Assembly (NCBI RefSeq): GCF_022843985.1 | Contig: NZ_JALHMP010000010.1 | Span: 62,001-126,000, forward strand | Source: Phreatobacter sp. | GTDB lineage: Bacteria > Pseudomonadota > Alphaproteobacteria > Rhizobiales > Phreatobacteraceae | DNA: 64,000 bases | Direction of reading: 5' to 3' | Shown: positions 1-64,000 of the stretch, piece after piece | Numbering within the stretch: position 1 is the first letter of the stretch | Layout of the letters: the number at the start of each line of letters is the position of its first letter | Translations under genes and position numbers: made by a program | Notes under the pieces: model-generated | Databases searched by the model: none | Told to the model about the DNA's origin: nothing | What the model saw: only the letters and a program-made list of their open reading frames with translations

Positions 1-738
1 GCGTGCGCCTTCATCGCTTTGGGAGGAGCGCAGGCATCGCCGCTTCAGCGTCCCACTGCCGTGGTCGAACTCTTTACCAGCCAGGGCTGCTCGTCCTGCC
101 CGCCCGCCGACCGCTTCGTCGCCGATCTGGCCGATCGTCCTGATGTGATCGCCCTGACCCTGGCGGTCGACTACTGGGACTATCTCGGCTGGCGCGACAC
201 CCTCGCCCGGCCGATCCATGCCAAGCGCCAGAAGGCCTATGCCTATCTGCGCGGCGACCGGCAGATCTACACGCCACAGATGATCGTCAACGGCATCGGC
301 CATGTGATCGGTTCCGATCGCCCCGCCGTCGAGCGCGTGATGGAACAGACCCGCGGCCAGGCCGGGGTGCTTGCCGTGCCGGTGACGCTGCGCATCAGCG
401 GTGACACGATCACCATCATCCTGCCGCCGGCCAATCTCGGCCTCGGGACTGACAATCCCGCCACCGTCTTCCTGTTCGGCGTCTCGTCGCGCCAGCCGGT
501 GGACATCACCCGCGGCGAGAACCGCGGCCAGACGATGATCTATCGCAATGTGGTGCGCTCCCACGCCATTCTCGGCGAATGGACCGGCGGCGCGCAGACC
601 TTCACGGTCTCCCGCCGCGAACAGGTCGCGCCGGAATGCGAGCGGCTGGCGGTCCTCGTCCAGGCCGGGACGCCGCGGCGCCCGGGGGCCGTGGTCGGTG
701 CCGCCATGATCGAGATGCCAGCCCTCGCCATTCACTGA
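1..738 (+). CDS. DUF1223 family secreted protein (5' end outside window)
   Basis: The frame is open from the first base, so the start lies upstream of the window; 245 residues are visible. The first visible residues (ACAFIALGGAQA) look like the end of a signal peptide, which argues against the internal TTG at 19 as the true start. A thioredoxin-like CxxC stands in CSSCPPADR near residue 35, followed by VDYWDYLGW, typical of DUF1223. Family members are exported proteins of alphaproteobacteria of unknown biochemical role; a thiol/redox function is only inferred from the CxxC. Confidence 0.85.
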   Translation, partial: ACAFIALGGAQASPLQRPTAVVELFTSQGCSSCPPADRFVADLADRPDVIALTLAVDYWDYLGWRDTLARPIHAKRQKAYAYLRGDRQIYTPQMIVNGIGHVIGSDRPAVERVMEQTRGQAGVLAVPVTLRISGDTITIILPPANLGLGTDNPATVFLFGVSSRQPVDITRGENRGQTMIYRNVVRSHAILGEWTGGAQTFTVSRREQVAPECERLAVLVQAGTPRRPGAVVGAAMIEMPALAIH

Positions 739-750
739 CGGCAGGCGAAC

Positions 751-1014
751 TCAGGCCCGCGCCATCCACACCATGTCAGGCGCGACGATACCGGGCACGT
801 CGTCCTCGTCGATGCGGCTGACGGCATCCACCGAGACCATCTTCTCGGCGTTGAGCGGGCAGACGCCCTGCCGCACGAGTTCGCGGCCGAGGCTCTTGCG
901 CACATGCGCCGCCGCCGTTTCGGCGATATCGGCCTCGATGAAACGGGTCGCCGCAAAGCGCGAGCCGTTGGCGCTGTCGGTTTCTCCACGGGCGTCGCAA
1001 CGATACCAGGGCAT
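751..1014 (-). CDS. Hypothetical protein, 87 aa
   Basis: A short protein starting MPWYRCDARGE, with no signal peptide or membrane segment and a mixed, acidic composition. I chose the ATG at 1014, preceded by GGACGGAAAC, over an upstream in-frame start at 1092 whose extra residues look non-coding. It converges with the DUF1223 gene. I do not recognise the family. Supporting evidence is the protein-like composition and the ribosome binding site only. Confidence 0.5.
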   Translation of the reverse strand: MPWYRCDARGETDSANGSRFAATRFIEADIAETAAAHVRKSLGRELVRQGVCPLNAEKMVSVDAVSRIDEDDVPGIVAPDMVWMARA

Positions 1015-1152
1015 GTTTCCGTCCAATTTCCTGTTCAAGCCTCTCCCAACCACATCGACGTTGAGAGAGCGTTGAGAAGTTTGCTTAACCATTCATGGCC
1101 CATCCATGGAGCCGTGATGGGCATGGGTGGTTCGGGTGAAGGAAAAGGTTCA

Positions 1153-1704
1153 ATGGCTGAATATGACCTGAAGGGCCGCGGCGACCTGCTGCCGCGCCGG
1201 ATGCTCCTCGCCGGCGGCGGCGCGTCGCTTCTTCTCGGCGCCTGCTCGGCGCCTCCGGTGGCGGCGCCGTCCCAGCCGAGCTTCTATCGCAACCTCGCGC
1301 AGGCGGGGGCGCGCGTCGATTCCGCCATGGCCGCCGCGATGATCTCCGGCTTCCGCCGCAACAACGGCCGCAGCGCCCTGACCGTCGATCCCGTCCTGAT
1401 GGCGGTGGCCGAAGCCCAGGCCACGGCCATGACCCAGGCGGACCAGGTCGGCGTGCGCACCGGCGCCGTCGGCGCCAGGCTGACCACGGCCGGCTATCGC
1501 CACCGGGCCGCTGTCGAGAACACGTCCGCCGGCTATCTCACCCTCGCCGAGGCCTTTTCCGGCTGGCGCGATTCCCCGCCCCACCGCGCCAACATGCTGA
1601 ACCCCGCCGTCACCCGTCTCGGCATCGCGACGGGCTTCCGCCCGGGCTCGCGCTACCGCGTCTTCTGGGCGCTCGTTCTGGCCGAGCCTACGGCCGTCGC
1701 CTGA
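1153..1704 (+). CDS. CAP-domain (SCP/PR-1-like) lipoprotein
   Basis: 183 residues. The N-terminus carries twin Arg (LLPRRMLLAGG) followed by a hydrophobic stretch and a lipobox ending LLGAC, so it is probably an exported lipoprotein. The rest is a compact CAP/SCP domain: ENTSAG, then GWRDSPPHRANML with the family HR and NML signature, then a C-terminal strand FWALVLAEP. The ATG at 1153 has a purine-rich GAAGGAAAAGG ahead of it; upstream starts add no signal-like sequence. Bacterial CAP proteins are extracytoplasmic with poorly known function. Confidence 0.82.
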   Translation: MAEYDLKGRGDLLPRRMLLAGGGASLLLGACSAPPVAAPSQPSFYRNLAQAGARVDSAMAAAMISGFRRNNGRSALTVDPVLMAVAEAQATAMTQADQVGVRTGAVGARLTTAGYRHRAAVENTSAGYLTLAEAFSGWRDSPPHRANMLNPAVTRLGIATGFRPGSRYRVFWALVLAEPTAVA

Positions 1705-1714
1705 TCGGGCAGGG

Positions 1715-2491
1715 TCAGACGGCGCACATGCCGCCGTCGACGCTGTACACCCCGCCGTGACAGTAACCGGCGGCATCGGAGGCGAGGAAGGCGACGAGCT
1801 CGGCCACCTCGTCGACATGGCCATAGCGTCCCTGAGGCACGGCGGCCGAGACGGCGGCACGGGCAGCCTGCACATCCGGGCTCTGGCCGGCATTGATCGA
1901 GTCCATCATGCGGCTCTCGATCGGCCCGGGATTGACCGAGACCACCCGGACGCCCCGCGGCCCGGCCTCGGCTGCAACGGACCGGGTGATGCCGATCACC
2001 GCATGTTTGGAGGCCGTATAGGCGGAAAGCCCCGGCGTCCCCTTGAGGCCGGCAATGCTGGAATTGTTCACGATGCAGCCGCTGCCCTGCCCGTACATCA
2101 CCGGCAACACGTGTTTCAGGCCGAGGAACACGCCGATGACGTTGACATCGATCACCTGTCGGAACGTCGCGAGCGGATAGTCCTCGATCGGCTGGACCAC
2201 GCCCTCGATGCCGGCATTGTTGAAAAAGATGTCGATCCGGCCGAAGGCGGCGCGCACCGCGGCCACGGCGTTCGCGATATCCGCCTCGACGCTCACATCC
2301 GCCGTGGCTGTCTCGAGGCGGGCGCCGGGCGGCATGAGCCCGCGCAAGGGCGCGAAATCCGTGCCCGGCCGGTCGATGGCGAAGATCGCCGCGCCGCGAC
2401 GGCCCATCAGGGCGGCGGTGGCGCTGCCGATGGCGCCGGCCGCTCCGGTAATAACCGCCACCTTGCCGGCGAGCGAGATGCGTTCGGTCAT
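1715..2491 (-). CDS. SDR family oxidoreductase
   Basis: 258-residue classical short-chain dehydrogenase/reductase: TGAAGAIG cofactor loop at 15-22, NNAG at 91-94, catalytic Ser near 144 and YTASK (Y158, K162). Asp near residue 40 at the end of the second strand suggests NAD(H) preference. The start at 2491 is fixed by AGGAGGAGAG seven bases upstream. It is the last gene of a minus-strand group with a transporter and amide-hydrolysing genes. The substrate cannot be read from the sequence. Confidence 0.9.
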   Translation of the reverse strand: MTERISLAGKVAVITGAAGAIGSATAALMGRRGAAIFAIDRPGTDFAPLRGLMPPGARLETATADVSVEADIANAVAAVRAAFGRIDIFFNNAGIEGVVQPIEDYPLATFRQVIDVNVIGVFLGLKHVLPVMYGQGSGCIVNNSSIAGLKGTPGLSAYTASKHAVIGITRSVAAEAGPRGVRVVSVNPGPIESRMMDSINAGQSPDVQAARAAVSAAVPQGRYGHVDEVAELVAFLASDAAGYCHGGVYSVDGGMCAV

Positions 2492-2603
2492 GGTGAACTC
2501 TCCTCCTGCTGTCGGTCGTGGCGACAAGATTACCGAAGCGGCGGGGGGAGGTCTTTGAGCGAGAGCAACGGCTGGAGCGTGGACTCGTAAAGCGCGTTTC
2601 AGG

Positions 2604-3251
2604 TCAGGTCGGATCGCCCGAGGCGAGATACCAGTCCATGATCTCGCGGCCCTGCATGAACACGAGGTCCGGCCGGGAGGCCAGTTCCGCCAGCAGCGTC
2701 TCGAGAACGGCGACCCGGTGCGGAACGCCGAGAATGAAGGGGTGGATGGCGAAGGACAGCACCTTCGCCCCGCCCATCGGGCCGCTGCTCTTCGCCTCGG
2801 CGATCAGCCGGTCGGCCTGGGCGAGGGTTCGATCGAGGAACTCGCGCGCCTGATGGTGCTGGATCATCATCATCGGGATATCATTCAACTCGACCGAATA
2901 GGGCATGGTCAGCACCTCGCCCGCGGTCGTTTTCAGCCGGCAGGGCAGGTCGTCCACAACCCAGTCGCCGATATAGCGAATGCCTGCCGCGGCGAGGAGA
3001 TCGGCGGTCTCCAGCGTCTCGGTGAGGCCGGGGCCGAGCCAGCCGACGATCGGCGCGCCGGTGAAGCTCGACAGCGTCTCCACCGTGCGGGCAATCATCG
3101 CCTTCTGGTCGTCGATCCGATGGGTCGGCACCTGGTGCCAGCCATGGCCCATGAACTCCCAGCCGGCCTCATGCGCTGCGCCGGCGATGCGCGGCCGGTC
3201 GATGGCGGCCCTGTAGGGGAGACGTTGTTCGGGGCGCAGGGGCTCGGTCAT
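2604..3251 (-). pseudogene. Polysaccharide deacetylase family protein, N-terminally truncated
   Basis: 215 residues matching only the C-terminal two thirds of the PuuE-like/NodB-type deacetylase family: GWEFMGHGWHQ (the metal-site His region), GWLGPGL, the WVVDDLP segment and the C-terminal FAIHPFILGVPHR. Full-length relatives, including two others in this window, run about 300-320 residues and begin with about 90 residues carrying the WPNGARLAV and EEG elements, absent here. Only 108 bases separate this frame from the next gene, so the missing part is not nearby in another frame. The first 14 codons are probably unrelated sequence. Likely a decayed remnant; a short functional protein is less likely. 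Confidence 0.7.
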
Positions 3252-3359
3252 GGGATGACGGCTCGGTCCGGTGTCGGGAATGATGGTCGGCCCCTCGCCC
3301 CGATCACAATCTGAGGAGAGAGGGCGAGGGTCGGGGGCCGTGCGAAGACCGGAGACGGC

Positions 3360-4139
3360 TCAGGCCGCCTTCTTGCCGTGGTGGCTGTGCAGCTTGGCGC
3401 TCATCACGCGACGGATGTCGTTGAACTCGGGGCTCGCCACGTCGCGCGGCCGCTGCAGGAGCAGCGGATTGTCGCTCTCGATGCGGCCGGGGCCCGGCGT
3501 CATCACCACCACGCGGTCGGCAAGGAAGATCGCTTCCTCGATGGAATGGGTGACGAAGACGACGGTCAGGCCGGTGCGCTGCCAGATATCGAGCAACTCG
3601 TCCTGCAGACGCTCGCGCGTCATGGCGTCGAGGGCGCCGAAGGGCTCGTCCATCAGAACGACCTCGGCGTCATTGGCCAGCACGCGGGCGATCGCCACGC
3701 GCTGCTTCATGCCGCCGGAGAGCTGGTGCGGATAGGCGCTGGCGAATTTGCCGAGGCCGACGAGATCGATGAACTTGTCGACCGTCTCCTTCACCACCGC
3801 CTTGGCGAGGCCGCGCGAGGCCGGCCCGAAGGCGATATTGTCGCGCACCGACAGCCAGGGGAAGAGCGCATAGTCCTGGAAGACCATGCCGCGCGTCGGG
3901 TCCGGTCCCTTGATCGGTGAGCCCCACATCAATGCATCGCCCGTCGTCGGCTGTTCGAAGCCGGCGATGATGCGCAGCAGCGTGGACTTGCCGCAGCCCG
4001 ACGCACCGATCAGGCAGACGAACTCGCCCTTGCGGATGGAGATGTTGGCGTCGTGCAGGGCGTTGATCGTCTGGTCCTGCAGCTTGAAGACCTTGGAAAC
4101 CTGCTTGATCTCGATGATCGGCGTCTTGGATTCAGCCAT
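3360..4139 (-). CDS. ABC transporter ATP-binding protein (TauB/SsuB/NrtD type)
   Basis: 259 residues. Walker A GASGCGKST at 45-53, Q-loop in VFQDYALFPW, signature LSGGMKQR at 140-147, Walker B VVLMDEPFGALD at 160 onward and the switch His in FVTHSIEEA. It powers the importer made with the permease upstream (8-base overlap of coding sequences, so translationally coupled) and the binding protein further upstream. The subfamily imports taurine, alkanesulfonates, nitrate or pyrimidine-like compounds; neighbouring amidase genes suggest a nitrogen-containing substrate here. Confidence 0.93.
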   Translation of the reverse strand: MAESKTPIIEIKQVSKVFKLQDQTINALHDANISIRKGEFVCLIGASGCGKSTLLRIIAGFEQPTTGDALMWGSPIKGPDPTRGMVFQDYALFPWLSVRDNIAFGPASRGLAKAVVKETVDKFIDLVGLGKFASAYPHQLSGGMKQRVAIARVLANDAEVVLMDEPFGALDAMTRERLQDELLDIWQRTGLTVVFVTHSIEEAIFLADRVVVMTPGPGRIESDNPLLLQRPRDVASPEFNDIRRVMSAKLHSHHGKKAA

Positions 4140-4983
4140 GATGGGTCGGGCTCCAGGCGAGCAGGCGGTTGCCGATCATCACCACGATCCGATCGGAGAG
4201 ATAGCCGGCGATGCCGATGATGATCATGCCGCAGATGACGAGTTCGGTGCGTGACAGGGTGCGCCCGTCCATGATGACGGCGCCCAGGCCCTGGGGCACG
4301 CCGGTCATCTCGCCGACCACGATGACGAACCAGGCAAGGCCGAGGCCCAGACGCAGGCCTGTGAAGATCGAAGGCAGGGCCGCCGGCAACACCACCTTGT
4401 AGAACTGGGCGTTGCCCTGGCAGCCGAGCATCGAGGCCGCCTCGAACAGTTTCGGGTCGACCGAGCGGACGCCGAAGATCGTGTTGAGGAGGATTGGATA
4501 GAAGGCACCGAGGCAGACGAGGGCGAAGGCCGAGCGCGGACCGAGGCCGAAGAGGATCATCGACAGCGGCAGCCAGGCCGTCACGGGGATGGGGCGCATC
4601 ACCTGCAGGAAGGGGTCGAGCACCATCCGGGCGGTCGGGATGCGGCCGATCATGAGGCCGAGCGGCAGAGCGAACAGCGCGGCGAGGGCGAAGCCGCCAT
4701 AGACGCGGCTCATCGAGGCGATGAGATGGGTCAGCAATGTGCCGGAAAAGGCGTCGTCGTAGATGCCGCCCACGGCGAAATCGATCATGTATTCGCCGAC
4801 CTCATAGGGGGTCGGGATGAGGCGGGTCCAGCGCTGGGTGGTGGCGATGTGCCAGAAGGCGAGCAGCAGCGTCGGCACGATCAGCGCCAGCACCAGCGGC
4901 TTGACCCGCCCCCACGGCGTTTTCCCTACGGGCTTCTCGGTGACCAAGGCCGCCGGCGGCGGCACCGTCTCAACCAGCGCCAT
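4132..4983 (-). CDS. ABC transporter permease (TauC/SsuC type)
   Basis: 283 residues with about six membrane helices and the EAA cytoplasmic loop (EAASMLGCQGNAQFYK, then LPSIFTGLRLG) that docks on the ATPase. Its 3' end overlaps the ATPase gene by 8 bases. The binding-protein gene lies 78 bases upstream on the same strand, completing a three-part importer. Confidence 0.92.
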   Translation of the reverse strand: MALVETVPPPAALVTEKPVGKTPWGRVKPLVLALIVPTLLLAFWHIATTQRWTRLIPTPYEVGEYMIDFAVGGIYDDAFSGTLLTHLIASMSRVYGGFALAALFALPLGLMIGRIPTARMVLDPFLQVMRPIPVTAWLPLSMILFGLGPRSAFALVCLGAFYPILLNTIFGVRSVDPKLFEAASMLGCQGNAQFYKVVLPAALPSIFTGLRLGLGLAWFVIVVGEMTGVPQGLGAVIMDGRTLSRTELVICGMIIIGIAGYLSDRIVVMIGNRLLAWSPTHHG

Positions 4984-5061
4984 GGGTGCTGTCCTCTCGT
5001 GACATGCAAGCGATCGGAGGCGCCGCCCGCCATGCGGACGGCGCCGGTGCGTTCAGCCGGA

Positions 5062-6015
5062 TCAGGCGGAGATCTCGTTGGAGAACTTCGGGTTGAGGAA
5101 CTTGGCGAAGTCCGGCAGGGCGCGGATCTGGCGCAGCGACAGCATCTGCTCGGCATAGGTCCGGGCCTGGCGCAGCATGGTCTCGTCCATTTTCCAGACA
5201 TATTCGACATTGTTGGCGCCGAGCGCATGTTCGACCGCGGCGCGGTTGGCGCCGAGCCGCTGAACGGTCATGTCCGCGACGGCCTGCTTGTTGGCCACCA
5301 TGAACTCGACCGCCTTGCGGTGGACGCCGAGCGCCGCCTTCACCAGGTCGGGCCTGCCGGACACGGTGTCCTCATGGGTGGCGAAGATCATGTTGAGGCC
5401 GCCCATATTGGTCCCGTAGGGATATTCGACCAACTGTCCGACACCCGACGAGATCGACAGGCCCGGGCCCGGCTCGGCGCCGACATAGGCGTCGATATCG
5501 CCCCGCGACAGCATGGCGTGCATCTCGCCGAAGGGAACGCGGACCGCCGTGACGTCGCGGATCGACAGGCCCTCCATGCGCAGGCGCTCCATGATGAAGA
5601 CTTCCTGGGTGGAACCCGGCCAGATGCCGACGCGCTTGCCCTTCAGGTCCTTGACGGTCTTGATGTCGGAGCCCGCCTTGGAAACGACGCCCATGCCCCT
5701 GTTGGAGAAGGCACCGACCACGACCACCGGCTCGCCGGCGGCGGCACCCAGGGTCGCCGCCGCGATGCCGAAGGCGCCGAAATCGACCGACTTGGTGACG
5801 ACCGCGTTCTTGCCGTCGGTCGGGCTGTCAAAGGTGATGATCTCGATCTTGGTTCCGGCCGGCGCGAAGCGCTCGTAGAAATGCGGCGGCATGGAGTGGA
5901 TGAGGCGCAGGGAGCCCATCTTGATCACGCGCTCCTGAGCGCGCAGCACGGAGGGGGCGGAAAGCGTGCCGGCAGCGAGGCCGGCGCCGATGAGGAAGTG
6001 ACGGCGAACGATCAT
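5062..6015 (-). CDS. ABC transporter substrate-binding protein (SsuA/NMT1-like)
   Basis: 317 residues from the ATG at 6015, which has GGAG nine bases ahead and starts a Tat-like signal peptide (VRRHFLIGAGLAAG, cleavage after LRAQ). An in-frame ATG at 6105 overlaps the stop of the upstream gene (ATGA), but its 30 extra residues would bury the signal peptide. The mature part is a two-lobe periplasmic binding protein of the SsuA/TauA/THI5 group (KDLKGKRVGIWPGS is the usual hinge-region signature). It should capture the substrate for the permease and ATPase downstream. Confidence 0.9.
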   Translation of the reverse strand: MIVRRHFLIGAGLAAGTLSAPSVLRAQERVIKMGSLRLIHSMPPHFYERFAPAGTKIEIITFDSPTDGKNAVVTKSVDFGAFGIAAATLGAAAGEPVVVVGAFSNRGMGVVSKAGSDIKTVKDLKGKRVGIWPGSTQEVFIMERLRMEGLSIRDVTAVRVPFGEMHAMLSRGDIDAYVGAEPGPGLSISSGVGQLVEYPYGTNMGGLNMIFATHEDTVSGRPDLVKAALGVHRKAVEFMVANKQAVADMTVQRLGANRAAVEHALGANNVEYVWKMDETMLRQARTYAEQMLSLRQIRALPDFAKFLNPKFSNEISA

Positions 6016-6101
6016 GTGGGTGACTCCGTTGGAAGGGGTTGCGGGTTGGATCCCGTCTGCTTGTGCGACCCGCCCGTCCGTCGGGCGGGGAATGCGATCA
6101 G

Positions 6102-6503
6102 TCATGCGGCCTGGCCTGAAAGCGCGGCGATATAGGCCCGCCAGCCGCCATGGGCGGTGATGTCCTCGGCGCCGGCGAGGCCTTCGGGTTCGACCAGAAA
6201 CCCTTTCGGCATGGTGCCGTCGGCGAGCTTCAGCGTGCCGATGCCGAGCGGCGAGGGGATGGTGTCGACGAAGGTGCCGAAGCCTGCCGGCGGCAGCGCC
6301 CAGACCTCGCAGGCGATGGCCGCCCCGGTCCCTGCCGCAACCCGGATCAGGCCGGGTCGCTTCGGCGGGCCGCCGGCCAGCGCATAGAGCTTGTAGTCCG
6401 GCATCGTCTGCACGACGCGCCGGAAGCTGGCGCCCCGGCTGGCCAGTTCACCGTTCAGCGGCATGCCCGAGAGATGGGCCCCGACGACGACGATTTCGAT
6501 CAT
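6102..6503 (-). CDS. Allophanate hydrolase C-terminal-type domain protein
   Basis: 133 residues corresponding to the C-terminal domain of allophanate hydrolase (AtzF/DUR1,2), recognisable from VVGAHLSGMPLN, YKLYALAGGPPKRPGL, EVWALP and the end AHGGWRAYIA. In AtzF-type enzymes this domain follows the amidase domain in one chain and removes CO2 from the N-carboxycarbamate product. Here it is a separate gene 67 bases after the amidase gene and in a different frame. The ATG at 6503 begins exactly at the domain start. Stand-alone versions of this domain are known, so it may work in trans with the amidase. Confidence 0.85.
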   Translation of the reverse strand: MIEIVVVGAHLSGMPLNGELASRGASFRRVVQTMPDYKLYALAGGPPKRPGLIRVAAGTGAAIACEVWALPPAGFGTFVDTIPSPLGIGTLKLADGTMPKGFLVEPEGLAGAEDITAHGGWRAYIAALSGQAA

Positions 6504-6570
6504 GTCCGCCAAGGCGGCCTCCCGAGGCTCCTGTTGATGGGGTGCTGCATCGCCATGGCCTCTTACCGCC

Positions 6571-7950
6571 TCACGCTGCAGCCGGGGACGCGGCATGGCG
6601 CCGCTCGCCCGCCGCCGCGACAAAGGCTGCGCCGAGCCGGGCGAGCGCCGCGTCGCTGCCGCGCGGTCCGATCAGGGTGATCCCGGCCGGGAGCCCGTCG
6701 GCGCGGAACGGTCCCGGCACGGCGAGCGCAGCGAGATCGAGCAGGTTGACGAAATTGGTGTAGGTGCCGAGACGGCTGTTGGGGCCGATGGGATCGGCGG
6801 CGAGGTCGGCGAGGGTCGGGAAGACCGGCGCCGTCGGCACCACCAGCGCCTCGACCTGGTCCCAGACCTGTTCCGTCGCGCGCTTCAGCGCCGCCAGCCT
6901 GTAGAGCCCTTCGAAGGCATCGGTCGCGGAGAACCGCTCGGCGGCCCCGACGATCATCCGCGTCACCGGATGCACGTCGGCCGCATGGGTTGCGAGGAAG
7001 GCGCGCATCGCGGCATGGCGCTCGGCCACCCAGGGACCCTCGTAGAGCAGTTTCGCCACGGCGAAGAAGGCGGTGAAATCGATCTCGGTGGTGCTGGCGG
7101 CGAGCGGCGTCACGATGTCAAGCGCCGCCGCATAGGCATCCGCCATGGCGGCGTCGCCGAAGAACAGGCGGTCGGCGCCGCGCGGCACGCCCAGCCGGAT
7201 GATCGGCGTGACCTCCGACGGCAGGTCCTGCGCCACCGGCCGCGAATAGGCGTCCTCGCGGTCGAGGCCGCGCATCACCGCATAGGCGGCGAATGCATCG
7301 TCGACGCTGTGCGCGAAGACCGAGACGCAGTCGAGCGTCCGGCAGGCCGGAAGCACGCCCCGGGTGGAGAGGGCCCCGAGCGAGGGCTTGAGGCCGACGA
7401 GGTCGTTGAGCCCGGCTGGCACCCGGCCGGAGCCCGCCGTGTCCGTGCCGAGCGCGATCGGCACGATGCCCCGCGCCACGGCGATAGCCGAGCCCGATGA
7501 CGAGCCCCCTGGCACGCGCGCCGGATCGAAGGCGTTGCGCGGGATCGGATAGGGCGAGCGCACCCCGACGAGACCGGTGGCGAACTGGTCGAGATTGGTC
7601 TTGCCGATGACGAGGGCGCCGGCCGCCACGAGCTTCTCGACGACGGTCGCGGACCGCACGGGCACGCAGGAAAAGGCGGGGCATGCGGCCGTCGTCGGCA
7701 GGCCGGCAACGTCGATATTGTCCTTCACCGCGACCGGTATGCCCCAGAGCGGAAAGGCGACGGGATCGAAAGGCGGCAGGGCCGCCGCCGCCGCCGCCAC
7801 ATCGGCCTCGGGACGCAGGTGGATGAAGATGCCGGGATCATCCACCGCCGCGATACGACGATAGACGGCCGAAACCGTCGCCGCGACGGGCGTTCCGCCG
7901 GCATAGCCGGCATGGAGATTGGCGATCGTGGTTGCGCTTTCGCTGTACAT
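6571..7950 (-). CDS. Amidase, allophanate hydrolase N-terminal-type
   Basis: 459-residue amidase-signature enzyme. The Ser-cisSer-Lys triad is visible as K76 (VAVKDNID), S150 (PGGSSSGSA) and S174 (DTAGSGRVPAG); the AGSGRVPAG and ACPAFSCVP forms are those of allophanate hydrolases rather than general amidases. It ends where the amidase domain of the usual roughly 600-residue fused enzyme ends, and the second domain is the next gene. Predicted reaction: allophanate deamination to N-carboxycarbamate and ammonia. Start at 7950 follows GCAGGATCC. No urea carboxylase is in the window, so the source of allophanate is open. Confidence 0.85.
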   Translation of the reverse strand: MYSESATTIANLHAGYAGGTPVAATVSAVYRRIAAVDDPGIFIHLRPEADVAAAAAALPPFDPVAFPLWGIPVAVKDNIDVAGLPTTAACPAFSCVPVRSATVVEKLVAAGALVIGKTNLDQFATGLVGVRSPYPIPRNAFDPARVPGGSSSGSAIAVARGIVPIALGTDTAGSGRVPAGLNDLVGLKPSLGALSTRGVLPACRTLDCVSVFAHSVDDAFAAYAVMRGLDREDAYSRPVAQDLPSEVTPIIRLGVPRGADRLFFGDAAMADAYAAALDIVTPLAASTTEIDFTAFFAVAKLLYEGPWVAERHAAMRAFLATHAADVHPVTRMIVGAAERFSATDAFEGLYRLAALKRATEQVWDQVEALVVPTAPVFPTLADLAADPIGPNSRLGTYTNFVNLLDLAALAVPGPFRADGLPAGITLIGPRGSDAALARLGAAFVAAAGERRHAASPAAA

Positions 7951-8048
7951 GGATCCTGCTCGTGCGCAGGGCATGTCGCAATGCACGTGCCAAACCAGCC
8001 GTGCCCGGGCGTTCCAGGGATGCCACCGGACAGACCACCCGGGTGGTG

Positions 8049-8077
8049 AATATCAAGCTATTGAAAGATATTGACAA
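8049..8077 (-). promoter_or_regulatory. Candidate sigma70-type promoter for the amidase/ABC operon
   Basis: On the minus strand a -35 TTGTCA (8077-8072) and a -10 GATATT (8054-8049) are separated by 17 bases, matching the housekeeping consensus at 5/6 and 4/6 positions. It lies about 100 bases upstream of the amidase start, in an AT-richer stretch of this gap. By-eye call. Confidence 0.45.
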
Positions 8078-8125
8078 AATGGGTTCGCGGGGCACCGCGT
8101 AGAGGGGCGGACACGCATCACGCGA

Positions 8126-8135
8126 TTGTATGCAA
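8126..8135. promoter_or_regulatory. Candidate GntR/FadR-type operator
   Basis: TTGTATGCAA is one base from the perfect palindrome TTGTATACAA, the kind of short inverted repeat bound by FCD-domain GntR regulators. It sits about 50 bases upstream of the putative promoter of the amidase operon and next to the gntR gene. Operator function is inferred only. Confidence 0.3.
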
Positions 8136-8182
8136 TTACGCCGATGATCGCAAAATGTGCTCATAAAGCATGCATTTGCCTG

Positions 8183-8884
8183 TCATATCGCTTCCGTCGT
8201 CGCCTTGGCCAGATCGTCCCAGGCGCGGGCGGAAAGGCCGATATGCTCGCGCATGGCGGCCGCGGCGCGCGCGCTGTCGGCCCGCAGGATCGCCTGGACG
8301 ACCAGGCTATGCTCGTGGTGCGACCGGGTGAGGCGGTCCCGGCCCTCGAACTGGGCGCGCCGGAACGGTGCCAGCCGGCGGCGCGTCGCGGAGGCGAGCT
8401 CGGCGAGGTAGCTGTTATGGGATCCCCGGTAGATGCTGACGTGGAAGGCGATGTTCGCTGCGCTGTAGGCGTCGAGGTCGCCGGCGCGGACCAGGACGGC
8501 CATGGACCCGTGCAACTCCTCCAGCGCCGCGCGTTCGGACCGGTTCATCTGCGCGGCGCTGAGCCCGGCGCTCAGCGCCTCCAGTTCACCCATGACGGCG
8601 AACATGTCGCGCAACTGGGCATGGTCCGGCTTGGCGACGACGGCGCCGCGATGCGGCCGGATCTCGACCAGTCCGGACGCCGACAATTGCCGCAGAGCCT
8701 CGCGCACCGGGGTGCGCGACACCGCATATTCGGCGGCGATCTGCACCTCGTCGAGGGCGGCTCCCGGCTTCAGCCGCCCGGTGACGATGGCTTCGGCGAG
8801 TCGGGTCTGGAGTTCCTCGGTGCGCGTTCCCCGCCCGCCCGGCCGGCGGGCACCCGGGTCGACGGGCAATGTCGTCGCGGTCAT
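8183..8884 (-). CDS. GntR family transcriptional regulator (FadR/FCD subfamily)
   Basis: 233 residues: an N-terminal winged helix-turn-helix (LQTRLAEAIVTGRLKPGAALDE through SRTPVREALRQL and the wing RPHRGAVV) and a C-terminal all-helical FCD ligand domain with the metal-binding type residues in NIAFHVSIY and HHEHSLV. It lies directly upstream of the amidase/ABC genes in the same direction and is their likely local regulator. An in-frame start at 8998 overlaps the DUF2125 gene and is not needed; I chose the ATG at 8884. Confidence 0.9.
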   Translation of the reverse strand: MTATTLPVDPGARRPGGRGTRTEELQTRLAEAIVTGRLKPGAALDEVQIAAEYAVSRTPVREALRQLSASGLVEIRPHRGAVVAKPDHAQLRDMFAVMGELEALSAGLSAAQMNRSERAALEELHGSMAVLVRAGDLDAYSAANIAFHVSIYRGSHNSYLAELASATRRRLAPFRRAQFEGRDRLTRSHHEHSLVVQAILRADSARAAAAMREHIGLSARAWDDLAKATTEAI

Positions 8885-8897
8885 CTCGGGTCCGCCG

Positions 8898-9887
8898 TCA
8901 GGGAGCGATGGTGGGCAGGGCGATGCGGAGGGGGCCGATCTGCAGGCGCCCGTCCGTCGCCCGCAGGTTGAAGATGCGTCCGGGCTTGCCTTCGACATCC
9001 GTCGGACGGCTCGCCAGCGTCATCGCCCCGGCGGCGAGAGGGCCGAGCGTGGCGCCGAGGCCGCTCGCCTGTAGCGCCGCCTCGACATTGGCCACCCTGA
9101 GCTCGATCTCGCCGTCCGGCTTGCCCTCCGGCGTCAGGCGCAGCGTGCCCTTGGCGACCGCGACCGCCGGTCCCTGCACGAGGCGAAGCAGGACGAGGTC
9201 GATGGCCCCGCCCGCCGCCTGCCATTGCCGCACCGGCAGAATCTGAGCCCGGCTGGGGTTTCGCAGCAGCTTGCGGGCGACGAACTGAATCTCCGCGTCG
9301 ACCGGCGCCATGGGGCGGACGGCAAAGGTCGCGCTCTTGAGGCTGGCGACGACATCGATGCTGACGGGGTCGGTGCGGTTCGGGCGCGTGTGCAGTTCGC
9401 CGCGCGCCGCCTTCACCAGCGTCACGCCGTCGCGCACCACCTCGAGCCCGTCGATCACCGCATTGGAACTGTCGTAGCCGCCGATCTGCAACTGGGCGGA
9501 GGCCTGGGCGAGCCGCCATGTCGCCGTGATGACCGAGGGATCCCCCTCCGTCACCACCGTCATCGGGCCGGTCCATTCGGAGATGACATGGCCCGGGCTC
9601 CAGATCTGCGAGACCACCTTCAGCGTCTCGAACCGGTAGGTCTGGTAGGGGCGCGCCTCGTCCCGCAGCTCTACCATGGGCTTGCTGCAGGTGATCTCCA
9701 TGCGGAACGGATAGCCGCCGCGCGAGCGCTCGCCGCACTGGATGACCCGGCCATTGGCGGCCTCCGCCGCGAGCCATCGCTGGACGGCGTCCTCGGCGCG
9801 GCCGGCGCCCCAGGCCCAGACGGCGCTCCAGCCGGCGATGGCGATACCGACGACGGCGAGGGGCAGGATGATGGTGCGTGGTCGCAT
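8898..9887 (-). CDS. DUF2125 domain-containing protein
   Basis: 329 residues with one N-terminal membrane anchor (LPLAVVGIAIAGWSAVWAW) and a long extracytoplasmic part. GGYPFRMEITC and the following strands are the DUF2125 hallmark, a family conserved in Hyphomicrobiales. Function unknown; the beta-rich architecture recalls AsmA/YdbH-like envelope proteins, which is only a resemblance. Its 3' end is 13 bases from the gntR start. Confidence 0.88.
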   Translation of the reverse strand: MRPRTIILPLAVVGIAIAGWSAVWAWGAGRAEDAVQRWLAAEAANGRVIQCGERSRGGYPFRMEITCSKPMVELRDEARPYQTYRFETLKVVSQIWSPGHVISEWTGPMTVVTEGDPSVITATWRLAQASAQLQIGGYDSSNAVIDGLEVVRDGVTLVKAARGELHTRPNRTDPVSIDVVASLKSATFAVRPMAPVDAEIQFVARKLLRNPSRAQILPVRQWQAAGGAIDLVLLRLVQGPAVAVAKGTLRLTPEGKPDGEIELRVANVEAALQASGLGATLGPLAAGAMTLASRPTDVEGKPGRIFNLRATDGRLQIGPLRIALPTIAP

Positions 9888-9974
9888 GGGCTCCGTCCGG
9901 CGGGGATGCTTGCACAGGAAGGGCTGGGTCTATAGCAGAACCTTCAGGACTCGTCCCTCACCCCGTCAAGTCGC

Positions 9975-10505
9975 ATGCAGCATGAATCCGGCGATCTCTG
10001 GGTCTTCGGCTACGGTTCGCTGATCTGGCGACCGGGCTTTGTCTTCGTCGAGCGCCATCCCGCCCGCCTCGTCGGCCTGCACCGGTCGCTCTGCGTCTAT
10101 TCCCATGTCCACCGCGGCACGCCCGAGCAACCTGGCCTGGTCCTCGGCCTTGATCGCGGCGGCACCTGCCGGGGCATGGCCTTCCGCGTCGCCGCAGCCC
10201 AGGCCGACGAGACCATCGCCTATCTGCGCGCGCGCGAACAGGCGACCTCGGTCTATCTCGAGGTCTATCGCAACGTCACGCTGGAGCGACCCGACCGGCC
10301 CCGTGTCCGCGCCCTGACCTATATCGTCGACCGCGGCCATGCCCAATATGCCGGCCGCCTGCCGCTCGACCGTCAGCTCCATATCGTCCGCCAAGGACAC
10401 GGCCGTTCCGGCGCCAATCCCGACTATGTTCTCAACACCGTGAAGGCGATCGAGGAGCTCGGTTTCCGCGACCGTGACCTGCACTGGCTGGCCGGGCGGC
10501 TCTAG
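9975..10505 (+). CDS. ChaC-like gamma-glutamylcyclotransferase
   Basis: 176 residues, the usual ChaC length. The glycine-rich gamma-glutamyl pocket VFGYGSLIWRPGF is at the N-terminus, GMAFRV follows, and LRAREQ contains the probable catalytic Glu. ChaC enzymes split cytosolic glutathione into 5-oxoproline and Cys-Gly. The gene is monocistronic, converging with the UbiH-like gene. Confidence 0.9.
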   Translation: MQHESGDLWVFGYGSLIWRPGFVFVERHPARLVGLHRSLCVYSHVHRGTPEQPGLVLGLDRGGTCRGMAFRVAAAQADETIAYLRAREQATSVYLEVYRNVTLERPDRPRVRALTYIVDRGHAQYAGRLPLDRQLHIVRQGHGRSGANPDYVLNTVKAIEELGFRDRDLHWLAGRL

Positions 10506-10526
10506 CCCTCCCGGCCTCTTCGGGCG

Positions 10527-11765
10527 TCAGGGCATTTCGCCGCGCAGCAGCTTGGGGACGTCGCCGGTGATGCCGGCGGCCTGGCGGATGAAGAAGCTCT
10601 TCAGGCCCGGCAGCCTATCGACAAGGCCGAGCCCGAGGTCGCGCACGAAACGGACCGGCTGCGAGCCGTTGGAGAAGAGCCGGTTCAGCCCGTCGGTCGT
10701 GACACCCATGACCGTCGTGTCGAAGCGCCGCCAGCGCTGGTAGCGGGCCAGCACGTCGGCTGCGCCGTGGTCCATGCCGAGTCTGGCCGCATCGGCGAGG
10801 CATTCGGCAAGCGCGGCGACGTCGCGGAAGCCCATATTGATGCCCTGGCCGGCGATGGGATGAATGACGTGGGCTGCGTCCCCCACCAGGGCCAGGCGCG
10901 GTGCCACGAAGTCGCGCGCCACCTTCAGGCCGAGCGGATAGGCCGCGGGCGTGTCGAGGAGGGAGATCTCGCCGAGGCGGTGGCCGAACCGCGTCTCGAG
11001 TTCATCGAGAAACAGTTCGCGCGGCAGCCGGCACAGCCGTTCCGCCCGGCCAGTCTCCTCGGTCCAGACGATCGACGAGCGCCGGCCCGTCAGCGGCAGG
11101 ATGGCGAAAGGCCCGGCCGGCAGAAAGTGTTCTTCTGCACGGCCCTCGTGGTCATGCTCATGGCCGACCGTGCAGACAATGCCTGACTGGCCATAGTCCC
11201 AGCCGACCGTGCGGATCCCCGCGAGGTCACGCAGGCGCGAGCGTCCGCCGTCGCAGGCAACCAGAAGCGGCGTCGCGATCACCTGGCCGTCAGCCAGCGT
11301 CACGCTTGCCTCCCCCGCGCCAGCCTCGAAGGCGGCCACCGAGGAGGCCAGGAAGGTCACGCCCAGCGCCCGGGCGCGATCCTTCAGGGCCCGCGTCACC
11401 ACGGCGTTCGACGCCATATGGGCGAAAGGCTCGCCGGGGGCCACCTCGCCGTCGAAGGTCAGGAAGACCGGTCGCACCACGTCGAGCGTCCGGCTGTCGG
11501 TTACCACCATGTCGAGGATCGGCTGGGCGTCCGGCGCGATGGCGTCCCAGACGCCCGTTGCCTCGAACATGCGGCGCGCCGCCGCCGCGAAGGCCGACGC
11601 CCTGCTGGACTCCGATGGCGGCGCTCCCAGCGCGGGATCGGCGACGGTGACGTGGAACGTGTGGCCGAGCGATGTTTTGAGCGCGACGGCGAGGGAAAGA
11701 CCGGCGAGGCCGCCCCCGGCGATGAGAATGGCGGTGCGGGCGGGCGATGTCGGATCCTGGCTCAT
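10527..11765 (-). CDS. UbiH/UbiF/Coq6 family FAD-dependent hydroxylase
   Basis: 412 residues of the class A flavin monooxygenase family used in ubiquinone ring hydroxylation: dinucleotide fold AGGGLAGLSLA at the N-terminus and the FAD site LVGDAAHVIHPIAGQGINMG, the UbiH family signature. Which ring carbon it hydroxylates cannot be told by eye. ubiG, the quinone O-methyltransferase gene, lies about 1 kb away on the same strand, consistent with ubiquinone synthesis. Confidence 0.9.
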   Translation of the reverse strand: MSQDPTSPARTAILIAGGGLAGLSLAVALKTSLGHTFHVTVADPALGAPPSESSRASAFAAAARRMFEATGVWDAIAPDAQPILDMVVTDSRTLDVVRPVFLTFDGEVAPGEPFAHMASNAVVTRALKDRARALGVTFLASSVAAFEAGAGEASVTLADGQVIATPLLVACDGGRSRLRDLAGIRTVGWDYGQSGIVCTVGHEHDHEGRAEEHFLPAGPFAILPLTGRRSSIVWTEETGRAERLCRLPRELFLDELETRFGHRLGEISLLDTPAAYPLGLKVARDFVAPRLALVGDAAHVIHPIAGQGINMGFRDVAALAECLADAARLGMDHGAADVLARYQRWRRFDTTVMGVTTDGLNRLFSNGSQPVRFVRDLGLGLVDRLPGLKSFFIRQAAGITGDVPKLLRGEMP

Positions 11766-11982
11766 GACCGGGATTTAGCGGAAGTCGGGGCCCGAAGAAA
11801 TCGGAACCGCATGCCGGGACGTTCACATTCGCGGATCAGGCCTGGATCGGTCCGGGCGCTCGACCGGAGAGTTTCGCCGGGGGGGCGCGCGCGACATTGA
11901 TCAACGCGCAAGGCCCCTGCGCGCGCGGAGGCGATGAAACCGACCTCGCGCCGCCCCTTACCGCAAGAGCGGTCCCCGCGGA

Positions 11983-12198
11983 TCAGCCGCGCACGGCGAG
12001 ATTGACCGCCTTGGGTCCCTTGCCGCGCTTGTCGGGTTCGAGTTCGAACTCCAGTTTCTGCCCCTCGGCGAGACTTGCGAGGCCCGAACGCTGGACAGCT
12101 GAAATATGGACGAAGATGTCCTTGCCCCCATCGTCCGGCTTGATGAAGCCGTAGCCTTTCTCAGTGTTGAAGAACTTGACGGTCCCCGTCATCGACAT
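11983..12198 (-). CDS. Cold-shock domain protein (CspA family)
   Basis: 71 residues, a single cold-shock domain with RNP1 (KGYGFIKP) and RNP2 (DIFVHISA). It binds single-stranded RNA/DNA and melts RNA secondary structure. The ATG at 12198 gives the usual family N-terminus [11 protein letters not shown]; an upstream in-frame ATG at 12222 would add eight non-family residues. Regulation is not readable from the leader. Confidence 0.95.
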
Positions 12199-12393
12199 GC
12201 CGGTCAGCCTTTCCGAATGCACTGCCGGTTCCGCACGATTGCGAACCTGCTAGAGCTCCGGATCAGCACATGTCCGCGATGCTCCGGAACCATGGTGGGA
12301 CCGGATCGCCGCCAGATCCTCGCCGCCCGGATCTGAGAGCCAGAAAGAAGCGTAACTCGGATTTTTGGGACTGCACAGCCCCTTTTGGGTGAA

Positions 12394-12738
12394 TCAGCAG
12401 GCGTTTCGCTGCGTCATCTGCGCCGATCTATATGGCGTCAAAGAAGACGTCGCGCATGGGACAGGTGATATACGCCACGTTGTAACATTTTCGTCGGTTG
12501 TGCAGACAGCAAGCCTCTCCCCACTGGGGGTCTTGAGGCAGATTGTCTCCCCGACGATCCAACTTTTGCCGGCTGCACGGCAGGTACAGGGCGGCATGGT
12601 CACCGGAGGGCCGGGCGTGAAGGGCTGGCGCTGGACGATTTCGGCTGCCGGATCTGTCGCGCGTGGCTGGGCCGCGCTCTCGCGGCCTGTGGCAAGAACG
12701 GCGCTGACGACGGCGACAACGAGGACCGCATGGCGCAT
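12394..12738 (-). CDS. Small secreted Cys-rich protein
   Basis: 114 residues. A clear signal peptide (MRHAVLVVAVVSAVLATG, cleavage near ESAAQ) precedes a mature part with six cysteines (CTC, ETIC, AVC, VPC and the final Cys), consistent with disulfides in the periplasm. I do not recognise the family. It lies alone between the cold-shock gene and ubiG; a weak hairpin at 12367-12386 beyond its stop has its T-run on the other strand. Confidence 0.6.
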   Translation of the reverse strand: MRHAVLVVAVVSAVLATGRESAAQPRATDPAAEIVQRQPFTPGPPVTMPPCTCRAAGKSWIVGETICLKTPSGERLAVCTTDENVTTWRISPVPCATSSLTPYRSAQMTQRNAC

Positions 12739-12794
12739 GGCGAGAGCCTAGCAGGCCCGGCGCGCGCGTCCAACGCGGGAAGATTGCGGAAATG

Positions 12795-13547
12795 TCAGCC
12801 GCGCCCGGCGGTCAGCATGTAATTGACCGAGAGATCGGAGGTTTCGACCCAGCGGTCACGCAGAAGGTCGTAGCGCACGCCCTTGCGGTCGATGACGGAG
12901 AGGTCGTTGGCGGTCATCTCCCCCGCGAGATCGGCAGGTGTGACAAACTTGTCCCATTCGTGGGTGCCGCGCGGCAGCCAGCGCAGCACATATTCGGCGC
13001 CGACGATGGCCAGCGCGTAGCTTTTCATGGTGCGGTTGATTGTCGCCATCACCAGCAGTCCGCCGGGCTTCACCAACGCCGAGCAGGCTCTGACGAAAAG
13101 GGCGACGTCGGCCACATGTTCGACAACCTCCATCGCCAGGACGATGTCAAAGGACGCGCCCGCCGCGGCGCGTTCCTCTGCCGTCGTGCAACGATAGTCG
13201 ATGTCCAGGCCGGAAAGCTTGGCGTGCAGGCGCGCCGTTTCGACATTGGTCCGGGCCGGGTCGATCCCTGTGACGCTGGCGCCCATGCGGGCGAGAGGCT
13301 CGCAGAGCAGCCCCCCGCCACAGCCGATATCGAGCACCGACAGGCCGGTAAGGGCGTCCAGGGCCGTCCGGTCGCGGCCGAACCGCTGGCAGGCCATCTC
13401 GCGGATGTGGGCGAGCCGGACCGGGTTGAACTTGTGCAGCACCCCCATCTTGCCCGTCGGGTTCCACCATTCTGCGGCAAGGCGGGAAAACTTCTCGACC
13501 TCGCCGGGGTCGAGCGTGGTGGGCGTCGGCGTCTCGGTCGGGTGCAT
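12795..13547 (-). CDS. ubiG: UbiG: 3-demethylubiquinol/2-polyprenyl-6-hydroxyphenol O-methyltransferase
   Basis: 250 residues, normal for UbiG. Class I methyltransferase motif I is [37 protein letters not shown] at the N-terminus and [10 protein letters not shown] in the C-terminal part are UbiG hallmarks. It does both O-methylation steps of ubiquinone synthesis with S-adenosylmethionine at the membrane. It diverges from lysC, as in many Hyphomicrobiales. Confidence 0.96.
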
Positions 13548-13673
13548 GGGCTTCCGGTCCTCGGCAGTCGTCGGACGGACGGTCTCCCGCGTTGCCTTAC
13601 ATCCGATCGATGGTTATGACTACGCGCCTTTTTGACCCAAGGGGCGCCGCTGGCGCCGGATCGTTTTCAAGCC

Positions 13674-14912
13674 ATGCCTCGCCTCGTGATGAAGTTCGGC
13701 GGCACGTCCGTCGCCAATGTCGACCGCATCAAGAACGTCGCGCGGCACGTCAAACGCGAGATCGAGGCCGGTTATCAGGTGGCCGTGGTCGTCTCCGCCA
13801 TGTCCGGCAAGACCAACGAACTGGTCGCCTGGTGCAAGGAGGCCGCACCGCTTCATGACCTCGCCGAATATGACACCGTGGTCGCCGCCGGCGAGCAGGT
13901 GACCTCCGGTCTGCTTGCCATCGTCCTCAACGCCATGGGCATCAAGGCGCGCTCCTGGCAGGGCTGGCAGGTGCCGATCATCACCGATGAGGCCCATGCT
14001 GTGGCGCGCATCGCCGACATTCCCGCCACCCATCTCGATGCCGCCTTCGCCCAAGGGGAAGTAGCGGTCATTTCCGGCTTCCAGGGCGTCTCGCGCGAGA
14101 CGAACCGCATCGCGACGCTGGGGCGCGGCGGCTCCGACACTTCCGCCGTCGCCGTCGCCGCGGCCATCCGCGCCGAACGCTGCGACATCTACACCGACGT
14201 CGACGGGGTCTATACGACCGACCCGCGCATCGTCCCGAAGGCCCGCCGCCTCGACAAGGTGGGCTTCGAGGAAATGCTGGAAATGGCCTCGCTGGGCTCG
14301 AAGGTCCTGCAGGTCCGCTCCGTCGAGCTTTCAATGATCCATGGCGTGCGCACCTATGTCCGCTCGTCCTTTGACGATCCCGAGAACCCGCAACTGGGCA
14401 CTCTCATCTGCGACGAGGAGGAAATCGTGGAAAAGCAGGTCGTGACCGGCATCGCCTTCTCGAAGGACGAGGCCCAGGTCAGTGTGCGCGCCGTCGCCGA
14501 CAAGCCGGGCGTGGCCGCCGCGATCTTCGGCCCGCTCGCCGAGGCCAATATCAATGTCGACATGATCGTCCAGAACGTCTCGTCCGACGGCGCGACGACG
14601 GACATCACCTTTACGTGTCCGGGTGCCGATCTCGAGCGGGCGCGCCACGTCCTGATGGAGGCGCGCCAGGCCATCGGCTTCAAGGCGCTGGAAACCGCCT
14701 CTGACGTGGTCAAGGTCTCCTGCATCGGTGTCGGCATGCGCTCCCATGCCGGTGTTGCGGCAAAAGCCTTCCAGGCGCTGGCCGACAAGGGCATCAACAT
14801 CCGCGCCATCACCACCTCGGAGATCAAATTTTCCGTGCTGATCGACGCCGCCTATACCGAACTGGCCGCACGCACCCTCCACACGCTCTACGGTCTCGAC
14901 AAGGCCGGGTGA
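13674..14912 (+). CDS. lysC: Aspartate kinase
   Basis: 412 residues. The kinase domain opens with KFGGTSV (7-13) and contains GRGGSDTSAVA; two C-terminal ACT domains follow (from about 265), the second with FSVLIDAA, typical for feedback control by lysine/threonine. It phosphorylates aspartate at the head of lysine, threonine, methionine and diaminopimelate synthesis; dapF of the same pathway is at 33 kb. Start 13674 gives the family N-terminus MPRLVMKFGG; an in-frame TTG at 13632 is rejected. A GC-rich hairpin (14920-14940) without a T-run follows the stop. Confidence 0.95.
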   Translation: MPRLVMKFGGTSVANVDRIKNVARHVKREIEAGYQVAVVVSAMSGKTNELVAWCKEAAPLHDLAEYDTVVAAGEQVTSGLLAIVLNAMGIKARSWQGWQVPIITDEAHAVARIADIPATHLDAAFAQGEVAVISGFQGVSRETNRIATLGRGGSDTSAVAVAAAIRAERCDIYTDVDGVYTTDPRIVPKARRLDKVGFEEMLEMASLGSKVLQVRSVELSMIHGVRTYVRSSFDDPENPQLGTLICDEEEIVEKQVVTGIAFSKDEAQVSVRAVADKPGVAAAIFGPLAEANINVDMIVQNVSSDGATTDITFTCPGADLERARHVLMEARQAIGFKALETASDVVKVSCIGVGMRSHAGVAAKAFQALADKGINIRAITTSEIKFSVLIDAAYTELAARTLHTLYGLDKAG

Positions 14913-15100
14913 TCATCATCGCCGGGGTCGCCCCCCGGCGGCCCGTCCGCCAGCGGCCCCTGGGCGGCCTTGCGGCCGGCAGGGTGCCTGCGACCGGCTT
15001 TGCAAACCGTCACCACCACCTTAATGGTGGATTCTGCGGCAGAGGCTCGCCGCGTCTTATGCTCAGGAACGGGCTCACCGCCCAGATCGTGACGATGCCG

Positions 15101-17365
15101 ATGCGCTCCGCATTCGGCGGTCCGCGCCTCCTGCTCCGCCGCCTCCGCGAGGTGATGGCGGAGCAGATTTCGGCGCAGGAACGCCTCGACAAGATCGTGG
15201 TTCTGATCGCGGCCAACATGGTGGCCGAGGTCTGCTCGGTCTATGTCCTGCGCGTCGACGCGACGCTCGAACTCTATGCGACCCAGGGCCTCAACCGGGA
15301 AGCCGTCCACCTCACCGTGATGCGCGCCGGCGAGGGCCTGGTCGGCCTGGTGGCGCAGACCGCCGAATCCCTCAATCTGTCTGACGCCCAGGAGCATCCC
15401 TCCTTCGCCTTCAAGCCGGAAACGGGCGAGGAGATCTTCCACTCCTTCCTCGGCGTGCCGATCCTGCGCGGCGGCAACACGCTCGGCGTCCTCGTCGTGC
15501 AGAACCGCGCCCACCGCAAATATGAGGAAGACGAGGTCGAGGCGCTGCAGACGACCTCGATGGTGCTGGCGGAGATGATCGCCTCGGGCGAGCTCTCCGC
15601 ACTCGCCCCGCCCGGCCAGGAACCCGCCGCCCGTCGCCCGCTGCATCTGCCGGGCGAGGGCCTGGCGGAGGGCGTCGGCCTCGGCCATGTCGTCCTGCAC
15701 GAGCCGCGCATCCAGGTCACCAAGCTCATCGCCGATGATCCGGCCCGCGAACTCCTGCGCATCGAGGCGGCGATCGAGTCGCTGCGCGCGGAGATCGACC
15801 ACATGCTGGACGCCGAGGATGTCGCCCGCGGCGGCGAGCACAAGGACATCCTCGAAGCCTATCGCATGTTCGCCCATGACCGCGGCTTCGTGCGCCGTCT
15901 GAAGGAGGCGATCGGCACCGGCATCACGGCCGAGGCGGCCGTCGAGCGCGTCCAGTCGGACAACCGTGCCCGCATGATGCGCCAGACCGATCCCTATCTG
16001 CGCGAACGGATGCATGATCTCGACGATCTCGCCAACCGGCTGATGCGCCAGCTCACCGGTGCCAAGGGCGAGGTGCGGATGGAGCTGCCCGACAACGCCA
16101 TCGTCGTGGCCCGTCACATGGGGCCGGCGGCGCTGCTCGACTACGACCGCACCAAGCTGCGCGGCCTTGTCCTGGAGGAGGGTGGCGCGACCAGCCACGT
16201 CGCCATCGTCGCCCGTGCCCTCGGCATCCCCACCGTTGGCCAGGCCGAGAACGTCACCAGCCTTGCCGATCCCGGCGATGCCATCATCATCGACGGGGCC
16301 ACCGGCGAGGTGCATCTCAGGCCGACCGGTGACGTCGAGAGCGCCTATGCCGAGAAGGTGCGGTTCCGCGCCCGCCGTCAGGCGCAATATGCCGCCATCC
16401 GTCACCTGCCGGCGGTGACGCGCGACGGCGTCGAGATCAAGCTGAACCTCAATGCCGGCCTGATGGTCGACCTGCCCTTCCTGGAGGAGACCGGTGCCTC
16501 GGGCATCGGCCTGTTCCGCACCGAACTTCAGTTCATGGTGGCCAACGCCCTGCCGCGCATCGCCGAGCAGCTCGACCTCTACCGCAAGGTGCTCGACGCC
16601 GCCGGCAGCCGTCCCGTGACCTTCCGCACCCTAGACATCGGCGGCGACAAGGTGCTGCCCTACATGGACGTCATCCAGGAAGAGAACCCGGCCCTGGGCT
16701 GGCGCGCCATCCGCCTCGGCCTCGATCGCCCCGGCCTGCTGCGCAGCCAGATCCGCGCCATGCTGCGCGCCGGCGCCGGTCGCGAGGTGCGCATCATGTT
16801 CCCGATGGTCGCGGCCATCGAGGAGTTCGATGCCGCCAAGGCCATCGTCGAGCGCGAGCTGACCCATCTGCGCCGCCATGACCACCGCATGCCCGAACGG
16901 GTCCAGGTCGGCGTCATGGTCGAGGTACCGGCCCTGTTGTTCCAGCTGGACGAGCTCCTGCCGCGGGTCGACTTCCTGTCGGTTGGTTCCAACGACCTCG
17001 TCCAGTTCATGTTCGCGGTGGATCGCGGCAATAACCGCGTCGCCAACCGTTTCGACGTGCTGACACCGCCCATCCTGCGCGCCCTCCGCAGCCTCGCCCG
17101 CAAGGGTCGCGAGCATGGGAAGTCCGTCACACTCTGCGGTGAGCTCGCCTCCCGGCCGCTGGAGGCCATGGCGCTGGCCGGCCTCGGCTACCGGTCGCTG
17201 TCGCTTTCGCCGGCCGCCATGGGCCCGGTGAAGTCCATGCTGCTCGACCTCGACCTCTCGCGCTTTGCCGCGCTGCTCGACGATCTGATCGACCAGCCGC
17301 GCCAGGGCCAGTCGATCCGCCAGCGCCTGCGCGACTTCGCCGAAGCCGAGGGCGTGAGCCTCTGA
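15101..17365 (+). CDS. ptsP: PtsP: phosphoenolpyruvate-protein phosphotransferase of the nitrogen PTS (EI-Ntr)
   Basis: About 754 residues: N-terminal GAF domain (roughly 15-165), the EI N-domain, the swivelling phospho-His domain ([12 protein letters not shown], His near 366) and the C-terminal PEP-binding barrel with [14 protein letters not shown] and the catalytic Cys in LCGELA. It starts the PTS-Ntr phosphorelay (PtsP to NPr to EIIA-Ntr), which senses the nitrogen/carbon balance. Candidate ATGs at 15059, 15095 and 15101 all lack a strong ribosome site; 15101 gives the usual [15 protein letters not shown] start. The next gene overlaps its stop (TGATG). Confidence 0.93.
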
Positions 17366-18441
17366 TGCTGCCGCTCGCCAAGCTTCAGGCCCTGGTCGTG
17401 CGGCGCGACCTCGTCGAGGCCGAGCTTTCCGCCGGCGTCGAGGGCGATCGCTATGTGACCCTGTCGCGCGAGTTCTCCGAACTGACGCCGGTGGTCGAGG
17501 CGATCAATGCCTGGCGCGCCGCCCGGGCCGAACTCGCCGACATCGAACAGCTCCTCGCCGATCCCGCCACTGACCGCGACATGGCCGACCTCGCCCACGA
17601 GGAGAAGCCGGCGCTGGAGGCGCGCGTCGCGACGCTGGAGCACCAGCTCCGCCTCGCCCTCCTGCCCAAGGATGCGGCCGACGCGAAGAACGCCATCCTC
17701 GAGATCCGCGCCGGAACGGGCGGCGATGAGGCCTCGCTCTTCGCCGGTGATCTGTTCCGCATGTATGAGCGCTATTCCGCCCTGCAGGGCTGGGCCATGG
17801 AACTCATCTCGGCCAGCGAGGGGACGGTCGGCGGCTTCAAGGAGATCGTCGCCGAGATCCGCGGCGCCGGGGCCTATGCGAAACTGAAGTTCGAGAGCGG
17901 AGTCCACCGGGTCCAGCGCGTGCCGGCGACCGAATCCGGCGGCCGGATCCATACCTCCGCAGCGACCGTCGCCGTTCTCCCCGAGGCCGAGGAGGTCGAT
18001 GTCGCGATCAACGACGACGATCTCCGGATCGACGTGATGCGGGCCCAGGGCGCCGGCGGCCAGCACGTCAACAAGACCGAGTCGGCGGTGCGCATCACCC
18101 ATATTCCCACCAACACCGTCGTGCTGGTCCAGGACGAGCGCTCGCAGCACAAGAACCGCGCCCGCGCCATGGCCATCCTGCGCTCGCGTATCTTCGACGA
18201 GGAGCGCCGCCGCCTCGCCGCCACGCGGGCCGAGGACCGCCGCCTCCAGGTCGGCTCGGGCGACCGGTCCGAGCGTATCCGCACCTATAATTTCCCGCAG
18301 GGGCGGGTGACTGACCATCGGATTGAACTGACCCTCTACAAGCTGCCGGAGATCATGGCCGGTACCGCCCTCGGCGAGATCATCGACGCCCTCATCGCCG
18401 ATCACCAGGCCGGGCTTCTGGCGCTGGACAGCGCGGCGTGA
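17365..18441 (+). CDS. prfA: Peptide chain release factor 1 (RF1)
   Basis: 358 residues, full length. The stop-codon recognition tripeptide PAT stands in [10 protein letters not shown], and the GGQ motif that triggers peptidyl-tRNA hydrolysis is in [14 protein letters not shown]. It reads UAA and UAG. ATG 17365 shares one base with the ptsP stop and its own stop overlaps the prmC start, so ptsP-prfA-prmC is probably one translationally coupled transcript. Confidence 0.97.
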
Positions 18442-19295
18442 TCCCGTCCGGCACCAACCTTGCCATGGCGCGGCGCCTCGCCGCCGAACGGCTGGCGGCC
18501 GCCGGTATCGAGGCGGCCGCCAGCGAGGCGCGCATCCTGCTGCGGCTGGCCACGGGCCTCGACCCGGCCCTGCCGGGTGCCGCCGCCGGCACGTGCCTCG
18601 ACCCGGCGCAGCGTGACCGCATCGAGGCGCTCATCGCCCGCCGCCTCACCCGCGAGCCGGTGGCCCGGATCATTGGGACGGGCGCCTTTCACGGCCTCGA
18701 CCTGGCGCTCAACGCGGCCTGCCTGATCCCCCGCGACGATACCGAGGCGCTGGTGGCCGCGGCGCTGGACCTGCTGCCGGCCGATGCTCAGGCCCGGATC
18801 CTCGACCTCGGCGTCGGGCCCGGCACCGTCCTGCTCGCAATCCTCAGTGAGCGCCCCGAGGCCTCCGGTCTCGGCATCGACCTTTCGGCGCAGGCGCTCG
18901 CGGCAGCGCGCGACAATGCCCGTGCCCTCGCGCTCGCGGACCGCGCGGCTTTCGCCGAGGGCCGCTGGACCGAAGGCCTCGACGGTCCCTTCGATCTGAT
19001 CGTTTCCAACCCGCCCTACATCCCGTCGGCTGACTGTGATGGCCTCGAACCGGAGGTCGCACTGCACGACCCGCGCCTCGCCCTCGATGGCGGCGCGGAC
19101 GGGCTCGATGCCTATCGTGCCATCTTTGCCGATGCCGGCCGGGTGCTGGTCCCGGGAGGCCATGTCGCGGTCGAGATCGGCATCGGCCAGGCCCCTGACG
19201 TCGCCGGTATCGCCCGCGCTTGCCGGTTCCGGCTGACACGCCTCATCTCAGACCTCTCCGGCATTCCGCGGGCGCTGGTCTTCGCCGCCGGCTGA
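18438..19295 (+). CDS. prmC: Release factor glutamine methyltransferase
   Basis: 285 residues: N-terminal helical domain with [12 protein letters not shown], then the methyltransferase domain with [13 protein letters not shown] and the substrate-Gln motif SNPPYIPS near 190. It methylates the Gln of the GGQ motif in release factors, including the product of prfA directly upstream. It starts at a GTG overlapping the prfA stop (GTGA), which explains why the pair is co-translated. Confidence 0.95.
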
Positions 19296-19351
19296 GGCGG
19301 GGCACCGCCCCGCCCGGTCGCCGCAAGGTCGTCGTTGCCGACCCCGACAAA

Positions 19352-19381
19352 GCAAAACCCCCGGCCTTGTGGCCGGGGGTT
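19352..19381 (-). terminator. Intrinsic terminator of the YccA-family gene
   Basis: A perfect 11-bp stem (AACCCCCGGCC, loop TTGT, GGCCGGGGGTT) at 19356-19381. Read on the minus strand the stem is followed by TTTTGC, so it ends the Bax-inhibitor transcript; on the plus strand it has no T-run but may still slow readthrough from prmC. Confidence 0.85.
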
Positions 19382-19413
19382 GTCGGATCGGAGTGCCGGA
19401 TCGGTCGTCGGAC

Positions 19414-20259
19414 TTATTCCTCGCGCTGGCCGAGCAGAGCCATCAGGAACTGGAACATGCCGACGAAGTTGATGTAGAGCTGCAGCGCGCCGAAAATGGC
19501 GGCCTTCTGCACCATCGAACCGTCATTCGCATAGGCCAGGCTGTAGATGTACTCGTTCTTGATGTTCTGCGTGTCATAGGCGGTGAGGCCTGCGAAGATC
19601 AGAACACCGACCACCGAGATGATCCACTGCAGCATGGTCGACGGCGTACCGGTGAAGGCGGCGATGCCGATATTGACCAGCATGGCGATGATCAGGCCGA
19701 AGAGACCCATCATCAGGAACGTGCCCATGCCCGAGAGGTCGCGCTTGGTCGTGTAGCCATAGAGCGACAGCGCACCGAAGGCGGCCGCAGTGATGAAGAA
19801 CACGCGGGCGACCGAGGTGTGGGCATAGACCAGCAGGATGGTCGTCAGCGAGACGCCGACAAGCGCCGCATAGATCCAGAAGGTGATCTGGGCCGCGGGG
19901 GCGCTCAGCCGGTCGGCGCGGAAGGAGAGCAGCATCACCACGCCGAGCGGTGCGAGGATGACGACGAACTTGAACCAGCTGGCGAACAGGAAGGCGCCGA
20001 AGGGCGTCAGGAACTGGCCGCCGGACACCCGCATGGCGCCGCGCGCCGTCTGCTGGGCGAGCGAAGCGTCACCGGTGACCGAGAGCATGTAGATGCCCAG
20101 GGCGGCCATGCCGGTGATGGCCAGGCCGATCATCATGTAGTTGTAGACGCCGACCATGTAGGAGCGAAGGCCCTGGTCGATCTGGGCCTGCTGAACGGCC
20201 GTTGGCTGGCCATAACCGTAGCCGCCATAGGCCTGGGCATTCGGATCGTAGTGCGACAT
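19414..20259 (-). CDS. Bax inhibitor-1/YccA family membrane protein
   Basis: 281 residues with a cytoplasmic Gln/Tyr/Gly-rich N-terminus (YGGYGYGQ) and seven predicted membrane helices. This matches the BI-1/YccA/TMBIM family, whose members act as pH-dependent calcium leak channels or modulators of the FtsH protease. AGAGG stands nine bases before the ATG. Monocistronic, with its own terminator at 19352-19381. Confidence 0.93.
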   Translation of the reverse strand: MSHYDPNAQAYGGYGYGQPTAVQQAQIDQGLRSYMVGVYNYMMIGLAITGMAALGIYMLSVTGDASLAQQTARGAMRVSGGQFLTPFGAFLFASWFKFVVILAPLGVVMLLSFRADRLSAPAAQITFWIYAALVGVSLTTILLVYAHTSVARVFFITAAAFGALSLYGYTTKRDLSGMGTFLMMGLFGLIIAMLVNIGIAAFTGTPSTMLQWIISVVGVLIFAGLTAYDTQNIKNEYIYSLAYANDGSMVQKAAIFGALQLYINFVGMFQFLMALLGQREE

Positions 20260-20448
20260 GGAAGAACCTCTGGCTTTCCCCTAAAAGACGGACCCTGGTC
20301 AGGATCTGTCATCCGCTACCCAATATGGCTGAGGACATGACGGAAACAAGACCCCGACCCGCTCCGGACCAGCATTGGTGAGGCTTCGCGTCCCTTTGTC
20401 GCAAGTCCTCACATGGCCGGGGACAGGACTGTCACCGTCCTGTTTCAT

Positions 20449-23028
20449 TCACATGTTGCGCAGAACCGGAGCGGGTTTTTCGCCCAGCGCCCGCCAGGTG
20501 CCCACCAGGCCGAAGCCGACGGTGAGCACGATGGCCAGCACGATGATCCCCAGCGCCTGCAACGGCGCGAAGGCGAAGGGGATGGTCATCACCTGGGTCG
20601 TCACCACCCAGGCGGCGACGCAGCCGGTGGCGAGGCCGAACAGCGCCGTTACCGTGCCGAGCAGTGCATATTCCAGCGCATAGGTCCGGATCAGCATGGC
20701 CCGTGGTGCCCCGAGGGTCTTGAGGATGACTGCATCATAGACCCGGGCCCGGTGGCCGGCGGCGAGCGCGCCCGCCAGCACCAGGATGGCCGCCACCAGC
20801 GTCACGATGCTGGCACCGCGAATGCCGGTGGCGATCTGTGTCGCCAACTGGCCGACTGCCTCCAGTGCATCCTTGACCCGCACCGTGGTGACCGCCGGGA
20901 AAGCGGCCGCCACCTGCTGGAGGAGTGCGATCTCCTCGGCCGCCGAGGCGGGCTGGCGGTAGGTCAGGGTGGCGAGATGGGCATGCGGCGCTGCCCTGAA
21001 GGTGTTTGGCGAGAAGACGACAATGAAATTGATCCCGAGATTGTCCCACTGGATGTGTCGGAAATTGGCAATCCGTGCGGTAATGTTGCGTCCCAGCACG
21101 TTGACGGTCACCTCGTCGCCAAGGTTCAGCCCGAAGCCGCGGCCCATGCGCTCGTCGAAGGAGACCAGCGGCGGGCCGTTATAATCTGCCGGCCACCAGT
21201 CGCCGGAGGTGATGCGGGAGTTGCGCGGCAGGCTCTCCGCATAGGTGATGCCGCGATCGCCGCGCAGCGCCCAGGCAATGTCGTCGCCGGCACGGATCTC
21301 CTCGACCGGCCGGCCGCCGAGGCGGACGAAGCGGCCGCGCAGCATCGGGACCCGGTTGAGGTCGGCACCCGGAGCCTTGTCGGCGATGAAGGCGTCGAAG
21401 CGGGCGGCCTCGGCATTGACGATGTCGACGAAGAAGAAGGACGGCGCCCGGTCCGGCAGCGCCTCCTCGATCTGGCGGCGGAAGCTGGCATCCACGAGGG
21501 CGATGACGGCGAGCAGGGTCAGGCCGAGGCCGAGGGAGAGCACCACGGAGGGGGTGAGCGCGCCGGGCCGGTGCAGGTTGGCGACGGCCAGCCGGAGGCT
21601 GGTGCGGCGCGAGTGCGGCATCCGGGCGGCCAGCGCCATGATGCCGGCCGCCACCAGCCGCAGCGCGATGAAGATGCCGGCGGCACCCGCCATGAAGCCG
21701 AGGGCGAGGCGCGGATTGAACGAGGTCGCGACCGACAGGCCGACGAGCACGACCAGCGTGGCGGCCACCAGGGCGAGGTAGCGCGGCCGCGGCCAGCGCC
21801 GCTCGCCGTCGACCGTGTCGCGGAACAGCGCCGACACCGGCACGTCATGGGCCCGGCCGAGCGGCCAGAGGGCGAAGGCGAGCGCCACCAGCAGGCCATA
21901 GGCGGCCGCCGTTGCCAGCTCGCCCGGTTGGACGCCGGTGGCGACCGGGATCGGGATTGCCGCACCGAAGGCCGCCACCACGGCCGCCGGCAGGATGGCG
22001 CCGACCGCCAGCCCGATCGCCGTGCCGACGAGGGCGAGGAGCCCGACCTGTGTGAGCGTCGCCGCGAAGACCATGCCGCCGGTGGCGCCGAGCGCCTTCA
22101 GCGTTGCGATGTCGTCGCGCTTGCGGTCGACGAGGCTCGCCACCGCATTGGCGACGCCGACCCCGCCGACCAGCAGCGCGGTCAGCCCGACCAGCGTCAG
22201 GAACTGCGAGAAGCGCTCGATCTGCGTCGTCAGCTGCGGCGAGGCGTTCATCCGTGTGCGGATCTCGAAGCCGGCATCGGGATAGCGCGCCCGGATATCG
22301 GCGACGACCCGCCGCAGGTCGGCATCGGTCGCCTGGCTCGAGCCGAGATCGAGCTGGTACATCCAGCGGATCAGCGATCCCGGCTGGATCAGTCCGGTCT
22401 GGCGGAACGTGTCGAGCGACAGCAGGAGGCGCGGGCCGAAGCCGAGCCCGCCGGCGAGCCTGTCGGGCTCGCTGCGGATGACGCCGGCGATCCGCACCGG
22501 CAGATCGCCGAGCACGATGGAATCGCCGACCTTGACGTCGAGACGGGCCAGCAGCGCCGGCTCGACCAGGACGCCCGCCCGTCCGTCGACGACGGCGAGG
22601 GCCTCGGGCGTGCTGAGGGCCGGCTCGGTCTCGAGCCTGCCGACCAGCGGATAGAGGCCGGGATCGACGGCCTTGATCTCGACCAGGGAGGACTTGGCGG
22701 CATCGCCCACCGCCGGGGTACGGGCCATGGCGCGCGTCGTCGCCATGGTGGCGACCACCCCGCGCTCCGCCAGGGCCTGGACGATCGCCTCCGGCAGTTC
22801 GCGGTGCAGCACCTGGAAGGAGGCGTCGGCGCCGAGGATGACGCGGCCCTCGCGCGCGAGGCCCTCCACCAGCCCGCGCGCGAAGGAGCCGACGCCGGCG
22901 ATGGCCGCGACGCCGAGCGCGATGCAGGCGATGAAGGTGCCGAAGCCCCTGAAGCCACCGCGCAGGTCCCGCAGGCCGAGGCGGATGGCGGTGGGCAGGC
23001 GGCGCGGCCGTGCGACGAAGCCGCTCAC
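20449..23028 (-). CDS. ABC transporter permease, FtsX/YbbP-like
   Basis: 859 residues. An N-terminal helix, a large periplasmic MacB-type domain, three helices, then a second such unit and four C-terminal helices: the layout of YbbP-like permeases with two FtsX domains. Its start overlaps the ATPase stop by 4 bases (ATGA), forming a two-gene unit. Relatives work with YbbA-type ATPases and often with a TesA-like esterase; here the esterase gene diverges from the pair. The substrate, perhaps a lipid or lipoprotein, is inferred. Confidence 0.9.
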   Translation of the reverse strand: MSGFVARPRRLPTAIRLGLRDLRGGFRGFGTFIACIALGVAAIAGVGSFARGLVEGLAREGRVILGADASFQVLHRELPEAIVQALAERGVVATMATTRAMARTPAVGDAAKSSLVEIKAVDPGLYPLVGRLETEPALSTPEALAVVDGRAGVLVEPALLARLDVKVGDSIVLGDLPVRIAGVIRSEPDRLAGGLGFGPRLLLSLDTFRQTGLIQPGSLIRWMYQLDLGSSQATDADLRRVVADIRARYPDAGFEIRTRMNASPQLTTQIERFSQFLTLVGLTALLVGGVGVANAVASLVDRKRDDIATLKALGATGGMVFAATLTQVGLLALVGTAIGLAVGAILPAAVVAAFGAAIPIPVATGVQPGELATAAAYGLLVALAFALWPLGRAHDVPVSALFRDTVDGERRWPRPRYLALVAATLVVLVGLSVATSFNPRLALGFMAGAAGIFIALRLVAAGIMALAARMPHSRRTSLRLAVANLHRPGALTPSVVLSLGLGLTLLAVIALVDASFRRQIEEALPDRAPSFFFVDIVNAEAARFDAFIADKAPGADLNRVPMLRGRFVRLGGRPVEEIRAGDDIAWALRGDRGITYAESLPRNSRITSGDWWPADYNGPPLVSFDERMGRGFGLNLGDEVTVNVLGRNITARIANFRHIQWDNLGINFIVVFSPNTFRAAPHAHLATLTYRQPASAAEEIALLQQVAAAFPAVTTVRVKDALEAVGQLATQIATGIRGASIVTLVAAILVLAGALAAGHRARVYDAVILKTLGAPRAMLIRTYALEYALLGTVTALFGLATGCVAAWVVTTQVMTIPFAFAPLQALGIIVLAIVLTVGFGLVGTWRALGEKPAPVLRNM

Positions 23029-23750
23029 GCCACCCGCTCCGCCGCGCGGCTGTCCTCGACGATGACGCCCGAGCGCAGGCGCACGACGCGGTCGCAGCGT
23101 TCGGCCAACGCCCGGTCATGGGTGACGAGAACCAGCGTCGCGCCGCGTTCGGCCTGTTTGGCGAACATCAGGTCGATGATGGTGCGGCCGGTGGCCTCGT
23201 CGAGATTGCCGGTCGGCTCGTCGGCGAAGAGGATGTCGGGGCGAACCGACAGGGCGCGCGCCAGCGCGGTGCGCTGCTGCTCGCCGCCGGACATCTGCGT
23301 CGGGTAGTGGTTGAGGCGGGTGCCGAGGCCGACCGCGTCCAGCTCGTCGGCGGCCCGGTCGAAGGCATCCGGCGCTCCCGCCAGCTCCAGCGGCACGGCG
23401 ACGTTCTCCAGCGCGGTCATCGTCGGGATGAGGTGGAACGACTGGAAGACGATACCCGCATGGCGGCCGCGGAAGCGCGCGAGGGCGTCCTCGTCCAGAC
23501 TGGTGATGTCGGTTCCCGCCACCGTCACGCGGCCGGAATCGGGTCGCTCCAGGCCGGCCATCACCATGAGGAGGGTCGACTTGCCCGAGCCGGACGGACC
23601 GACGAGGCCGACCGACTGTCCCGCCGCGATCGACAGCGACAGGTTTTTCAGGATGTGGACACGCGAGGCGCCGCGCCCGAGCGAGAGTTCGACCGTGTCG
23701 ATGACGATGGCGTCGGGCGCCCGGAGGGGCGTTTCGGTCGGCATGGGCAT
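23025..23750 (-). CDS. ABC transporter ATP-binding protein, YbbA/LolD-like
   Basis: About 241 residues: Walker A GPSGSGKST, Q-loop in VFQSFHLIP, signature MSGGEQQR, Walker B ILFADEPTGNLD and switch His in LVTHDRAL. EPTGNLD and SFHLIPTMTALENV are typical of the LolD/MacB/YbbA branch. It pairs with the YbbP-like permease downstream. ATG 23750 or 23744 fits the family; the upstream in-frame ATG at 23780 lacks a better ribosome site. Confidence 0.92.
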   Translation of the reverse strand: MPMPTETPLRAPDAIVIDTVELSLGRGASRVHILKNLSLSIAAGQSVGLVGPSGSGKSTLLMVMAGLERPDSGRVTVAGTDITSLDEDALARFRGRHAGIVFQSFHLIPTMTALENVAVPLELAGAPDAFDRAADELDAVGLGTRLNHYPTQMSGGEQQRTALARALSVRPDILFADEPTGNLDEATGRTIIDLMFAKQAERGATLVLVTHDRALAERCDRVVRLRSGVIVEDSRAAERVA

Positions 23751-23841
23751 GATGTCGGTCGCTCGTCTCGCGCCGCGCATTGCGGCATTGCACCTAAGAC
23801 CCTAGATGGCAACGGCAGCAGGCTTTGGAAAGGGAAACCTC

Positions 23842-24489
23842 GTGCGACAGTTCGTGATCGGCCTGACCGCCCTGGTCCTGGCCCTGTCCGGCGCGCCGGC
23901 TGGCGCTCAACAGGCGCGACCCGTCAGCATCGTCGCCCTCGGTGACAGCCTCACCGCCGGCTACGGGCTGGGTCCCGCCGAGGCCTTTCCGGTGCGGCTC
24001 CAGGCGGCGCTGCGGGCCAGGGGCCATGCCGTCACCGTCGAGAATGCCGGCGTCTCCGGCGATACCTCCTCCGGCGGCCTCGAGCGGCTCGACTGGGCGG
24101 TGGGCGATGGCGTCGACGCCGTCATCGTCGAACTCGGCGCCAACGATGCCCTGCGCGGCATCGATCCGGCGGTCACCCGGCGCAATATCGACGCGATCGT
24201 CACCCGCCTGAAGGCGCGCGGCATCACTGTTCTCCTGTCCGGTATGGTGGCGCCGCCCAATATGGGCAGCACCTTCGGGGCGGCCTTCAATCCGATCTTC
24301 CCGGACCTTGCCGCCAAGCACGGTGTGCTTTTCGACCCCTTCTTCCTCGACGGGGTCGCCGGCGAGGCGGGCCTGAATCTCGCGGACGGCATGCACCCCA
24401 ATGCCAAGGGCGTCGACGTCATCGTCCGGCGCATCCTGCCGAAGGTCGAGGACCTGATCGCACAGGTACGATCTCGCCGCGGTGGTTGA
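23842..24489 (+). CDS. Arylesterase/lysophospholipase, TesA-like SGNH hydrolase
   Basis: 215 residues. Signal peptide (MRQFVIGLTALVLALSG to AGAQQA), then SGNH blocks: nucleophile Ser in ALGDSLTAGYG, oxyanion Gly and Asn (SGDTSSGG, LGANDAL) and the Asp/His pair in DGMHPN. The protein is periplasmic and hydrolyses esters or lysophospholipids. I chose GTG 23842, which follows GGAAAGGGAAACC; the ATG at 23806 has no ribosome site. Divergence from the YbbA/YbbP-like pair repeats the classic tesA-ybbA-ybbP neighbourhood. Confidence 0.9.
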   Translation: MRQFVIGLTALVLALSGAPAGAQQARPVSIVALGDSLTAGYGLGPAEAFPVRLQAALRARGHAVTVENAGVSGDTSSGGLERLDWAVGDGVDAVIVELGANDALRGIDPAVTRRNIDAIVTRLKARGITVLLSGMVAPPNMGSTFGAAFNPIFPDLAAKHGVLFDPFFLDGVAGEAGLNLADGMHPNAKGVDVIVRRILPKVEDLIAQVRSRRGG

Positions 24490-24547
24490 CCGGCGGGTTT
24501 TCCCTTCCTAACCACGGCCGTCCTCCCCGCAGCGATCGGCGCACAGC

Positions 24548-25603
24548 ATGCAGACCCGTCCCCTCGGCCGCACCGGCCTCGACGTCACCGCCCTGTGCCT
24601 CGGCACCATGACCTTCGGCGAGCAGAACACCGAGGCCGAGGGCCATGCCCAGATGGACTATGCCGTCTCGCGCGGCGTGACCTTCTTCGACACGGCGGAA
24701 ATGTATGCGGTGCCGCCGAAGGCCGAGACCTATGGCGCCACCGAGCGGATCATCGGCACCTGGCTGAAGAAGCACGGCCGCCGCGACGACATCATCCTCG
24801 CCACCAAGGTCGCCGGCGCCGGCCCCATGACATGGCTTCGGCCCGATGGCGCGGCGACGCGGCTGACGCGCGCGCAGATGCAGACCGCGCTCGACCAGAG
24901 CCTGAAGCGGCTCGGTACCGACTACATCGACCTCTACCAGCTCCACTGGCCGGAGCGCGCCGCGCCCTTCGGCGCCAATCCGACGCGCTTCGACCCCGAG
25001 GGCTGGGCGCCGCGCGCCGACGACACGACCATCGGCGAGCAGCTCGACGTCCTCGGCGATTTCGTCAGGGCGGGGAAAGTGCGCTTCATCGGCCTGTCGA
25101 ACGAGAGCGCCTGGGGCACCATGACGTTCCTGAAGGAGAGCCAGAAGCGCGACCTGCCGCGGGTGCAGAGCGTGCAGAACGCCTATCACCTGCTCAACCG
25201 CACCTACGAGACCGCGATGGCGGAGATCGCCTTGCGGGAACAGGTGGGGCTGCTTGCCTATTCGCCCCTCGCCCAGGGCTTCCTGACGGGGAAATATCTC
25301 GACGGTGCCCGCCCGCCGGGCGCGCGCGTGACGCTCTTCGACCGCCAGCAGCGCTACCAGAAGCCTGGCTCGGAGGCGGCGATCCGGGACTATGTTGCCA
25401 TCGCGCGCGAGGCCGGCCTTGACCCCGCGACCCTGGCCATCGCTTTCGTCGCCAGCCGCCCCTTCGTCACCTCGACCATCATCGGCGCGACCTCCATGGC
25501 CCAGTTGAAGACCGCCATCGACGCCGGCGAGACGATCCTCTCTCCCGACACCCTCGCGGCCATCGACGCCGTCCACCAGCTCAGGGGCAACCCGGCGCCC
25601 TGA
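24548..25603 (+). CDS. Aldo/keto reductase, Tas-like
   Basis: 351 residues forming an NADPH-dependent aldo/keto reductase barrel: catalytic Asp/Tyr in FFDTAEMY, Lys in LATKVAG, His in LYQLHWP, and a C-terminal cofactor segment STIIGATSMAQL. The MTFGEQNTEAEGHAQMDYA start and long length point to the Tas/MocA-like branch. Substrate unknown. It stands alone between the esterase and DUF4167 genes. Confidence 0.93.
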   Translation: MQTRPLGRTGLDVTALCLGTMTFGEQNTEAEGHAQMDYAVSRGVTFFDTAEMYAVPPKAETYGATERIIGTWLKKHGRRDDIILATKVAGAGPMTWLRPDGAATRLTRAQMQTALDQSLKRLGTDYIDLYQLHWPERAAPFGANPTRFDPEGWAPRADDTTIGEQLDVLGDFVRAGKVRFIGLSNESAWGTMTFLKESQKRDLPRVQSVQNAYHLLNRTYETAMAEIALREQVGLLAYSPLAQGFLTGKYLDGARPPGARVTLFDRQQRYQKPGSEAAIRDYVAIAREAGLDPATLAIAFVASRPFVTSTIIGATSMAQLKTAIDAGETILSPDTLAAIDAVHQLRGNPAP

Positions 25604-25977
25604 CGGTAGGGATGCCGGCCGAGAAACCGCTTGGAATCCAGCTTGCGACCAGTTAAACAATCGAACACAAGATTCGTTGCGGCCCGGGGTCATATCCGCG
25701 CATCGAACACAACAGCAAACAGGTCTGGTGGGGTTTGGCACGTCGGAGCCAGGGCGCGAGGGGCGCCATGATCCGATCCCGAATGAAGGACGAGGCGCGC
25801 GCGAGGCGCGAAGGGCGGGATGGTCAGCCGTCGCCCTGAACCCTGAAGATCGTTGAACTGCCGGACGCGGCAAGGCCGGGCGCGAGATGCCTGCGAGGTC
25901 TGTCTGCGCTCCGCCGAAGGATCCGGATGCATCGCTTGGACGCGTGCTCCGCTTGAGGAGGTCGATAAAGGACCGAC
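25604..25977. other. 374-base gap upstream of the DUF4167 gene
   Basis: No convincing reading frame or RNA. An AT-richer patch near 25650-25680 could hold a promoter, and the only clear element is the AGGAGG-type ribosome site at about 25956 for the following gene. No EcfG-type promoter is present. Confidence 0.5.
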
Positions 25978-27057
25978 ATGAGAAACAGCAACAACAAGCG
26001 CATGCGTGGCCGCAACAATCGCGGCGGCGGCAAGGGCCCCAATCCGCTCTCCCGAAGCTACGAGTCGAACGGGCCCGACGTGAAGATTCGCGGGACCGCC
26101 CAGCACGTCGCGGAGAAATATCTGCAGCTGGCGCGCGATGCCCACTCATCCGGCGATCCCGTATCCGCCGAGAGCTATCTCCAGCACGCCGAGCATTATT
26201 TCCGCCTCATCGCCGCTGCCCAGGAGGCGCTGCGCCAGCAGCAGGCGCCCCGCATCGAAGGCCAGCAGGTCGAGGATGACGGCGAGGACGACGACGACGA
26301 CGATTTCGCCTCGCCCTTCGACAAGCGCTTCGAATCCCCGGTCCAGGCCAAGCCCGAACTGCCGCCCCAGCCGCCGCGGGATTTCGCCGGCGGCCAGCCG
26401 CGCGACTATCAGGGCCAGCGCGATTTCCAGGGTCAGCGCGACTTCCAGGGCCAGCGTGATTTCCAGGGGCAGCGCGACTTCCAGGGGCAGAATCGCGATC
26501 GCGATCGCGATCGCGACCGCGACCGTGACCGTGATCGCGACCGTGATCGCGACCGGTTCCCCGGTGGCGGCCAGCGCTTCCCGGATCGTCAGGACCGTCC
26601 TGATCGCCAGGACCGCCCTGATCGCCAGGACCGTCTCCGCCCGCAGCCTGACGTGGTGGCCGGTGATCAGCCCGACATTGCCGGGTCCGGACCGGATGCC
26701 GAGGGGGGCATGCCCCGCGACGGGCAGCGTCCCTATGAGAGCCGGCGCGAGCGCTTCGAGCGCCGCCGCGCCGAGCGTTTCGCCGAGCGGCAGGCCCGGC
26801 GCGAGCCCGGCAGCTTCGAAGGCGATGGTCCTGATGCCGACCAGGGCCCTCCGTCCCAGCCGGCGCCGGCCCGGCGCGAGGAAGAGGCGGGTCTCGGCCT
26901 GCCCTCCTTCATCACCGGCGGCGCGGCCGTCGTCCCGGCCGCCGCAGCTGCCGAGGAACGGGAGGCGCCCGCCCCCCGTGTCCGCAAGCGCCGCACGCCG
27001 CGCGTCGAGGATGATCCGGCGGCTCCCGCCGGCGAGAAGACCCCCGCTGCCGAGTGA
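25978..27057 (+). CDS. DUF4167 domain-containing protein with low-complexity repeats
   Basis: 359 residues. The N-terminal 80 residues are the DUF4167 domain (RGRNNRGGGKGPNPLSRSYESNG, then KIRGTAQHVAEKY and the paired YLQHAEHYFR), conserved in alphaproteobacteria and usually next to prmC. The rest is disordered and highly charged: five RDFQGQ units, a run of alternating Arg-Asp and several PDRQDR units, then an acidic/Pro-rich tail. Such composition suggests nucleic-acid or ribonucleoprotein binding, which is unproven. GAGGAGG precedes the ATG. Confidence 0.92.
   Translation: MRNSNNKRMRGRNNRGGGKGPNPLSRSYESNGPDVKIRGTAQHVAEKYLQLARDAHSSGDPVSAESYLQHAEHYFRLIAAAQEALRQQQAPRIEGQQVEDDGEDDDDDDFASPFDKRFESPVQAKPELPPQPPRDFAGGQPRDYQGQRDFQGQRDFQGQRDFQGQRDFQGQNRDRDRDRDRDRDRDRDRDRDRFPGGGQRFPDRQDRPDRQDRPDRQDRLRPQPDVVAGDQPDIAGSGPDAEGGMPRDGQRPYESRRERFERRRAERFAERQARREPGSFEGDGPDADQGPPSQPAPARREEEAGLGLPSFITGGAAVVPAAAAAEEREAPAPRVRKRRTPRVEDDPAAPAGEKTPAAE
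26409..26640 (+). repeat. Tandem coding repeats inside the DUF4167 gene
   Basis: Three consecutive arrays: about five 18-base units encoding RDFQGQ (26409-26490), a GCGATC/GACCGT alternation encoding (RD)n (26494-26556), and 18-base units encoding PDRQDR (26583-26637). Units vary mostly at third positions, so the protein repeat is kept by selection while the DNA drifts, or arose by slippage. Not CRISPR: no spacers and wholly within one frame. Confidence 0.85.
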
Positions 27058-27080
27058 TCGCCACACGGGCGAGGTTCAGG

Positions 27081-27102
27081 GGGCGCGCTGCAGGGCGCGC
27101 CC
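27081..27102. terminator. GC-rich hairpin after the DUF4167 gene
   Basis: GGGCGCGC and GCGCGCCC form an 8-bp stem around a 6-base loop 24 bases beyond the stop codon. There is no T-run, so intrinsic termination would be weak. Confidence 0.35.
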
Positions 27103-27179
27103 TCATGCGTTCGGGGACCTTGCCCTGAGCCGGCGGGAACGCTAGAGCGCGCAAACGCTCTGAACGGGGACACATTTCC

Positions 27180-28292
27180 ATGGCGACGCACAAGCTTCTC
27201 ATCCTGCCCGGCGACGGCATCGGCCCGGAGGTAATGGCCGAGGTCGAGAAGGTCGTCGCCTGGTTCGGCAAGCAGGGCGTCGCCGGCTTCGAGACCGAGC
27301 GCGGCCTGGTCGGCGGCAGCGCCTACGACGCCCATGGCGAGGCCATTTCCAACAGCGACATGGCGCTCGCCCAGGCGGCCGATGCTGTGCTGTTCGGCGC
27401 GGTCGGCGGTCCCAAATGGGCCGACGTGCCCTATTCCAAGCGCCCCGAGGCCGGCCTGCTGCGCCTGCGCAAGGATCTCGGCCTCTTCGCCAACCTCCGT
27501 CCCGCCATCTGCTTCCCGGCGCTGGCCGCGGCCTCCTCGCTGAAGCCGGAAGTGGTGGAAGGGCTCGATATCCTCATCGTCCGCGAGCTGACCGGCGGCG
27601 TCTATTTTGGCGAGCCGAAGGAGATCGTGACGCTGGAGGACGGTCAGCAGCGCGGCATCGATACGCAGGTCTACACGACATCCGAGATCGAGCGCATCAC
27701 CCGCGTCGCCTTCGAACTGGCGAAGACCCGCCGTAACAAGGTCTCCTCGGCCGAGAAGCACAATGTCATGAAGACCGGCGTCCTGTGGAAGCAGGTGGTG
27801 ACGCGGGTTCACAAGGCGGAATTCGCCGATGTCGCGCTCGAGCACGTCCTCGCCGACAATTGCGCCATGCAGCTGGTCCGCTGGCCCAAGCAGTATGACG
27901 TCATCGTCTGCGACAATCTGTTCGGCGATATTCTCTCGGACGTCGCGGCCATGCTGACCGGCTCGCTCGGCATGCTGCCGTCCGCCTCGCTCGGCGCCGA
28001 GGACCCGGTCTCCGGCAAGCGCAAGGCGCTCTATGAGCCGGTCCACGGTTCGGCGCCGGACATTGCCGGCACCGGCGCGGCCAATCCGATCGCCACGATC
28101 TCGTCCTTCTCGATGGCCTTGCGCTATTCGTTCAAGGCGATCGAGGCCGCCGACATGCTCGACAAGGCGGTGACCAACGTCCTGGCCTCGGGGCTGCGCA
28201 CGGCGGATATCCGCTCGGACAACACCCATGTGGTCGGCACCGTCGGCATGGGCGACGCCATCATCAAGGAACTCCAGCACCTGGCGGGCTGA
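27180..28292 (+). CDS. leuB: 3-isopropylmalate dehydrogenase
   Basis: 370 residues, full length. [15 protein letters not shown] is the family N-terminus, [10 protein letters not shown] the substrate loop, and [11 protein letters not shown] and [15 protein letters not shown] the metal- and NAD-binding segments. It oxidatively decarboxylates 3-isopropylmalate in leucine synthesis. CGGGGA precedes the ATG at moderate distance. Confidence 0.97.
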
Positions 28293-28304
28293 CGGCCAGC
28301 CCGC

Positions 28305-28329
28305 GGCGCGGGGAGGACCGTCCCGCGCC
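28305..28329. terminator. Hairpin between convergent leuB and the 84-aa gene
   Basis: GGCGCGGG and CCCGCGCC pair over 8 bp with a 9-base loop in the 42-base gap between converging genes. No T-run follows on either strand; position is the main argument. Confidence 0.4.
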
Positions 28330-28334
28330 GGGCC

Positions 28335-28589
28335 TCAGGTGCGGAAGTCGATATTGATCCCGGGCTTGGTCATCTGCTTGGGCTGTTTCGACGTGCCGAT
28401 CGTGGCGGCGAAGCCCTCGAGCCGCGAGAGATGCTGGCGGGCTTCCGGTGAGAGCGTCACCGTGACATTCGCGGTCCGCATGCGCGGCGCGGAATCGGCG
28501 GGCCTGACGGCGCTCGCGGAAGACTGGCCGCCAGCAGCGCGGTCGCCCGTCTGGCCGATTCCGCCCGTTCCGATCTGACCGATGGCCAT
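28335..28589 (-). CDS. Hypothetical protein, 84 aa
   Basis: The N-terminal half is Gly/Ala/Ser-rich (GQIGTGGIGQTGD) and the second half is more ordered (ANVTVTLSPEARQHLSRLEGFAA). No signal peptide or membrane segment. GGGGAGG stands five bases before the ATG, a strong ribosome site supporting real translation. Family not recognised. Confidence 0.6.
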   Translation of the reverse strand: MAIGQIGTGGIGQTGDRAAGGQSSASAVRPADSAPRMRTANVTVTLSPEARQHLSRLEGFAATIGTSKQPKQMTKPGINIDFRT

Positions 28590-28678
28590 CCCTGCCTCCC
28601 CGTCAATGATGACGGGGACAGTGCCGAAACATGGTTAACCGGAGGTAAAGATCCTGCGCAGGACCGGCACGCGTCGGC

Positions 28679-29485
28679 TCACAGGCGGTTGAGGCGGAGC
28701 GGCATCGGCCGGCCGCCCCGGTCGGAAGCAACAGGGCTGGCGGGGGCCGTCGCGGCCGCAGCGCTGCAGGGAAGGCGCGCCAGTTCCGCCCGGGCGAAGA
28801 GGGCGGCGATGGCGGCGTCGCGGACCCCGACGGTGAAGAGCCGATCGACGAAGCAGGAGGCATCCTGGCGGTTGACGATCTCCGGACCGCCGTTGCAGAC
28901 CCACCCGGTCAACCGGATGCCCGCCTCGCCGTCGCGCAGGGCAAAGCCGAGGCAGGCCTTGCTGCCCTCTTCGCTCTCCAATGTCATGTCGGCCGTCGCC
29001 ATCGGCCCGAACTTGGTCGCCAGCGGCAGCGGATTGGCGTTGATCGTCGCCGACAAGCCGAGATCGCTGAGGACCGCAGCCAGGTCGGCGGCCGGTGTCG
29101 CGGCGGGGACATCGCTGCGGTCGATCACCAGCGCCGCATGGCGGCGGGCGTCCTCGGCGAGGCCGAAGCGGAAGACTTCCCGGGCGAGTCCGTCGGAGCG
29201 CCGGAACAGGGAGACGTCCTGGCCAAGCGGCCGCCAGCGCGGTGCGTCGACGTCGAAGCCGGCATGGCGCGCCGTCACCGCCCGCCAGACGGGCAGGGCG
29301 TCGGCGGCGTCATCGGCGGCGATCGAGGGGCGGATGGTCTCGGTCGGCGCCGGTGACCCACCGGCAAGGCCCCAGAGCAGCGCCACGGGCAGGCTCGCCA
29401 TGACCGCGAAGGCGCACAGGGCCAGCAGCGCAGGCGTTGTCCGCCGGTCCGGCAGCCTGACAGCCTCTCCCACCGTAGTGCGCAC
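28679..29485 (-). CDS. Membrane-anchored hypothetical protein
   Basis: 268 residues with one membrane helix near the N-terminus (LLALCAFAVMASLPVALLWG) and a long extracytoplasmic domain containing three cysteines (KACLGF, GWVCNGG, ASCFVD). I chose GTG 29485 because AGGGAGGACACGG lies just upstream; an in-frame GTG at 29518 has none. I do not recognise the family. It runs in the same direction as the 84-aa gene, with an 89-base gap between them. Confidence 0.7.
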   Translation of the reverse strand: MRTTVGEAVRLPDRRTTPALLALCAFAVMASLPVALLWGLAGGSPAPTETIRPSIAADDAADALPVWRAVTARHAGFDVDAPRWRPLGQDVSLFRRSDGLAREVFRFGLAEDARRHAALVIDRSDVPAATPAADLAAVLSDLGLSATINANPLPLATKFGPMATADMTLESEEGSKACLGFALRDGEAGIRLTGWVCNGGPEIVNRQDASCFVDRLFTVGVRDAAIAALFARAELARLPCSAAAATAPASPVASDRGGRPMPLRLNRL

Positions 29486-29782
29486 CCGTGTCCTCCCTGC
29501 GACAGCAGGCAGTGTCACCGACAGCCGGAGAGGACCGGGTTGACCGACATGGTTGAGGACGCGTGAATCGTGATCGTGGTGAATGGTTTATGAGCATTGA
29601 CGACCTGCGGCTTCCCCGGCGTTGCGGCGCGGCAACAGGGCGCCGCCACGTGCTGGCCACAAAGCAACCAGTCGTTGACTCTGGCTCCGATTTTTCTTCT
29701 TTCGACAACTGAAGAGAAACTGCTCGCCCCGCTTTCTCGGCGCGTGACCGCCGGATGGTGAAGGGCGGTATGGGAGAGGGTC

Positions 29783-30313
29783 ATGGGACGTCGTCTGACG
29801 CGGCCGCTGGTGGCCGCGGCCTTCGTTGCTTGTGCGGTGGCTGGTATTGCAGCACCGGAGCGCGCTGAGGCGCGCGAGGTCGTTCGCCTGAATTTCCAGG
29901 CCGAGCCCGGCACGATCGTCATCCGCAATTCCGAACGTCGGCTGTACCTCGTCAAGGAGAATGGCGTCGCCATCCGCTACCGCGTCGCCGTGGGCCGCGC
30001 GTCGGAACAGTGGGAGGGCCGGACGGTCGTCAATGGCCGTCACATACGCCCGGCCTGGTCGCCGCCGGCCGTCGTCCGGCGCGCCAAACCGAACCTGCCC
30101 GATGTCATTCCCGGCGGTGCCCCCAACAATCCGATGGGCGAAGGGGCGCTGACTCTTGCCGGCGGCGAATATGCCATCCACGGCACCACGGAAAGCATGC
30201 GCCGCTCGGTCGGCACCGCGGCCTCCTTCGGCTGTTTCCGCATGCTCAATGAGGATGTCGTCGACCTGATGAACCGCGTCGGCGTCGGCACCACGGTCAT
30301 CGTCAAGCGCTGA
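29783..30313 (+). CDS. L,D-transpeptidase (YkuD domain)
   Basis: 176 residues: signal peptide (to about residue 30, ERAEA), then a YkuD domain with the catalytic His in YAIHGTTES and catalytic Cys in SFGCFRM. Such enzymes make 3-3 peptidoglycan cross-links or attach proteins to the wall in the periplasm. GGGAGAGGG precedes the ATG. The single-domain architecture is the common one in Hyphomicrobiales, which carry many paralogs. Confidence 0.93.
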   Translation: MGRRLTRPLVAAAFVACAVAGIAAPERAEAREVVRLNFQAEPGTIVIRNSERRLYLVKENGVAIRYRVAVGRASEQWEGRTVVNGRHIRPAWSPPAVVRRAKPNLPDVIPGGAPNNPMGEGALTLAGGEYAIHGTTESMRRSVGTAASFGCFRMLNEDVVDLMNRVGVGTTVIVKR

Positions 30314-30339
30314 CGATCCGCCGGGCAGGCCGGCCCGCC

Positions 30340-30999
30340 TCAGCGCGGCCCGCCGGCGTCCTCTCCGGCCCGGTCGAGACCGGCGAGCCACCGCCGCGCC
30401 AGGGTGACGTCCGCCTGTGTCAAGCCGTGGCCGGCCGGCAGGATCTCGTGGTCGACCGCGGCGCCGGCGGCCGTCAATTGGGCGGCCAGCCGCGCCGCTT
30501 CCTCCTCCGGCACGATCGGGTCCATGCCGCCCGACAGGATCAGCACGGGTTGGCCCGCGAGGACCGCGACCGGCGGTTGCGGCAGCGGCACCATGGCGCG
30601 GATGAGCACGGCGCCGCCGAGCACCTCGGGGCGGAGCAGCATCATGGCTGCCGCGATATTGGCGCCGTTCGAGAAGCCGACCGCCACCGGTGCGGCAAGA
30701 CCGTGGCGGGCGACCGTGGCCGTGACGAAATCGGCGAGGTCATGGGCGCGCCGCACCACGTCCTCGTGGTCGAAGACGCCTTCCGCCAGCCGGCGGAAGA
30801 AGCGCGGCATCCCGTTTTCCAGGACCTGGCCGCGCGGTGACAGCAGCGCCGCGCCGGGAGCGATCATCTGGCCGAGCGGCAGCAGATCGCTCTCGTCGCC
30901 GCCGGTGCCGTGCAGCAGCAGCAGCGTGGGTCCGCCCTGGCCACTGCCAGGCACGAATCGATGCACGAATCCGCCGGCGGTGTCGGTCATGGTTGTCAT
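30340..30999 (-). CDS. Alpha/beta hydrolase, MhqD/carboxylesterase-like
   Basis: 219 residues of the small carboxylesterase/phospholipase fold: oxyanion LLLLHGTGGDESDLLPL, nucleophile Ser in GFSNGAN, Asp in SGGMDPIVP, His in AGHGLT. The sequence style (SPRGQVLENGMPRFFRRL) is that of MhqD-like esterases. It follows the ring-cleaving dioxygenase-type gene by 60 bases on the same strand, repeating the mhqO/mhqD partnership of hydroquinone detoxification in Bacillus. Start 30999 is preceded by AGGG. Confidence 0.88.
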   Translation of the reverse strand: MTTMTDTAGGFVHRFVPGSGQGGPTLLLLHGTGGDESDLLPLGQMIAPGAALLSPRGQVLENGMPRFFRRLAEGVFDHEDVVRRAHDLADFVTATVARHGLAAPVAVGFSNGANIAAAMMLLRPEVLGGAVLIRAMVPLPQPPVAVLAGQPVLILSGGMDPIVPEEEAARLAAQLTAAGAAVDHEILPAGHGLTQADVTLARRWLAGLDRAGEDAGGPR

Positions 31000-31059
31000 G
31001 GGAGACCCTTGTCTGGCCGGCCGTCGCACCGGATGGCGCGACGGTGTCGTGGGGCTGCG

Positions 31060-31992
31060 TCAGGCGAGCGAGGGCAGGACGGCCTCGATGCGGGCGCGCA
31101 TCGGTTCGAGACCGGCCGGCAGTTTCAGGGCCTCGCCGAGCGTCTCAACCGGCTCGTCCACGGCAAAGCCGGGCACGTCGGTGGCAATCTCGAACAGCAC
31201 GCCGCCCGGTTCACGGAAATAGACCGAGCGGAAATAGTTGCGGTCCCGTTGTTCGGTGACGCGCTGGCCGTGCCGGAGGGTGAGGCGCTCCACCATGGCC
31301 TGCTGGGCCGCATCGTCGGTGGCGCGGAAGGCGACATGGTGGACGGAACCGGCGCCCTCGCGGCCCTTGAGGAACCCGCCGGACGCCCGGATGTCGACAA
31401 TGCCACCGAGGGGGTTGCCGGGCACGGCATAGCGCGTCACCGCGCCCTCCATCCCGACCCGCGCGAAGCCGAAGACATCGGTAAGGATGGCGCCCGTCGC
31501 CTCGCCCCTGTCGACCAGCAGGCTGACGCCATGGAAGCCGCGGATCGCATGGGCAGCGGGAAAGCCGCTGTCCGCCCACGCGGGCTCCGCCTCCAGTCCC
31601 CGCACGCCGACCAGCGCCAGGCGCATCCCGTCGGGATCGCGGAAGGCGAGGACCGGGTCGCCGAAGCGCTTCTCGATCGTCTCGTGCGGCACGCCCTTGT
31701 CGACGAACCGGTGCGCCCACCAGCCGAGCGCGCTTTCCGGCACACGGAACACCGTCTCCTGGATCTGGCCGACGCCGAGCCGTCCCGGCGCCGCCTGCTC
31801 CCAGGGGAAGAAGGTCAGGATCGTGCCGGGCGTGCCCGCCCCGTCGCCGAAATAGAGGTGATAGGTGCCGGGATCGTCGAAATTGACGGTTTTCTTTACC
31901 AGACGCAGCCCGAGGATGTCGGCATAGAAGGCGAGGTTGCGCCGCGCCGGGCCGGAAATGGCGGTGACATGGTGGATGCCGTTGAAGGACAT
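31060..31992 (-). CDS. Ring-cleaving dioxygenase-like VOC protein (MhqO/LinE-like)
   Basis: 310 residues with two vicinal-oxygen-chelate modules. Likely metal ligands are His of GIHHVTA, His of VHHVAF and Glu of LFEIATD. Relatives (MhqO) are extradiol-type enzymes acting on hydroquinones. AGGAGG six bases ahead of ATG 31992 fixes the start. Probable operon with the MhqD-like hydrolase, suggesting quinone or electrophile stress defence; no MarR repressor gene is adjacent. Confidence 0.9.
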   Translation of the reverse strand: MSFNGIHHVTAISGPARRNLAFYADILGLRLVKKTVNFDDPGTYHLYFGDGAGTPGTILTFFPWEQAAPGRLGVGQIQETVFRVPESALGWWAHRFVDKGVPHETIEKRFGDPVLAFRDPDGMRLALVGVRGLEAEPAWADSGFPAAHAIRGFHGVSLLVDRGEATGAILTDVFGFARVGMEGAVTRYAVPGNPLGGIVDIRASGGFLKGREGAGSVHHVAFRATDDAAQQAMVERLTLRHGQRVTEQRDRNYFRSVYFREPGGVLFEIATDVPGFAVDEPVETLGEALKLPAGLEPMRARIEAVLPSLA

Positions 31993-32135
31993 GAAAGCCT
32001 CCTGTCGGACGCCTGTCGCGCCCCGTTGACGGCAAGATAGGGGGCGCGGGCCCGGGCGCCACGGCAAAGACGTTGCAGCGGCGCAAGCCGACTATGCGTC
32101 CGTCTCAGCCGCCCGCGCCCGCCGCGGCAGTCGGG

Positions 32136-32819
32136 TCAGTTGGCCTTCGGGAAGACATAGATGAAGGTCGCCATGCCGGTCTCCGGCGTCGTGTCGGGAT
32201 CGCGGACATATTCCTCGACGAAGGCGTCCTCGGCCGTGATCGACTGGACGTCGAGGTGGTTGGCAATCTCGTCATAGGTCTGTTCCATCGTGTCGTAACC
32301 GCCATGATGGACAAAACGCAGGGCCCGGCCGGCCGGAGTTTCACCGGGCCTGCCGGGCGCATAGGCCGCCGCGGGTCGGGTAGCCTCGCGCACGGGCAGG
32401 ATCGCCTCATAGTCGACGGCGTCGTCGGAGGAGGAGACGAAGCGGATCATCGGCGGTCCGGAGATCACCGCGCCCTCGCGGGCGGCGATGGCCCTGAGCT
32501 CGGCAATGGCCTTGCGGAAGGTCCCGTAGAGGTCGTCCCAGGAGGTCTTGCCGGTCAGGATCAGCGCCGGCCGGGCCGCCAGCGTCACCTCGTCGCCAAA
32601 GCCCGCCGCCTGGATCGCCTCGTCGGAGGGCAGAACGCTGGCAGCGGCCGGCGGCACGGCGGGCGGGGCTTCGGCCGGGGCGACCAGTCCGGGGGGAGGC
32701 GCCTCGGTCGCCGCCGGCGGTGCCGGCGTCTGGGCCGCGGCCTCCCCTCCCATCGCGAAGGCCACGAGCCCGGCCAGGAGCGCAGTGCTGAGACCGTATC
32801 CGGCACCCCGTCGCATCAT
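32136..32819 (-). CDS. Secreted GyrI-like (effector-binding domain) protein
   Basis: 227 residues. A signal peptide (MMRRGAGYGLSTALLAGL, cleavage near AAAQT) and a 60-residue Pro/Ala-rich linker precede a GyrI-like domain with DYEAILPV, GRALRFVHHGGYDTMEQTYDEI and the end MATFIYVFPK. The domain binds small hydrophobic ligands; here it is extracytoplasmic and without a DNA-binding part. Start 32819 follows GAGAGGATCGAC; upstream in-frame starts overlap dapF. Role unknown. Confidence 0.8.
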   Translation of the reverse strand: MMRRGAGYGLSTALLAGLVAFAMGGEAAAQTPAPPAATEAPPPGLVAPAEAPPAVPPAAASVLPSDEAIQAAGFGDEVTLAARPALILTGKTSWDDLYGTFRKAIAELRAIAAREGAVISGPPMIRFVSSSDDAVDYEAILPVREATRPAAAYAPGRPGETPAGRALRFVHHGGYDTMEQTYDEIANHLDVQSITAEDAFVEEYVRDPDTTPETGMATFIYVFPKAN

Positions 32820-32967
32820 GTCGATCCTCTCGTGCCCGTCGCCTGCCCGGACCCAAGCCTTCCGTCGGTTTTGGATAAGGCGAGGATATCCTATATAGGA
32901 ACCGCGCATTGTGTCCTCGCCATCACATTCTCCCATCAACTCCCACGCTGCACCACGGGTCCCGAGC

Positions 32968-33834
32968 ATGAGCCCGCTCGCCAACCATCCGTTCTGGAAG
33001 ATGAACGGCGCCGGCAACGAGATCGTCGTCCTCGACCTGCGCGCCTCCGGCCATGTCGTCACCGCCGTCGAGGCGCGGGCGATTGCGGCCGACGAAAGCT
33101 CGCGCTTCGACCAGATGATGGTGCTGCACAAGCCGCGTACCCCCGGCACGCGCTGCTATATCCGCATCTACAACACCGACGGCACCGAGGCGGGCGCCTG
33201 CGGCAATGGCACGCGCTGCGTCGCCTGGGTTCTGGCCGAGGAAGACGGCAGCGACCGGTTCACGGTCGAGACGGTCGCCGGTCTCCTCGCCTGCCGGCGC
33301 GTCGGTCCCCATGCCTTCTCGGTCGACATGGGCGAGCCGAAGTTCGGCTGGCAGGACATCCCGCTGGCCGAGGAGTTCCGCGACACCCGCGCCATCGAAC
33401 TGCAGATCGGCCCCATCGACGCGCCCGTTCTGCACTCGCCCTCGGTGGTCTCGATGGGCAATCCCCATGCGATCTTCTGGGTCGACGACCCCTATGCCTT
33501 CGACCTGCCGAAGATCGGGCCTATGCTTGAGAACCACCCGATCTTCCCCGAGCGGGCCAACATCTCGCTCGCCGCGGTGAAGGCGCGCGACCATATCCTG
33601 CTCTGGGTCTGGGAGCGCGGCGTCGGCATCACGCGCGCCTGCGGCTCGGCCGCCTGTGCCACCGTCGTCGCGGCGGCGCGGACGAAGCGCACCGACCGCG
33701 CCGCAACCGTGTCCCTGCCCGGCGGCGATCTCTTTGTCGCATGGCGGGAGGATAATCACGTCATCATGACCGGCCCGACCGAACTCGAGCACCAGGGCAC
33801 CTTCGCGCCCGCGCTTTTTGCCACGGCCGCCTGA
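32968..33834 (+). CDS. dapF: Diaminopimelate epimerase
   Basis: 288 residues. The two catalytic cysteines are in GACGNGTRC and [10 protein letters not shown], and [11 protein letters not shown] is the family N-terminus. It converts LL- to meso-diaminopimelate for peptidoglycan and lysine. The ATG at 32968 gives the usual [14 protein letters not shown] start; a GTG at 32911 is in frame but unlikely. mtaB begins 4 bases after its stop, so the two are co-transcribed. Confidence 0.95.
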
Positions 33835-33838
33835 CGCC

Positions 33839-35134
33839 ATGGACCCGCGTCCCGCCTCGGTCGAGGTCATCACCTTCGGCTGCCGGCTCAACACCTCGGA
33901 ATCCGAGGTCATGCAGCGGCTCGCCGCCGAGGCCGGGCTGACCGAGGCCATCGTCGTCAACACCTGCGCGGTCACCGCCGAGGCGACGCGGCAGGCGCGC
34001 CAGGCCATCCGCCGCCTGAAGCGCGAGAATCCCGACGCCCGCATCGTCGTCACCGGCTGCGCCGCGCAGACCGAGCCCGAGGTCTTCGCCGCCATGGCGG
34101 AGGTCGACCGGGTCATCGGCAATGACGAGAAGATGAAGGCCGAGGCCTGGGGCGAGACCCGCCAGGCCCTGGCGCGCGGGCCCGATTTCGGCATCGCTGC
34201 CAGCGAGAAGGTCGCGGTCAACGACATCATGGCGGTGCGCGAACAGGCCCTGCACCTGATCGACGGGCTGACCGGCCGCTCGCGCGCCTTCGTCCAGGTG
34301 CAGAACGGCTGCGACCATCGCTGCACCTTCTGCATCATCCCCTATGGGCGCGGCAACAGCCGGTCCGTGCCGATGGGCGAGGTGGTGGATCAGGTCATGA
34401 GGCTCGTCGACAACGGCTACCGCGAGGTGGTGCTGACCGGTGTCGACATCACCAGCTACGGCCAGGGCCTGCCGGGCGAGCCCAGGCTCGGCGCACTGGT
34501 CAAGGCGATCCTCCGCCACGTTCCCGCTCTCGAGCGGCTGCGCATCTCCTCCATCGATTCCGTCGAGGCCGATCCCGACCTGCTCGACGTCATTGCCGGC
34601 GAGGCGCGCTTCATGCCGCATCTGCACCTGTCGCTGCAGGCCGGCGACGACATGGTCCTGAAGCGGATGAAGCGCCGCCACCTGCGCGAGGATGCCGTCC
34701 GGTTCTGCGCGGAGGTCCGCCGCCTGCGGCCCGACATGGTCTTCGGGGCGGACATCATCGCCGGCTTCCCGACGGAGACGGAGGCGATGTTTTCCGGCTC
34801 GCTGGCCATCGTCGAGGATTGCGGGCTGACGCATCTGCACGTCTTTCCCTATTCCCCGCGGCCGGGAACCCCCGCCGCCCGGATGCCCCAGGTTGCCCGC
34901 GACGTGGTGAAGGATCGCGCCCGCCGCCTGCGCGACAAGGGCCAGGCCGCCCTCGTCGCCCATCTCGACGCCATGGTCGGCCGCAGCTACCGGGTGCTGG
35001 CCGAGACGCGCGACATGGGCCGCACCGAGCACTTCACCCCGGTGCGTCTCACCGCTCCCGTCGAGCCCGGCAGGATCGTTGCCGTCACCATCGCCTCCCA
35101 TGACTGCCGTGAGGCCGTCGCCGCCCCGGGGTGA
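33839..35134 (+). CDS. mtaB: tRNA t6A37 methylthiotransferase MtaB
   Basis: 431 residues. N-terminal MTTase domain (TFGCRLNTSES, VVNTCAVT, VTGCAAQ with three cluster-binding Cys), radical-SAM core with CDHRCTFC, and a C-terminal TRAM domain. It adds a methylthio group to threonylcarbamoyladenosine 37 of ANN-decoding tRNAs. dapF-mtaB adjacency is usual in this order, where ftsY often follows; here a stress-gene cluster follows instead. Confidence 0.94.
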   Translation: MDPRPASVEVITFGCRLNTSESEVMQRLAAEAGLTEAIVVNTCAVTAEATRQARQAIRRLKRENPDARIVVTGCAAQTEPEVFAAMAEVDRVIGNDEKMKAEAWGETRQALARGPDFGIAASEKVAVNDIMAVREQALHLIDGLTGRSRAFVQVQNGCDHRCTFCIIPYGRGNSRSVPMGEVVDQVMRLVDNGYREVVLTGVDITSYGQGLPGEPRLGALVKAILRHVPALERLRISSIDSVEADPDLLDVIAGEARFMPHLHLSLQAGDDMVLKRMKRRHLREDAVRFCAEVRRLRPDMVFGADIIAGFPTETEAMFSGSLAIVEDCGLTHLHVFPYSPRPGTPAARMPQVARDVVKDRARRLRDKGQAALVAHLDAMVGRSYRVLAETRDMGRTEHFTPVRLTAPVEPGRIVAVTIASHDCREAVAAPG

Positions 35135-35143
35135 AACCGCTCC

Positions 35144-35169
35144 GGAACCTTCTCCCGAAGCTCTGCGTT
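35144..35169 (+). promoter_or_regulatory. EcfG-type promoter for the 28-aa peptide gene
   Basis: GGAAC (35144-35148), 17 bases, CGTT (35166-35169): exact match to the alphaproteobacterial EcfG consensus, 36 bases before the ATG at 35205. Confidence 0.75.
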
Positions 35170-35204
35170 GTCAGCGCGAGACCGCAAGACAGGGAGATGG
35201 AAAC

Positions 35205-35291
35205 ATGGGACTCGGACGCGGCGCTCTCCTGTGGCTGATCGGCATTCCCCTGCCGATCATCATTCTTCTCGCCATTTTCTGGGGCGGCTGA
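35205..35291 (+). CDS. 28-residue hydrophobic membrane peptide
   Basis: A tiny gene encoding MGLGRGALLWLIG followed by IPLPIIILLAIFWGG, essentially one membrane helix with a short basic N-terminus. GGGAGATGG is spaced ideally before the ATG, and an exact EcfG-type promoter lies 36 bases upstream. Similar short peptides of the form RGALLWLIGIP occur widely in alphaproteobacteria without known function. The promoter suggests induction in the general stress response. Too short for most gene finders. Confidence 0.75.
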   Translation: MGLGRGALLWLIGIPLPIIILLAIFWGG

Positions 35292-35395
35292 ACGCGGCTC
35301 CCGTAGCGGCATGGACCCGATCGGACGGAGGGACCGGGCATGTCCCGGGCCCTGTCGATGTCGCAGGCCATGCGACAGGTGACAGGCCGTCGGCG

Positions 35396-36886
35396 TCACC
35401 GCACAAGTGTCTGGATCGGCACCGTCAGGCTGACTCGCAGGCCCGACCGTGACCAGTCATAGGTCAGCGCGCCCTTCAACTGGCGCTGAACGCTCATGGT
35501 GATGAGCTGGCTACCGAAGCCGCGATGGGTCGGCGCTTCGCCGGTTGCCGTCGCCTTGTGCTCGGTCCAGTTGAGCGTCACCTCGGTCGCCGTGGCCGTC
35601 CAGGCGATGTCCAGCGCGCTGCCCTCCTCCGCCAGCGCTCCATATTTGGCGGCATTGGTGGCCAGTTCGTGGAAGACCAGCGCCAGGCTCGTCGCCGCCG
35701 ACGCACCGAGCATGACGGGCGGACCGGTCACCCTCACCTGGTCGGGATGGCCGAGATGGGGGGCCAGGATGCGCTCGAGCAGGTCAGACAGGGGGGTCGT
35801 CTCGGTCTCGTTCGGTTCTCCGAACACGGCGGACCGGATCAGGTCATGGGCCGCGGCGAGCGCCGTCAGCCGCCCGCGCAGGGCTTCCGCCATGTCCCGC
35901 GGTGTCGCCGTCGTGCGGGCGGTCATGGAGATGAGACCGGACACCACGGCGAAGATGTTTTTCACCCGGTGATTGAGCTCGCGCAGCAGGATCGAGCGCG
36001 CCTCCTCCGATTCCTTCAACTCGGTGATGTCGACGATGGCGCCGGGAAAACGGGCCGGCCGACCCTCGTGGTCATAGAGGCATTCGCCGCGGGCGATGAC
36101 CCAGCGCCAGCCGCCGTCGCGCGCCTTGAGGCGGTATTCGGCCGAGTATTTCTCTTTGCTGGCGATGGCGACGCGGAAGGCATCGCGCACCCTCGCAATG
36201 TCGTCGGGATGGATCGACTCGAGATATTGCTCCACTGGCATGCCGGCTTCGCCCGACACCCTGCCGGGGCCGAAGAGATCCGCGAGGCGTGCATCTGGGA
36301 AGAACAGGTTGGAGCCGATATGCCAGTCCCAGGTGCCGATCATGCCGGCTGAGTTGAGCGCGAAGGCCAGCCTTTCGCGGCTGCGCGCCAGTTCCTGCTG
36401 GACACGCACCCGCTCCGTTGTCTCGGTCACGATTCCCAGAACACCGATGCGTGCACCCGCCTCGTCGACGACCGGGCTGTAAGCGAGATCGAACCACAGA
36501 TCCTCCGGGCCGCCGTTGCGATAGAGGACCAGGGGCAGGTCGGTATAGGTGACGGGGGTGCCGGCGAGCACCGTGTCGAGCACGGTCCTGTTGAACGCCG
36601 CCGCCTCCGGCCAGCCTGTACAGACCGCCTGTCCGAGAATGTGCGGATGGCGCGAGCCGGCAATCTGCGCATAGCCGTCATTATAGATCATGAGGCCGTC
36701 GGCACCGACCAACAGCACCTGCGGAGCGGGAGAAGCGAGGATGACCTTCACCACGGTTCTGAGGGTCGCGGACCAGCCTTCGATCGGGCCGAGCCCCGAC
36801 GCGGTCCAGTCATGGGCGGCGATGATCCGGCCCATCTCGCCGCCGCGGCACGCCAGCCGCTCTGTCCATGTGCTGCCATTCGTCAT
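35396..36886 (-). CDS. HWE-family sensor histidine kinase with PAS domains
   Basis: About 496 residues, cytoplasmic, no membrane segments. Two PAS domains (roughly 55-185 and 190-310, the second with PAC end ARFPGAIVDITELKES), then the HWE/HisKA_2 core: phospho-acceptor His in RELNHRVKNIFAVV, N-box FHELATNAAKYGAL and glycine box HRGFGSQLI. The ATP-binding elements look intact. Kinases of this type phosphorylate PhyR in other alphaproteobacteria, and phyR is 12 kb away, so it is a candidate GSR input. Ribosome site at 36886 is weak; start uncertain. Confidence 0.85.
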   Translation of the reverse strand: MTNGSTWTERLACRGGEMGRIIAAHDWTASGLGPIEGWSATLRTVVKVILASPAPQVLLVGADGLMIYNDGYAQIAGSRHPHILGQAVCTGWPEAAAFNRTVLDTVLAGTPVTYTDLPLVLYRNGGPEDLWFDLAYSPVVDEAGARIGVLGIVTETTERVRVQQELARSRERLAFALNSAGMIGTWDWHIGSNLFFPDARLADLFGPGRVSGEAGMPVEQYLESIHPDDIARVRDAFRVAIASKEKYSAEYRLKARDGGWRWVIARGECLYDHEGRPARFPGAIVDITELKESEEARSILLRELNHRVKNIFAVVSGLISMTARTTATPRDMAEALRGRLTALAAAHDLIRSAVFGEPNETETTPLSDLLERILAPHLGHPDQVRVTGPPVMLGASAATSLALVFHELATNAAKYGALAEEGSALDIAWTATATEVTLNWTEHKATATGEAPTHRGFGSQLITMSVQRQLKGALTYDWSRSGLRVSLTVPIQTLVR

Positions 36887-37168
36887 GACGGATGCGCGGC
36901 CCGTAATCCTGGCGACCCGCGGTCCACTGGCGGTTCGGTCAGGCAACGCAGGACGAGCGCCGGGGTCGGGCTCCCGGCGCTCCGCATCAATCTCACAACC
37001 CTGTACTGATCGATCATGCAGGTCCCGCCGGTGCGACCGTCCGGCGTTCATCCATAGCACCAGGATAAGGCCCGATCGTGTCAAAAGACGCAGGGCAGGC
37101 GAGCGCGCGCCTGCCGGGGCAAGACGCTCGCGGCCGCAGAGCCAGGGTGTTTCCTCCGACCGCCGCGG

Positions 37169-37342
37169 TCAGGCCCGTCGGATCAGGCCGGCAACCACCG
37201 ACACGACAAAGAGAACGATCGCGACCCAGAAAAGCAACTGGGCGCCGCCCATGGCGGTGCCGGCCAGGCCGCCGAAGCCGAGGGCGGCGGCGATGAGCGC
37301 GACGACGAGAAAAACGATGGCCCAGTGAAGAAGCGAACCCAT
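37169..37342 (-). CDS. DUF1328 small membrane protein (YtjA-like)
   Basis: 57 residues: [20 protein letters not shown], then the Gly-rich turn [14 protein letters not shown] and a second helix ending AGLIRRA, which is the whole DUF1328 family. Two membrane helices, function unknown, commonly stress-induced. GGAGATCC precedes the ATG. The exact EcfG-type promoter at 37413-37437 points to it. The gene is shorter than usual gene-finder cut-offs. Confidence 0.92.
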
Positions 37343-37412
37343 GGTGGATCTCCGGAACAGAGGACGGATTGGTCGCAGCGCACCGCCGCGGCTATTGCGA
37401 TGTCACCGGACC

Positions 37413-37437
37413 AACGTCGCCGGCCCGACCTTGTTCC
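37413..37437 (-). promoter_or_regulatory. EcfG-type promoter for the DUF1328 gene
   Basis: On the minus strand GGAAC (37437-37433), 16 bases, CGTT (37416-37413): exact consensus, 70 bases upstream of the DUF1328 ATG. Confidence 0.72.
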
Positions 37438-37574
37438 AGCGCCCCGGATGCGGTCTTGCGCGCCACTGCGGTGGCAACAGCCGATCGTCCGGTCGCGGCC
37501 CTGCCGGAGACGGCTGCGTCGTCTTCCGCCTCGACCTCGGCAGGCTCTTCGTCATGGCCCGCTGCCCGCCGCCA

Positions 37575-37600
37575 GGAACCATAAGGCGGCCCATCGCGTT
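37575..37600 (+). promoter_or_regulatory. EcfG-type promoter for the DUF883-like operon
   Basis: GGAAC (37575-37579), 17 bases, CGTT (37597-37600): exact consensus, 70 bases before the ATG at 37671. Confidence 0.72.
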
Positions 37601-37670
37601 CTTGGCTGCAGGACGGCGCCAGGTGGCAATTTCCGGCGCCCCACACCGCAGGACCTTCAGGAGTGAGCCC

Positions 37671-38030
37671 ATGTCGCGCGCCGTAGCCGACCATGATTCG
37701 ACCCCCGACTCCGTCAAGGAGACGGCGGGTAGGGTTGCCGGGATGGCCCGCAACGGTGCATCCGATGCCGTGGACGCCATCGGCGGTTCCGGTCGCAAGG
37801 CTTCTGCCGCCCCGGAGGTTGCCGCCGATCGTGCTGCCGAGATCGCCGAGGACCTGAGCGCGCGGCTGAAGGCCGTCGGCATCGACACCGACGTGATGGT
37901 CGCCGCCGCCAAGGACCGGGCCAGCGGTTTCGAAACGGTCGTCCGCGACGAGATGCAGGGGCACCCGTTGCGCACGCTCGGCCTCGCCGCTGCGGCAGGG
38001 CTTGTTCTCGGCTTGCTGTCGTCGCGGTGA
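37671..38030 (+). CDS. DUF883/ElaB-like membrane-anchored stress protein
   Basis: 119 residues. A long Ala-rich amphipathic region (KETAGRVAGMARNGASDAVD) ends in VGIDTDVMVAAAKDRASG and a C-terminal anchor (LRTLGLAAAAGLVLGLLSSR), the layout of ElaB/YqjD proteins that tether to the inner membrane. A shorter paralog at 59.9-60.1 kb shares the DTDVM core and the anchor. AGGAG precedes the ATG. First gene of an EcfG-type operon: the next gene overlaps its stop (GTGA). Confidence 0.8.
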   Translation: MSRAVADHDSTPDSVKETAGRVAGMARNGASDAVDAIGGSGRKASAAPEVAADRAAEIAEDLSARLKAVGIDTDVMVAAAKDRASGFETVVRDEMQGHPLRTLGLAAAAGLVLGLLSSR

Positions 38031-38449
38031 CCGTCATGTGGAGGGGGCTCACACTCCTGGCCGCAACCGAACTCGGCAGCGCCATGAAACGCAGCGTCGC
38101 GACCGTCATCACGTCTGTGCTGGCGGCAGCGTCACTGATCTGCGCCCTCGGCTTTCTCGTCGCGGCAGGACACGGCGTTCTCGCTGACAGCTGGGGAGCC
38201 ACGGCTGCGAGCCTGATCATTGCCGCGATCTTTTTCCTGTTGGCCATGGTCATCATGCTCTGGGCCGGCCTGGTCCGCCGACAGCGTCGCCGGCATTCGC
38301 TCGCCACAACCGCCATGATGGTCGCACCTGCCATGGCGCCACCGGCCGTCCGCGCCGTGGCCTCCCATCCGGTGATTGCGGCCGGCGTCATCGCCGGCAT
38401 CGCGGCCCTCGGCGCCGTCCTCGGCCGCCAGCGGGGCAAGGCAGATTGA
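38027..38449 (+). CDS. Membrane protein of phage-holin superfamily III type (YqjE/DUF1469-like)
   Basis: 140 residues with two strong helices (TVITSVLAAASLICALGFLV and SLIIAAIFFLLAMVIMLWAG), a basic loop RRQRRRHS and a further Ala-rich hydrophobic stretch at the end. Companions of DUF883 proteins in other genomes (yqjD-yqjE) have this shape. It starts at a GTG overlapping the previous stop, with an internal ATG at 38036 as alternative. Probably co-regulated by the EcfG-type promoter at 37575. Confidence 0.7.
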   Translation: MTVMWRGLTLLAATELGSAMKRSVATVITSVLAAASLICALGFLVAAGHGVLADSWGATAASLIIAAIFFLLAMVIMLWAGLVRRQRRRHSLATTAMMVAPAMAPPAVRAVASHPVIAAGVIAGIAALGAVLGRQRGKAD

Positions 38450-38540
38450 TCCCTTCCGCCACATCCACCAGCGCCGTCTCCGACCGATGAACCACCGCGT
38501 CCAGTCTCCATGTGGCGGCGCCCGTGCAGGAGAGCTTCTC

Positions 38541-38987
38541 ATGACCGCAGCCCGCCGTCTCCGCCAGCCGATCGCCGCCGACGCGCTGCATGTGCTGATC
38601 TGTGAGGATGACCCCATTCTGGCCCTTGAACTCGAGGCTCTCGTGGTTGCTTGCGGCGCGGTGACCTGCGGCTCAGCCGCCTCCTTCGCGGAGGCCCGCG
38701 ACCTCGCCGCGCTGAGCGCACCCGACCTCGTGCTCATGGACCTCCATCTTGACGACGGGCACACGGGGCCGCGTCTCGCCGAGATCTTCGCCGAGGCAGG
38801 GCTGCGCATCGTCGTGATCTCCGGCGACAGTTGCATCGATGGAATCCTGGCCCGCCTCGACCACGTGTTTCTTCCCAAGCCCGTCCAACCGGTTGCCCTG
38901 CAGGGCCTCATCGCCGCGGCGATTCAGGCCAAGGCACAGTGTGCTCATTCGTTCGACGGACCTGGTGAGCCGGCGAAATCAATGTAG
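38541..38987 (+). CDS. Single-domain response regulator
   Basis: 148 residues, a receiver domain with no output domain: acidic pair EDD in LICEDDPILALELE, phospho-acceptor Asp in LVLMDLHLDD, Thr/Ser position ISGDS and conserved Lys in LPKPVQP. Such proteins act as phosphate sinks or adaptors. Located 91 bases after the holin-like gene in the same direction, it may belong to the operon from the EcfG-type promoter at 37575. In other alphaproteobacteria single-domain regulators tune the PhyR pathway. GGAG precedes the ATG. Confidence 0.88.
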   Translation: MTAARRLRQPIAADALHVLICEDDPILALELEALVVACGAVTCGSAASFAEARDLAALSAPDLVLMDLHLDDGHTGPRLAEIFAEAGLRIVVISGDSCIDGILARLDHVFLPKPVQPVALQGLIAAAIQAKAQCAHSFDGPGEPAKSM

Positions 38988-39015
38988 GCACCGCCTTGCC
39001 GAGACCCCCTGACGG

Positions 39016-39040
39016 GGAACGAAGCGCGGCAGAGCGCGTT
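39016..39040 (+). promoter_or_regulatory. EcfG-type promoter for the first PRC-barrel gene
   Basis: GGAAC (39016-39020), 16 bases, CGTT (39037-39040): exact consensus, 35 bases before the ATG at 39075. Confidence 0.75.
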
Positions 39041-39074
39041 GGTCCGGTGTCAATCCAACAGGAGGAGGTTCCCA

Positions 39075-39434
39075 ATGCCCACCCCGTCTGGCCATACCCG
39101 CGCCATCGCCGCCTCGCGCGTCACGGGCACCAATGTCTACAACGAGCAGGGCGACAAGATCGGCCATGTCGAGGATGTCGTCCTCGACAAGATGTCGGAC
39201 AAGGTGATGTTCGCCGTGCTCGGTTTCGGCGGCTTCCTCGGCATCGGCGAGCGTTACCACGCCATGCCCTGGTCGATGCTCGACTACAACGCCGACACCG
39301 GAGGCTATGTCGTCGGCCTTTCGCGCGATGTTTTGGAGAAGGCCCCGTCCTACGATCTCGAGGACCTGATGAAGCAAGACGGCGCCGGCCAGGCACCCTC
39401 GCTTGACTACTATACGCCTTACGCCCGTCACTGA
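39075..39434 (+). CDS. PRC-barrel domain protein
   Basis: 119 residues, one PRC barrel: NVYNEQGDKIGHVEDVVLD, then FAVLGFGGFLGIGERYHAMPW. No signal peptide, so it is cytoplasmic. PRC barrels bind RNA or other proteins (RimM, photosystem subunit H); stand-alone copies are common stress genes in Hyphomicrobiales. A second, secreted PRC protein at 40.1 kb shares VLGxGGFLGIGE. AGGAGGAGG precedes the ATG, with an EcfG-type promoter upstream and a strong terminator downstream, so it is monocistronic. Confidence 0.92.
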   Translation: MPTPSGHTRAIAASRVTGTNVYNEQGDKIGHVEDVVLDKMSDKVMFAVLGFGGFLGIGERYHAMPWSMLDYNADTGGYVVGLSRDVLEKAPSYDLEDLMKQDGAGQAPSLDYYTPYARH

Positions 39435-39462
39435 CGGATCACGGAGTCGGCGACACCGACCA

Positions 39463-39492
39463 ACGGCGGCCCTTGCGGGCCGCCGTTTTGCT
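39463..39492 (+). terminator. Intrinsic terminator of the PRC-barrel gene
   Basis: A perfect 10-bp stem (ACGGCGGCCC, loop TTGC, GGGCCGCCGT) runs straight into TTT, then GCTTG. It lies 29 bases beyond the stop codon. Confidence 0.88.
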
Positions 39493-39528
39493 TGCGGGGA
39501 TCCAGGGACGATGATGATCAGGCTGTCG

Positions 39529-39783
39529 TCAGATCGGCTGAGGACGCGACCTTGCCGCTGCCGCAGCGTTGAAATCCTGTTCCGGAGGCAGATCGCGGAA
39601 GCGGTCGAAGGCGCGGTGGGCGAAGTCGAGATAGCCAGGCGACGGCGCATGGACAATCGCCCCCGCTGTCGGCGCACTGTTGCGGCTGGGCCCGGCAGCG
39701 ACGCCGAGCACGACAACGGCGGCCAGCGCCGCGGTGCCGATCAGGCCCATGCTGATGCGGTGGGCGTGAGCACTGACCTTCAT
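39529..39783 (-). CDS. Small exported or membrane-anchored protein
   Basis: 84 residues: basic N-terminus, one hydrophobic helix (MGLIGTAALAAVVVLGVAA) that may be a signal peptide or anchor, then a short tail with PGYLDFAHRAFDRFRDLPP. GAGGAGG precedes the ATG, the same style as the neighbouring stress genes, and a near-consensus EcfG-type promoter lies 35 bases upstream. Family not recognised. Confidence 0.65.
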   Translation of the reverse strand: MKVSAHAHRISMGLIGTAALAAVVVLGVAAGPSRNSAPTAGAIVHAPSPGYLDFAHRAFDRFRDLPPEQDFNAAAAARSRPQPI

Positions 39784-39817
39784 GGCTTGCCTCCTCGACT
39801 GACGGTCCTGGAACGAC

Positions 39818-39842
39818 AACGTCGGGTGACCCAAAAGGTTCA
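39818..39842 (-). promoter_or_regulatory. EcfG-like promoter for the 84-aa gene
   Basis: Minus strand TGAAC (39842-39838), 16 bases, CGTT (39821-39818). One mismatch in the -35 element (TGAAC for GGAAC); the -10, spacing and position are right. Confidence 0.5.
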
Positions 39843-40036
39843 TGTCGGCCCGAGACCGGTGCGGGAAGGGTTGGCGCCGCGGCAGGTTATCCCGTTGACC
39901 GCCTGCGGAGCGTCCCATGGTCGAGATGTTCGCCATTTCCCGCGTCCTGATGCTCGCCGACCTTGCCTGCGCGGCGCATGCCATCTGCCGCCAGTGACCT
40001 GTTCCGCAGCGGGCCTGCAGCGGACAGGCGCACGGC

Positions 40037-40064
40037 AAAAGCCCCGCGCCGTGTAGCGCGGGGC
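40037..40064 (-). terminator. Intrinsic terminator of the secreted PRC-barrel gene
   Basis: A 9-bp stem (GCCCCGCGC and GCGCGGGGC, 6-base loop) followed on the minus strand by TTTTGCC, 40 bases beyond the stop at 40104. Confidence 0.82.
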
Positions 40065-40103
40065 CCTGTCCAGCGGGCCTGTTCGACCCGATCAGACGGT
40101 GGG

Positions 40104-40766
40104 TCAGGAGCGCGACGCGTCGAACGTCGGCATGTCCTTCAGCTGCTGTTTCGTGCTGCTCACGAAACCGACAAGCGTGCCGTCGGCCTGACGCATCAGC
40201 CGCAGCTGGCCCAGCGGAAGGGCGACGTTCTTCTCGCCGATCCCGAGGAAACCACCGACGCCGAGAACGGCGTGGGAGATGCGGCCGTCGGCGCCGACCA
40301 GCAGGTCGCTGATGGTGCCGATCGAATCGTGCTGGTCACGCATCGTGCGCCACTGCTCGTCGCTGACCGGGGTGATCGTCATCTGGCCGCTGCCCATCGC
40401 CCCGCTGGCCGTTGTGCCTGGCGCCGTGCTGCCGGTGGTCCCGGCCGTCGAGCCCGGGGTCATTGCCCCCGAACCGCTGCCCGGCGCCGGGCTTGCGGTG
40501 GACCCGGCCGTCGGGCCGCGGGTGGTTGTCGAACCGGTGGTGGCCGCCGTATCCGGCTTCGGCGCGTAGACCGAGATGCCGACGATCTTGCTCGTGGTGA
40601 GCTGTTCGCTGGCGGCACGGGTCATCGTGCCGGTCGACGGAGGGACGGCGGTTCGGCTCTGGGCCGGTGCGGCCGGAGCCTGCGGGGCCGGGGCGCTGGT
40701 CTGCGCCAGGGCGCCGGTAGCAAGCATGGTCGCGACCGATGCGTTCACAAGATAGGTCTTCAGCAT
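40104..40766 (-). CDS. Secreted PRC-barrel domain protein
   Basis: 220 residues. Signal peptide (MLKTYLVNASVATMLATGALAQ), a long Thr/Gly/Ser/Pro-rich linker (repeated TTGST, SGAMGSG) and a C-terminal PRC barrel with SIGTISDLLVGADGRI and AVLGVGGFLGIGEKNVALP. The barrel resembles that of the cytoplasmic protein at 39.1 kb, but this one should lie in the periplasm. GAGGAGG precedes ATG 40766; the in-frame start at 40847 would bury the signal. Confidence 0.9.
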   Translation of the reverse strand: MLKTYLVNASVATMLATGALAQTSAPAPQAPAAPAQSRTAVPPSTGTMTRAASEQLTTSKIVGISVYAPKPDTAATTGSTTTRGPTAGSTASPAPGSGSGAMTPGSTAGTTGSTAPGTTASGAMGSGQMTITPVSDEQWRTMRDQHDSIGTISDLLVGADGRISHAVLGVGGFLGIGEKNVALPLGQLRLMRQADGTLVGFVSSTKQQLKDMPTFDASRS

Positions 40767-40845
40767 GGTGGTGCCTCCTCGGGCTGTGGTGGGGCGGACC
40801 AGTGCTGCCGGCGCTCTCGGACGTGGGCGGCACTGCTCTGCGATC

Positions 40846-40870
40846 AACCGGCCGATGGGGCGAATGTTCC
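40846..40870 (-). promoter_or_regulatory. EcfG-like promoter (GGTT variant) for the secreted PRC-barrel gene
   Basis: Minus strand GGAAC (40870-40866), 16 bases, GGTT (40849-40846). Exact -35, correct spacing; the -10 starts with G instead of C. It is 80 bases upstream of the ATG. The same GGTT form recurs at three other sites here. Confidence 0.55.
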
Positions 40871-40906
40871 CGGCAAACCGACATTGCGGACGGATTCGCC
40901 ATGTGT

Positions 40907-41803
40907 TTAGCCGGCACTACGGATGCGGGCGATGGACTCCCAATGGTCGCGGCGGTTCTCCGCGGTTTGTGGAAAGCGCTCGCCGGAGACCGCCTCGGTC
41001 ACCACCGAGAAATGGGTCAGACGGTGCGGACCGAAGGAATGGAAGAAGGGCACCTCGGTGGCGTCGCGTCCGCGCGCGATGACGATCCGGCCGATCCGCG
41101 GCTGGTTGTGCCGCGCGTCGAGGGCGAACCACCGTCCGCCGAGAAACACCTCGAACCAGGCGCTGAAGTCCATTGGTTGGGCGTCCGCGGGCACACCGAT
41201 ATCGCCGAGATAGCCGGTACAGTATCGGGCCGGGATGTTCATGCAGCGGCAGAGGGTGATGGCGAGATGTGCATAGTCGCGGCACACGCCGACGCCTTCT
41301 GTGAAGGCCTCCACCGCCGTGCGTGTCGATCGCGCCGCCTTGTAGTCGAAGCGAATATGGCGGTGGACGAAGTCACAGATCGCCTGAACCTGCGCCCCGC
41401 CCGGTGGAAGAGAGCCGAACATCTGCCAGGCCATCGCGGTCATCTGGTCGGTCTCGCAGTAGCGGCTGCCGAGGAGGAAGCCGAGCGTGTCGGCAGGCAG
41501 CGCCTCGGGCGGGACGATTGCCGTCTCGACGGGGCTGGGGTCCGGAAAGCCGGAATCATGCAGGATTCCAAGGGCGCTGATCTGCGCGCCGCCGGGCGGC
41601 AGCGTGACGCGGCGGCAGATGTTCCCGAACGAATCCAGATAGGTTTCGGTCGGGCAGCTTATGCCGCCCGCCAGCGCCGTCACGGTCATGGTGTCGGGCT
41701 GCGTGATGTCCGAGCGTCGATCAGGATGAATATCGAGCATCAGGATTGACGGAAGCTCCTGCTCGCATTGGATCTCGATATCGTAGCCGTAGTGGATATG
41801 CAT
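40907..41803 (-). CDS. Transglutaminase-like protein (Ser at the usual His position)
   Basis: 298 residues. The transglutaminase core shows Cys174 in GVGVCRDYAHL and Asp229 in FALDARHN. The middle triad residue, normally His in HAW, is Ser214 in MDFSAWFE. I recall this DFSAW form from relatives starting with the same MHIHYGYDIE-type N-terminus, so it may be a subfamily feature rather than damage. Bacterial members are proteases or peptide-modifying enzymes. GGGAG precedes ATG 41803 and an exact EcfG-type promoter lies 77 bases upstream. Confidence 0.88.
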   Translation of the reverse strand: MHIHYGYDIEIQCEQELPSILMLDIHPDRRSDITQPDTMTVTALAGGISCPTETYLDSFGNICRRVTLPPGGAQISALGILHDSGFPDPSPVETAIVPPEALPADTLGFLLGSRYCETDQMTAMAWQMFGSLPPGGAQVQAICDFVHRHIRFDYKAARSTRTAVEAFTEGVGVCRDYAHLAITLCRCMNIPARYCTGYLGDIGVPADAQPMDFSAWFEVFLGGRWFALDARHNQPRIGRIVIARGRDATEVPFFHSFGPHRLTHFSVVTEAVSGERFPQTAENRRDHWESIARIRSAG

Positions 41804-41879
41804 CCCGGTCTCCCTGCCCTGCCGGGCGCTGGATGTTGCTCGCAACGAACCCACGACGGACATCCAGGGCCCACTGGGA

Positions 41880-41905
41880 AACGCCACCATGCGCTGCGAA
41901 GTTCC
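41880..41905 (-). promoter_or_regulatory. EcfG-type promoter for the first transglutaminase gene
   Basis: Minus strand GGAAC (41905-41901), 17 bases, CGTT (41883-41880): exact consensus, 77 bases before the ATG at 41803, in the gap after the Crp/Fnr-type gene. Confidence 0.72.
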
Positions 41906-41964
41906 GGGCCGACGTGACCTGGGCGTTCCGCTCGGGCTGCTGACCACCGGCTGCCGCCAGCATG

Positions 41965-42723
41965 TCACAGGATCGGGCGCCGTGCGAAATCCCGGTCGTA
42001 TTGTGCGGCGATTCGCTCCGTCAGGCGCGTGTTCTCCAGCCTGAGCCGCCCCTGGGCGAAGCGGAACAGTCCGGCGCGGCGCAGCTTCGCAAAGGTCTTG
42101 TTGGTGTGGACCAGCGACAGGCCGAGGGCATCGGCGAGATGCTGCTGGGACAGGGGGAAGACAAAGCTGCGGTCGCTGACGAGGTCAAGCGCCTCGGCAC
42201 GGCGATAGAGCGAGATGACCAGCGAGGCGATGCGTTCGGTGGCGTTGCGCTGGCCGATCGACAGCAGGTTCTCGTCGATCAGGCTCTCCTCCCGAGACCC
42301 GAGCCATGCCACCTCATAGGCCAGCCGCGGCATCCTCACGAACAGGTCCCAGACCTTCTTGCGCGGGAAGACGCAGACCTCGACATCGGTCAGGGCCTCG
42401 ATGCCGTGCTGGGCGACCGACAGCAGCGAGGCCTGCAGACCCATCAGGTCGCCGGGAAGGAGGAAGTTGAGGATCTGCCGGCGCCCGTCGCTGAGCGCCT
42501 TGAAGCGGAAGGCCCAGCCGGAATAGAGCGTGAAGAGTTCAGCATCGTCCTGGCCGGGAAAGATGATCTCCTGGCCGGCCGGAACCCGCCGGTGATCCAT
42601 CTTCATCGAGGCGGTGAAGTCGACCTCCTCGGGGCTCTTCTCATGAAAGGCCCGCCGCTGTCGCAGCGGACAGGCGCGGCACCACGGATGGGCCGGAGCC
42701 CGGGGCGGCGGATGGGGTGGCAT
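41965..42723 (-). CDS. Crp/Fnr family transcriptional regulator
   Basis: 252 residues: cyclic-nucleotide-binding-like beta roll (GQEIIFPGQDDAELFTLYSGW, then LLPGDLMG), dimer helix, and a C-terminal winged helix with recognition helix region LSQQHLADALGLSLVHTNKTFAKL. Two Cys near the N-terminus (WCRACPL) recall Fnr/FixK-like members, but the four-Cys Fnr cluster motif is not complete. It diverges from the ABC exporter gene and may regulate it. No EcfG promoter is seen for it. Confidence 0.92.
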   Translation of the reverse strand: MPPHPPPRAPAHPWCRACPLRQRRAFHEKSPEEVDFTASMKMDHRRVPAGQEIIFPGQDDAELFTLYSGWAFRFKALSDGRRQILNFLLPGDLMGLQASLLSVAQHGIEALTDVEVCVFPRKKVWDLFVRMPRLAYEVAWLGSREESLIDENLLSIGQRNATERIASLVISLYRRAEALDLVSDRSFVFPLSQQHLADALGLSLVHTNKTFAKLRRAGLFRFAQGRLRLENTRLTERIAAQYDRDFARRPIL

Positions 42724-42779
42724 GACGCTCCTGAGGTTCGGAATGTGGTCCTGCGGGCCTGGTCTGTCGACCCGGCCAT

Positions 42780-42804
42780 GGAACTCGCCCGGCGCTCCGG
42801 GGTT
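42780..42804 (+). promoter_or_regulatory. EcfG-like promoter (GGTT variant) for the ABC exporter gene
   Basis: GGAAC (42780-42784), 16 bases, GGTT (42801-42804), 65 bases before the ATG at 42870, in the divergent gap with the Crp/Fnr gene. Confidence 0.5.
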
Positions 42805-42869
42805 TCCTTGCGCCTGTTCCGTATGTCCTGCCGCCGTCCCCGGGATCGCGACGGCAGGGGGAGGGGCGG

Positions 42870-44687
42870 ATGATCCTCCGGAATGTCCCCGTGGATGCCA
42901 CGCCAGTCCACCCCGCCGAGATGCCGATCCGGTCGCGCTCCCGCGCCTTCTTCGGCATGGCGCGGGGATTTTGGACCGGATCCTCGGCGCGGCGGGCCTG
43001 GCTGCTGACGATCATCGTTCTCGCCTTCGCCTTCGCCCAGATTACCGCCCAGGTCGGCATCAACGGCTGGAACCGACTGTTCTTCGACGCCCTCGAGCGA
43101 AAGGATATCGGCGCCGTCGTCACGACGGTCAGCCTCCTGCCGCTTTTGCTCGGCATCGCCTCCTTCACCATGTCGGGACTGGTGGTCTCGCGCATGCTGC
43201 TGCAGGTGCGCTGGCGCGAATGGCTGACAAACAGGCTCGCCGGCTGGTGGATCGCCGACCAGCGCTACTATCGGCTCGGCTTTCTCGACACGGAACATTC
43301 GGCGCCGGAATTCCGCATCGCCGAGGACGTGCGCATCGCCACCGAGCCGCTGGTCGAATTCGCCATCGGCCTCATCTCGGCGGCGGTGACGGCGCTGACC
43401 TTCGCGGCGATCCTGTGGACCGTCGCCGGCTCCATCACCTTCGAGATCGCCGGACGCACCGTGTTCATTCCGGCCTATATGGCGATCGCCGCCGTGGTCT
43501 ATGCAGTCGTCGCCTCGCTCGCCGCCTATTTCGTCGGCCGCGCCCTTGTCGGCAAGGTCGCCGAGAAGAACGAGACTGAGGCGCTGTTTCGTGCCGAGAT
43601 GACGCGGCTGCGCGAGAATGCCGAGAGCATCGCCCTGATCAAGGGCGATTCCGACGAGCGGGCTTCCGTCCGGGAGACCTACAGGAATGTCGTGGTGGCC
43701 TGGATGGCGGTGGTGCGGCGTCAGGGCTTTCTCGCCCTCGTTCTGAACACCAACGGCGCCCTGTTTCCCCTCGTGCCGCTGCTGCTGGCCGCCCCGAAAT
43801 ATCTGTCCGGCGATCTGTCCCTCGGCGCCGTCATCCAGGTTGCCGCGGCCTTCAGCGCCGTCCAGGCCGCGCTGATCTGGTTCGTCGACAATTTCGTTCG
43901 TCTTTCGGAATGGTATGCCTCGGTGGTGCGCGTCGATGAATTAGCCCAGACCCTGGAGGAGGTCGACATCGGCGCCATCATGGAGGACGAGCAGCAGATC
44001 GAACTTGGTGAAAGCGACGACGACGCCATCCATATCGACAATCTGTCGCTGTCCCATCGCAACGGCCGCGTCGTTATCGACGACGCCTCCATCCGCATCG
44101 CGCAGGGCGAGAAGGTGCTGATCGCCGGCGAGAGCGGCACCGGCAAGAGCACGCTGATCCGCGCCCTCGCAGGCCTCTGGCCCTGGGGCTCGGGACGGAT
44201 CGCCTTTCCGAAGAACGTGCGCTACGCCTTCGTGCCGCAAAAGCCCTACCTGCCGCGCGGCACCTTGAAGGATGTTCTGCTCTATCCGGAATCGGACGCC
44301 CCGGTGACGGAGGACGTGATCCGCGCCGCCATGGAACGATGCGGCCTCGACTACATGGTCAAGCGCCTCAACGCGGATGACGACTGGGACCGCGTCCTCT
44401 CCGGCGGCGAACGCCAGCGGGTCGCCTTCTGCCGCCTGCTCATCCACCGGCCACCCATCATCATCATGGACGAGGCCACCGCCGCGCTGGACGAGGGCAG
44501 CCAGGACAGCCTGCTCTCGCTGTTCCAGAAGGAGCTCGCGGGATCGACGCTTATCAGTGTCGGCCATCGCCCGGGCCTTGAGGATTTCCACACGCGGAAG
44601 GTGACGCTCATCCGCCGTCCCGCCGGCGCGCATATGCAGGCGAGCCCGCTGCGCAAGTCACTGTGGAAGCTAATGGCCACGCCGTGA
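42870..44687 (+). CDS. ABC transporter, fused membrane and ATPase domains (YddA/BclA-like)
   Basis: 605 residues: an N-terminal SbmA/BacA-related membrane domain with about six helices (NGWNRLFFDALERKD is the family signature) and a C-terminal ATPase with Walker A GESGTGKST, signature LSGGERQR and Walker B IIIMDEATAALDE. It acts as a homodimer in the inner membrane. Relatives such as BclA of Bradyrhizobium take up peptides or act on very-long-chain lipid A assembly. GGGGGAGGGG precedes the ATG. A GGTT-variant EcfG-like promoter is upstream. Confidence 0.92.
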   Translation: MILRNVPVDATPVHPAEMPIRSRSRAFFGMARGFWTGSSARRAWLLTIIVLAFAFAQITAQVGINGWNRLFFDALERKDIGAVVTTVSLLPLLLGIASFTMSGLVVSRMLLQVRWREWLTNRLAGWWIADQRYYRLGFLDTEHSAPEFRIAEDVRIATEPLVEFAIGLISAAVTALTFAAILWTVAGSITFEIAGRTVFIPAYMAIAAVVYAVVASLAAYFVGRALVGKVAEKNETEALFRAEMTRLRENAESIALIKGDSDERASVRETYRNVVVAWMAVVRRQGFLALVLNTNGALFPLVPLLLAAPKYLSGDLSLGAVIQVAAAFSAVQAALIWFVDNFVRLSEWYASVVRVDELAQTLEEVDIGAIMEDEQQIELGESDDDAIHIDNLSLSHRNGRVVIDDASIRIAQGEKVLIAGESGTGKSTLIRALAGLWPWGSGRIAFPKNVRYAFVPQKPYLPRGTLKDVLLYPESDAPVTEDVIRAAMERCGLDYMVKRLNADDDWDRVLSGGERQRVAFCRLLIHRPPIIIMDEATAALDEGSQDSLLSLFQKELAGSTLISVGHRPGLEDFHTRKVTLIRRPAGAHMQASPLRKSLWKLMATP

Positions 44688-44752
44688 GGCCGCCTGAGCG
44701 GCGGTGCGCCGCAGTGCCGGCTGCGGCGGCGTGCAAGGCCCGCCGCGGCAAG

Positions 44753-44777
44753 GGAACCGAAGCCGGGACCGGGCGTT
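44753..44777 (+). promoter_or_regulatory. EcfG-type promoter of the candidate small RNA
   Basis: GGAAC (44753-44757), 16 bases, CGTT (44774-44777): exact consensus. It is 139 bases before the next gene (44916) and only 48 bases before an intrinsic terminator, so its first product would be a short RNA. Confidence 0.75.
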
Positions 44778-44783
44778 GTTCCC

Positions 44784-44851
44784 CCGATCATCGCTTACCC
44801 TTCCCGCGATGTGGACCTCTCACTGAAGCCGCCTCTGGCGGCTTCTTTTTT
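44784..44851 (+). ncRNA. Candidate EcfG-dependent small RNA, about 68 nt
   Basis: Predicted from an exact EcfG-type promoter just upstream and a strong terminator at the end, with no start codon or frame between. Expected 5' end about 44784. A first stem-loop pairs CATCGC (44789-44794) with GCGATG (44806-44811) and exposes the C-rich loop TTACCCTTCCC, complementary to ribosome-site-like GGGAAGG. A short single strand (GGACCTCTCACT) follows, then the terminator hairpin. The layout recalls GsrN of Caulobacter, a stress sRNA with a C-rich loop, but homology cannot be shown by eye. Alternative: a leader attenuator for the transglutaminase at 44916. Confidence 0.55.
44825..44851 (+). terminator. 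Strong intrinsic terminator
   Basis: A 9-bp perfect stem (GAAGCCGCC and GGCGGCTTC, 3-base loop TCT) followed by six T. It can end both the ABC exporter transcript and the candidate small RNA. Confidence 0.9.
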
Positions 44852-44915
44852 GCCCCGTCGGCGACTGTCGGATAGGGTTCGGCTCGCGATCCGCGGCACA
44901 GGACGATCATTCGCC

Positions 44916-45797
44916 ATGGACCTTCAGGTTCGCCACGTCACCACCTACCGCTATGCCGGGCCCGTCCAGTTCGGGCCGCACAAGCTCATGCTCCGGCCCA
45001 GGGACAGCTTCGACATCCGGATCCTCGACACGCGGATCGAGATCTTTCCGCCGGCCGCCCTGCACTGGTCGCACGACGTCTATGGCAACACGGTCGCTGT
45101 TGCGACCTTCGCCCAGCCGGCGGACCGGCTTGAGATCACCAGCGGGCTCGTGCTGCGCCGCTATGCTGCCGCCTTCCCGCGCGACCGCAAGGCGGCCAGC
45201 GCCCTGTTCGCCCCCCATTATGCCGATGGCGAGCGCATCGTCCTGCAGCCCTTCATGACGCCTGCCGCCGGCGACGACGGCGGCGTGCTGGCCGCCTGGA
45301 TCGCCGAGGTCCTGGCCCAGGGCGCCGCCGACGAGGATCCGCTGGCCCGTCTGTCCCGTGCCATCCATGCCGGCTTCGGCTATGCCGTCCGGTTCGAGGA
45401 GGGCACGCAGGCGCCATCGCAAACCCTGTCGCTGCGATCGGGATCCTGCCGTGACCTCGCCTGGCTCTTCATCGAGGCAGTGCGGCGCCTCGGCTATGCC
45501 GCCCGCTTCGTCAGCGGCTACCTGCACACCAGCGCCAATGACGACCCATCCAACCGTGCGGCGGTCGGGCTGACTCATGCCTGGGCCGAGGTATTCGTTC
45601 CCGGCGACGGTTGGGTCGAGTTCGATCCGACCAATGCCCTGGTCGCCGATCCCCACCTGATCCGCGTCGCCGTGGCGCGGGTGCCCTGGGATGCCTCGCC
45701 GGTGGCCGGCAGTTTCGTCGGGCCGGTCGGCGCGCAGATCAGCCTGTCGGTCGGCGTCGACATCACCGCCACCCAGGCCTATTCGAACGTAGCGTGA
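44916..45797 (+). CDS. Transglutaminase-like cysteine protease family protein
   Basis: 293 residues: N-terminal beta domain (LQVRHVTTYRYAGPVQFGPH), then the transglutaminase core with a complete triad: Cys in SGSCRDLAWLF, His in LTHAWAEVF, Asp in EFDPTN. Unlike the one at 40.9-41.8 kb its His is normal. Intracellular; substrates unknown. The start at 44916 lies just after the terminator at 44825-44851, so either it has its own promoter in the 64-base gap or it depends on readthrough. It converges with the kinase-like gene. Confidence 0.9.
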   Translation: MDLQVRHVTTYRYAGPVQFGPHKLMLRPRDSFDIRILDTRIEIFPPAALHWSHDVYGNTVAVATFAQPADRLEITSGLVLRRYAAAFPRDRKAASALFAPHYADGERIVLQPFMTPAAGDDGGVLAAWIAEVLAQGAADEDPLARLSRAIHAGFGYAVRFEEGTQAPSQTLSLRSGSCRDLAWLFIEAVRRLGYAARFVSGYLHTSANDDPSNRAAVGLTHAWAEVFVPGDGWVEFDPTNALVADPHLIRVAVARVPWDASPVAGSFVGPVGAQISLSVGVDITATQAYSNVA

Positions 45798-45810
45798 GGA
45801 CCGAAACCGC

Positions 45811-47466
45811 TCAGACCGGCAGGTCCCAGCGCCCGGCGCTGGCCCCGTCTGCGGCCTCCATGCGGGTCGCCCCGATCTGGCGCAGCAGTCCGCGGGCGAT
45901 TTTCGTCTCCAGGGCACCGATGCGCCGGTCGTCGGTGACGACGGAGAGGATCAGATGGCCCTCGGACCCGCCACTGATCTCCACCACCACATGGTTCTCA
46001 TACCCCTCATGGATTGCATGGGAGGCGATTTCGACCACCAGCAGGCCAAGGGGGATGGCCCTGTCGACGACGAGCGCGACATCGTCGGGCGCGACAGTGG
46101 AGATCCACGGCTTGCCCGCCTGCATCAGGCCGTTCAGCATGGCCGAAACCTCGTCGAGGAAGGGCTTCAGTTCGACGGGGCGCATCTCGCCCAGCGCCAG
46201 GGCGTGACGATAGGCGCTGGACAGCACCTGCACCTTCGCCTCGATCGCGGCGAGGACCGGGCGATGCGCGGTGTCCTGCTGCCGGCGTGCCAGGCTGATA
46301 TAGCTCTGCACCACCTGCAGGCTGTTCTTCACCCGATGATGCAGCTCCCGCACCAGATGGCGGTTGGCGCCGATGGTGAGGTTCAGCCTCTCCACCCGCT
46401 CTGCCTGGTCGGTGACCAGGGCGTTGAAGGCTTCCGACACCCGCCGGATATCGTCCGGCATGGTCGGCTCAACCGGCGCGAGCCGTGGCTGCTGCGACGC
46501 CCGCGCCACTGCAGCCGCCTCAATTCCCCGGATCCAGCGGACGATGTTCGCGTCGATCGCCAGCGAATAGACGGCGAAGAGCACCATCAGCGTGACCAGG
46601 GGAGTCAGCAGCAGGGCGATGAACTGCATGAAGGCCGCCCGTTCGGCTTGCTGATCGAATCGGGCGAGAACATAGAGATCGGGTTCGGCGACGCGCTGCG
46701 TCGCGTAGGTTGCGGTCGCCCCGGACCGGCTAAGCGATTGCCATCGCTGGAGCTGCGGACTGGTGCGCCCGTCCAAAGGCAGCCAGTCGGTGTCGCCCTC
46801 GTCCGCCCCCCGGGCCACGATCACGTCCCTGGAATCGCGCACGATGCCGACGGTGATCCCGGGACTGACGGGCCCCAGGGCATAGGCGCGATCGATGATG
46901 TCGGCGCTCATCAACAGCAGCGACTCCATCTCCTGAGTCTGGGGTCCGGCGGCGCGTCGGGCATAGATGACCATGAACCGCCGCGCGCCGATCTGCGTCA
47001 CGCCATAGCTCGCATCGGCAAGTTCCGAACCGATCCACGTCGTGGAGCGGGTCTGGTCGCGGTAGGTTTCGATCACCCCGCGGATGTCCTCGGCCGAGAC
47101 GTGGTCACCCTCGCTGGCGCTGCAGCCTGGCCTGTCGCCAACCCGGATGGCAATGGCGCTGATGCCGATATTGTCGTCGACGATTTGCCGCGCGATGGCC
47201 GGACACGCATCGGCCGAGGCTTCGCCGGCGACGGCAGCGACGCTGGCTGTCGCCGTCAGGACGACACGGAGCGATTCCCGGTACCAGACGCGGGTCCGCA
47301 CTGCGAAGTTTCCGACCGTCTGCAACTGCGATGCCTCGAGCGACGACAGGACCGACCGATAGGTCGCCACCGCCGTCACCGCCGTGATCACGGCGATGGG
47401 GACAATGACGAGGACCATCAGGGCGAGAAGGCGGCCCCGGACGGTGCGGATTGCGGTCATGTTCAT
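45811..47466 (-). CDS. HisKA_2/HWE-type sensor protein with degraded ATP-binding domain (possible PhyR phosphatase)
   Basis: 551 residues. Two membrane helices (about 10-35 and 281-303) flank a periplasmic sensor; a HAMP-like linker leads to RELHHRVKNSLQVVQSY with the phospho-acceptor His near 377. The catalytic domain is degenerate: where the N-box should read ELVTNA it has EIASHAI, and the DxGxG element is replaced by TDDRRIG, with no clear G-box afterwards. It starts 5 bases after the ecfG stop, so it is in the nepR-ecfG operon. In Sphingomonas a similar neighbour, PhyP, is a negative regulator of PhyR; a comparable role is inferred here. Confidence 0.82.
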   Translation of the reverse strand: MNMTAIRTVRGRLLALMVLVIVPIAVITAVTAVATYRSVLSSLEASQLQTVGNFAVRTRVWYRESLRVVLTATASVAAVAGEASADACPAIARQIVDDNIGISAIAIRVGDRPGCSASEGDHVSAEDIRGVIETYRDQTRSTTWIGSELADASYGVTQIGARRFMVIYARRAAGPQTQEMESLLLMSADIIDRAYALGPVSPGITVGIVRDSRDVIVARGADEGDTDWLPLDGRTSPQLQRWQSLSRSGATATYATQRVAEPDLYVLARFDQQAERAAFMQFIALLLTPLVTLMVLFAVYSLAIDANIVRWIRGIEAAAVARASQQPRLAPVEPTMPDDIRRVSEAFNALVTDQAERVERLNLTIGANRHLVRELHHRVKNSLQVVQSYISLARRQQDTAHRPVLAAIEAKVQVLSSAYRHALALGEMRPVELKPFLDEVSAMLNGLMQAGKPWISTVAPDDVALVVDRAIPLGLLVVEIASHAIHEGYENHVVVEISGGSEGHLILSVVTDDRRIGALETKIARGLLRQIGATRMEAADGASAGRWDLPV

Positions 47467-47471
47467 CGCGA

Positions 47472-48032
47472 TCAACTACGCGCCATGTCCGCGGGAGATT
47501 GATGGGTGACGGCGACGGAGTTCCGGTCGGGTCCGATCTCGTCGACGCTGGTGATCCCGAGGAGATCGGCGAGTTTGGCCCGGGCGCGGTTGACGCGGCT
47601 CTTGATCGTACCGACTGCGACGCCACAGATCTCGGCCGCTTCCTCATAGGACAGGCCGCTGGCGCCCACCATGATGAGAACTTCGCGGTGCTCCTCCGAC
47701 AGTTTGGCAAGCGCGACGCGAAAATCGGCGAGGTCGAGCGCGCTCTCCTGTTCGCCGGAGACCGTCAGGCGCTGGGCATAGGTGCCGTCGCTGTCCTGAA
47801 CCTCACGGCCACGCTTGCGATAGAGCGAGTAATAGGTGTTGCGCAGAATGGTGAAGAGCCAGGCGCGCAGGCTGGTTCCGGGCTGGAACTTCTCCGCATT
47901 GCCCCAGGCCTTGAGCATGGTCTCCTGCACGAGATCATCGGCCTGCTGTACCGAACCGCAGAGCGACACGGCGAAAGCGCGCAGGTTGGACAACTCGGCG
48001 ATCAGGCCCTCGCGAAACTCGTCATTGGCCAT
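47472..48032 (-). CDS. ecfG: EcfG: general stress response ECF sigma factor
   Basis: 186 residues: sigma region 2 (LIAELSNLRAFAVSLCGSVQ, DDLVQETMLKAWGN, SLRAWLFTILRN) and region 4 (LSEEHREVLIMVGASGLSYE, EAAEICGVAVGTIKSRVNRA), the ECF15/EcfG pattern. It directs RNA polymerase to GGAAC/CGTT promoters. The ATG at 48032 lies inside the end of nepR (11-base overlap) with AAGGAG ahead, so anti-sigma and sigma factor are translationally coupled. Probably autoregulated by the promoter at 48267-48291. Confidence 0.97.
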   Translation of the reverse strand: MANDEFREGLIAELSNLRAFAVSLCGSVQQADDLVQETMLKAWGNAEKFQPGTSLRAWLFTILRNTYYSLYRKRGREVQDSDGTYAQRLTVSGEQESALDLADFRVALAKLSEEHREVLIMVGASGLSYEEAAEICGVAVGTIKSRVNRARAKLADLLGITSVDEIGPDRNSVAVTHQSPADMARS

Positions 48033-48219
48033 TCTGTCGCTCCTTCGCCTCCAACTCGGCGAGCAGTACGAGGAAGCGATCGGGAACCGGCGCCTTGATG
48101 AGGTCGTCGTAATGGGCCTTGAGCGCATTGCCGATCGTCTCCTGGATGCGCGGGTCGAGAACGACATCCGCCGAGTCCTTGTCCTCGCTCTTGTCGTCGT
48201 GGCCCGGCATCTCACCCAT
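48022..48219 (-). CDS. nepR: NepR: anti-sigma factor of EcfG
   Basis: 65 residues. The conserved NepR core is IQETIGNALKAHYDDLIKAP and VPDRFLVLLAELE, flanked by variable acidic ends. NepR holds EcfG inactive until phosphorylated PhyR, which mimics a sigma factor, binds it. GGGAGAG precedes the ATG, its 3' end overlaps ecfG, and an exact EcfG-type promoter lies 48 bases upstream of the start. Confidence 0.95.
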   Translation of the reverse strand: MGEMPGHDDKSEDKDSADVVLDPRIQETIGNALKAHYDDLIKAPVPDRFLVLLAELEAKERQNGQ

Positions 48220-48266
48220 CGAACTCTCCCTACGCGCCTCGTGAGCGCGCGCCTGATCCAACCCAG

Positions 48267-48291
48267 AACGTCCGCAAACGGCAAGGGTTCC
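48267..48291 (-). promoter_or_regulatory. EcfG-type promoter of nepR-ecfG-kinase operon (autoregulation)
   Basis: Minus strand GGAAC (48291-48287), 16 bases, CGTT (48270-48267): exact consensus, 48 bases upstream of nepR. Autoregulation of nepR-ecfG by EcfG is established in several alphaproteobacteria. Confidence 0.85.
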
Positions 48292-48369
48292 CGCCCGCGA
48301 GAAAAATAAAAAACTTGCCAAACCAAAGGCTTCAGCGCTGGTTTGAGGTATATTTGACAGGAGTGAAAA

Positions 48370-49167
48370 ATGACAATCGCTGCGGAAATTGCACCGCATC
48401 TTCCTTATCTGCGCCGCTTCGCGCGGGCCCTGAACGGCACGCAGGCTGGCGGTGATTCCTACGTCGTCGCCACCCTTGAGACCCTCGTCGCCGACCCCTC
48501 GACCTTTCCCCGCGACATGCCCGCGCGCATCGCGCTCTATCGCACCTTCCTCAAGCTGTGGTCATCGATGCCGGTGAACATGGCCGCGCCCCAGGGCGGC
48601 GGGGCGCGCCAGGGCGCGGTCGAGCGCAACCTCGAAGCACTGACGCCGCGGCCGCGCCAGGCCTTCCTGCTGCGGACCGTCGAAGGTTTCGCCATCCAGG
48701 ACGTGGCGGCGGTTCTCGACATCGATACGGAGGCGGCGGCAGCGCTGGTGGAACAGGCCGGCCGCGAGATCGCCGAGCAGGTCGCCACAGACGTCCTCAT
48801 CATCGAGGACGAGCCGATCATCGCCCTCGACATCGAGACACTGGTCCAGGAACTCGGCCACGCGGTGACGGGCATTGCCCGCACCCACAAGGAAGCCGTG
48901 GCGCTGGTCCGGCACAAGCGCCCGGGTCTCGTCCTCGCCGATATCCAGCTCGCGGACGGCTCGTCCGGCCTGGAGGCTGTCGCCGAGATCCTCGAAACCA
49001 TCGACCTGCCGGTCATCTTCATCACCGCCTATCCGGAACGGCTGCTGACCGGAGACCGGCCGGAGCCGGCCTTCCTGATCACCAAACCCTTCCAGCCCGA
49101 GGCGGTGAAGGCGGCGATCAGCCAGGCCCTGTTTTTCGACCGCCGTTCGGAGCGCAAGGTCGCCTGA
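48370..49167 (+). CDS. phyR: PhyR: general stress response regulator (anti-anti-sigma)
   Basis: 265 residues: an N-terminal sigma-like domain (about 1-135, regions 2 and 4: LPYLRRFARALNGTQ, TPRPRQAFLLRTVEGFAIQDVAAVL) fused to a receiver domain (LIIEDEPIIALDIE, phospho-acceptor Asp in LVLADIQLADGSSG, Thr in FITAYP, Lys in ITKPFQP). Phosphorylation opens the protein so the sigma-like part sequesters NepR. It diverges from nepR-ecfG. ACAGGAG precedes the ATG. No exact EcfG promoter faces it; TATATT at 48349-48354 may be a housekeeping -10. Confidence 0.97.
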   Translation: MTIAAEIAPHLPYLRRFARALNGTQAGGDSYVVATLETLVADPSTFPRDMPARIALYRTFLKLWSSMPVNMAAPQGGGARQGAVERNLEALTPRPRQAFLLRTVEGFAIQDVAAVLDIDTEAAAALVEQAGREIAEQVATDVLIIEDEPIIALDIETLVQELGHAVTGIARTHKEAVALVRHKRPGLVLADIQLADGSSGLEAVAEILETIDLPVIFITAYPERLLTGDRPEPAFLITKPFQPEAVKAAISQALFFDRRSERKVA

Positions 49168-49206
49168 GGGCGAGGACAGGACCAACCGGACGACCCATGC
49201 CGCAAG

Positions 49207-49231
49207 GGAACCATTCTCGTGCCAGGGGGTT
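49207..49231 (+). promoter_or_regulatory. EcfG-like promoter (GGTT variant) for the second single-domain response regulator
   Basis: GGAAC (49207-49211), 16 bases, GGTT (49228-49231), 74 bases before the ATG at 49306, in the gap after phyR. Confidence 0.55.
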
Positions 49232-49305
49232 GTGACGATTCATGGGAGGGTCCGCGCGTCGCCGCGCTTTTCTCGCGGGTCGCCTCCGGGAGTTGGGTCT
49301 GAGGA

Positions 49306-49764
49306 ATGCACAGGCATCGCATACTGATCGTCGAAGACGACCCGGTCATCGCCATGGATATCGAGGCCGCCGTCCTTGAGGACCTGGGGCCTCCGCCCGA
49401 TGTCATTGTCGTCGGCAGCCTGGCCGACGCCTGGTCGGTTGCCGCCGACCTCATCCATTGCGCGCTGCTGGACGTCGATGTTGTCGGTGGGAAGACCTTT
49501 GACGTGGCGCTGACGCTGCGCGCCCGCGGCACGCCCTTCGCCTTCGTCTCCGGCTCCCTGCCGGCCGATCTTCCCGAGGCGCTGCGCGGCGCGCGGTTCG
49601 TGCGCAAGCCGTTCCAGGCGCGCGACATTCTGGGGTTTGTCGCGGCGGCGCTGACATCCCGCCATGGGCCGGGAACCGGCGCTGCGGATCCGGCAGGCGG
49701 GCTCGCCGCGGCTGATCGTCCTCAGCCGCACGGTCCCGAATGTCCTAAGCCGGCTATCCGGTAG
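49306..49764 (+). CDS. Single-domain response regulator
   Basis: 152 residues: receiver domain with EDD (ILIVEDDPVIAMDIE), phospho-acceptor Asp in CALLDVDVVGG, PFAFVSGSLP at the Thr/Ser switch region and Lys in FVRKPFQ, then a 30-residue Pro/Gly-rich tail without an output domain. The switch region resembles, but does not match, the FATGUY motif of stress-linked regulators such as SdrG. Its 3' end overlaps the converging racemase-family gene by 11 bases. Position next to phyR and a GGTT-type EcfG promoter suggest feedback in the stress pathway. Confidence 0.88.
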   Translation: MHRHRILIVEDDPVIAMDIEAAVLEDLGPPPDVIVVGSLADAWSVAADLIHCALLDVDVVGGKTFDVALTLRARGTPFAFVSGSLPADLPEALRGARFVRKPFQARDILGFVAAALTSRHGPGTGAADPAGGLAAADRPQPHGPECPKPAIR

Positions 49765-50413
49765 GGCCTGACCGCTCGGCCCGTCGCATGGACAGCCTCA
49801 CCGCGGCCGGAACCGGTTCGATGATCGGCACCGTGAGGCTGTCGGCGATCGCCCGGGCCGCGACGGCGAGCGGGCCGCCACCGATCACCAGCGCCTGTGC
49901 CCCGAGGTCCCGCACGGCCCTTTCGCAGGCCTCGCGGAGGGCATCGGCGAGGCCCTGCCGGTCGCCCATCACCTGATGCACGTCGCCCTCGGTCAGGACG
50001 GTGCCGAGAAAGATATCGCCATGCCCATAGGCCTCGGCACGGTCGGCGATCGCCGCGACGAGGTCGGGCGTCGTTGTCACCACCGCGAAACGGCCATGGC
50101 GCGCCGCCTCGGCCATCCCGGCCTCGGCGATCCCGGTCACCGGCACCGCAACCGACTGGCGCAGGTCCGACAGGGCAGGGTCGCCAAAGGCGGCGATGAT
50201 GATGCCCTGATAGCCGAAGGGCGGCCGGCCGGCGATCAAGGCGTTGACCGCCTGCCGGCCGATCTCCAGATCCGTCGGCCCGGTGATCAGGGGAACGCCA
50301 AAGGGCGCCGACAGCCCGTCGATCTCGACCGCCGGCTGGCTTTCGCGCGCGATGCCGACCATCGCCGCCGTGGTCGCCTGGCTGGTATTGGGATTGATCA
50401 GCAGAAGGCGCAT
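49754..50413 (-). CDS. Asp/Glu/hydantoin racemase family protein lacking both catalytic Cys
   Basis: 219 residues with the family fold (LLLINPNTSQATTAAM start, ITGPTDLEIG, PVTGIAEAGM). Racemases of this family use two cysteines, in a VIACFxD-type strand and a GCAG-type loop; here the positions read IIIAAFGDPAL and VIGGGPLAV, so both are missing. It may be a non-racemase subgroup. The ATG shares one base with the stop of the upstream deacetylase gene (TGATG), so the two are made together. Allantoin racemase plus PuuE-type allantoinase would be an attractive reading, but the missing Cys speak against it. Confidence 0.8.
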   Translation of the reverse strand: MRLLLINPNTSQATTAAMVGIARESQPAVEIDGLSAPFGVPLITGPTDLEIGRQAVNALIAGRPPFGYQGIIIAAFGDPALSDLRQSVAVPVTGIAEAGMAEAARHGRFAVVTTTPDLVAAIADRAEAYGHGDIFLGTVLTEGDVHQVMGDRQGLADALREACERAVRDLGAQALVIGGGPLAVAARAIADSLTVPIIEPVPAAVRLSMRRAERSGPTG

Positions 50414-51378
50414 CACAAACCCGCCGGGACGGCTGTGGCGAAGGCCTGCGCGATCGCCGCGCGCGGCGCGATCCAGACCCGGTCGCCGAGACCGGCGAGG
50501 CGGTCGAGAACCCGGGAGAAGGCGGCGAACCGCCCGGGGCGGCCGACGATCCGCAGGTGATAGCCGATATTGAGAAGGCGCGGCTGGCCTCGCGCCGCCT
50601 CCGCCAGCAGAACCTCCAGCGCGTCGTCGACATAGTCGACCATGTCGCCGGCGCGCACGAAGCCGTTGGGATGGAAGAACTTCATGTCGTTCGAATCGAG
50701 CGCATAGGGCACCACGACCAGCGGTTGGGCCCCGGACAGGTCCCAATAGGGCAGGTCGTCGTCGAAGGCGTTCGAGGTGTAGAGAAATCCGCGTTCGATC
50801 AGGAGGCCGCGCGTCCAGGGGCTTTCGGCGCCGCGGCAGAAGAAGCCGACGGGGCGGTCGCCGCCCGCCGCCGTCATCGCGCCGATGCAGCGGTCGAGAT
50901 CGGCGGCTTCGGCCGCGCGGTCGCGGTAATCGGCATGCGGGCGCCACAGCCAGCCGTGGACGGCGCCCTCATGGCCGCGGGCGAGCGCCGCCGTCAGAAG
51001 CGCGGGCGAGCGCGCCACCGCCCGTCCGCAACACAGATAGGTCGCCTGCATCCCGCGGGTCTCCAGGGCCTCCAGCATGCGCCAGAACCCCGCCCGCGTG
51101 CCATAGGCGAAGATCTGCTCCTGGCCAGGGTCGCGGGTGCCCGGTTCCACCACGCTGATGACCTCGCCCATGCGCTCGCTCGCCGGATCGCCGTCGCCGA
51201 CCTGCCACTCGGCGCCTTCCTCGATGTTGATGTTGAGCGAGACGGCCAGGCGCGCCCCGTTGGGCCAGCGCAGGTCGGGCCACTGCCCGCCATAGCCGGT
51301 GAGGTCGCGACCGCTCCCGCCCTGGTCGGAGGCAAGGCCAGCGCCGGTGGCGGTGCCGCGGCCGACGGTCGATATCAT
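50413..51378 (-). CDS. Polysaccharide deacetylase family protein (PuuE-like)
   Basis: 321 residues: NodB-type barrel starting WPNGARLAVSLNINIEEGAEW, with YGTRAGFWRML, GHEGAVHGWLWRPH and FDDDLPYWD, and a C-terminal YHLRIVGRPGRF. This branch contains cofactor-independent allantoinases (PuuE) and other amide hydrolases rather than only sugar deacetylases. GGAGG precedes ATG 51378. It is coupled to the racemase-family gene and diverges from a polyamine-type ABC operon that ends with another PuuE-like gene. Confidence 0.9.
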   Translation of the reverse strand: MISTVGRGTATGAGLASDQGGSGRDLTGYGGQWPDLRWPNGARLAVSLNINIEEGAEWQVGDGDPASERMGEVISVVEPGTRDPGQEQIFAYGTRAGFWRMLEALETRGMQATYLCCGRAVARSPALLTAALARGHEGAVHGWLWRPHADYRDRAAEAADLDRCIGAMTAAGGDRPVGFFCRGAESPWTRGLLIERGFLYTSNAFDDDLPYWDLSGAQPLVVVPYALDSNDMKFFHPNGFVRAGDMVDYVDDALEVLLAEAARGQPRLLNIGYHLRIVGRPGRFAAFSRVLDRLAGLGDRVWIAPRAAIAQAFATAVPAGL

Positions 51379-51739
51379 GGCAATCCTCCAGGGTAGGGTC
51401 CGGCGCCGCTGCCTGCCCGATCCTTTGGCAGCAAGACATGTGCCGCCGGGCCGAAGCCCCAAATTACCGGATCACAAAATAGGCAAGATGAAATTGAGGG
51501 CATAGGAGCGATGAAAAATGCAGCATTTACCAGCTCGTTTCTGATGAATTGCATCCCGGGAGCGTGCCGCGAACTGTCGCAGTCCGGCCGTGCCGCCCCC
51601 GCCTTGCATGCATATTGCGCATCCCATGCCCTCGGGAAGGGCCGGCAAGCGCCACCGGCCGGGCTCCGCGCCAGAGAGGTCGCACTTGGCATAGGCGTTG
51701 CTGGCTCCTCCGCGACCAGGTTCGGAGATCCGCCCCCCG
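51379..51739. other. 361-base divergent intergenic region
   Basis: This gap between the two divergent catabolic groups is visibly AT-richer around 51465-51560 and must carry both promoters. I see no EcfG motif, no clear operator palindrome beyond a short ATGCAT at about 51608, and no small gene. Confidence 0.5.
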
Positions 51740-52849
51740 ATGGCTTCCCAGCACACCGCGACGGCCCAGGCCGCGCAGCCCCTGACGCTGGACGGCGTGA
51801 CCCACAGCTACGGGACGGGTTTTGCCGTCGACAATGTCACGCTCGAAGTGAAGGGCGGTGAACTCGTCGCCCTGCTGGGCCCCTCCGGCTGCGGCAAGAC
51901 CACGCTCCTGCGCATCGTTGCCGGCTTCATTTCCCAGACCAACGGCAAGGTGATCATCGGCGACCGCCCGATCGACGTGCTGCCGCCCAACCGCCGCGAG
52001 ATCGGTATCGTCTTCCAGAATTACGCGCTCTTTCCCCACATGACCGTGGCGGAAAACATCGCCTACGGCCTCGCCGCCCGCGGTGAGAGCCGCGCGGTCC
52101 AGGCTGAGCGCGTCGCCGAAATGCTGGCGACCGTGCGGATGGAGGGCTTTGCCGACCGCAAACCGCGGCAATTGTCCGGCGGACAGCAGCAGCGTGTGGC
52201 GCTCGCCCGGGCACTCGCCATCCGCCCGCGCATCCTGCTCCTCGACGAGCCCTTCGCCGCCCTCGACAAGAACCTGCGTCTCGACATGCAGATCGAGATC
52301 AAGCGACTGCAGCGCCAGTTTGCCCTCACCGCCATCATGGTGACGCATGACCAGGACGAGGCCATGTCCATCGCCGACCGCATCGCGGTGATGAGCCACG
52401 GCAAGATCGAACAGTTGGGTTCGCCGGTCGAGATCTACGATGAGCCGGCGACGCTCTTCGTCAATAATTTCATCGGCTCGAGCAACCTCCTGAAGGGCCG
52501 CGTCGTGGCCGTCGGCCCCGACGGCTACCGGGTCGAGCTGGATTCGGGAGCCGTCTGGACGCTCGCCTCCAAGGGCCGCTTCGAAACCGGCGCCGCGGTG
52601 CTCGTCTCCGTCCGTCCCGAACAGATGGTGCTCGCCGACGAGGCAGCGCCGGACCGCCTCCCGGTCGCTCTCAAGCTCAGCCTGCCAATCGGCGGCGCGC
52701 TCATCCACGACGCCACCGCCGCCGGCGGCGAGGACATCAAGATTGCCGTGCCGCGTCGGCCTGGCGCGCTCTCGACCGGGCCGGGTACCGCTTTCGCGGC
52801 CCTGGCCCCGCATGCCCGTCCCTCCCTCTTTCCCGCAACATCGTCCTGA
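51740..52849 (+). CDS. ABC transporter ATP-binding protein (PotA/spermidine-putrescine type)
   Basis: 369 residues: Walker A GPSGCGKTT, Q-loop VFQNYALFPHMTV, signature LSGGQQQR, Walker B ILLLDEPFAALD and switch His in VTHDQDEAM, followed by a C-terminal TOBE-type regulatory domain (from about 270). First gene of a four-part importer (ATPase, binding protein, two permeases). ATG 51740 gives a normal N-terminus; the in-frame ATG at 51698 is less likely. Confidence 0.92.
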   Translation: MASQHTATAQAAQPLTLDGVTHSYGTGFAVDNVTLEVKGGELVALLGPSGCGKTTLLRIVAGFISQTNGKVIIGDRPIDVLPPNRREIGIVFQNYALFPHMTVAENIAYGLAARGESRAVQAERVAEMLATVRMEGFADRKPRQLSGGQQQRVALARALAIRPRILLLDEPFAALDKNLRLDMQIEIKRLQRQFALTAIMVTHDQDEAMSIADRIAVMSHGKIEQLGSPVEIYDEPATLFVNNFIGSSNLLKGRVVAVGPDGYRVELDSGAVWTLASKGRFETGAAVLVSVRPEQMVLADEAAPDRLPVALKLSLPIGGALIHDATAAGGEDIKIAVPRRPGALSTGPGTAFAALAPHARPSLFPATSS

Positions 52850-52881
52850 GCCCTGACCGGCAGTTCACGAGGAGTTCCTGC

Positions 52882-53910
52882 ATGACCAAGCTCAACCGTC
52901 GCGACATTCTGGCCGGCGCCAGCGTGCTCGGCCTCGCCGGCCTGATGCCCGGCGCCGCCCGTGCCTCGGGAAGTGTCACCGCCGCCATCTATCCCGGCAC
53001 CTGGGAGGAGGCCTATCGCGCTGTCGTCGCCCCGGCGCTGAAGCGGAATGCCAATGTCGACATCGCCTTCGATGCCCTCTTCGCCGTCGACCAGGTCGCC
53101 AAGGTCCGCGCCGCCCGTGGCGTGCCGCCCTTCGACTGCTTCGTGCTTGATCCCGGCCCGGCCGCCGCCGCCCGTGCCGCGGGTCTCTTCGAGCCCATCG
53201 ATGCCACCAAGCTGTCCAATGTGCCAAAGGTGCCGGCCGGCCTGATCACCTCCCATGGCGTCACCTGCAATGCCCAGGTGGTCGGCATCGCCTATAATCC
53301 GAAGAAGTTCCCGACCGCGCCCAAGTCCTGGACCGACCTGTTCCAGTCGCCCTTCGTCGAGCGCCTCGGCCTCACCGGTTTCCAGACCACTTTCGGCACC
53401 GTGTCGTTGATCGAGATGTGCAAGGCCTTCGGTGGTTCCGAGGCAAACATGGAGCCGATCTTCACGGAGCTGAAGAAGGCCGTGTCCAAGGTGGCCGCCG
53501 TCGCTGCGCCGGCGGCCATGCCCGGGCTGTTCCAGCAAGGCCAGATCGACGTCATGTACACCAACACCAACACGGTCGCGATCCTGAAGGGCCGCGGCGT
53601 CGACATCGCCTTCGCGACGCCGGCCTCCGGCGCCATCACTTTCCAGACGACGCTGCATATCGTGAAGGGCGCCGAGAACATCGCCAACGCCCACAAGTAC
53701 ATCGACACGGCGATCTCGGCCGAGGTGCAGGACCTGCTGCAGCGCAGCCCCTACAACATGATCCCGATCAACAAGGACGTGCGCTTCGCCGACACCCTCG
53801 ACGTCAAGTCGATCGACGATCTGGCGAAGATGGTCACCCACGACTGGACCAAGATCAACCCGCAGCGCGCTGCCTGGATCGAGCGGTTCAACAAGGAGAT
53901 CACGAAGTAA
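52882..53910 (+). CDS. ABC transporter substrate-binding protein (PotD-like)
   Basis: 342 residues with a Tat signal (LNRRDILAGASVLGLAG, cleavage after GAARA). The mature protein is a type II periplasmic binding protein of the PotD/FbpA group (AIYPGTWEEAYRAVVAPAL, LVDS-like hinge replaced by FDCFVLDPG). Folded export by Tat may suit a bound cofactor or ligand. CGAGGAG precedes the ATG. Ligand not predictable; the neighbouring amide hydrolases suggest a nitrogen compound. Confidence 0.9.
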   Translation: MTKLNRRDILAGASVLGLAGLMPGAARASGSVTAAIYPGTWEEAYRAVVAPALKRNANVDIAFDALFAVDQVAKVRAARGVPPFDCFVLDPGPAAAARAAGLFEPIDATKLSNVPKVPAGLITSHGVTCNAQVVGIAYNPKKFPTAPKSWTDLFQSPFVERLGLTGFQTTFGTVSLIEMCKAFGGSEANMEPIFTELKKAVSKVAAVAAPAAMPGLFQQGQIDVMYTNTNTVAILKGRGVDIAFATPASGAITFQTTLHIVKGAENIANAHKYIDTAISAEVQDLLQRSPYNMIPINKDVRFADTLDVKSIDDLAKMVTHDWTKINPQRAAWIERFNKEITK

Positions 53911-53922
53911 GGCGCGCATCCC

Positions 53923-54783
53923 ATGTCCGCAGCCGCACCGGGTGCCGCGCCCGTCCGTGATGCCGTCGAGTGGCGCCTCGCAGCGCCGCTCGGCCTCACC
54001 TATGTGGTGTTCTTCGCGGCGCCGTTCCTCATCCTGCTCGGTATCAGCTTCTACGCTGATGCCGAGCAGACACGCCTGGGGTTCGACAGCTGGGTCAAGT
54101 TCTACACGGACGCCTTCTATCTCAAGGTCATCTTCGACACCCTGAAGCTCGGTGTCTTCGCTGTCGTCGCCACCACCATTCTCGCCTATCCGCTGGCGCT
54201 GGTGTTCCGGGCCTCGTCGCCGCGGATGCAGCGGGTGCTGATCTTCATCATCCTGATGCCGCTGCTGACCTCGGTGGTCATCCGCACCTTCGCCTGGATC
54301 GTCATCCTGGCCCGCGAGGGCGTCATCAACCAGACCCTGATGGGGCTGGGTCTCACCGCGACGCCGTTGAATCTCCTGCAGACGGAGCTCGGCCTGGTCC
54401 TCGCCCTGACGCAGATCGAGATGCCGCTGATGCTGCTGCCGCTGCTGGCCATCATGAACCAGCTGGACCAGAATCTCATCGACGCCTCCCGGGCGCTCGG
54501 CGCCTCCAAGTGGCGCACCTTCTTCCGGGTCATCCTGCCGCTCACCCTGCCGGGCTGGATCGCCGGCGCCACCCTCGTCTTCGCCTCCGCCACCACTGCC
54601 TTCATCTCGCAATCGGTGATCGGCGGGGCGCGCCTCGTCTATCTGCCGGCGCTGATCTGGCAGCAGTCCATGGTGGTCTATAACTGGCCCTTCGCGGCGG
54701 TCGCGTCCCTCACCCTTCTCTTCACGGTGCTCTCGGGCATCATGGCGCTGAGCTGGCTCGGCCGCTTCGCCAGGACGACCTGA
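53923..54783 (+). CDS. ABC transporter permease (PotB type)
   Basis: 286 residues with six membrane helices and the docking loop IDASRALGASKWRTFFRVILP. Twelve bases after the binding-protein stop and eight bases before the second permease gene, so clearly in one operon. Ribosome site weak, suggesting coupling. Confidence 0.92.
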   Translation: MSAAAPGAAPVRDAVEWRLAAPLGLTYVVFFAAPFLILLGISFYADAEQTRLGFDSWVKFYTDAFYLKVIFDTLKLGVFAVVATTILAYPLALVFRASSPRMQRVLIFIILMPLLTSVVIRTFAWIVILAREGVINQTLMGLGLTATPLNLLQTELGLVLALTQIEMPLMLLPLLAIMNQLDQNLIDASRALGASKWRTFFRVILPLTLPGWIAGATLVFASATTAFISQSVIGGARLVYLPALIWQQSMVVYNWPFAAVASLTLLFTVLSGIMALSWLGRFARTT

Positions 54784-54791
54784 AGGCCCCT

Positions 54792-55613
54792 ATGTCGCAG
54801 CGCTCCACCCCCGCCGATATCTCCTTCAACCTGACCGTCGGGCTCATTGCCGGCATCGCCATCCTCATCCTGGTGGCGCCCGTCCTCATCGTCATCGCCA
54901 CGTCCTTCACCACGACCCAGGCCCTGAGGTTCCCTCCGCCGGGCCTGTCGCTGCGCTGGTACGGCGAGCTGTTCGACCCCGTCCGCTCGGCGCCCATCCA
55001 CACCGCCGCGCTCAACAGCCTCTGGGTCGCCGGCTGGGCGACCGTGATCGGTTCGGTCCTCTCGGTCCTCGCCGCCCTCGCCATCACCCGCGTCAGCCGC
55101 CCCTCGGCGCGCGCGCTGGAGGCGAGCTTCCTGTCGCCGCTGGTGCTGCCGACCCTGTCCTACGGCCTCGCCGCGCTGATGTTCTTCTCCGTGCTCGGCA
55201 TCCGCCCCTCGCTGAACCTGCTGATCGCCGGCCATCTGGTCGTCATCGCCCCCTTCGTCTTCCGCACCACGCTGGCGAGCCTCACCCAGCTTGACCCGGC
55301 CCTGCTGGAAGCCTCCGCCAATCTCGGCGCCAGCCGCTTCTATTCCTTCCGCCGCATCACCCTGCCGCTGATCACGCCCGGTATCGCGGCCGGCGCTTTC
55401 CTTGCCTTCATCGCCTCCATGGACAATGTGCCGGTCTCGCTCTTCCTGTCGACGGCGCGCACCTCCATGCTGCCCATCCGCATGTGGGGCATGATGGAAT
55501 CCACCCTCGATGTCCGCATCGCCGCCATCGCCGGCGTCCTCATCGTCGCCATCCTCGTTCTCATGGTGGTCATGGACCGGTTCACCGGTCTCACCCGCCG
55601 CGTGAGCGCCTGA
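54792..55613 (+). CDS. ABC transporter permease (PotC type)
   Basis: 273 residues, six helices, docking loop LEASANLGASRFYSFRRITLP. Forms the second half of the importer channel. GAAGG precedes the ATG; the PuuE-like gene follows after 18 bases. Confidence 0.92.
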   Translation: MSQRSTPADISFNLTVGLIAGIAILILVAPVLIVIATSFTTTQALRFPPPGLSLRWYGELFDPVRSAPIHTAALNSLWVAGWATVIGSVLSVLAALAITRVSRPSARALEASFLSPLVLPTLSYGLAALMFFSVLGIRPSLNLLIAGHLVVIAPFVFRTTLASLTQLDPALLEASANLGASRFYSFRRITLPLITPGIAAGAFLAFIASMDNVPVSLFLSTARTSMLPIRMWGMMESTLDVRIAAIAGVLIVAILVLMVVMDRFTGLTRRVSA

Positions 55614-55631
55614 TCTCCCCGGAGCCCCGCC

Positions 55632-56543
55632 ATGACCGTGCCCTATGACCGCGACCTGATCGGCTACGGCGCCAACCCGCCGGACCCGCAATGGCCGGGC
55701 GGTGCACGCATCGCCATCAATTTCGTCATGAACTACGAGGAGGGCTCCGAGCCCTCCGTCCAGGACGGCGAGGGCTATACCGAGACGGCGCTGACCGAAT
55801 CGAGCAGCCTCAACATGCCGGTGAAGGGCCGCGACCTCGCCGGCGAGGGCATGTTCGCCTACGGCAGCCGGGTCGGCTTCTGGCGGTTGATGCGTCTGTT
55901 CCAGGAACGCGGTCTGCCCATGACCGTCTTCGGCTGCGCGCTGGCCATCGAGCGCAACCCGGAGGCCGCCGCCGCCATCCGGGAGTCCGGCTTCGACGTC
56001 TGCTGCCACGGCTGGCGCTGGATCAAGCATTACGAGCTCGACGAGGCCGAGGAGCGCGAGCACATCCGCAAGGCCGTTGCCTCCCTGAAGGCCACCGTCG
56101 GCGACCGCCCCCTCGGCTGGTACTGCCGTTACGGGCCCAGCGTGAACACCCGCAGGCTGGTCGTCGAGGAGGGCGGGTTCCTCTATGATTCCGACGCCTA
56201 TGACGACGAACTGCCCTACTGGACGCAGGTCGACGGCAAGCCGCACCTCGTCGTGCCCTATTCCCTCGTCAACAATGACGGCAAGTTCGGCACCGGTTTC
56301 TTCGCCACCTCCGGCGACTATTTCGAGTGGCACAAGGATGCCTTCGACATGCTCTATGCCGAGGGTCGCACGAGCCCGAAGATGATGTCGGTCGGCCTGC
56401 ACATGCGCCTCATCGGCCACCCGGCGCGGGCGGCCGGCCTTGCCCGCTTCCTCGATTATGTGCAGTCCCACGAGGGTGTCTGGGTGACAAGACGCCTCGA
56501 CATCGCGCAGCATTGGGCGAAGACCCATCCCTTCCAGGGGTGA
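55632..56543 (+). CDS. PuuE-type polysaccharide deacetylase family hydrolase (possible allantoinase)
   Basis: 303 residues, the PuuE length. The N-terminus YDRDLIGYGANPPDPQWPGG followed by FVMNYEEGSE is the PuuE/allantoinase signature; FAYGSRVGFWRLMRLF, CCHGWRWI (metal-site His) and the end HMRLIGHPARAAG also fit. Cofactor-independent allantoinase opens the hydantoin ring of allantoin to allantoate. Being the fifth gene of a polyamine-type importer operon, it probably acts on the imported compound. Chitin-deacetylase-type activity is the alternative. Confidence 0.88.
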   Translation: MTVPYDRDLIGYGANPPDPQWPGGARIAINFVMNYEEGSEPSVQDGEGYTETALTESSSLNMPVKGRDLAGEGMFAYGSRVGFWRLMRLFQERGLPMTVFGCALAIERNPEAAAAIRESGFDVCCHGWRWIKHYELDEAEEREHIRKAVASLKATVGDRPLGWYCRYGPSVNTRRLVVEEGGFLYDSDAYDDELPYWTQVDGKPHLVVPYSLVNNDGKFGTGFFATSGDYFEWHKDAFDMLYAEGRTSPKMMSVGLHMRLIGHPARAAGLARFLDYVQSHEGVWVTRRLDIAQHWAKTHPFQG

Positions 56544-56567
56544 GGTCCGCGCCCCAGAGGAAACGTC

Positions 56568-57416
56568 ATGCCCCATGAGCTCATCGTCGCGCTCGGCGAC
56601 CGGCATTACCGCGTCGAGCGACCCTTCGGCGCGTGGCCGGCCAATACCGGCTTCGTCACCGACGTGACGGTGGACGGGCGCGGCCATGTCTTCGTCATGC
56701 TGCGCCATGACCCCCTCGTCCATCCCGCCGATCCGCGCGTCATCGAGCTCGATCCGGAAGGCCGCTACATCGCCGGCTGGGGCGGCGAGGCCATCGCCGA
56801 TTCGCACATGCTGACGGCGACGCCCTCGGGCCACCTCATCGCCGTCGACCGCGACATGCACGAGGTCATCTGGTTCACCACGGCGGGCGAGCGGGTCGGC
56901 CAGCTCGGGACCCGCGGCCGGCCCTTCGCCCCCTTCAACCATCCCACCGATGTCTCGGTGGCGCCCTGGGGCGACATCTATGTCGCTGACGGCTATGGCG
57001 CGGCGCTCGTCCACCGCTTCGCGCCCAACGGCCAGCATGTGCAGAGCTGGGGTGGGCAGGGGTCGCAGGACGGCCAGTTCGTCTGGCCGCATTCGCTCTG
57101 GACCTTCGCCGACGGCCGGGTCGTCGTCATCGACCGCCCCTGGAACCGCGTGCAGGTCTTCGACGGAGCGGGGCAGCACCTCGACACCTGGCATGACTTC
57201 TACCAGCCCGTCGGCATCTGGGGCGATGCGGAGGGCTGCGCCTATGTCACCGACATGGTGCCGAGCCTGACCAAGATCGCGCCCGATGGCACCCGCATCG
57301 GCCGCTGCCGGCCCATGCTCAACGGCGCCCACGGCCTCTACGGCACGCCCTCCGGCGACATTCTGCTCGCCGAGGGCAATCCCAGCCGCATCACCCGGCT
57401 GAAACTGCTCCGCTGA
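56568..57416 (+). CDS. NHL-repeat beta-propeller protein
   Basis: 282 residues with about five to six NHL-like blades (GFVTDVTVDGRGHVFVM, HPTDVSVAPWGDIYVADGYG, QPVGIWGDAEGCAYVTD), similar to peptidyl-alpha-hydroxyglycine alpha-amidating lyase-like and SMP-30-like propellers. No signal peptide, so cytosolic. Last gene of the importer/PuuE operon (25-base gap, AGAGGAAAC before ATG). A lactonase- or lyase-type step on the pathway product is possible but unproven. Confidence 0.85.
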   Translation: MPHELIVALGDRHYRVERPFGAWPANTGFVTDVTVDGRGHVFVMLRHDPLVHPADPRVIELDPEGRYIAGWGGEAIADSHMLTATPSGHLIAVDRDMHEVIWFTTAGERVGQLGTRGRPFAPFNHPTDVSVAPWGDIYVADGYGAALVHRFAPNGQHVQSWGGQGSQDGQFVWPHSLWTFADGRVVVIDRPWNRVQVFDGAGQHLDTWHDFYQPVGIWGDAEGCAYVTDMVPSLTKIAPDGTRIGRCRPMLNGAHGLYGTPSGDILLAEGNPSRITRLKLLR

Positions 57417-57469
57417 CGCGCCTTGCCTGTTGCCAAACGCCCCACCCGGGGCTAAAAGCCAGGCCGATT

Positions 57470-57545
57470 GCCGCCTTAGCTCAGCTGGTAGAGCACCTCA
57501 TTCGTAATGAGGGGGTCGTAGGTTCGAATCCTATAGGCGGCACCA
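57470..57545 (+). tRNA. tRNA-Thr (anticodon CGT)
   Basis: A 76-base cloverleaf with encoded CCA: acceptor GCCGCCT/AGGCGGC, D arm GCTCAGCTGGTAGAGC, anticodon arm CCTCA-TTCGTAA-TGAGG with anticodon CGT (reads ACG), T arm with GGTTCGAATCC, discriminator A at 57542 and CCA at 57543-57545. Confidence 0.97.
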
Positions 57546-57659
57546 TTGGTCCCGACCCGTCCATCCTGCCCGACAGCGACCCTCCCGCATCCTTGGCCGT
57601 ACCGATAGGCTCCTGGTGCGGGGCGACGGCCGGCCATGGCAATCCCTTGCGCGGCGGAG

Positions 57660-57684
57660 GGAACGGCTTCGGCGCCCGTTCGTT
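57660..57684 (+). promoter_or_regulatory. EcfG-type promoter for the 73-aa gene
   Basis: GGAAC (57660-57664), 16 bases, CGTT (57681-57684): exact consensus, 117 bases before the ATG at 57802, the longest leader among the sites in this window. Confidence 0.62.
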
Positions 57685-57801
57685 TCCTTTTGAGGCCGGG
57701 CTTGCAGCCGGGCCGAGATGCGAAGGGCACTCCGCGCTGCCGTCAGATGCATCATGGATCCCTTTGCGTGATTCCAGCCACCACGAACCTTGGAGGCTCT
57801 G

Positions 57802-58023
57802 ATGCCCACCGACCTGCCCGACACCAACCCCGACAACAGGCCGGGCCCCGGAACGCCGGCCGTGGACGGGGGTCCGGTCCGCCTGCCCCAGCGCCATGTC
57901 CAGATCGATCACGATGTGATCCTCCCGCAGCCGCGCCCGGCCGATGAGCCGGACGCCATTCTCCCGGGGGATAGGGAAGGCGACGGGCGCGGCCCGCCCA
58001 TCCCCATGCCCAGCCTGCCCTGA
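57802..58023 (+). CDS. Small Pro/Asp-rich protein, 73 aa
   Basis: No hydrophobic segment; rich in Pro, Asp and Gly (TDLPDTNPDNRPGPGTP, then QRHVQIDHDVILPQPRPADE), so probably disordered and cytosolic. GGAGG six bases before the ATG and an exact EcfG-type promoter upstream support it as a real stress gene. Family not recognised. Confidence 0.65.
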   Translation: MPTDLPDTNPDNRPGPGTPAVDGGPVRLPQRHVQIDHDVILPQPRPADEPDAILPGDREGDGRGPPIPMPSLP

Positions 58024-58077
58024 CGATCCCGCTCACCGGGCGAGGCCGCGACACCGTCGCGGCCTCTGTCATGTGGA

Positions 58078-58569
58078 TCAGCCCATCTTCACTTTGGCGT
58101 TGTCGCCGAGATCGGGGCGGGATCCGGTTGCCACCGCCGCCGCCATCGTGACCGCCGTCACGAGGCGGCCCGGACCTGTCCACATCTCCGCGTCGCCGGG
58201 GACGACCCGGACCAGGCGGATCGTCGGATCATCGGGGCCATCCCACCACGCCTTTGCGAAGAACGACCAGAGCTGCCTGATCTTGGCGCGATCGTTCGAA
58301 ACGGTCGCCATGCCGGAGATCGAGGCATAGCGCTCGCTCGTCGGGTCAGCATAGGACAGACAGACATGGGGGTTCTTGAAGACCTCGTCGTCCTTGCGCC
58401 CCGCCACATCGGTCAGGAAGTAGATGACCCCCTCCTCTGCGAGGACGTGGCTGGCCATTGGCCGGGCGCGCAGCTGCGGCGAGCCTTCGCGGGAGGTGAC
58501 GAGCATTCCGATCCGCACGGCTTCGACGAGGTCGAAGACGTCCTGCGGGGTGGCATCCGTGTCTGACAT
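58078..58569 (-). CDS. Pyridoxamine 5'-phosphate oxidase-fold protein (general stress protein 26-like)
   Basis: 163 residues forming the flavin-binding split barrel: VRIGMLVTSREGSPQLRARPM, VIYFLTDVAGRKDDEV, VCLSYADP and a WWDGPDDPTIRLVRV segment. This branch resembles stress protein 26/YdaG, which binds FMN or FAD; true PdxH residues for pyridoxamine phosphate are not evident. CAGGAG precedes the ATG. A GGAAC upstream (58629-58625, minus) lacks a proper -10, so EcfG control is not claimed. Confidence 0.88.
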   Translation of the reverse strand: MSDTDATPQDVFDLVEAVRIGMLVTSREGSPQLRARPMASHVLAEEGVIYFLTDVAGRKDDEVFKNPHVCLSYADPTSERYASISGMATVSNDRAKIRQLWSFFAKAWWDGPDDPTIRLVRVVPGDAEMWTGPGRLVTAVTMAAAVATGSRPDLGDNAKVKMG

Positions 58570-58686
58570 CGCAAACTCCTGTTCGGTGCCATGGGGTCAG
58601 GGTGAAGCACTGGCGATGCGCAAGGTTCCCGCGCGGCGGATGCATGCGTGCAAGGGGCAATGCGCGATGGGCCGTGCCGCGCCAGT

Positions 58687-58712
58687 GACCGGGCCGCCGA
58701 AGCGGCCCGGTC
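58687..58712 (-). terminator. Hairpin terminator-like structure after the DUF892 gene
   Basis: A perfect 11-bp stem (GACCGGGCCGC and GCGGCCCGGTC). Read on the minus strand its loop is TTCG, the very stable UUCG tetraloop. It begins 7 bases beyond the stop at 58719. There is no T-run, so it may terminate weakly or protect the mRNA end. Confidence 0.6.
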
Positions 58713-58718
58713 CAGGGT

Positions 58719-59225
58719 TCAGGCGGCGGTCTTCGCCTTGGCCCGCGCGTTCGCGCCGGCATCGGCCAGCTTCGTCAGGTCGGCATCGGTCCGGGTCTCC
58801 TCCGCCAGCGTCTTGGCGAACAGGGCGGCCGCATCCTTCAGGCCGAGTTCCTCGGCCCAGCGCTTGAGCGTGCCATAGCGGGTGATCTCGTAATGCTCGA
58901 CCGCCTGGGCCGACGAGATCAGTCCCGCGTCGAGGGCTGGCGTGCCCTTGAATTCCTCCATGATCTCCTCGCCCTCGGCGACGATGCCCTCAATGGCGTC
59001 GCAGGTCTTGCCGCGCGCCGGCTTGCCGAGCATCTCGAAGACCTCCAGCAGCCGCTCGACCTGAACCTCGGTCTCCTCGCGGTGCTTGCCGAAGGCGCCC
59101 TTCAGCGTGTCCGACTGGGCTGCGCGCTGCATTTTCGGCAAGGTCTTCAGGATCTTGCGTTCGGCGAAATAGATGTCCTTGAGCGTATCGAGGAACAGGT
59201 CGTCGAGTGTCTTGTCCTTGGCCAT
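58719..59225 (-). CDS. DUF892/YciE-YciF ferritin-like stress protein
   Basis: 168 residues, all helical. The first helix LDDLFLDTLKDIYFAERKIL carries the family Glu, and KHREETEVQVERL and AQAVEHYEITRYGTL supply further Glu/His that could bind a di-iron site as in ferritin-like proteins. The Ala/Lys-rich tail ANARAKAKTAA is common in stress-induced members. An exact EcfG-type promoter lies 88 bases upstream and diverges from that of the 114-aa membrane protein gene. Confidence 0.92.
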   Translation of the reverse strand: MAKDKTLDDLFLDTLKDIYFAERKILKTLPKMQRAAQSDTLKGAFGKHREETEVQVERLLEVFEMLGKPARGKTCDAIEGIVAEGEEIMEEFKGTPALDAGLISSAQAVEHYEITRYGTLKRWAEELGLKDAAALFAKTLAEETRTDADLTKLADAGANARAKAKTAA

Positions 59226-59312
59226 GATGATCGTGCCTCTTCAAATGGCGTGAATGGCGGTCCGCGATTCTGGGCCGCCGGATCGTGTCGCGGCGGAATG
59301 CCGTAACTTCGC

Positions 59313-59337
59313 AACGTGAAGCCCGGCCCGACGTTCC
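59313..59337 (-). promoter_or_regulatory. EcfG-type promoter for the DUF892 gene
   Basis: Minus strand GGAAC (59337-59333), 16 bases, CGTT (59316-59313): exact consensus. Confidence 0.78.
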
Positions 59338-59362
59338 AAGGGCGGCGCCGCACCGAAAGGGC

Positions 59363-59387
59363 GGAACCGCGTCGATCTCCGCAGGTT
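59363..59387 (+). promoter_or_regulatory. EcfG-like promoter (GGTT variant) for the 114-aa membrane protein gene
   Basis: GGAAC (59363-59367), 16 bases, GGTT (59384-59387), 28 bases before the ATG at 59416. With the minus-strand site at 59313-59337 it forms a back-to-back promoter pair. Confidence 0.6.
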
Positions 59388-59415
59388 GATGGGATGACCC
59401 ATGGAGGCTTTCCGC

Positions 59416-59760
59416 ATGTTCTCGTTCTTCGACACCCGTTCGCCCACCCAGCGCTTCGCCGACGAGGCGATGGAACAGCTGTCCTCCCTCGCGACGCGCA
59501 TTGGCCGCGAGGGGAGCCATGTCCAGGCGGCCATGGAATCGGCGCCGGACCATATCCGCTCCGCCGCCCGCGGCCTTGACCGCATGGGGATCAACCCGCA
59601 GGCCGCCGCCGTCGCTGGCCAGCAGGCGCTGCGGCACGTCGGCCGCCATCCTTCCGTCCTTGTGCCGCTGGTGATCGTGGGGGCAGCGGTCGCGCTCGGC
59701 TACTGGCTCGCACAGCCGAGCCAGCCGGTCGCCGCGCCGCACGTCAAGCGCCAGAGCTGA
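59416..59760 (+). CDS. Single-helix membrane protein, 114 aa
   Basis: An amphipathic Ala-rich N-terminal region (FADEAMEQLSSLATRIGREG, then AAARGLDRMGINPQAAAVAG-like stretch) is followed by one membrane helix (VLVPLVIVGAAVALGYWLAQ) and a short basic tail, reminiscent of DUF883-like anchored proteins. I chose ATG 59416, which has GGAGG nine bases ahead; ATG 59401 lies inside the sequence that forms this ribosome site. Family not firmly recognised. Confidence 0.7.
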   Translation: MFSFFDTRSPTQRFADEAMEQLSSLATRIGREGSHVQAAMESAPDHIRSAARGLDRMGINPQAAAVAGQQALRHVGRHPSVLVPLVIVGAAVALGYWLAQPSQPVAAPHVKRQS

Positions 59761-59781
59761 TCGATCGGGCCACGCATCCCA

Positions 59782-59809
59782 AAAGCCGCCGGGCCCACCC
59801 GGCGGCTTT
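59782..59809. terminator. Bidirectional hairpin terminator between converging small genes
   Basis: A 12-bp stem (AAAGCCGCCGGG and CCCGGCGGCTTT, 4-base loop) flanked by A and T runs, suited to both directions. A second 9-bp hairpin (GGGCGGTCC and GGACCGCCC, 59841-59862) follows in tandem. Confidence 0.7.
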
Positions 59810-59887
59810 CTCGCGTCGTCACACCACCTGCCTGACGAGAGGGCGGTCCCGGAGGACCGCCCTTTCGCGGGAAGAGAGCGATGTCGA

Positions 59888-60103
59888 TCAGCGGCGCATG
59901 CCGTAGAGAAATCCGACGAAAGCCGCCACGGCGAGCGCCTGGAAGGGCCGCGACGTGATCTCGTCACGCAGCATCTTCTGCAGGTCGCCGGCGCGGCTCG
60001 CCATGACGTCGGTATCCACGCCCGCGGCCTTGAGCTGGGTCTGCGCCGCGCTGGCGAAATCGGCCACGCTCGCGCCGGGGTTCATCGTCTTGCCGTCAGC
60101 CAT
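59888..60103 (-). CDS. Short DUF883-like membrane-anchored protein
   Basis: 71 residues: a helical Ala-rich part (DFASAAQTQLKAAGVDTDVM, then RAGDLQKMLRDEI) and a C-terminal anchor (FQALAVAAFVGFLYGMRR). It matches the C-terminal half of the 119-aa protein at 37.7 kb (shared GxDTDVM core, RDE and anchor), so the two are paralogs. GAGGAGG precedes the ATG at 60103; an exact EcfG-type promoter is 31 bases upstream. Confidence 0.8.
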   Translation of the reverse strand: MADGKTMNPGASVADFASAAQTQLKAAGVDTDVMASRAGDLQKMLRDEITSRPFQALAVAAFVGFLYGMRR

Positions 60104-60133
60104 CAGGGCCTCCTCGTGTTGCACTGAGGAGGC

Positions 60134-60159
60134 AACGCATGGCGGCCGGCAAGCGTTCC
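60134..60159 (-). promoter_or_regulatory. EcfG-type promoter for the short DUF883-like gene
   Basis: Minus strand GGAAC (60159-60155), 17 bases, CGTT (60137-60134): exact consensus. Confidence 0.75.
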
Positions 60160-60166
60160 CGATCCC

Positions 60167-61639
60167 CTAGAGCGCCGTGACGTGATGGGCGGGCACCGCC
60201 CCGCCGTTCCACTGGCCGCCGAGCGCCCGCTCCACCTGCGCTGCCAACTGGAGAAGCAGGCCGTCGCCGGCCTGCCGCGTCTGCAACTGGATGCCCATGG
60301 GAAGGCCGTTCGGCAGGCGGCCGAACGGCAGGGACAGGCCGGGGATGCCGCACAGGTTGGACAGCGGCGTATAGGCGAAGATCGCCCACAATTGGGCGAA
60401 CCAGTCATGGACCGAGGGATTGTCGCTCACCGTCAGATAGTCGCGCGTGCCGATGAGCGGCGTCGGCTTTGCCATGGTCGGCGTGAGGATGATGTCCCAG
60501 CTCTCGAAGAAGGCGCCGAAGCCGCGCGAGGCGGTGTTGAAGGCGAGCTGCATCCGCGTGCGCTCCGAATAGGTGGCGTCGATGCCGGCGGCCCAGAGGC
60601 GCACATTCATCGGTTCCACCTTGTCCTCCGGCGGCCGTGTCAGGCCCCGCGGTTCGAGCAGAAGCGCGATGGTCTGGGCGAAATTGGTGATGTAGCAGGT
60701 CGTCTGGGCCGCATAGGCGGCGGCCAGGTCGATGGACGGCACGGCCCAGTCGACATGGTGGCCGAGGTCTTCGAGGAAGCGGCCTGCCCGTTCGAGCTCG
60801 GCGACGATCTCCGGGCTTGCCCGGTACGGTCCCCATTCATGCGACATGGCGATGCGCAGCTTTCCGGGATCGCGGCGGATCAGCTCGCCATAGGGCTCGT
60901 CGGCGCTCCAGTAGGGCATGAACTCGCCGGGCGCGCCGCCGCGGCAATGGTCGACGAAAGCCGCCGTGTCGCGCACCGAACGGGAGAGGCAGCCCTGCGA
61001 GGACACGACGCTGGCGAGATCCGATCCGCCCGGCGCGATCGAGAAGACGCCGCGCGAGGGCTTCAGGCCTATGAGACCATTGACCCCCGCGGGAATGCGG
61101 ATCGAGCCGCCGCCGTCGGTGCCATGCGAAATCGGCGTCGCCCCGGCGGCGACCATGGCGGCCGATCCGGCGGAGGAGCCGCAGGTCGTGTAGGCGGTGT
61201 TCCACGGATTGCGGGTGACGCAGAGCGTGTTCTCGGCCGAACTGCAGACGCCGAATTCCGGCGTCGTCGAGCGGCCGATGATGTTGAGGCCGGCGTTGCG
61301 AATCTTCCCCGTGAGGTGGCTGTCGGCGGCCGCGACATTCCCCTGCATCAGCAGCGAGCCCATCTCCTGCCGTCGCCCTTTCAGCGTCGGGCCGAGATCC
61401 TTCATCAGATAGGGCACGCCGGCGAAGAGGCCGTCCGGGTCCATGCCGTCCTTCAGCGGATCGGCGACGACGTCGTCGAAGATCTCCACCACCGCATCGA
61501 GGGTCGGGTTCAGGCCGGCGACCGCAGCGCTGGTCTGGGCGGCGAGCTCGGCCGCGGTGACGTCCCCCTTCCGCACGCTTGCGGCGAGCGCGGTCGCGTC
61601 GTGGCTGGCCCATTCGCTCCAGCTCATCGCCAGTGTCAT
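60167..61639 (-). CDS. Amidase (amidase-signature family)
   Basis: 490 residues. Triad Lys in PYLMKDLGP, cis-Ser in TCGSSAGSAAM and nucleophile Ser in GTDGGGSIRIPAG. Length and the C-terminal PGLSLPFGRLPNGLPMGIQL are those of general amidases/6-aminohexanoate-cyclic-dimer-hydrolase-like enzymes; the substrate is not predictable. No signal peptide. It diverges from the GMC oxidoreductase gene over a 281-base gap. Confidence 0.92.
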   Translation of the reverse strand: MTLAMSWSEWASHDATALAASVRKGDVTAAELAAQTSAAVAGLNPTLDAVVEIFDDVVADPLKDGMDPDGLFAGVPYLMKDLGPTLKGRRQEMGSLLMQGNVAAADSHLTGKIRNAGLNIIGRSTTPEFGVCSSAENTLCVTRNPWNTAYTTCGSSAGSAAMVAAGATPISHGTDGGGSIRIPAGVNGLIGLKPSRGVFSIAPGGSDLASVVSSQGCLSRSVRDTAAFVDHCRGGAPGEFMPYWSADEPYGELIRRDPGKLRIAMSHEWGPYRASPEIVAELERAGRFLEDLGHHVDWAVPSIDLAAAYAAQTTCYITNFAQTIALLLEPRGLTRPPEDKVEPMNVRLWAAGIDATYSERTRMQLAFNTASRGFGAFFESWDIILTPTMAKPTPLIGTRDYLTVSDNPSVHDWFAQLWAIFAYTPLSNLCGIPGLSLPFGRLPNGLPMGIQLQTRQAGDGLLLQLAAQVERALGGQWNGGAVPAHHVTAL

Positions 61640-61920
61640 GTCGGTCTACCCTTGGTTGAGGTTCGGCGCAGGAACCCTGAATCGACGCTCCCGCTCGCCG
61701 GGACCACCGCGCCTTCCGCATGGCCGCGATGCATTTGCGGGGACCGCGCCGCTCCGGCCAGTCCTCCCGCCGGTCCCCCAGACTGGACGGGCCTTTGGAC
61801 GGAGAAAGAGGGCGGATGCTGCATCGCCCTTGCCATCCGTCGGGCGCTCCCCCTGCGGAAGGCCCCCTTGCCTTGCCGGCTGCGACACCGAAGGATGGCG
61901 GCCTGTCCGGGAGGAACATC

Positions 61921-63501
61921 GTGTCCGTGAAGCGTCTCGCGCCTGTCGATGTCGTCGTGGTCGGAGCCGGCCTCGGTGCCGCGGCCTTCACCCGGCACCT
62001 CGCCGAAGCGGCGCCGTCATGGTCCATCGTCGTGCTGGAGCGCGGCGGCTGGGTCGATCGCGCCGCGCTGCCGGCCTTGCGGCCCGATTTCCAGCGCGAC
62101 GTTCTGGGCCCCTATGCGACCTCACCCAATGTCCGACTGGCGGCCGGGGGGATCGCACCCTCGGCGGACTACGCCGTCGACGACAGTGAGTCCGACTTCA
62201 AGCCGCTGATGTGGAGCGGCGTCGGCGGCTCCACCATCAACTGGGCGGCCCATTTTCCGCGCTTTCACCCCTCGGATTTCCGCACCCGGACCCTCGACGG
62301 TGTCGGCGACGACTGGCCCTTCAGCTATGCCGATCTCGAACCCTTCTACGACCTCAACGACGCCCGCTTCGGCATTGCCGGCCTTGCCGGCGACCCGGCC
62401 TATCCGCCCAAGCCCGAACGCCCCATGCCGCCCATCGCCCTCGGCAAGCTCGGCATGACCGCGGCCCGCGGCTTCGACCGCCTCGGCTGGCACTGGTGGC
62501 CGGTCGATTCGGCGATCAACAGCCGCGTCCATCACGGCCGTCCGGCCTGCAACCATTGCGGCCCCTGCCAGCAGGGCTGCGTCACCGGCGCCAAGGCCTC
62601 GACCGACATGACCCACTGGCCCGAGGCCATCGCCCGCGGCGTCGAGATGCGCACCGGCGCCGTCGTGCTGCAGGTCGAGATCGCCGCGGGGCGGGTCACC
62701 GGCGTCACCTACCGCACGGCCGAGGGCGACGTCTTCCAGCCGGCCGGGACGGTGGTGGTGGCTGGCAATGGTGTCGGCACGGCGCGCCTGCTGCTCGCTT
62801 CCGGCGTGACAGCGCCGGCTCTCGGGCGCAACCTGATGTATCACGGCGCCGGCTATGTCCGCGGCTTCTTCGCCGAGGACCTCGACGGTCCCGTCGGACC
62901 GACCGGCTGCTCGATCTACAGCCATGAATTCTACGAGACCGACCGCTCCCGCGGCTTCGTCCGCGGCGTCCATCTCCAGGCCACCCGGGAGAACCCCCTG
63001 GCGGTTCAGGCGGCCCGCCTGGCGCGGCCCTGGGGCGAGGAGGCCCATGCCGCCCTGCTGCGCGAGTTCCGAAGGTCCATGGCCATCCTCGTCGTCAACG
63101 AGGACCTGCCCGAGTCCGAGAACCATGTCGCCCTGACCGGCGAGACCGCCGCCGACGGTCTGCCCGGCGTCAAGGTCGTCTACCGCCTCTCCGACCATTC
63201 GCGCCGCGCCCTCGATTTCGGGCTCGACCGCGCCGAGGACATGCTGCGCGCTGCCGGCGCCGTCGAGACCGTGCGGGTGCCGCTGGCCCCCTTCACCGGC
63301 TGGCACCTGCTCGGCACCGCCCGGATGGGCACCGATCCCGCGACTTCGGTCACCGACGGCAGCGGCCGCGTCCATGGTGTCAGCGGCCTCCTCGTCGCCG
63401 ACGGCAGCCTGTTCACCACCTCGGCGGCGGTCAATCCCGGCTCCACCATCGGTGCGGTCGCGACCAAGGTCGCCGACGATCTCGCGAGGGCCGCAGCATG
63501 A
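61921..63501 (+). CDS. GMC family FAD oxidoreductase with Cys-rich cluster
   Basis: 526 residues: FAD fold VVVVGAGLGAAAFTRHLAE, MWSGVGGSTINWAAHFPRF, the catalytic-region HLLGTARMGTDPATSV and C-terminal NPGSTIGAVATKVADDLA. CNHCGPCQQGC in the middle matches the Cys cluster of gluconate/glucose FAD dehydrogenases, where it binds an iron-sulfur centre. I chose GTG 61921, which follows GGGAGGAACATC; earlier in-frame ATGs give low-quality sequence. It overlaps the next gene by 4 bases (ATGA). The electron acceptor, possibly a cytochrome c, is not in the window. Confidence 0.9.
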   Translation: MSVKRLAPVDVVVVGAGLGAAAFTRHLAEAAPSWSIVVLERGGWVDRAALPALRPDFQRDVLGPYATSPNVRLAAGGIAPSADYAVDDSESDFKPLMWSGVGGSTINWAAHFPRFHPSDFRTRTLDGVGDDWPFSYADLEPFYDLNDARFGIAGLAGDPAYPPKPERPMPPIALGKLGMTAARGFDRLGWHWWPVDSAINSRVHHGRPACNHCGPCQQGCVTGAKASTDMTHWPEAIARGVEMRTGAVVLQVEIAAGRVTGVTYRTAEGDVFQPAGTVVVAGNGVGTARLLLASGVTAPALGRNLMYHGAGYVRGFFAEDLDGPVGPTGCSIYSHEFYETDRSRGFVRGVHLQATRENPLAVQAARLARPWGEEAHAALLREFRRSMAILVVNEDLPESENHVALTGETAADGLPGVKVVYRLSDHSRRALDFGLDRAEDMLRAAGAVETVRVPLAPFTGWHLLGTARMGTDPATSVTDGSGRVHGVSGLLVADGSLFTTSAAVNPGSTIGAVATKVADDLARAAA

Positions 63502-63911
63502 GCGCGACCTTCGACGACGCCGTCCTCGACACGCTCTTTCCCGGCCTCGGCACGATCCCGCCCGCCAGCCGGGCCGGCCTCGACGCCTCCGCCGTCCTGG
63601 CGCGCCACGGCCCTGTGCTGACGGCGATCGAAGCGGCGGCGGGAGGCGAGGCCGCCTTCCTCGCCGCCGATCCCGGCCGGCGCGCCGATCTGCTCGAGGC
63701 TGTCGGCCACAGCGATCCGGCGGCCTTCCAGGCGCTCGTTCTGGCGGTCTCGGCGCTCTATCACGCCAGCGCCTCGGTGGTGGAGGCCTATGGCTGGGTG
63801 GCGCGCGCGCCCCAGCCCGAGGGCTTCGCCGTGGAAGCGCCGACGGACGAGGCCGAGGCGGCGCGCCTTCTGGGGAAGGTACGGGCGCGCCGGCAGATCT
63901 GGCGGGCCTGA
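63498..63911 (+). CDS. Small protein coupled to the GMC oxidoreductase
   Basis: 137 residues, mostly helical, no signal peptide. Its start overlaps the GMC stop (ATGA), so it is co-translated. Gluconate and glucose dehydrogenases of this class have a small subunit encoded next to the catalytic one; position and size suggest this is the equivalent, but those subunits usually carry a Tat signal, which is missing here. Sequence family not recognised. Confidence 0.75.
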   Translation: MSATFDDAVLDTLFPGLGTIPPASRAGLDASAVLARHGPVLTAIEAAAGGEAAFLAADPGRRADLLEAVGHSDPAAFQALVLAVSALYHASASVVEAYGWVARAPQPEGFAVEAPTDEAEAARLLGKVRARRQIWRA

Positions 63912-63924
63912 CGGCGGCCGGCGT

Positions 63925-64000
63925 TCAGCGCGGCGGACCTGCCGCGAACCTCGCCATGAAGCTACGGTCGAGCCAGTCCTTCCAGCGCCACACCCAGCGC
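63925..64000 (-). CDS. C-terminal fragment of a gene running off the window
   Basis: The minus strand is open from the window edge to a TGA at 63927-63925 and encodes a 24-residue end, RWVWRWKDWLDRSFMARF then AAGPPR. The Trp/Arg-rich WxWKDWLDRxFM pattern looks like a real protein C-terminus, perhaps of an NAD(P)/FAD-dependent oxidoreductase. Too short to assign. Confidence 0.4.
   Translation of the reverse strand, partial: RWVWRWKDWLDRSFMARFAAGPPR

Follow-up and report, generated by a model that had tools for sequence, protein, structure and literature searches.

Upstream of a transglutaminase-like gene in Phreatobacter sp., and close to the genes of the general stress response, an EcfG-type promoter is followed by an intrinsic terminator with only a short segment in between, which raises the question of whether this segment is a small RNA gene and, if so, what its RNA might do. 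The initial annotation of the window (the whole stretch of DNA analyzed, 64,000 nucleotides of contig NZ_JALHMP010000010.1, to which positions refer unless stated otherwise) had proposed an EcfG-dependent small RNA with a C-rich loop at this site, either of the GsrN type or new. From comparing this locus (Table 1) with its relatives at the level of sequence, we conclude that the candidate is a genuine small RNA gene, conserved in relatives and linked to the general stress response.

Table 1. Positions in the window of the small RNA gene, its elements, and the genes that follow it.
Feature	Position	Strand	Details and basis
EcfG-type promoter	44753..44777	+	exact match to GGAAC-N16-CGTT; same boxes and spacing in 25 loci
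Candidate small RNA gene	44778..44851	+	at most 74 nt, 3′ of the −10 box
First hairpin	44789..44811	+	stem 44789-44794 with 44806-44811; loop 44795-44805 UUACCCUUCCC
Single-stranded linker GACCUCU	44814..44820	+	unpaired probability 0.84 in the window RNA
Intrinsic terminator	44825..44851	+	9-bp stem-loop 44825-44845 and T tract 44846-44851; fold, sequence
Transglutaminase-like gene	44916..45797	+	Pfam PF08379, PF01841; 64 nt 3′ of the terminator
HisKA_2/HWE-type histidine kinase	45811..47475	-	Pfam, synteny
EcfG-type sigma factor	47472..48032	-	Sigma70_r2, r4_2; synteny
NepR anti-sigma factor	48022..48219	-	PF18557
PhyR response regulator	48370..49167	+	PF22029, PF22233, PF00072

Since the genome contains 45 exact matches to GGAAC-N16-CGTT, compared to 24 for a reversed control pattern, a lone exact match is weak evidence for a promoter. 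For three of the 45 sites, a terminator-like site lies within 100 nt, and that at 44753 is the strongest of the three. When 60 PhyR-centred loci (984,738 bases) were scanned, the same pattern was found 189 times, compared to 2 to 18 times for each of 29 permuted −35 boxes. We accept the promoter as real because of its conservation, with a spacing of 16 at all 25 loci that carry the RNA and an exact GGAAC −35 box at 24 of them, and the exact EcfG-type promoter first read at this site is thereby upheld. The exception, L009, has neither a −35 box nor a C-rich loop and looks decayed. RNA segments were located first by their terminators and the promoter pattern was applied afterwards; with spacings of 15 to 18 permitted, 16 was found in 23/23 loci, and the two added loci (L080 and L081) also have a spacing of 16, with 16 or 17 permitted. 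In a promoter-anchored alignment, identity was 48% in the spacer and 40% in the 38 upstream bases, compared to 98% in the −35 box and 90% in the −10 box, values that are partly built in since the anchor demanded GG[AG][AG]C together with any of four forms of the −10 box, while the exact GGAAC in 24 of 25 loci is not built in.

A transglutaminase search yielded 25 relatives, or 26 loci with the window, and the RNA lies upstream of the gene in 23 of these 26 (absent in L007, L021, and L025). Two further Phreatobacter genomes (L080 and L081) bring the RNA set to 25, and the arrangement of promoter, RNA, and terminator thus occurs at 25 distinct loci, 8 of them Phreatobacter-like and 17 Bosea-like, the latter comprising RNAs from Bosea or from records that group with Bosea. 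Counts are given as distinct RNAs because some of the 12 Phreatobacter genomes duplicate assemblies among the loci (for example, L047 is the same as L002). The initial annotation had offered a lack of conserved promoter, C-rich loop, and terminator in relatives as grounds for its own rejection; with these elements conserved in relatives, that objection fails.

We found that the RNA accompanies the stress genes. The order RNA position, transglutaminase, kinase, EcfG, NepR, and PhyR recurs at 25 distinct loci (the window, 22 relatives, L080, and L081; the sequence of L003 ends before PhyR), and the RNA is present at 24 of these 25, L021 being the one without it, compared to 1 of 10 transglutaminase loci outside that order, namely L018. 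These ten are L007, L018, L025, L211, L212, L213, L108, L116, L118, and L124; L210, which is the same as L007, and L083, which holds the L212 gene, were counted once with them, and L082 was left out as a weak partial transglutaminase match beside stress genes.

In the window, the RNA lies 2.6 kb from ecfG and 3.5 kb from phyR. The sigma factor is named EcfG because its gene adjoins NepR and PhyR; positions 47472-48023 were used in searches, and the gene probably begins with the ATG at about 48032. An exact EcfG-type promoter, beginning at 48291 on the minus strand, lies upstream of NepR, and the transglutaminase is 91% identical to its nearest named relatives, which are from Phreatobacter. The gene upstream of the RNA varies, being an ABC exporter at most loci and something else in L005; in the window, an SbmA/BacA-like ABC exporter (42870-44687; PF06472, PF05992) adjoins the RNA. 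By eye, many loci of the Bosea set (L008-L024, L026) have, ahead of the RNA, a small reading frame whose start recurrently resembles FFGFMG, and L021 has an FFGFMG-like small frame with an EcfG-type promoter of its own.

The predicted RNA probably starts a few bases inside the segment given in Table 1. Its terminator is as first described, and the gap between promoter and terminator is 47 bases rather than the 48 originally counted. CCCCC at 44781-44785 lies in the unpaired 5′ tail, and ACCCUUCCC in the loop of the first hairpin has an unpaired probability of 1.00. The 79 bases 3′ of the −10 box fold at −26.1 kcal/mol (z −4.92; 0 of 200 shuffles equally good), with much of this strength coming from the terminator. 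RNA length is 57-61 nt in Bosea and 72-83 nt in Phreatobacter, and among the best folds of 23 RNAs, the terminator hairpin or T tract is paired otherwise only in L010, where an overlapping hairpin takes the place of the terminator, and in L026, where the T tract pairs with the 5′ end.

Compensatory changes in the 44789-44811 stem had been put forward as a check on the fold, and we found them clearly only in the Bosea version of the stem and slightly in that of Phreatobacter. Among the 17 RNAs of the Bosea set, 4 of 5 pairs in the first stem have changed on both sides, a value reached by 26 of 500 shuffles, and over the whole structure 8 cells have changed on both sides, compared to a shuffle mean of 2.6 (0/500), with 93.2% of cells paired. 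A slide control with partners shifted by +2 also gave 5 pairs and 8 cells doubly changed, but only 47.1% of its cells pair. The CCUC core of the loop is constant in this set while the stem covaries. On the other hand, the first stem of 7 Phreatobacter RNAs is nearly invariant, with one double change at one pair in one sequence, a level that 133 of 500 shuffles also reached.

The loop contains [CT]CCTCG in 15 of the 17 Bosea-set RNAs (absent as such in L009 and L023) and is unpaired with a probability of about 0.8 or above in most, with 0.38 in L010 and 0.60 in L012. The Phreatobacter loop is unpaired at 0.71-1.00 in 8 RNAs and is C-rich in 7 of them, being weaker in L004 (UUCACUUUCC). The best conserved unpaired stretch in Phreatobacter is the linker GACCUCU, which is identical in 8/8 RNAs (unpaired probability 0.63-0.84), and not the loop. 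The description of a C-rich loop exposed on a stem therefore fits the window and most relatives, but the invariant element in Phreatobacter is the linker. The pairing site of the RNA could be the loop or, as a second candidate, this linker.

Two models were used to search for further copies, R2 built from 7 Phreatobacter RNAs and R1 from the 17 RNAs of the Bosea set. R2 scores the window RNA, a member of its training set, at 94 bits and gives at least 69.6 bits in 8 of 12 Phreatobacter genomes, among which only G002 is new to the model. A strong R2 match was missing in the remaining 4 of these 12 genomes, with 31 bits in G006, 26.1 bits in G001, and none at E ≤ 0.05 in G011 and in G004, whose assembly consists of 480 contigs and reaches 89% completeness. 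The 31-bit match in G006 (L065; contig C75 near 551376) has its own CUCCUCCCCC loop hairpin and a terminator, and no EcfG-type box was found in the 200 bases upstream of it. R1 found places in 14 of 347 genomes of the order at E ≤ 1e-5, in a search that scored 15 candidates per genome and is no proof of absence. We rejected these places, since six in Phreatobacter, among them L031 with its RF02356 match, are BjrC1505-like sequence, one in Phreatobacter is a terminator, and the other seven are terminators; an EcfG-type box was absent from the 200 bases upstream of all 14. Across 81 PhyR loci, R2 was strong only in two from Phreatobacter (89.6 and 89.7 bits, with the next at 21.8), and R1 scored these two at 25.1 and 28.3 bits, no better than L089 (25.2) and L093 (24.4). 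In the window RNA, R1 matches 44805-44851, mostly the half with the terminator, at 29.6 bits. The R1 scores leave synteny, promoter, and terminator, and not the first hairpin, as the grounds for linking the RNAs of Phreatobacter with those of Bosea.

GsrN of Caulobacter crescentus, as described in PMC5869019, is a sigT (EcfG)-dependent noncoding RNA of about 106 nt with a C-rich loop in its 5′ part and an intrinsic terminator; it is cleaved near nucleotide 53, has a stable 5′ isoform stabilized by Hfq, and acts on katG. The same paper states that GsrN relatives in Caulobacteraceae typically adjoin ecfG-nepR-phyR and reports BLASTn matches only in Caulobacteraceae, and it already predicts GsrN-like RNAs near stress loci with an EcfG site, proximity to sigT/ecfG-nepR-phyR, and intergenic transcription as parameters. 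Two of these three parameters apply to the window RNA, namely the near-consensus EcfG site, which is exact in the window, and the position, and it also has the exposed C-rich loop near the 5′ end that is a shared feature of GsrN-like RNAs in that source. The EcfG-type promoter, the predicted terminated short RNA, the C-rich loop, and the place by ecfG-nepR-phyR are all shared with the GsrN precedent invoked in the initial annotation, a likeness drawn from descriptions. By the same description, the window RNA differs from GsrN in having at most 74 nt and one hairpin before the terminator, and its loop is without the six tandem C of the GsrN loop; runs of C lie in the 5′ tail instead, with five C in the window and six in L003.

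ReC64 of Rhizobium etli, according to PMC3892343, is an EcfG1-dependent noncoding RNA of length 88 in the ecfG1-phyR region, with its start mapped by 5′ RACE and its promoter tested in a fusion. Compared by description, it shares promoter type and region with the window RNA but sits downstream of phyR-tcrY, whereas the window RNA lies before the transglutaminase. BjrC1505 (RF02356) resembles the window RNA in its CCUCCC motif followed by a GGCCGCC...GGCGGCC terminator and cross-matches R1, but it is encoded by a different gene in another part of the same genome (L031 1421-1559, contig C27 near 38470; 93.2 bits), and no EcfG-type box was found in the 120 bases before it. The suhB/mmgR family (RF00519) was rejected, with 16.2 bits over 44790-44858, far under the gathering score of 41, and no matches at E ≤ 0.001 in the window's own genome. 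At the gathering score, Rfam 15 gives only a tRNA at 57470 in the window and no family for the RNA, and the RNAs of L006, L014, and L016 have no Rfam match up to E 1. No paper title among the matches listed, a search with subscription journals mostly outside its scope, concerned such an RNA in Bosea or Phreatobacter. The RNA is, as far as we searched, new for these two genera, and it is a new, short, lineage-specific member of a GsrN-like class that is defined by position. RNAs of this kind, driven by EcfG, rich in C, and encoded close to the stress locus, have been published before (PMC5869019, PMC3892343).

We consider it likely that the gene encodes a trans-acting small RNA of the general stress response, since promoter, spacing, short RNA, and terminator recur at 25 loci, the Bosea stem compensates while its CCUC core stays, the RNA accompanies the stress cluster and has no conserved frame, and ReC64 and the GsrN-like RNAs have the same promoter type and place. 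Predicted pairing with the 5′ regions of five neighbor genes did not exceed that with shuffled regions (mean z: transglutaminase −0.30, kinase −0.58, EcfG +0.26, NepR −0.70, PhyR −0.11). The RNA may instead be a 5′ leader or attenuator of the transglutaminase gene, with the short RNA a mere by-product of termination, which we regard as rather unlikely. This reading keeps weight because the terminator ends only 15 nt (L022) and 19 nt (L012) before the start codon, leaving little room for a separate promoter, and expression of the transglutaminase at these two loci probably relies on read-through or on some promoter lying further upstream. The RNA lies on the same strand as the transglutaminase and directly upstream of it in 25/25 loci (gap 15-74 nt), and transglutaminase genes away from kinase-EcfG, in L007, L211, L212, and L213, have neither box nor RNA; L021, however, keeps the gene in the stress order without the RNA and with no box nearer than −388, where the box precedes a small reading frame. 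L108, a locus from another family, has an EcfG-type box 95 nt upstream of its transglutaminase (4275-3400, opposite strand, near ecfG-nepR-phyR) and no RNA, which shows that EcfG can target this gene where the RNA is missing. This box and the alternative folds at the terminator in L010 and L026 weaken the trans-acting reading and strengthen that of a leader, but those folds are the only 2 seen among the best folds of 23 RNAs, and attenuation leaves a C-rich loop on a covarying stem unexplained. Leader and trans-acting roles can coexist.

We think it very improbable that the EcfG promoter merely drives the transglutaminase, with hairpins that are incidental or that help to stabilize the mRNA. 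Conservation is highest in the promoter and the terminator, and L108 has its box without a terminator before the transglutaminase (no T run was found between the two), but a G+C-rich terminator with a T tract is kept between promoter and gene at 25 loci. That the transcript codes for a small protein is scarcely credible. The RNA had been described as having no start codon context, which is incorrect, since there is an ATG in the window RNA, opening a frame of 5 codons (MWTSH), as well as a GTG at 44811, and an ATG sits at a similar place in 8/8 Phreatobacter RNAs, mostly within the stem. However, frames from this ATG vary from 1 codon (L006, ATG-stop) to at least 80 codons (L080 and L081), no shared start codon was found among the Bosea RNAs, and no conserved reading frame was found across the RNA set; we therefore rejected a coding role.

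The wider survey covered 81 PhyR loci from the order and class, with the pattern GGAAC-N16-[CGT][GA]TT and 29 permuted boxes as decoys; terminators were called by a fold-based scan, and an RNA counted as C-rich if at least 6 of 9 bases in an unpaired stretch were C. Real boxes gave 332 sites, 27 then followed by a strong terminator and 10 of these C-rich, compared to 1187 sites, 95 with a terminator, and 7 C-rich for the 29 permuted boxes together. A terminator thus follows real boxes (8.1%) no more often than decoys (8.0%), and only the C-rich ones are commoner after real boxes (Fisher p 0.001 for 10/332 versus 7/1187 and 0.0004 for 10/27 versus 7/95; 0.007 and 0.003 without the two Phreatobacter loci), with p values that are optimistic because an initial inspection of such loci preceded the choice of thresholds. 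An earlier strict scan found terminators after 5 of 189 real and 3 of 219 decoy boxes, which is no clear difference. Eight candidate EcfG-driven C-rich RNAs (L089 8893+, L096 10165-, L122 10184-, L127 9034-, L139 7950-, L141 6300-, L143 8820+, and L147 10040+) come from eight families; R2 scores none of them above 22 bits, and R1 gives 25.2 for L089, in the terminator half. It is possible, though we hold it with more doubt than belief, that the alphaproteobacterial stress switch repeatedly carries an EcfG-driven C-rich RNA next to ecfG-nepR-phyR, unalignable between lineages and either kept or re-invented many times, and that the window RNA is a compact example and the eight candidates are others of this design; we lowered our estimate since real boxes are not followed by terminators more often than decoy boxes are.

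Small hydrophobic reading frames follow EcfG boxes in L117, L124, and L132, and a frame like these lies about 70 nt after an exact EcfG-type promoter at 37437 on the minus strand of the window.

Under stress, EcfG is freed from NepR via PhyR. On the trans-acting reading that we prefer, freed EcfG would transcribe the RNA from 44753-44777, as the conserved promoter suggests, and transcription would halt at the terminator to yield an RNA of about 65-74 nt. This RNA would expose C-rich single strands, in the hairpin loop and, in Phreatobacter, also in the linker GACCUCU. By analogy with GsrN, these strands, which may resemble the 3′ end of 16S rRNA, might pair with G-rich leader or ribosome-binding sequences of mRNAs, and such pairing would alter the translation or stability of the target mRNA. 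Some polymerases probably read on into the transglutaminase, and the RNA may double as the leader of this gene. Altogether, the analogy suggests that the RNA probably tunes other genes by pairing its C-rich strands with their messages, like GsrN in Caulobacter. If this is true, RNA control of the alphaproteobacterial general stress response would reach two more genera, in the form of an RNA that is shorter than both GsrN and ReC64, and the conserved locus would be a place to ask why the stress switch keeps a C-rich RNA nearby and whether such RNAs are homologous or convergent.
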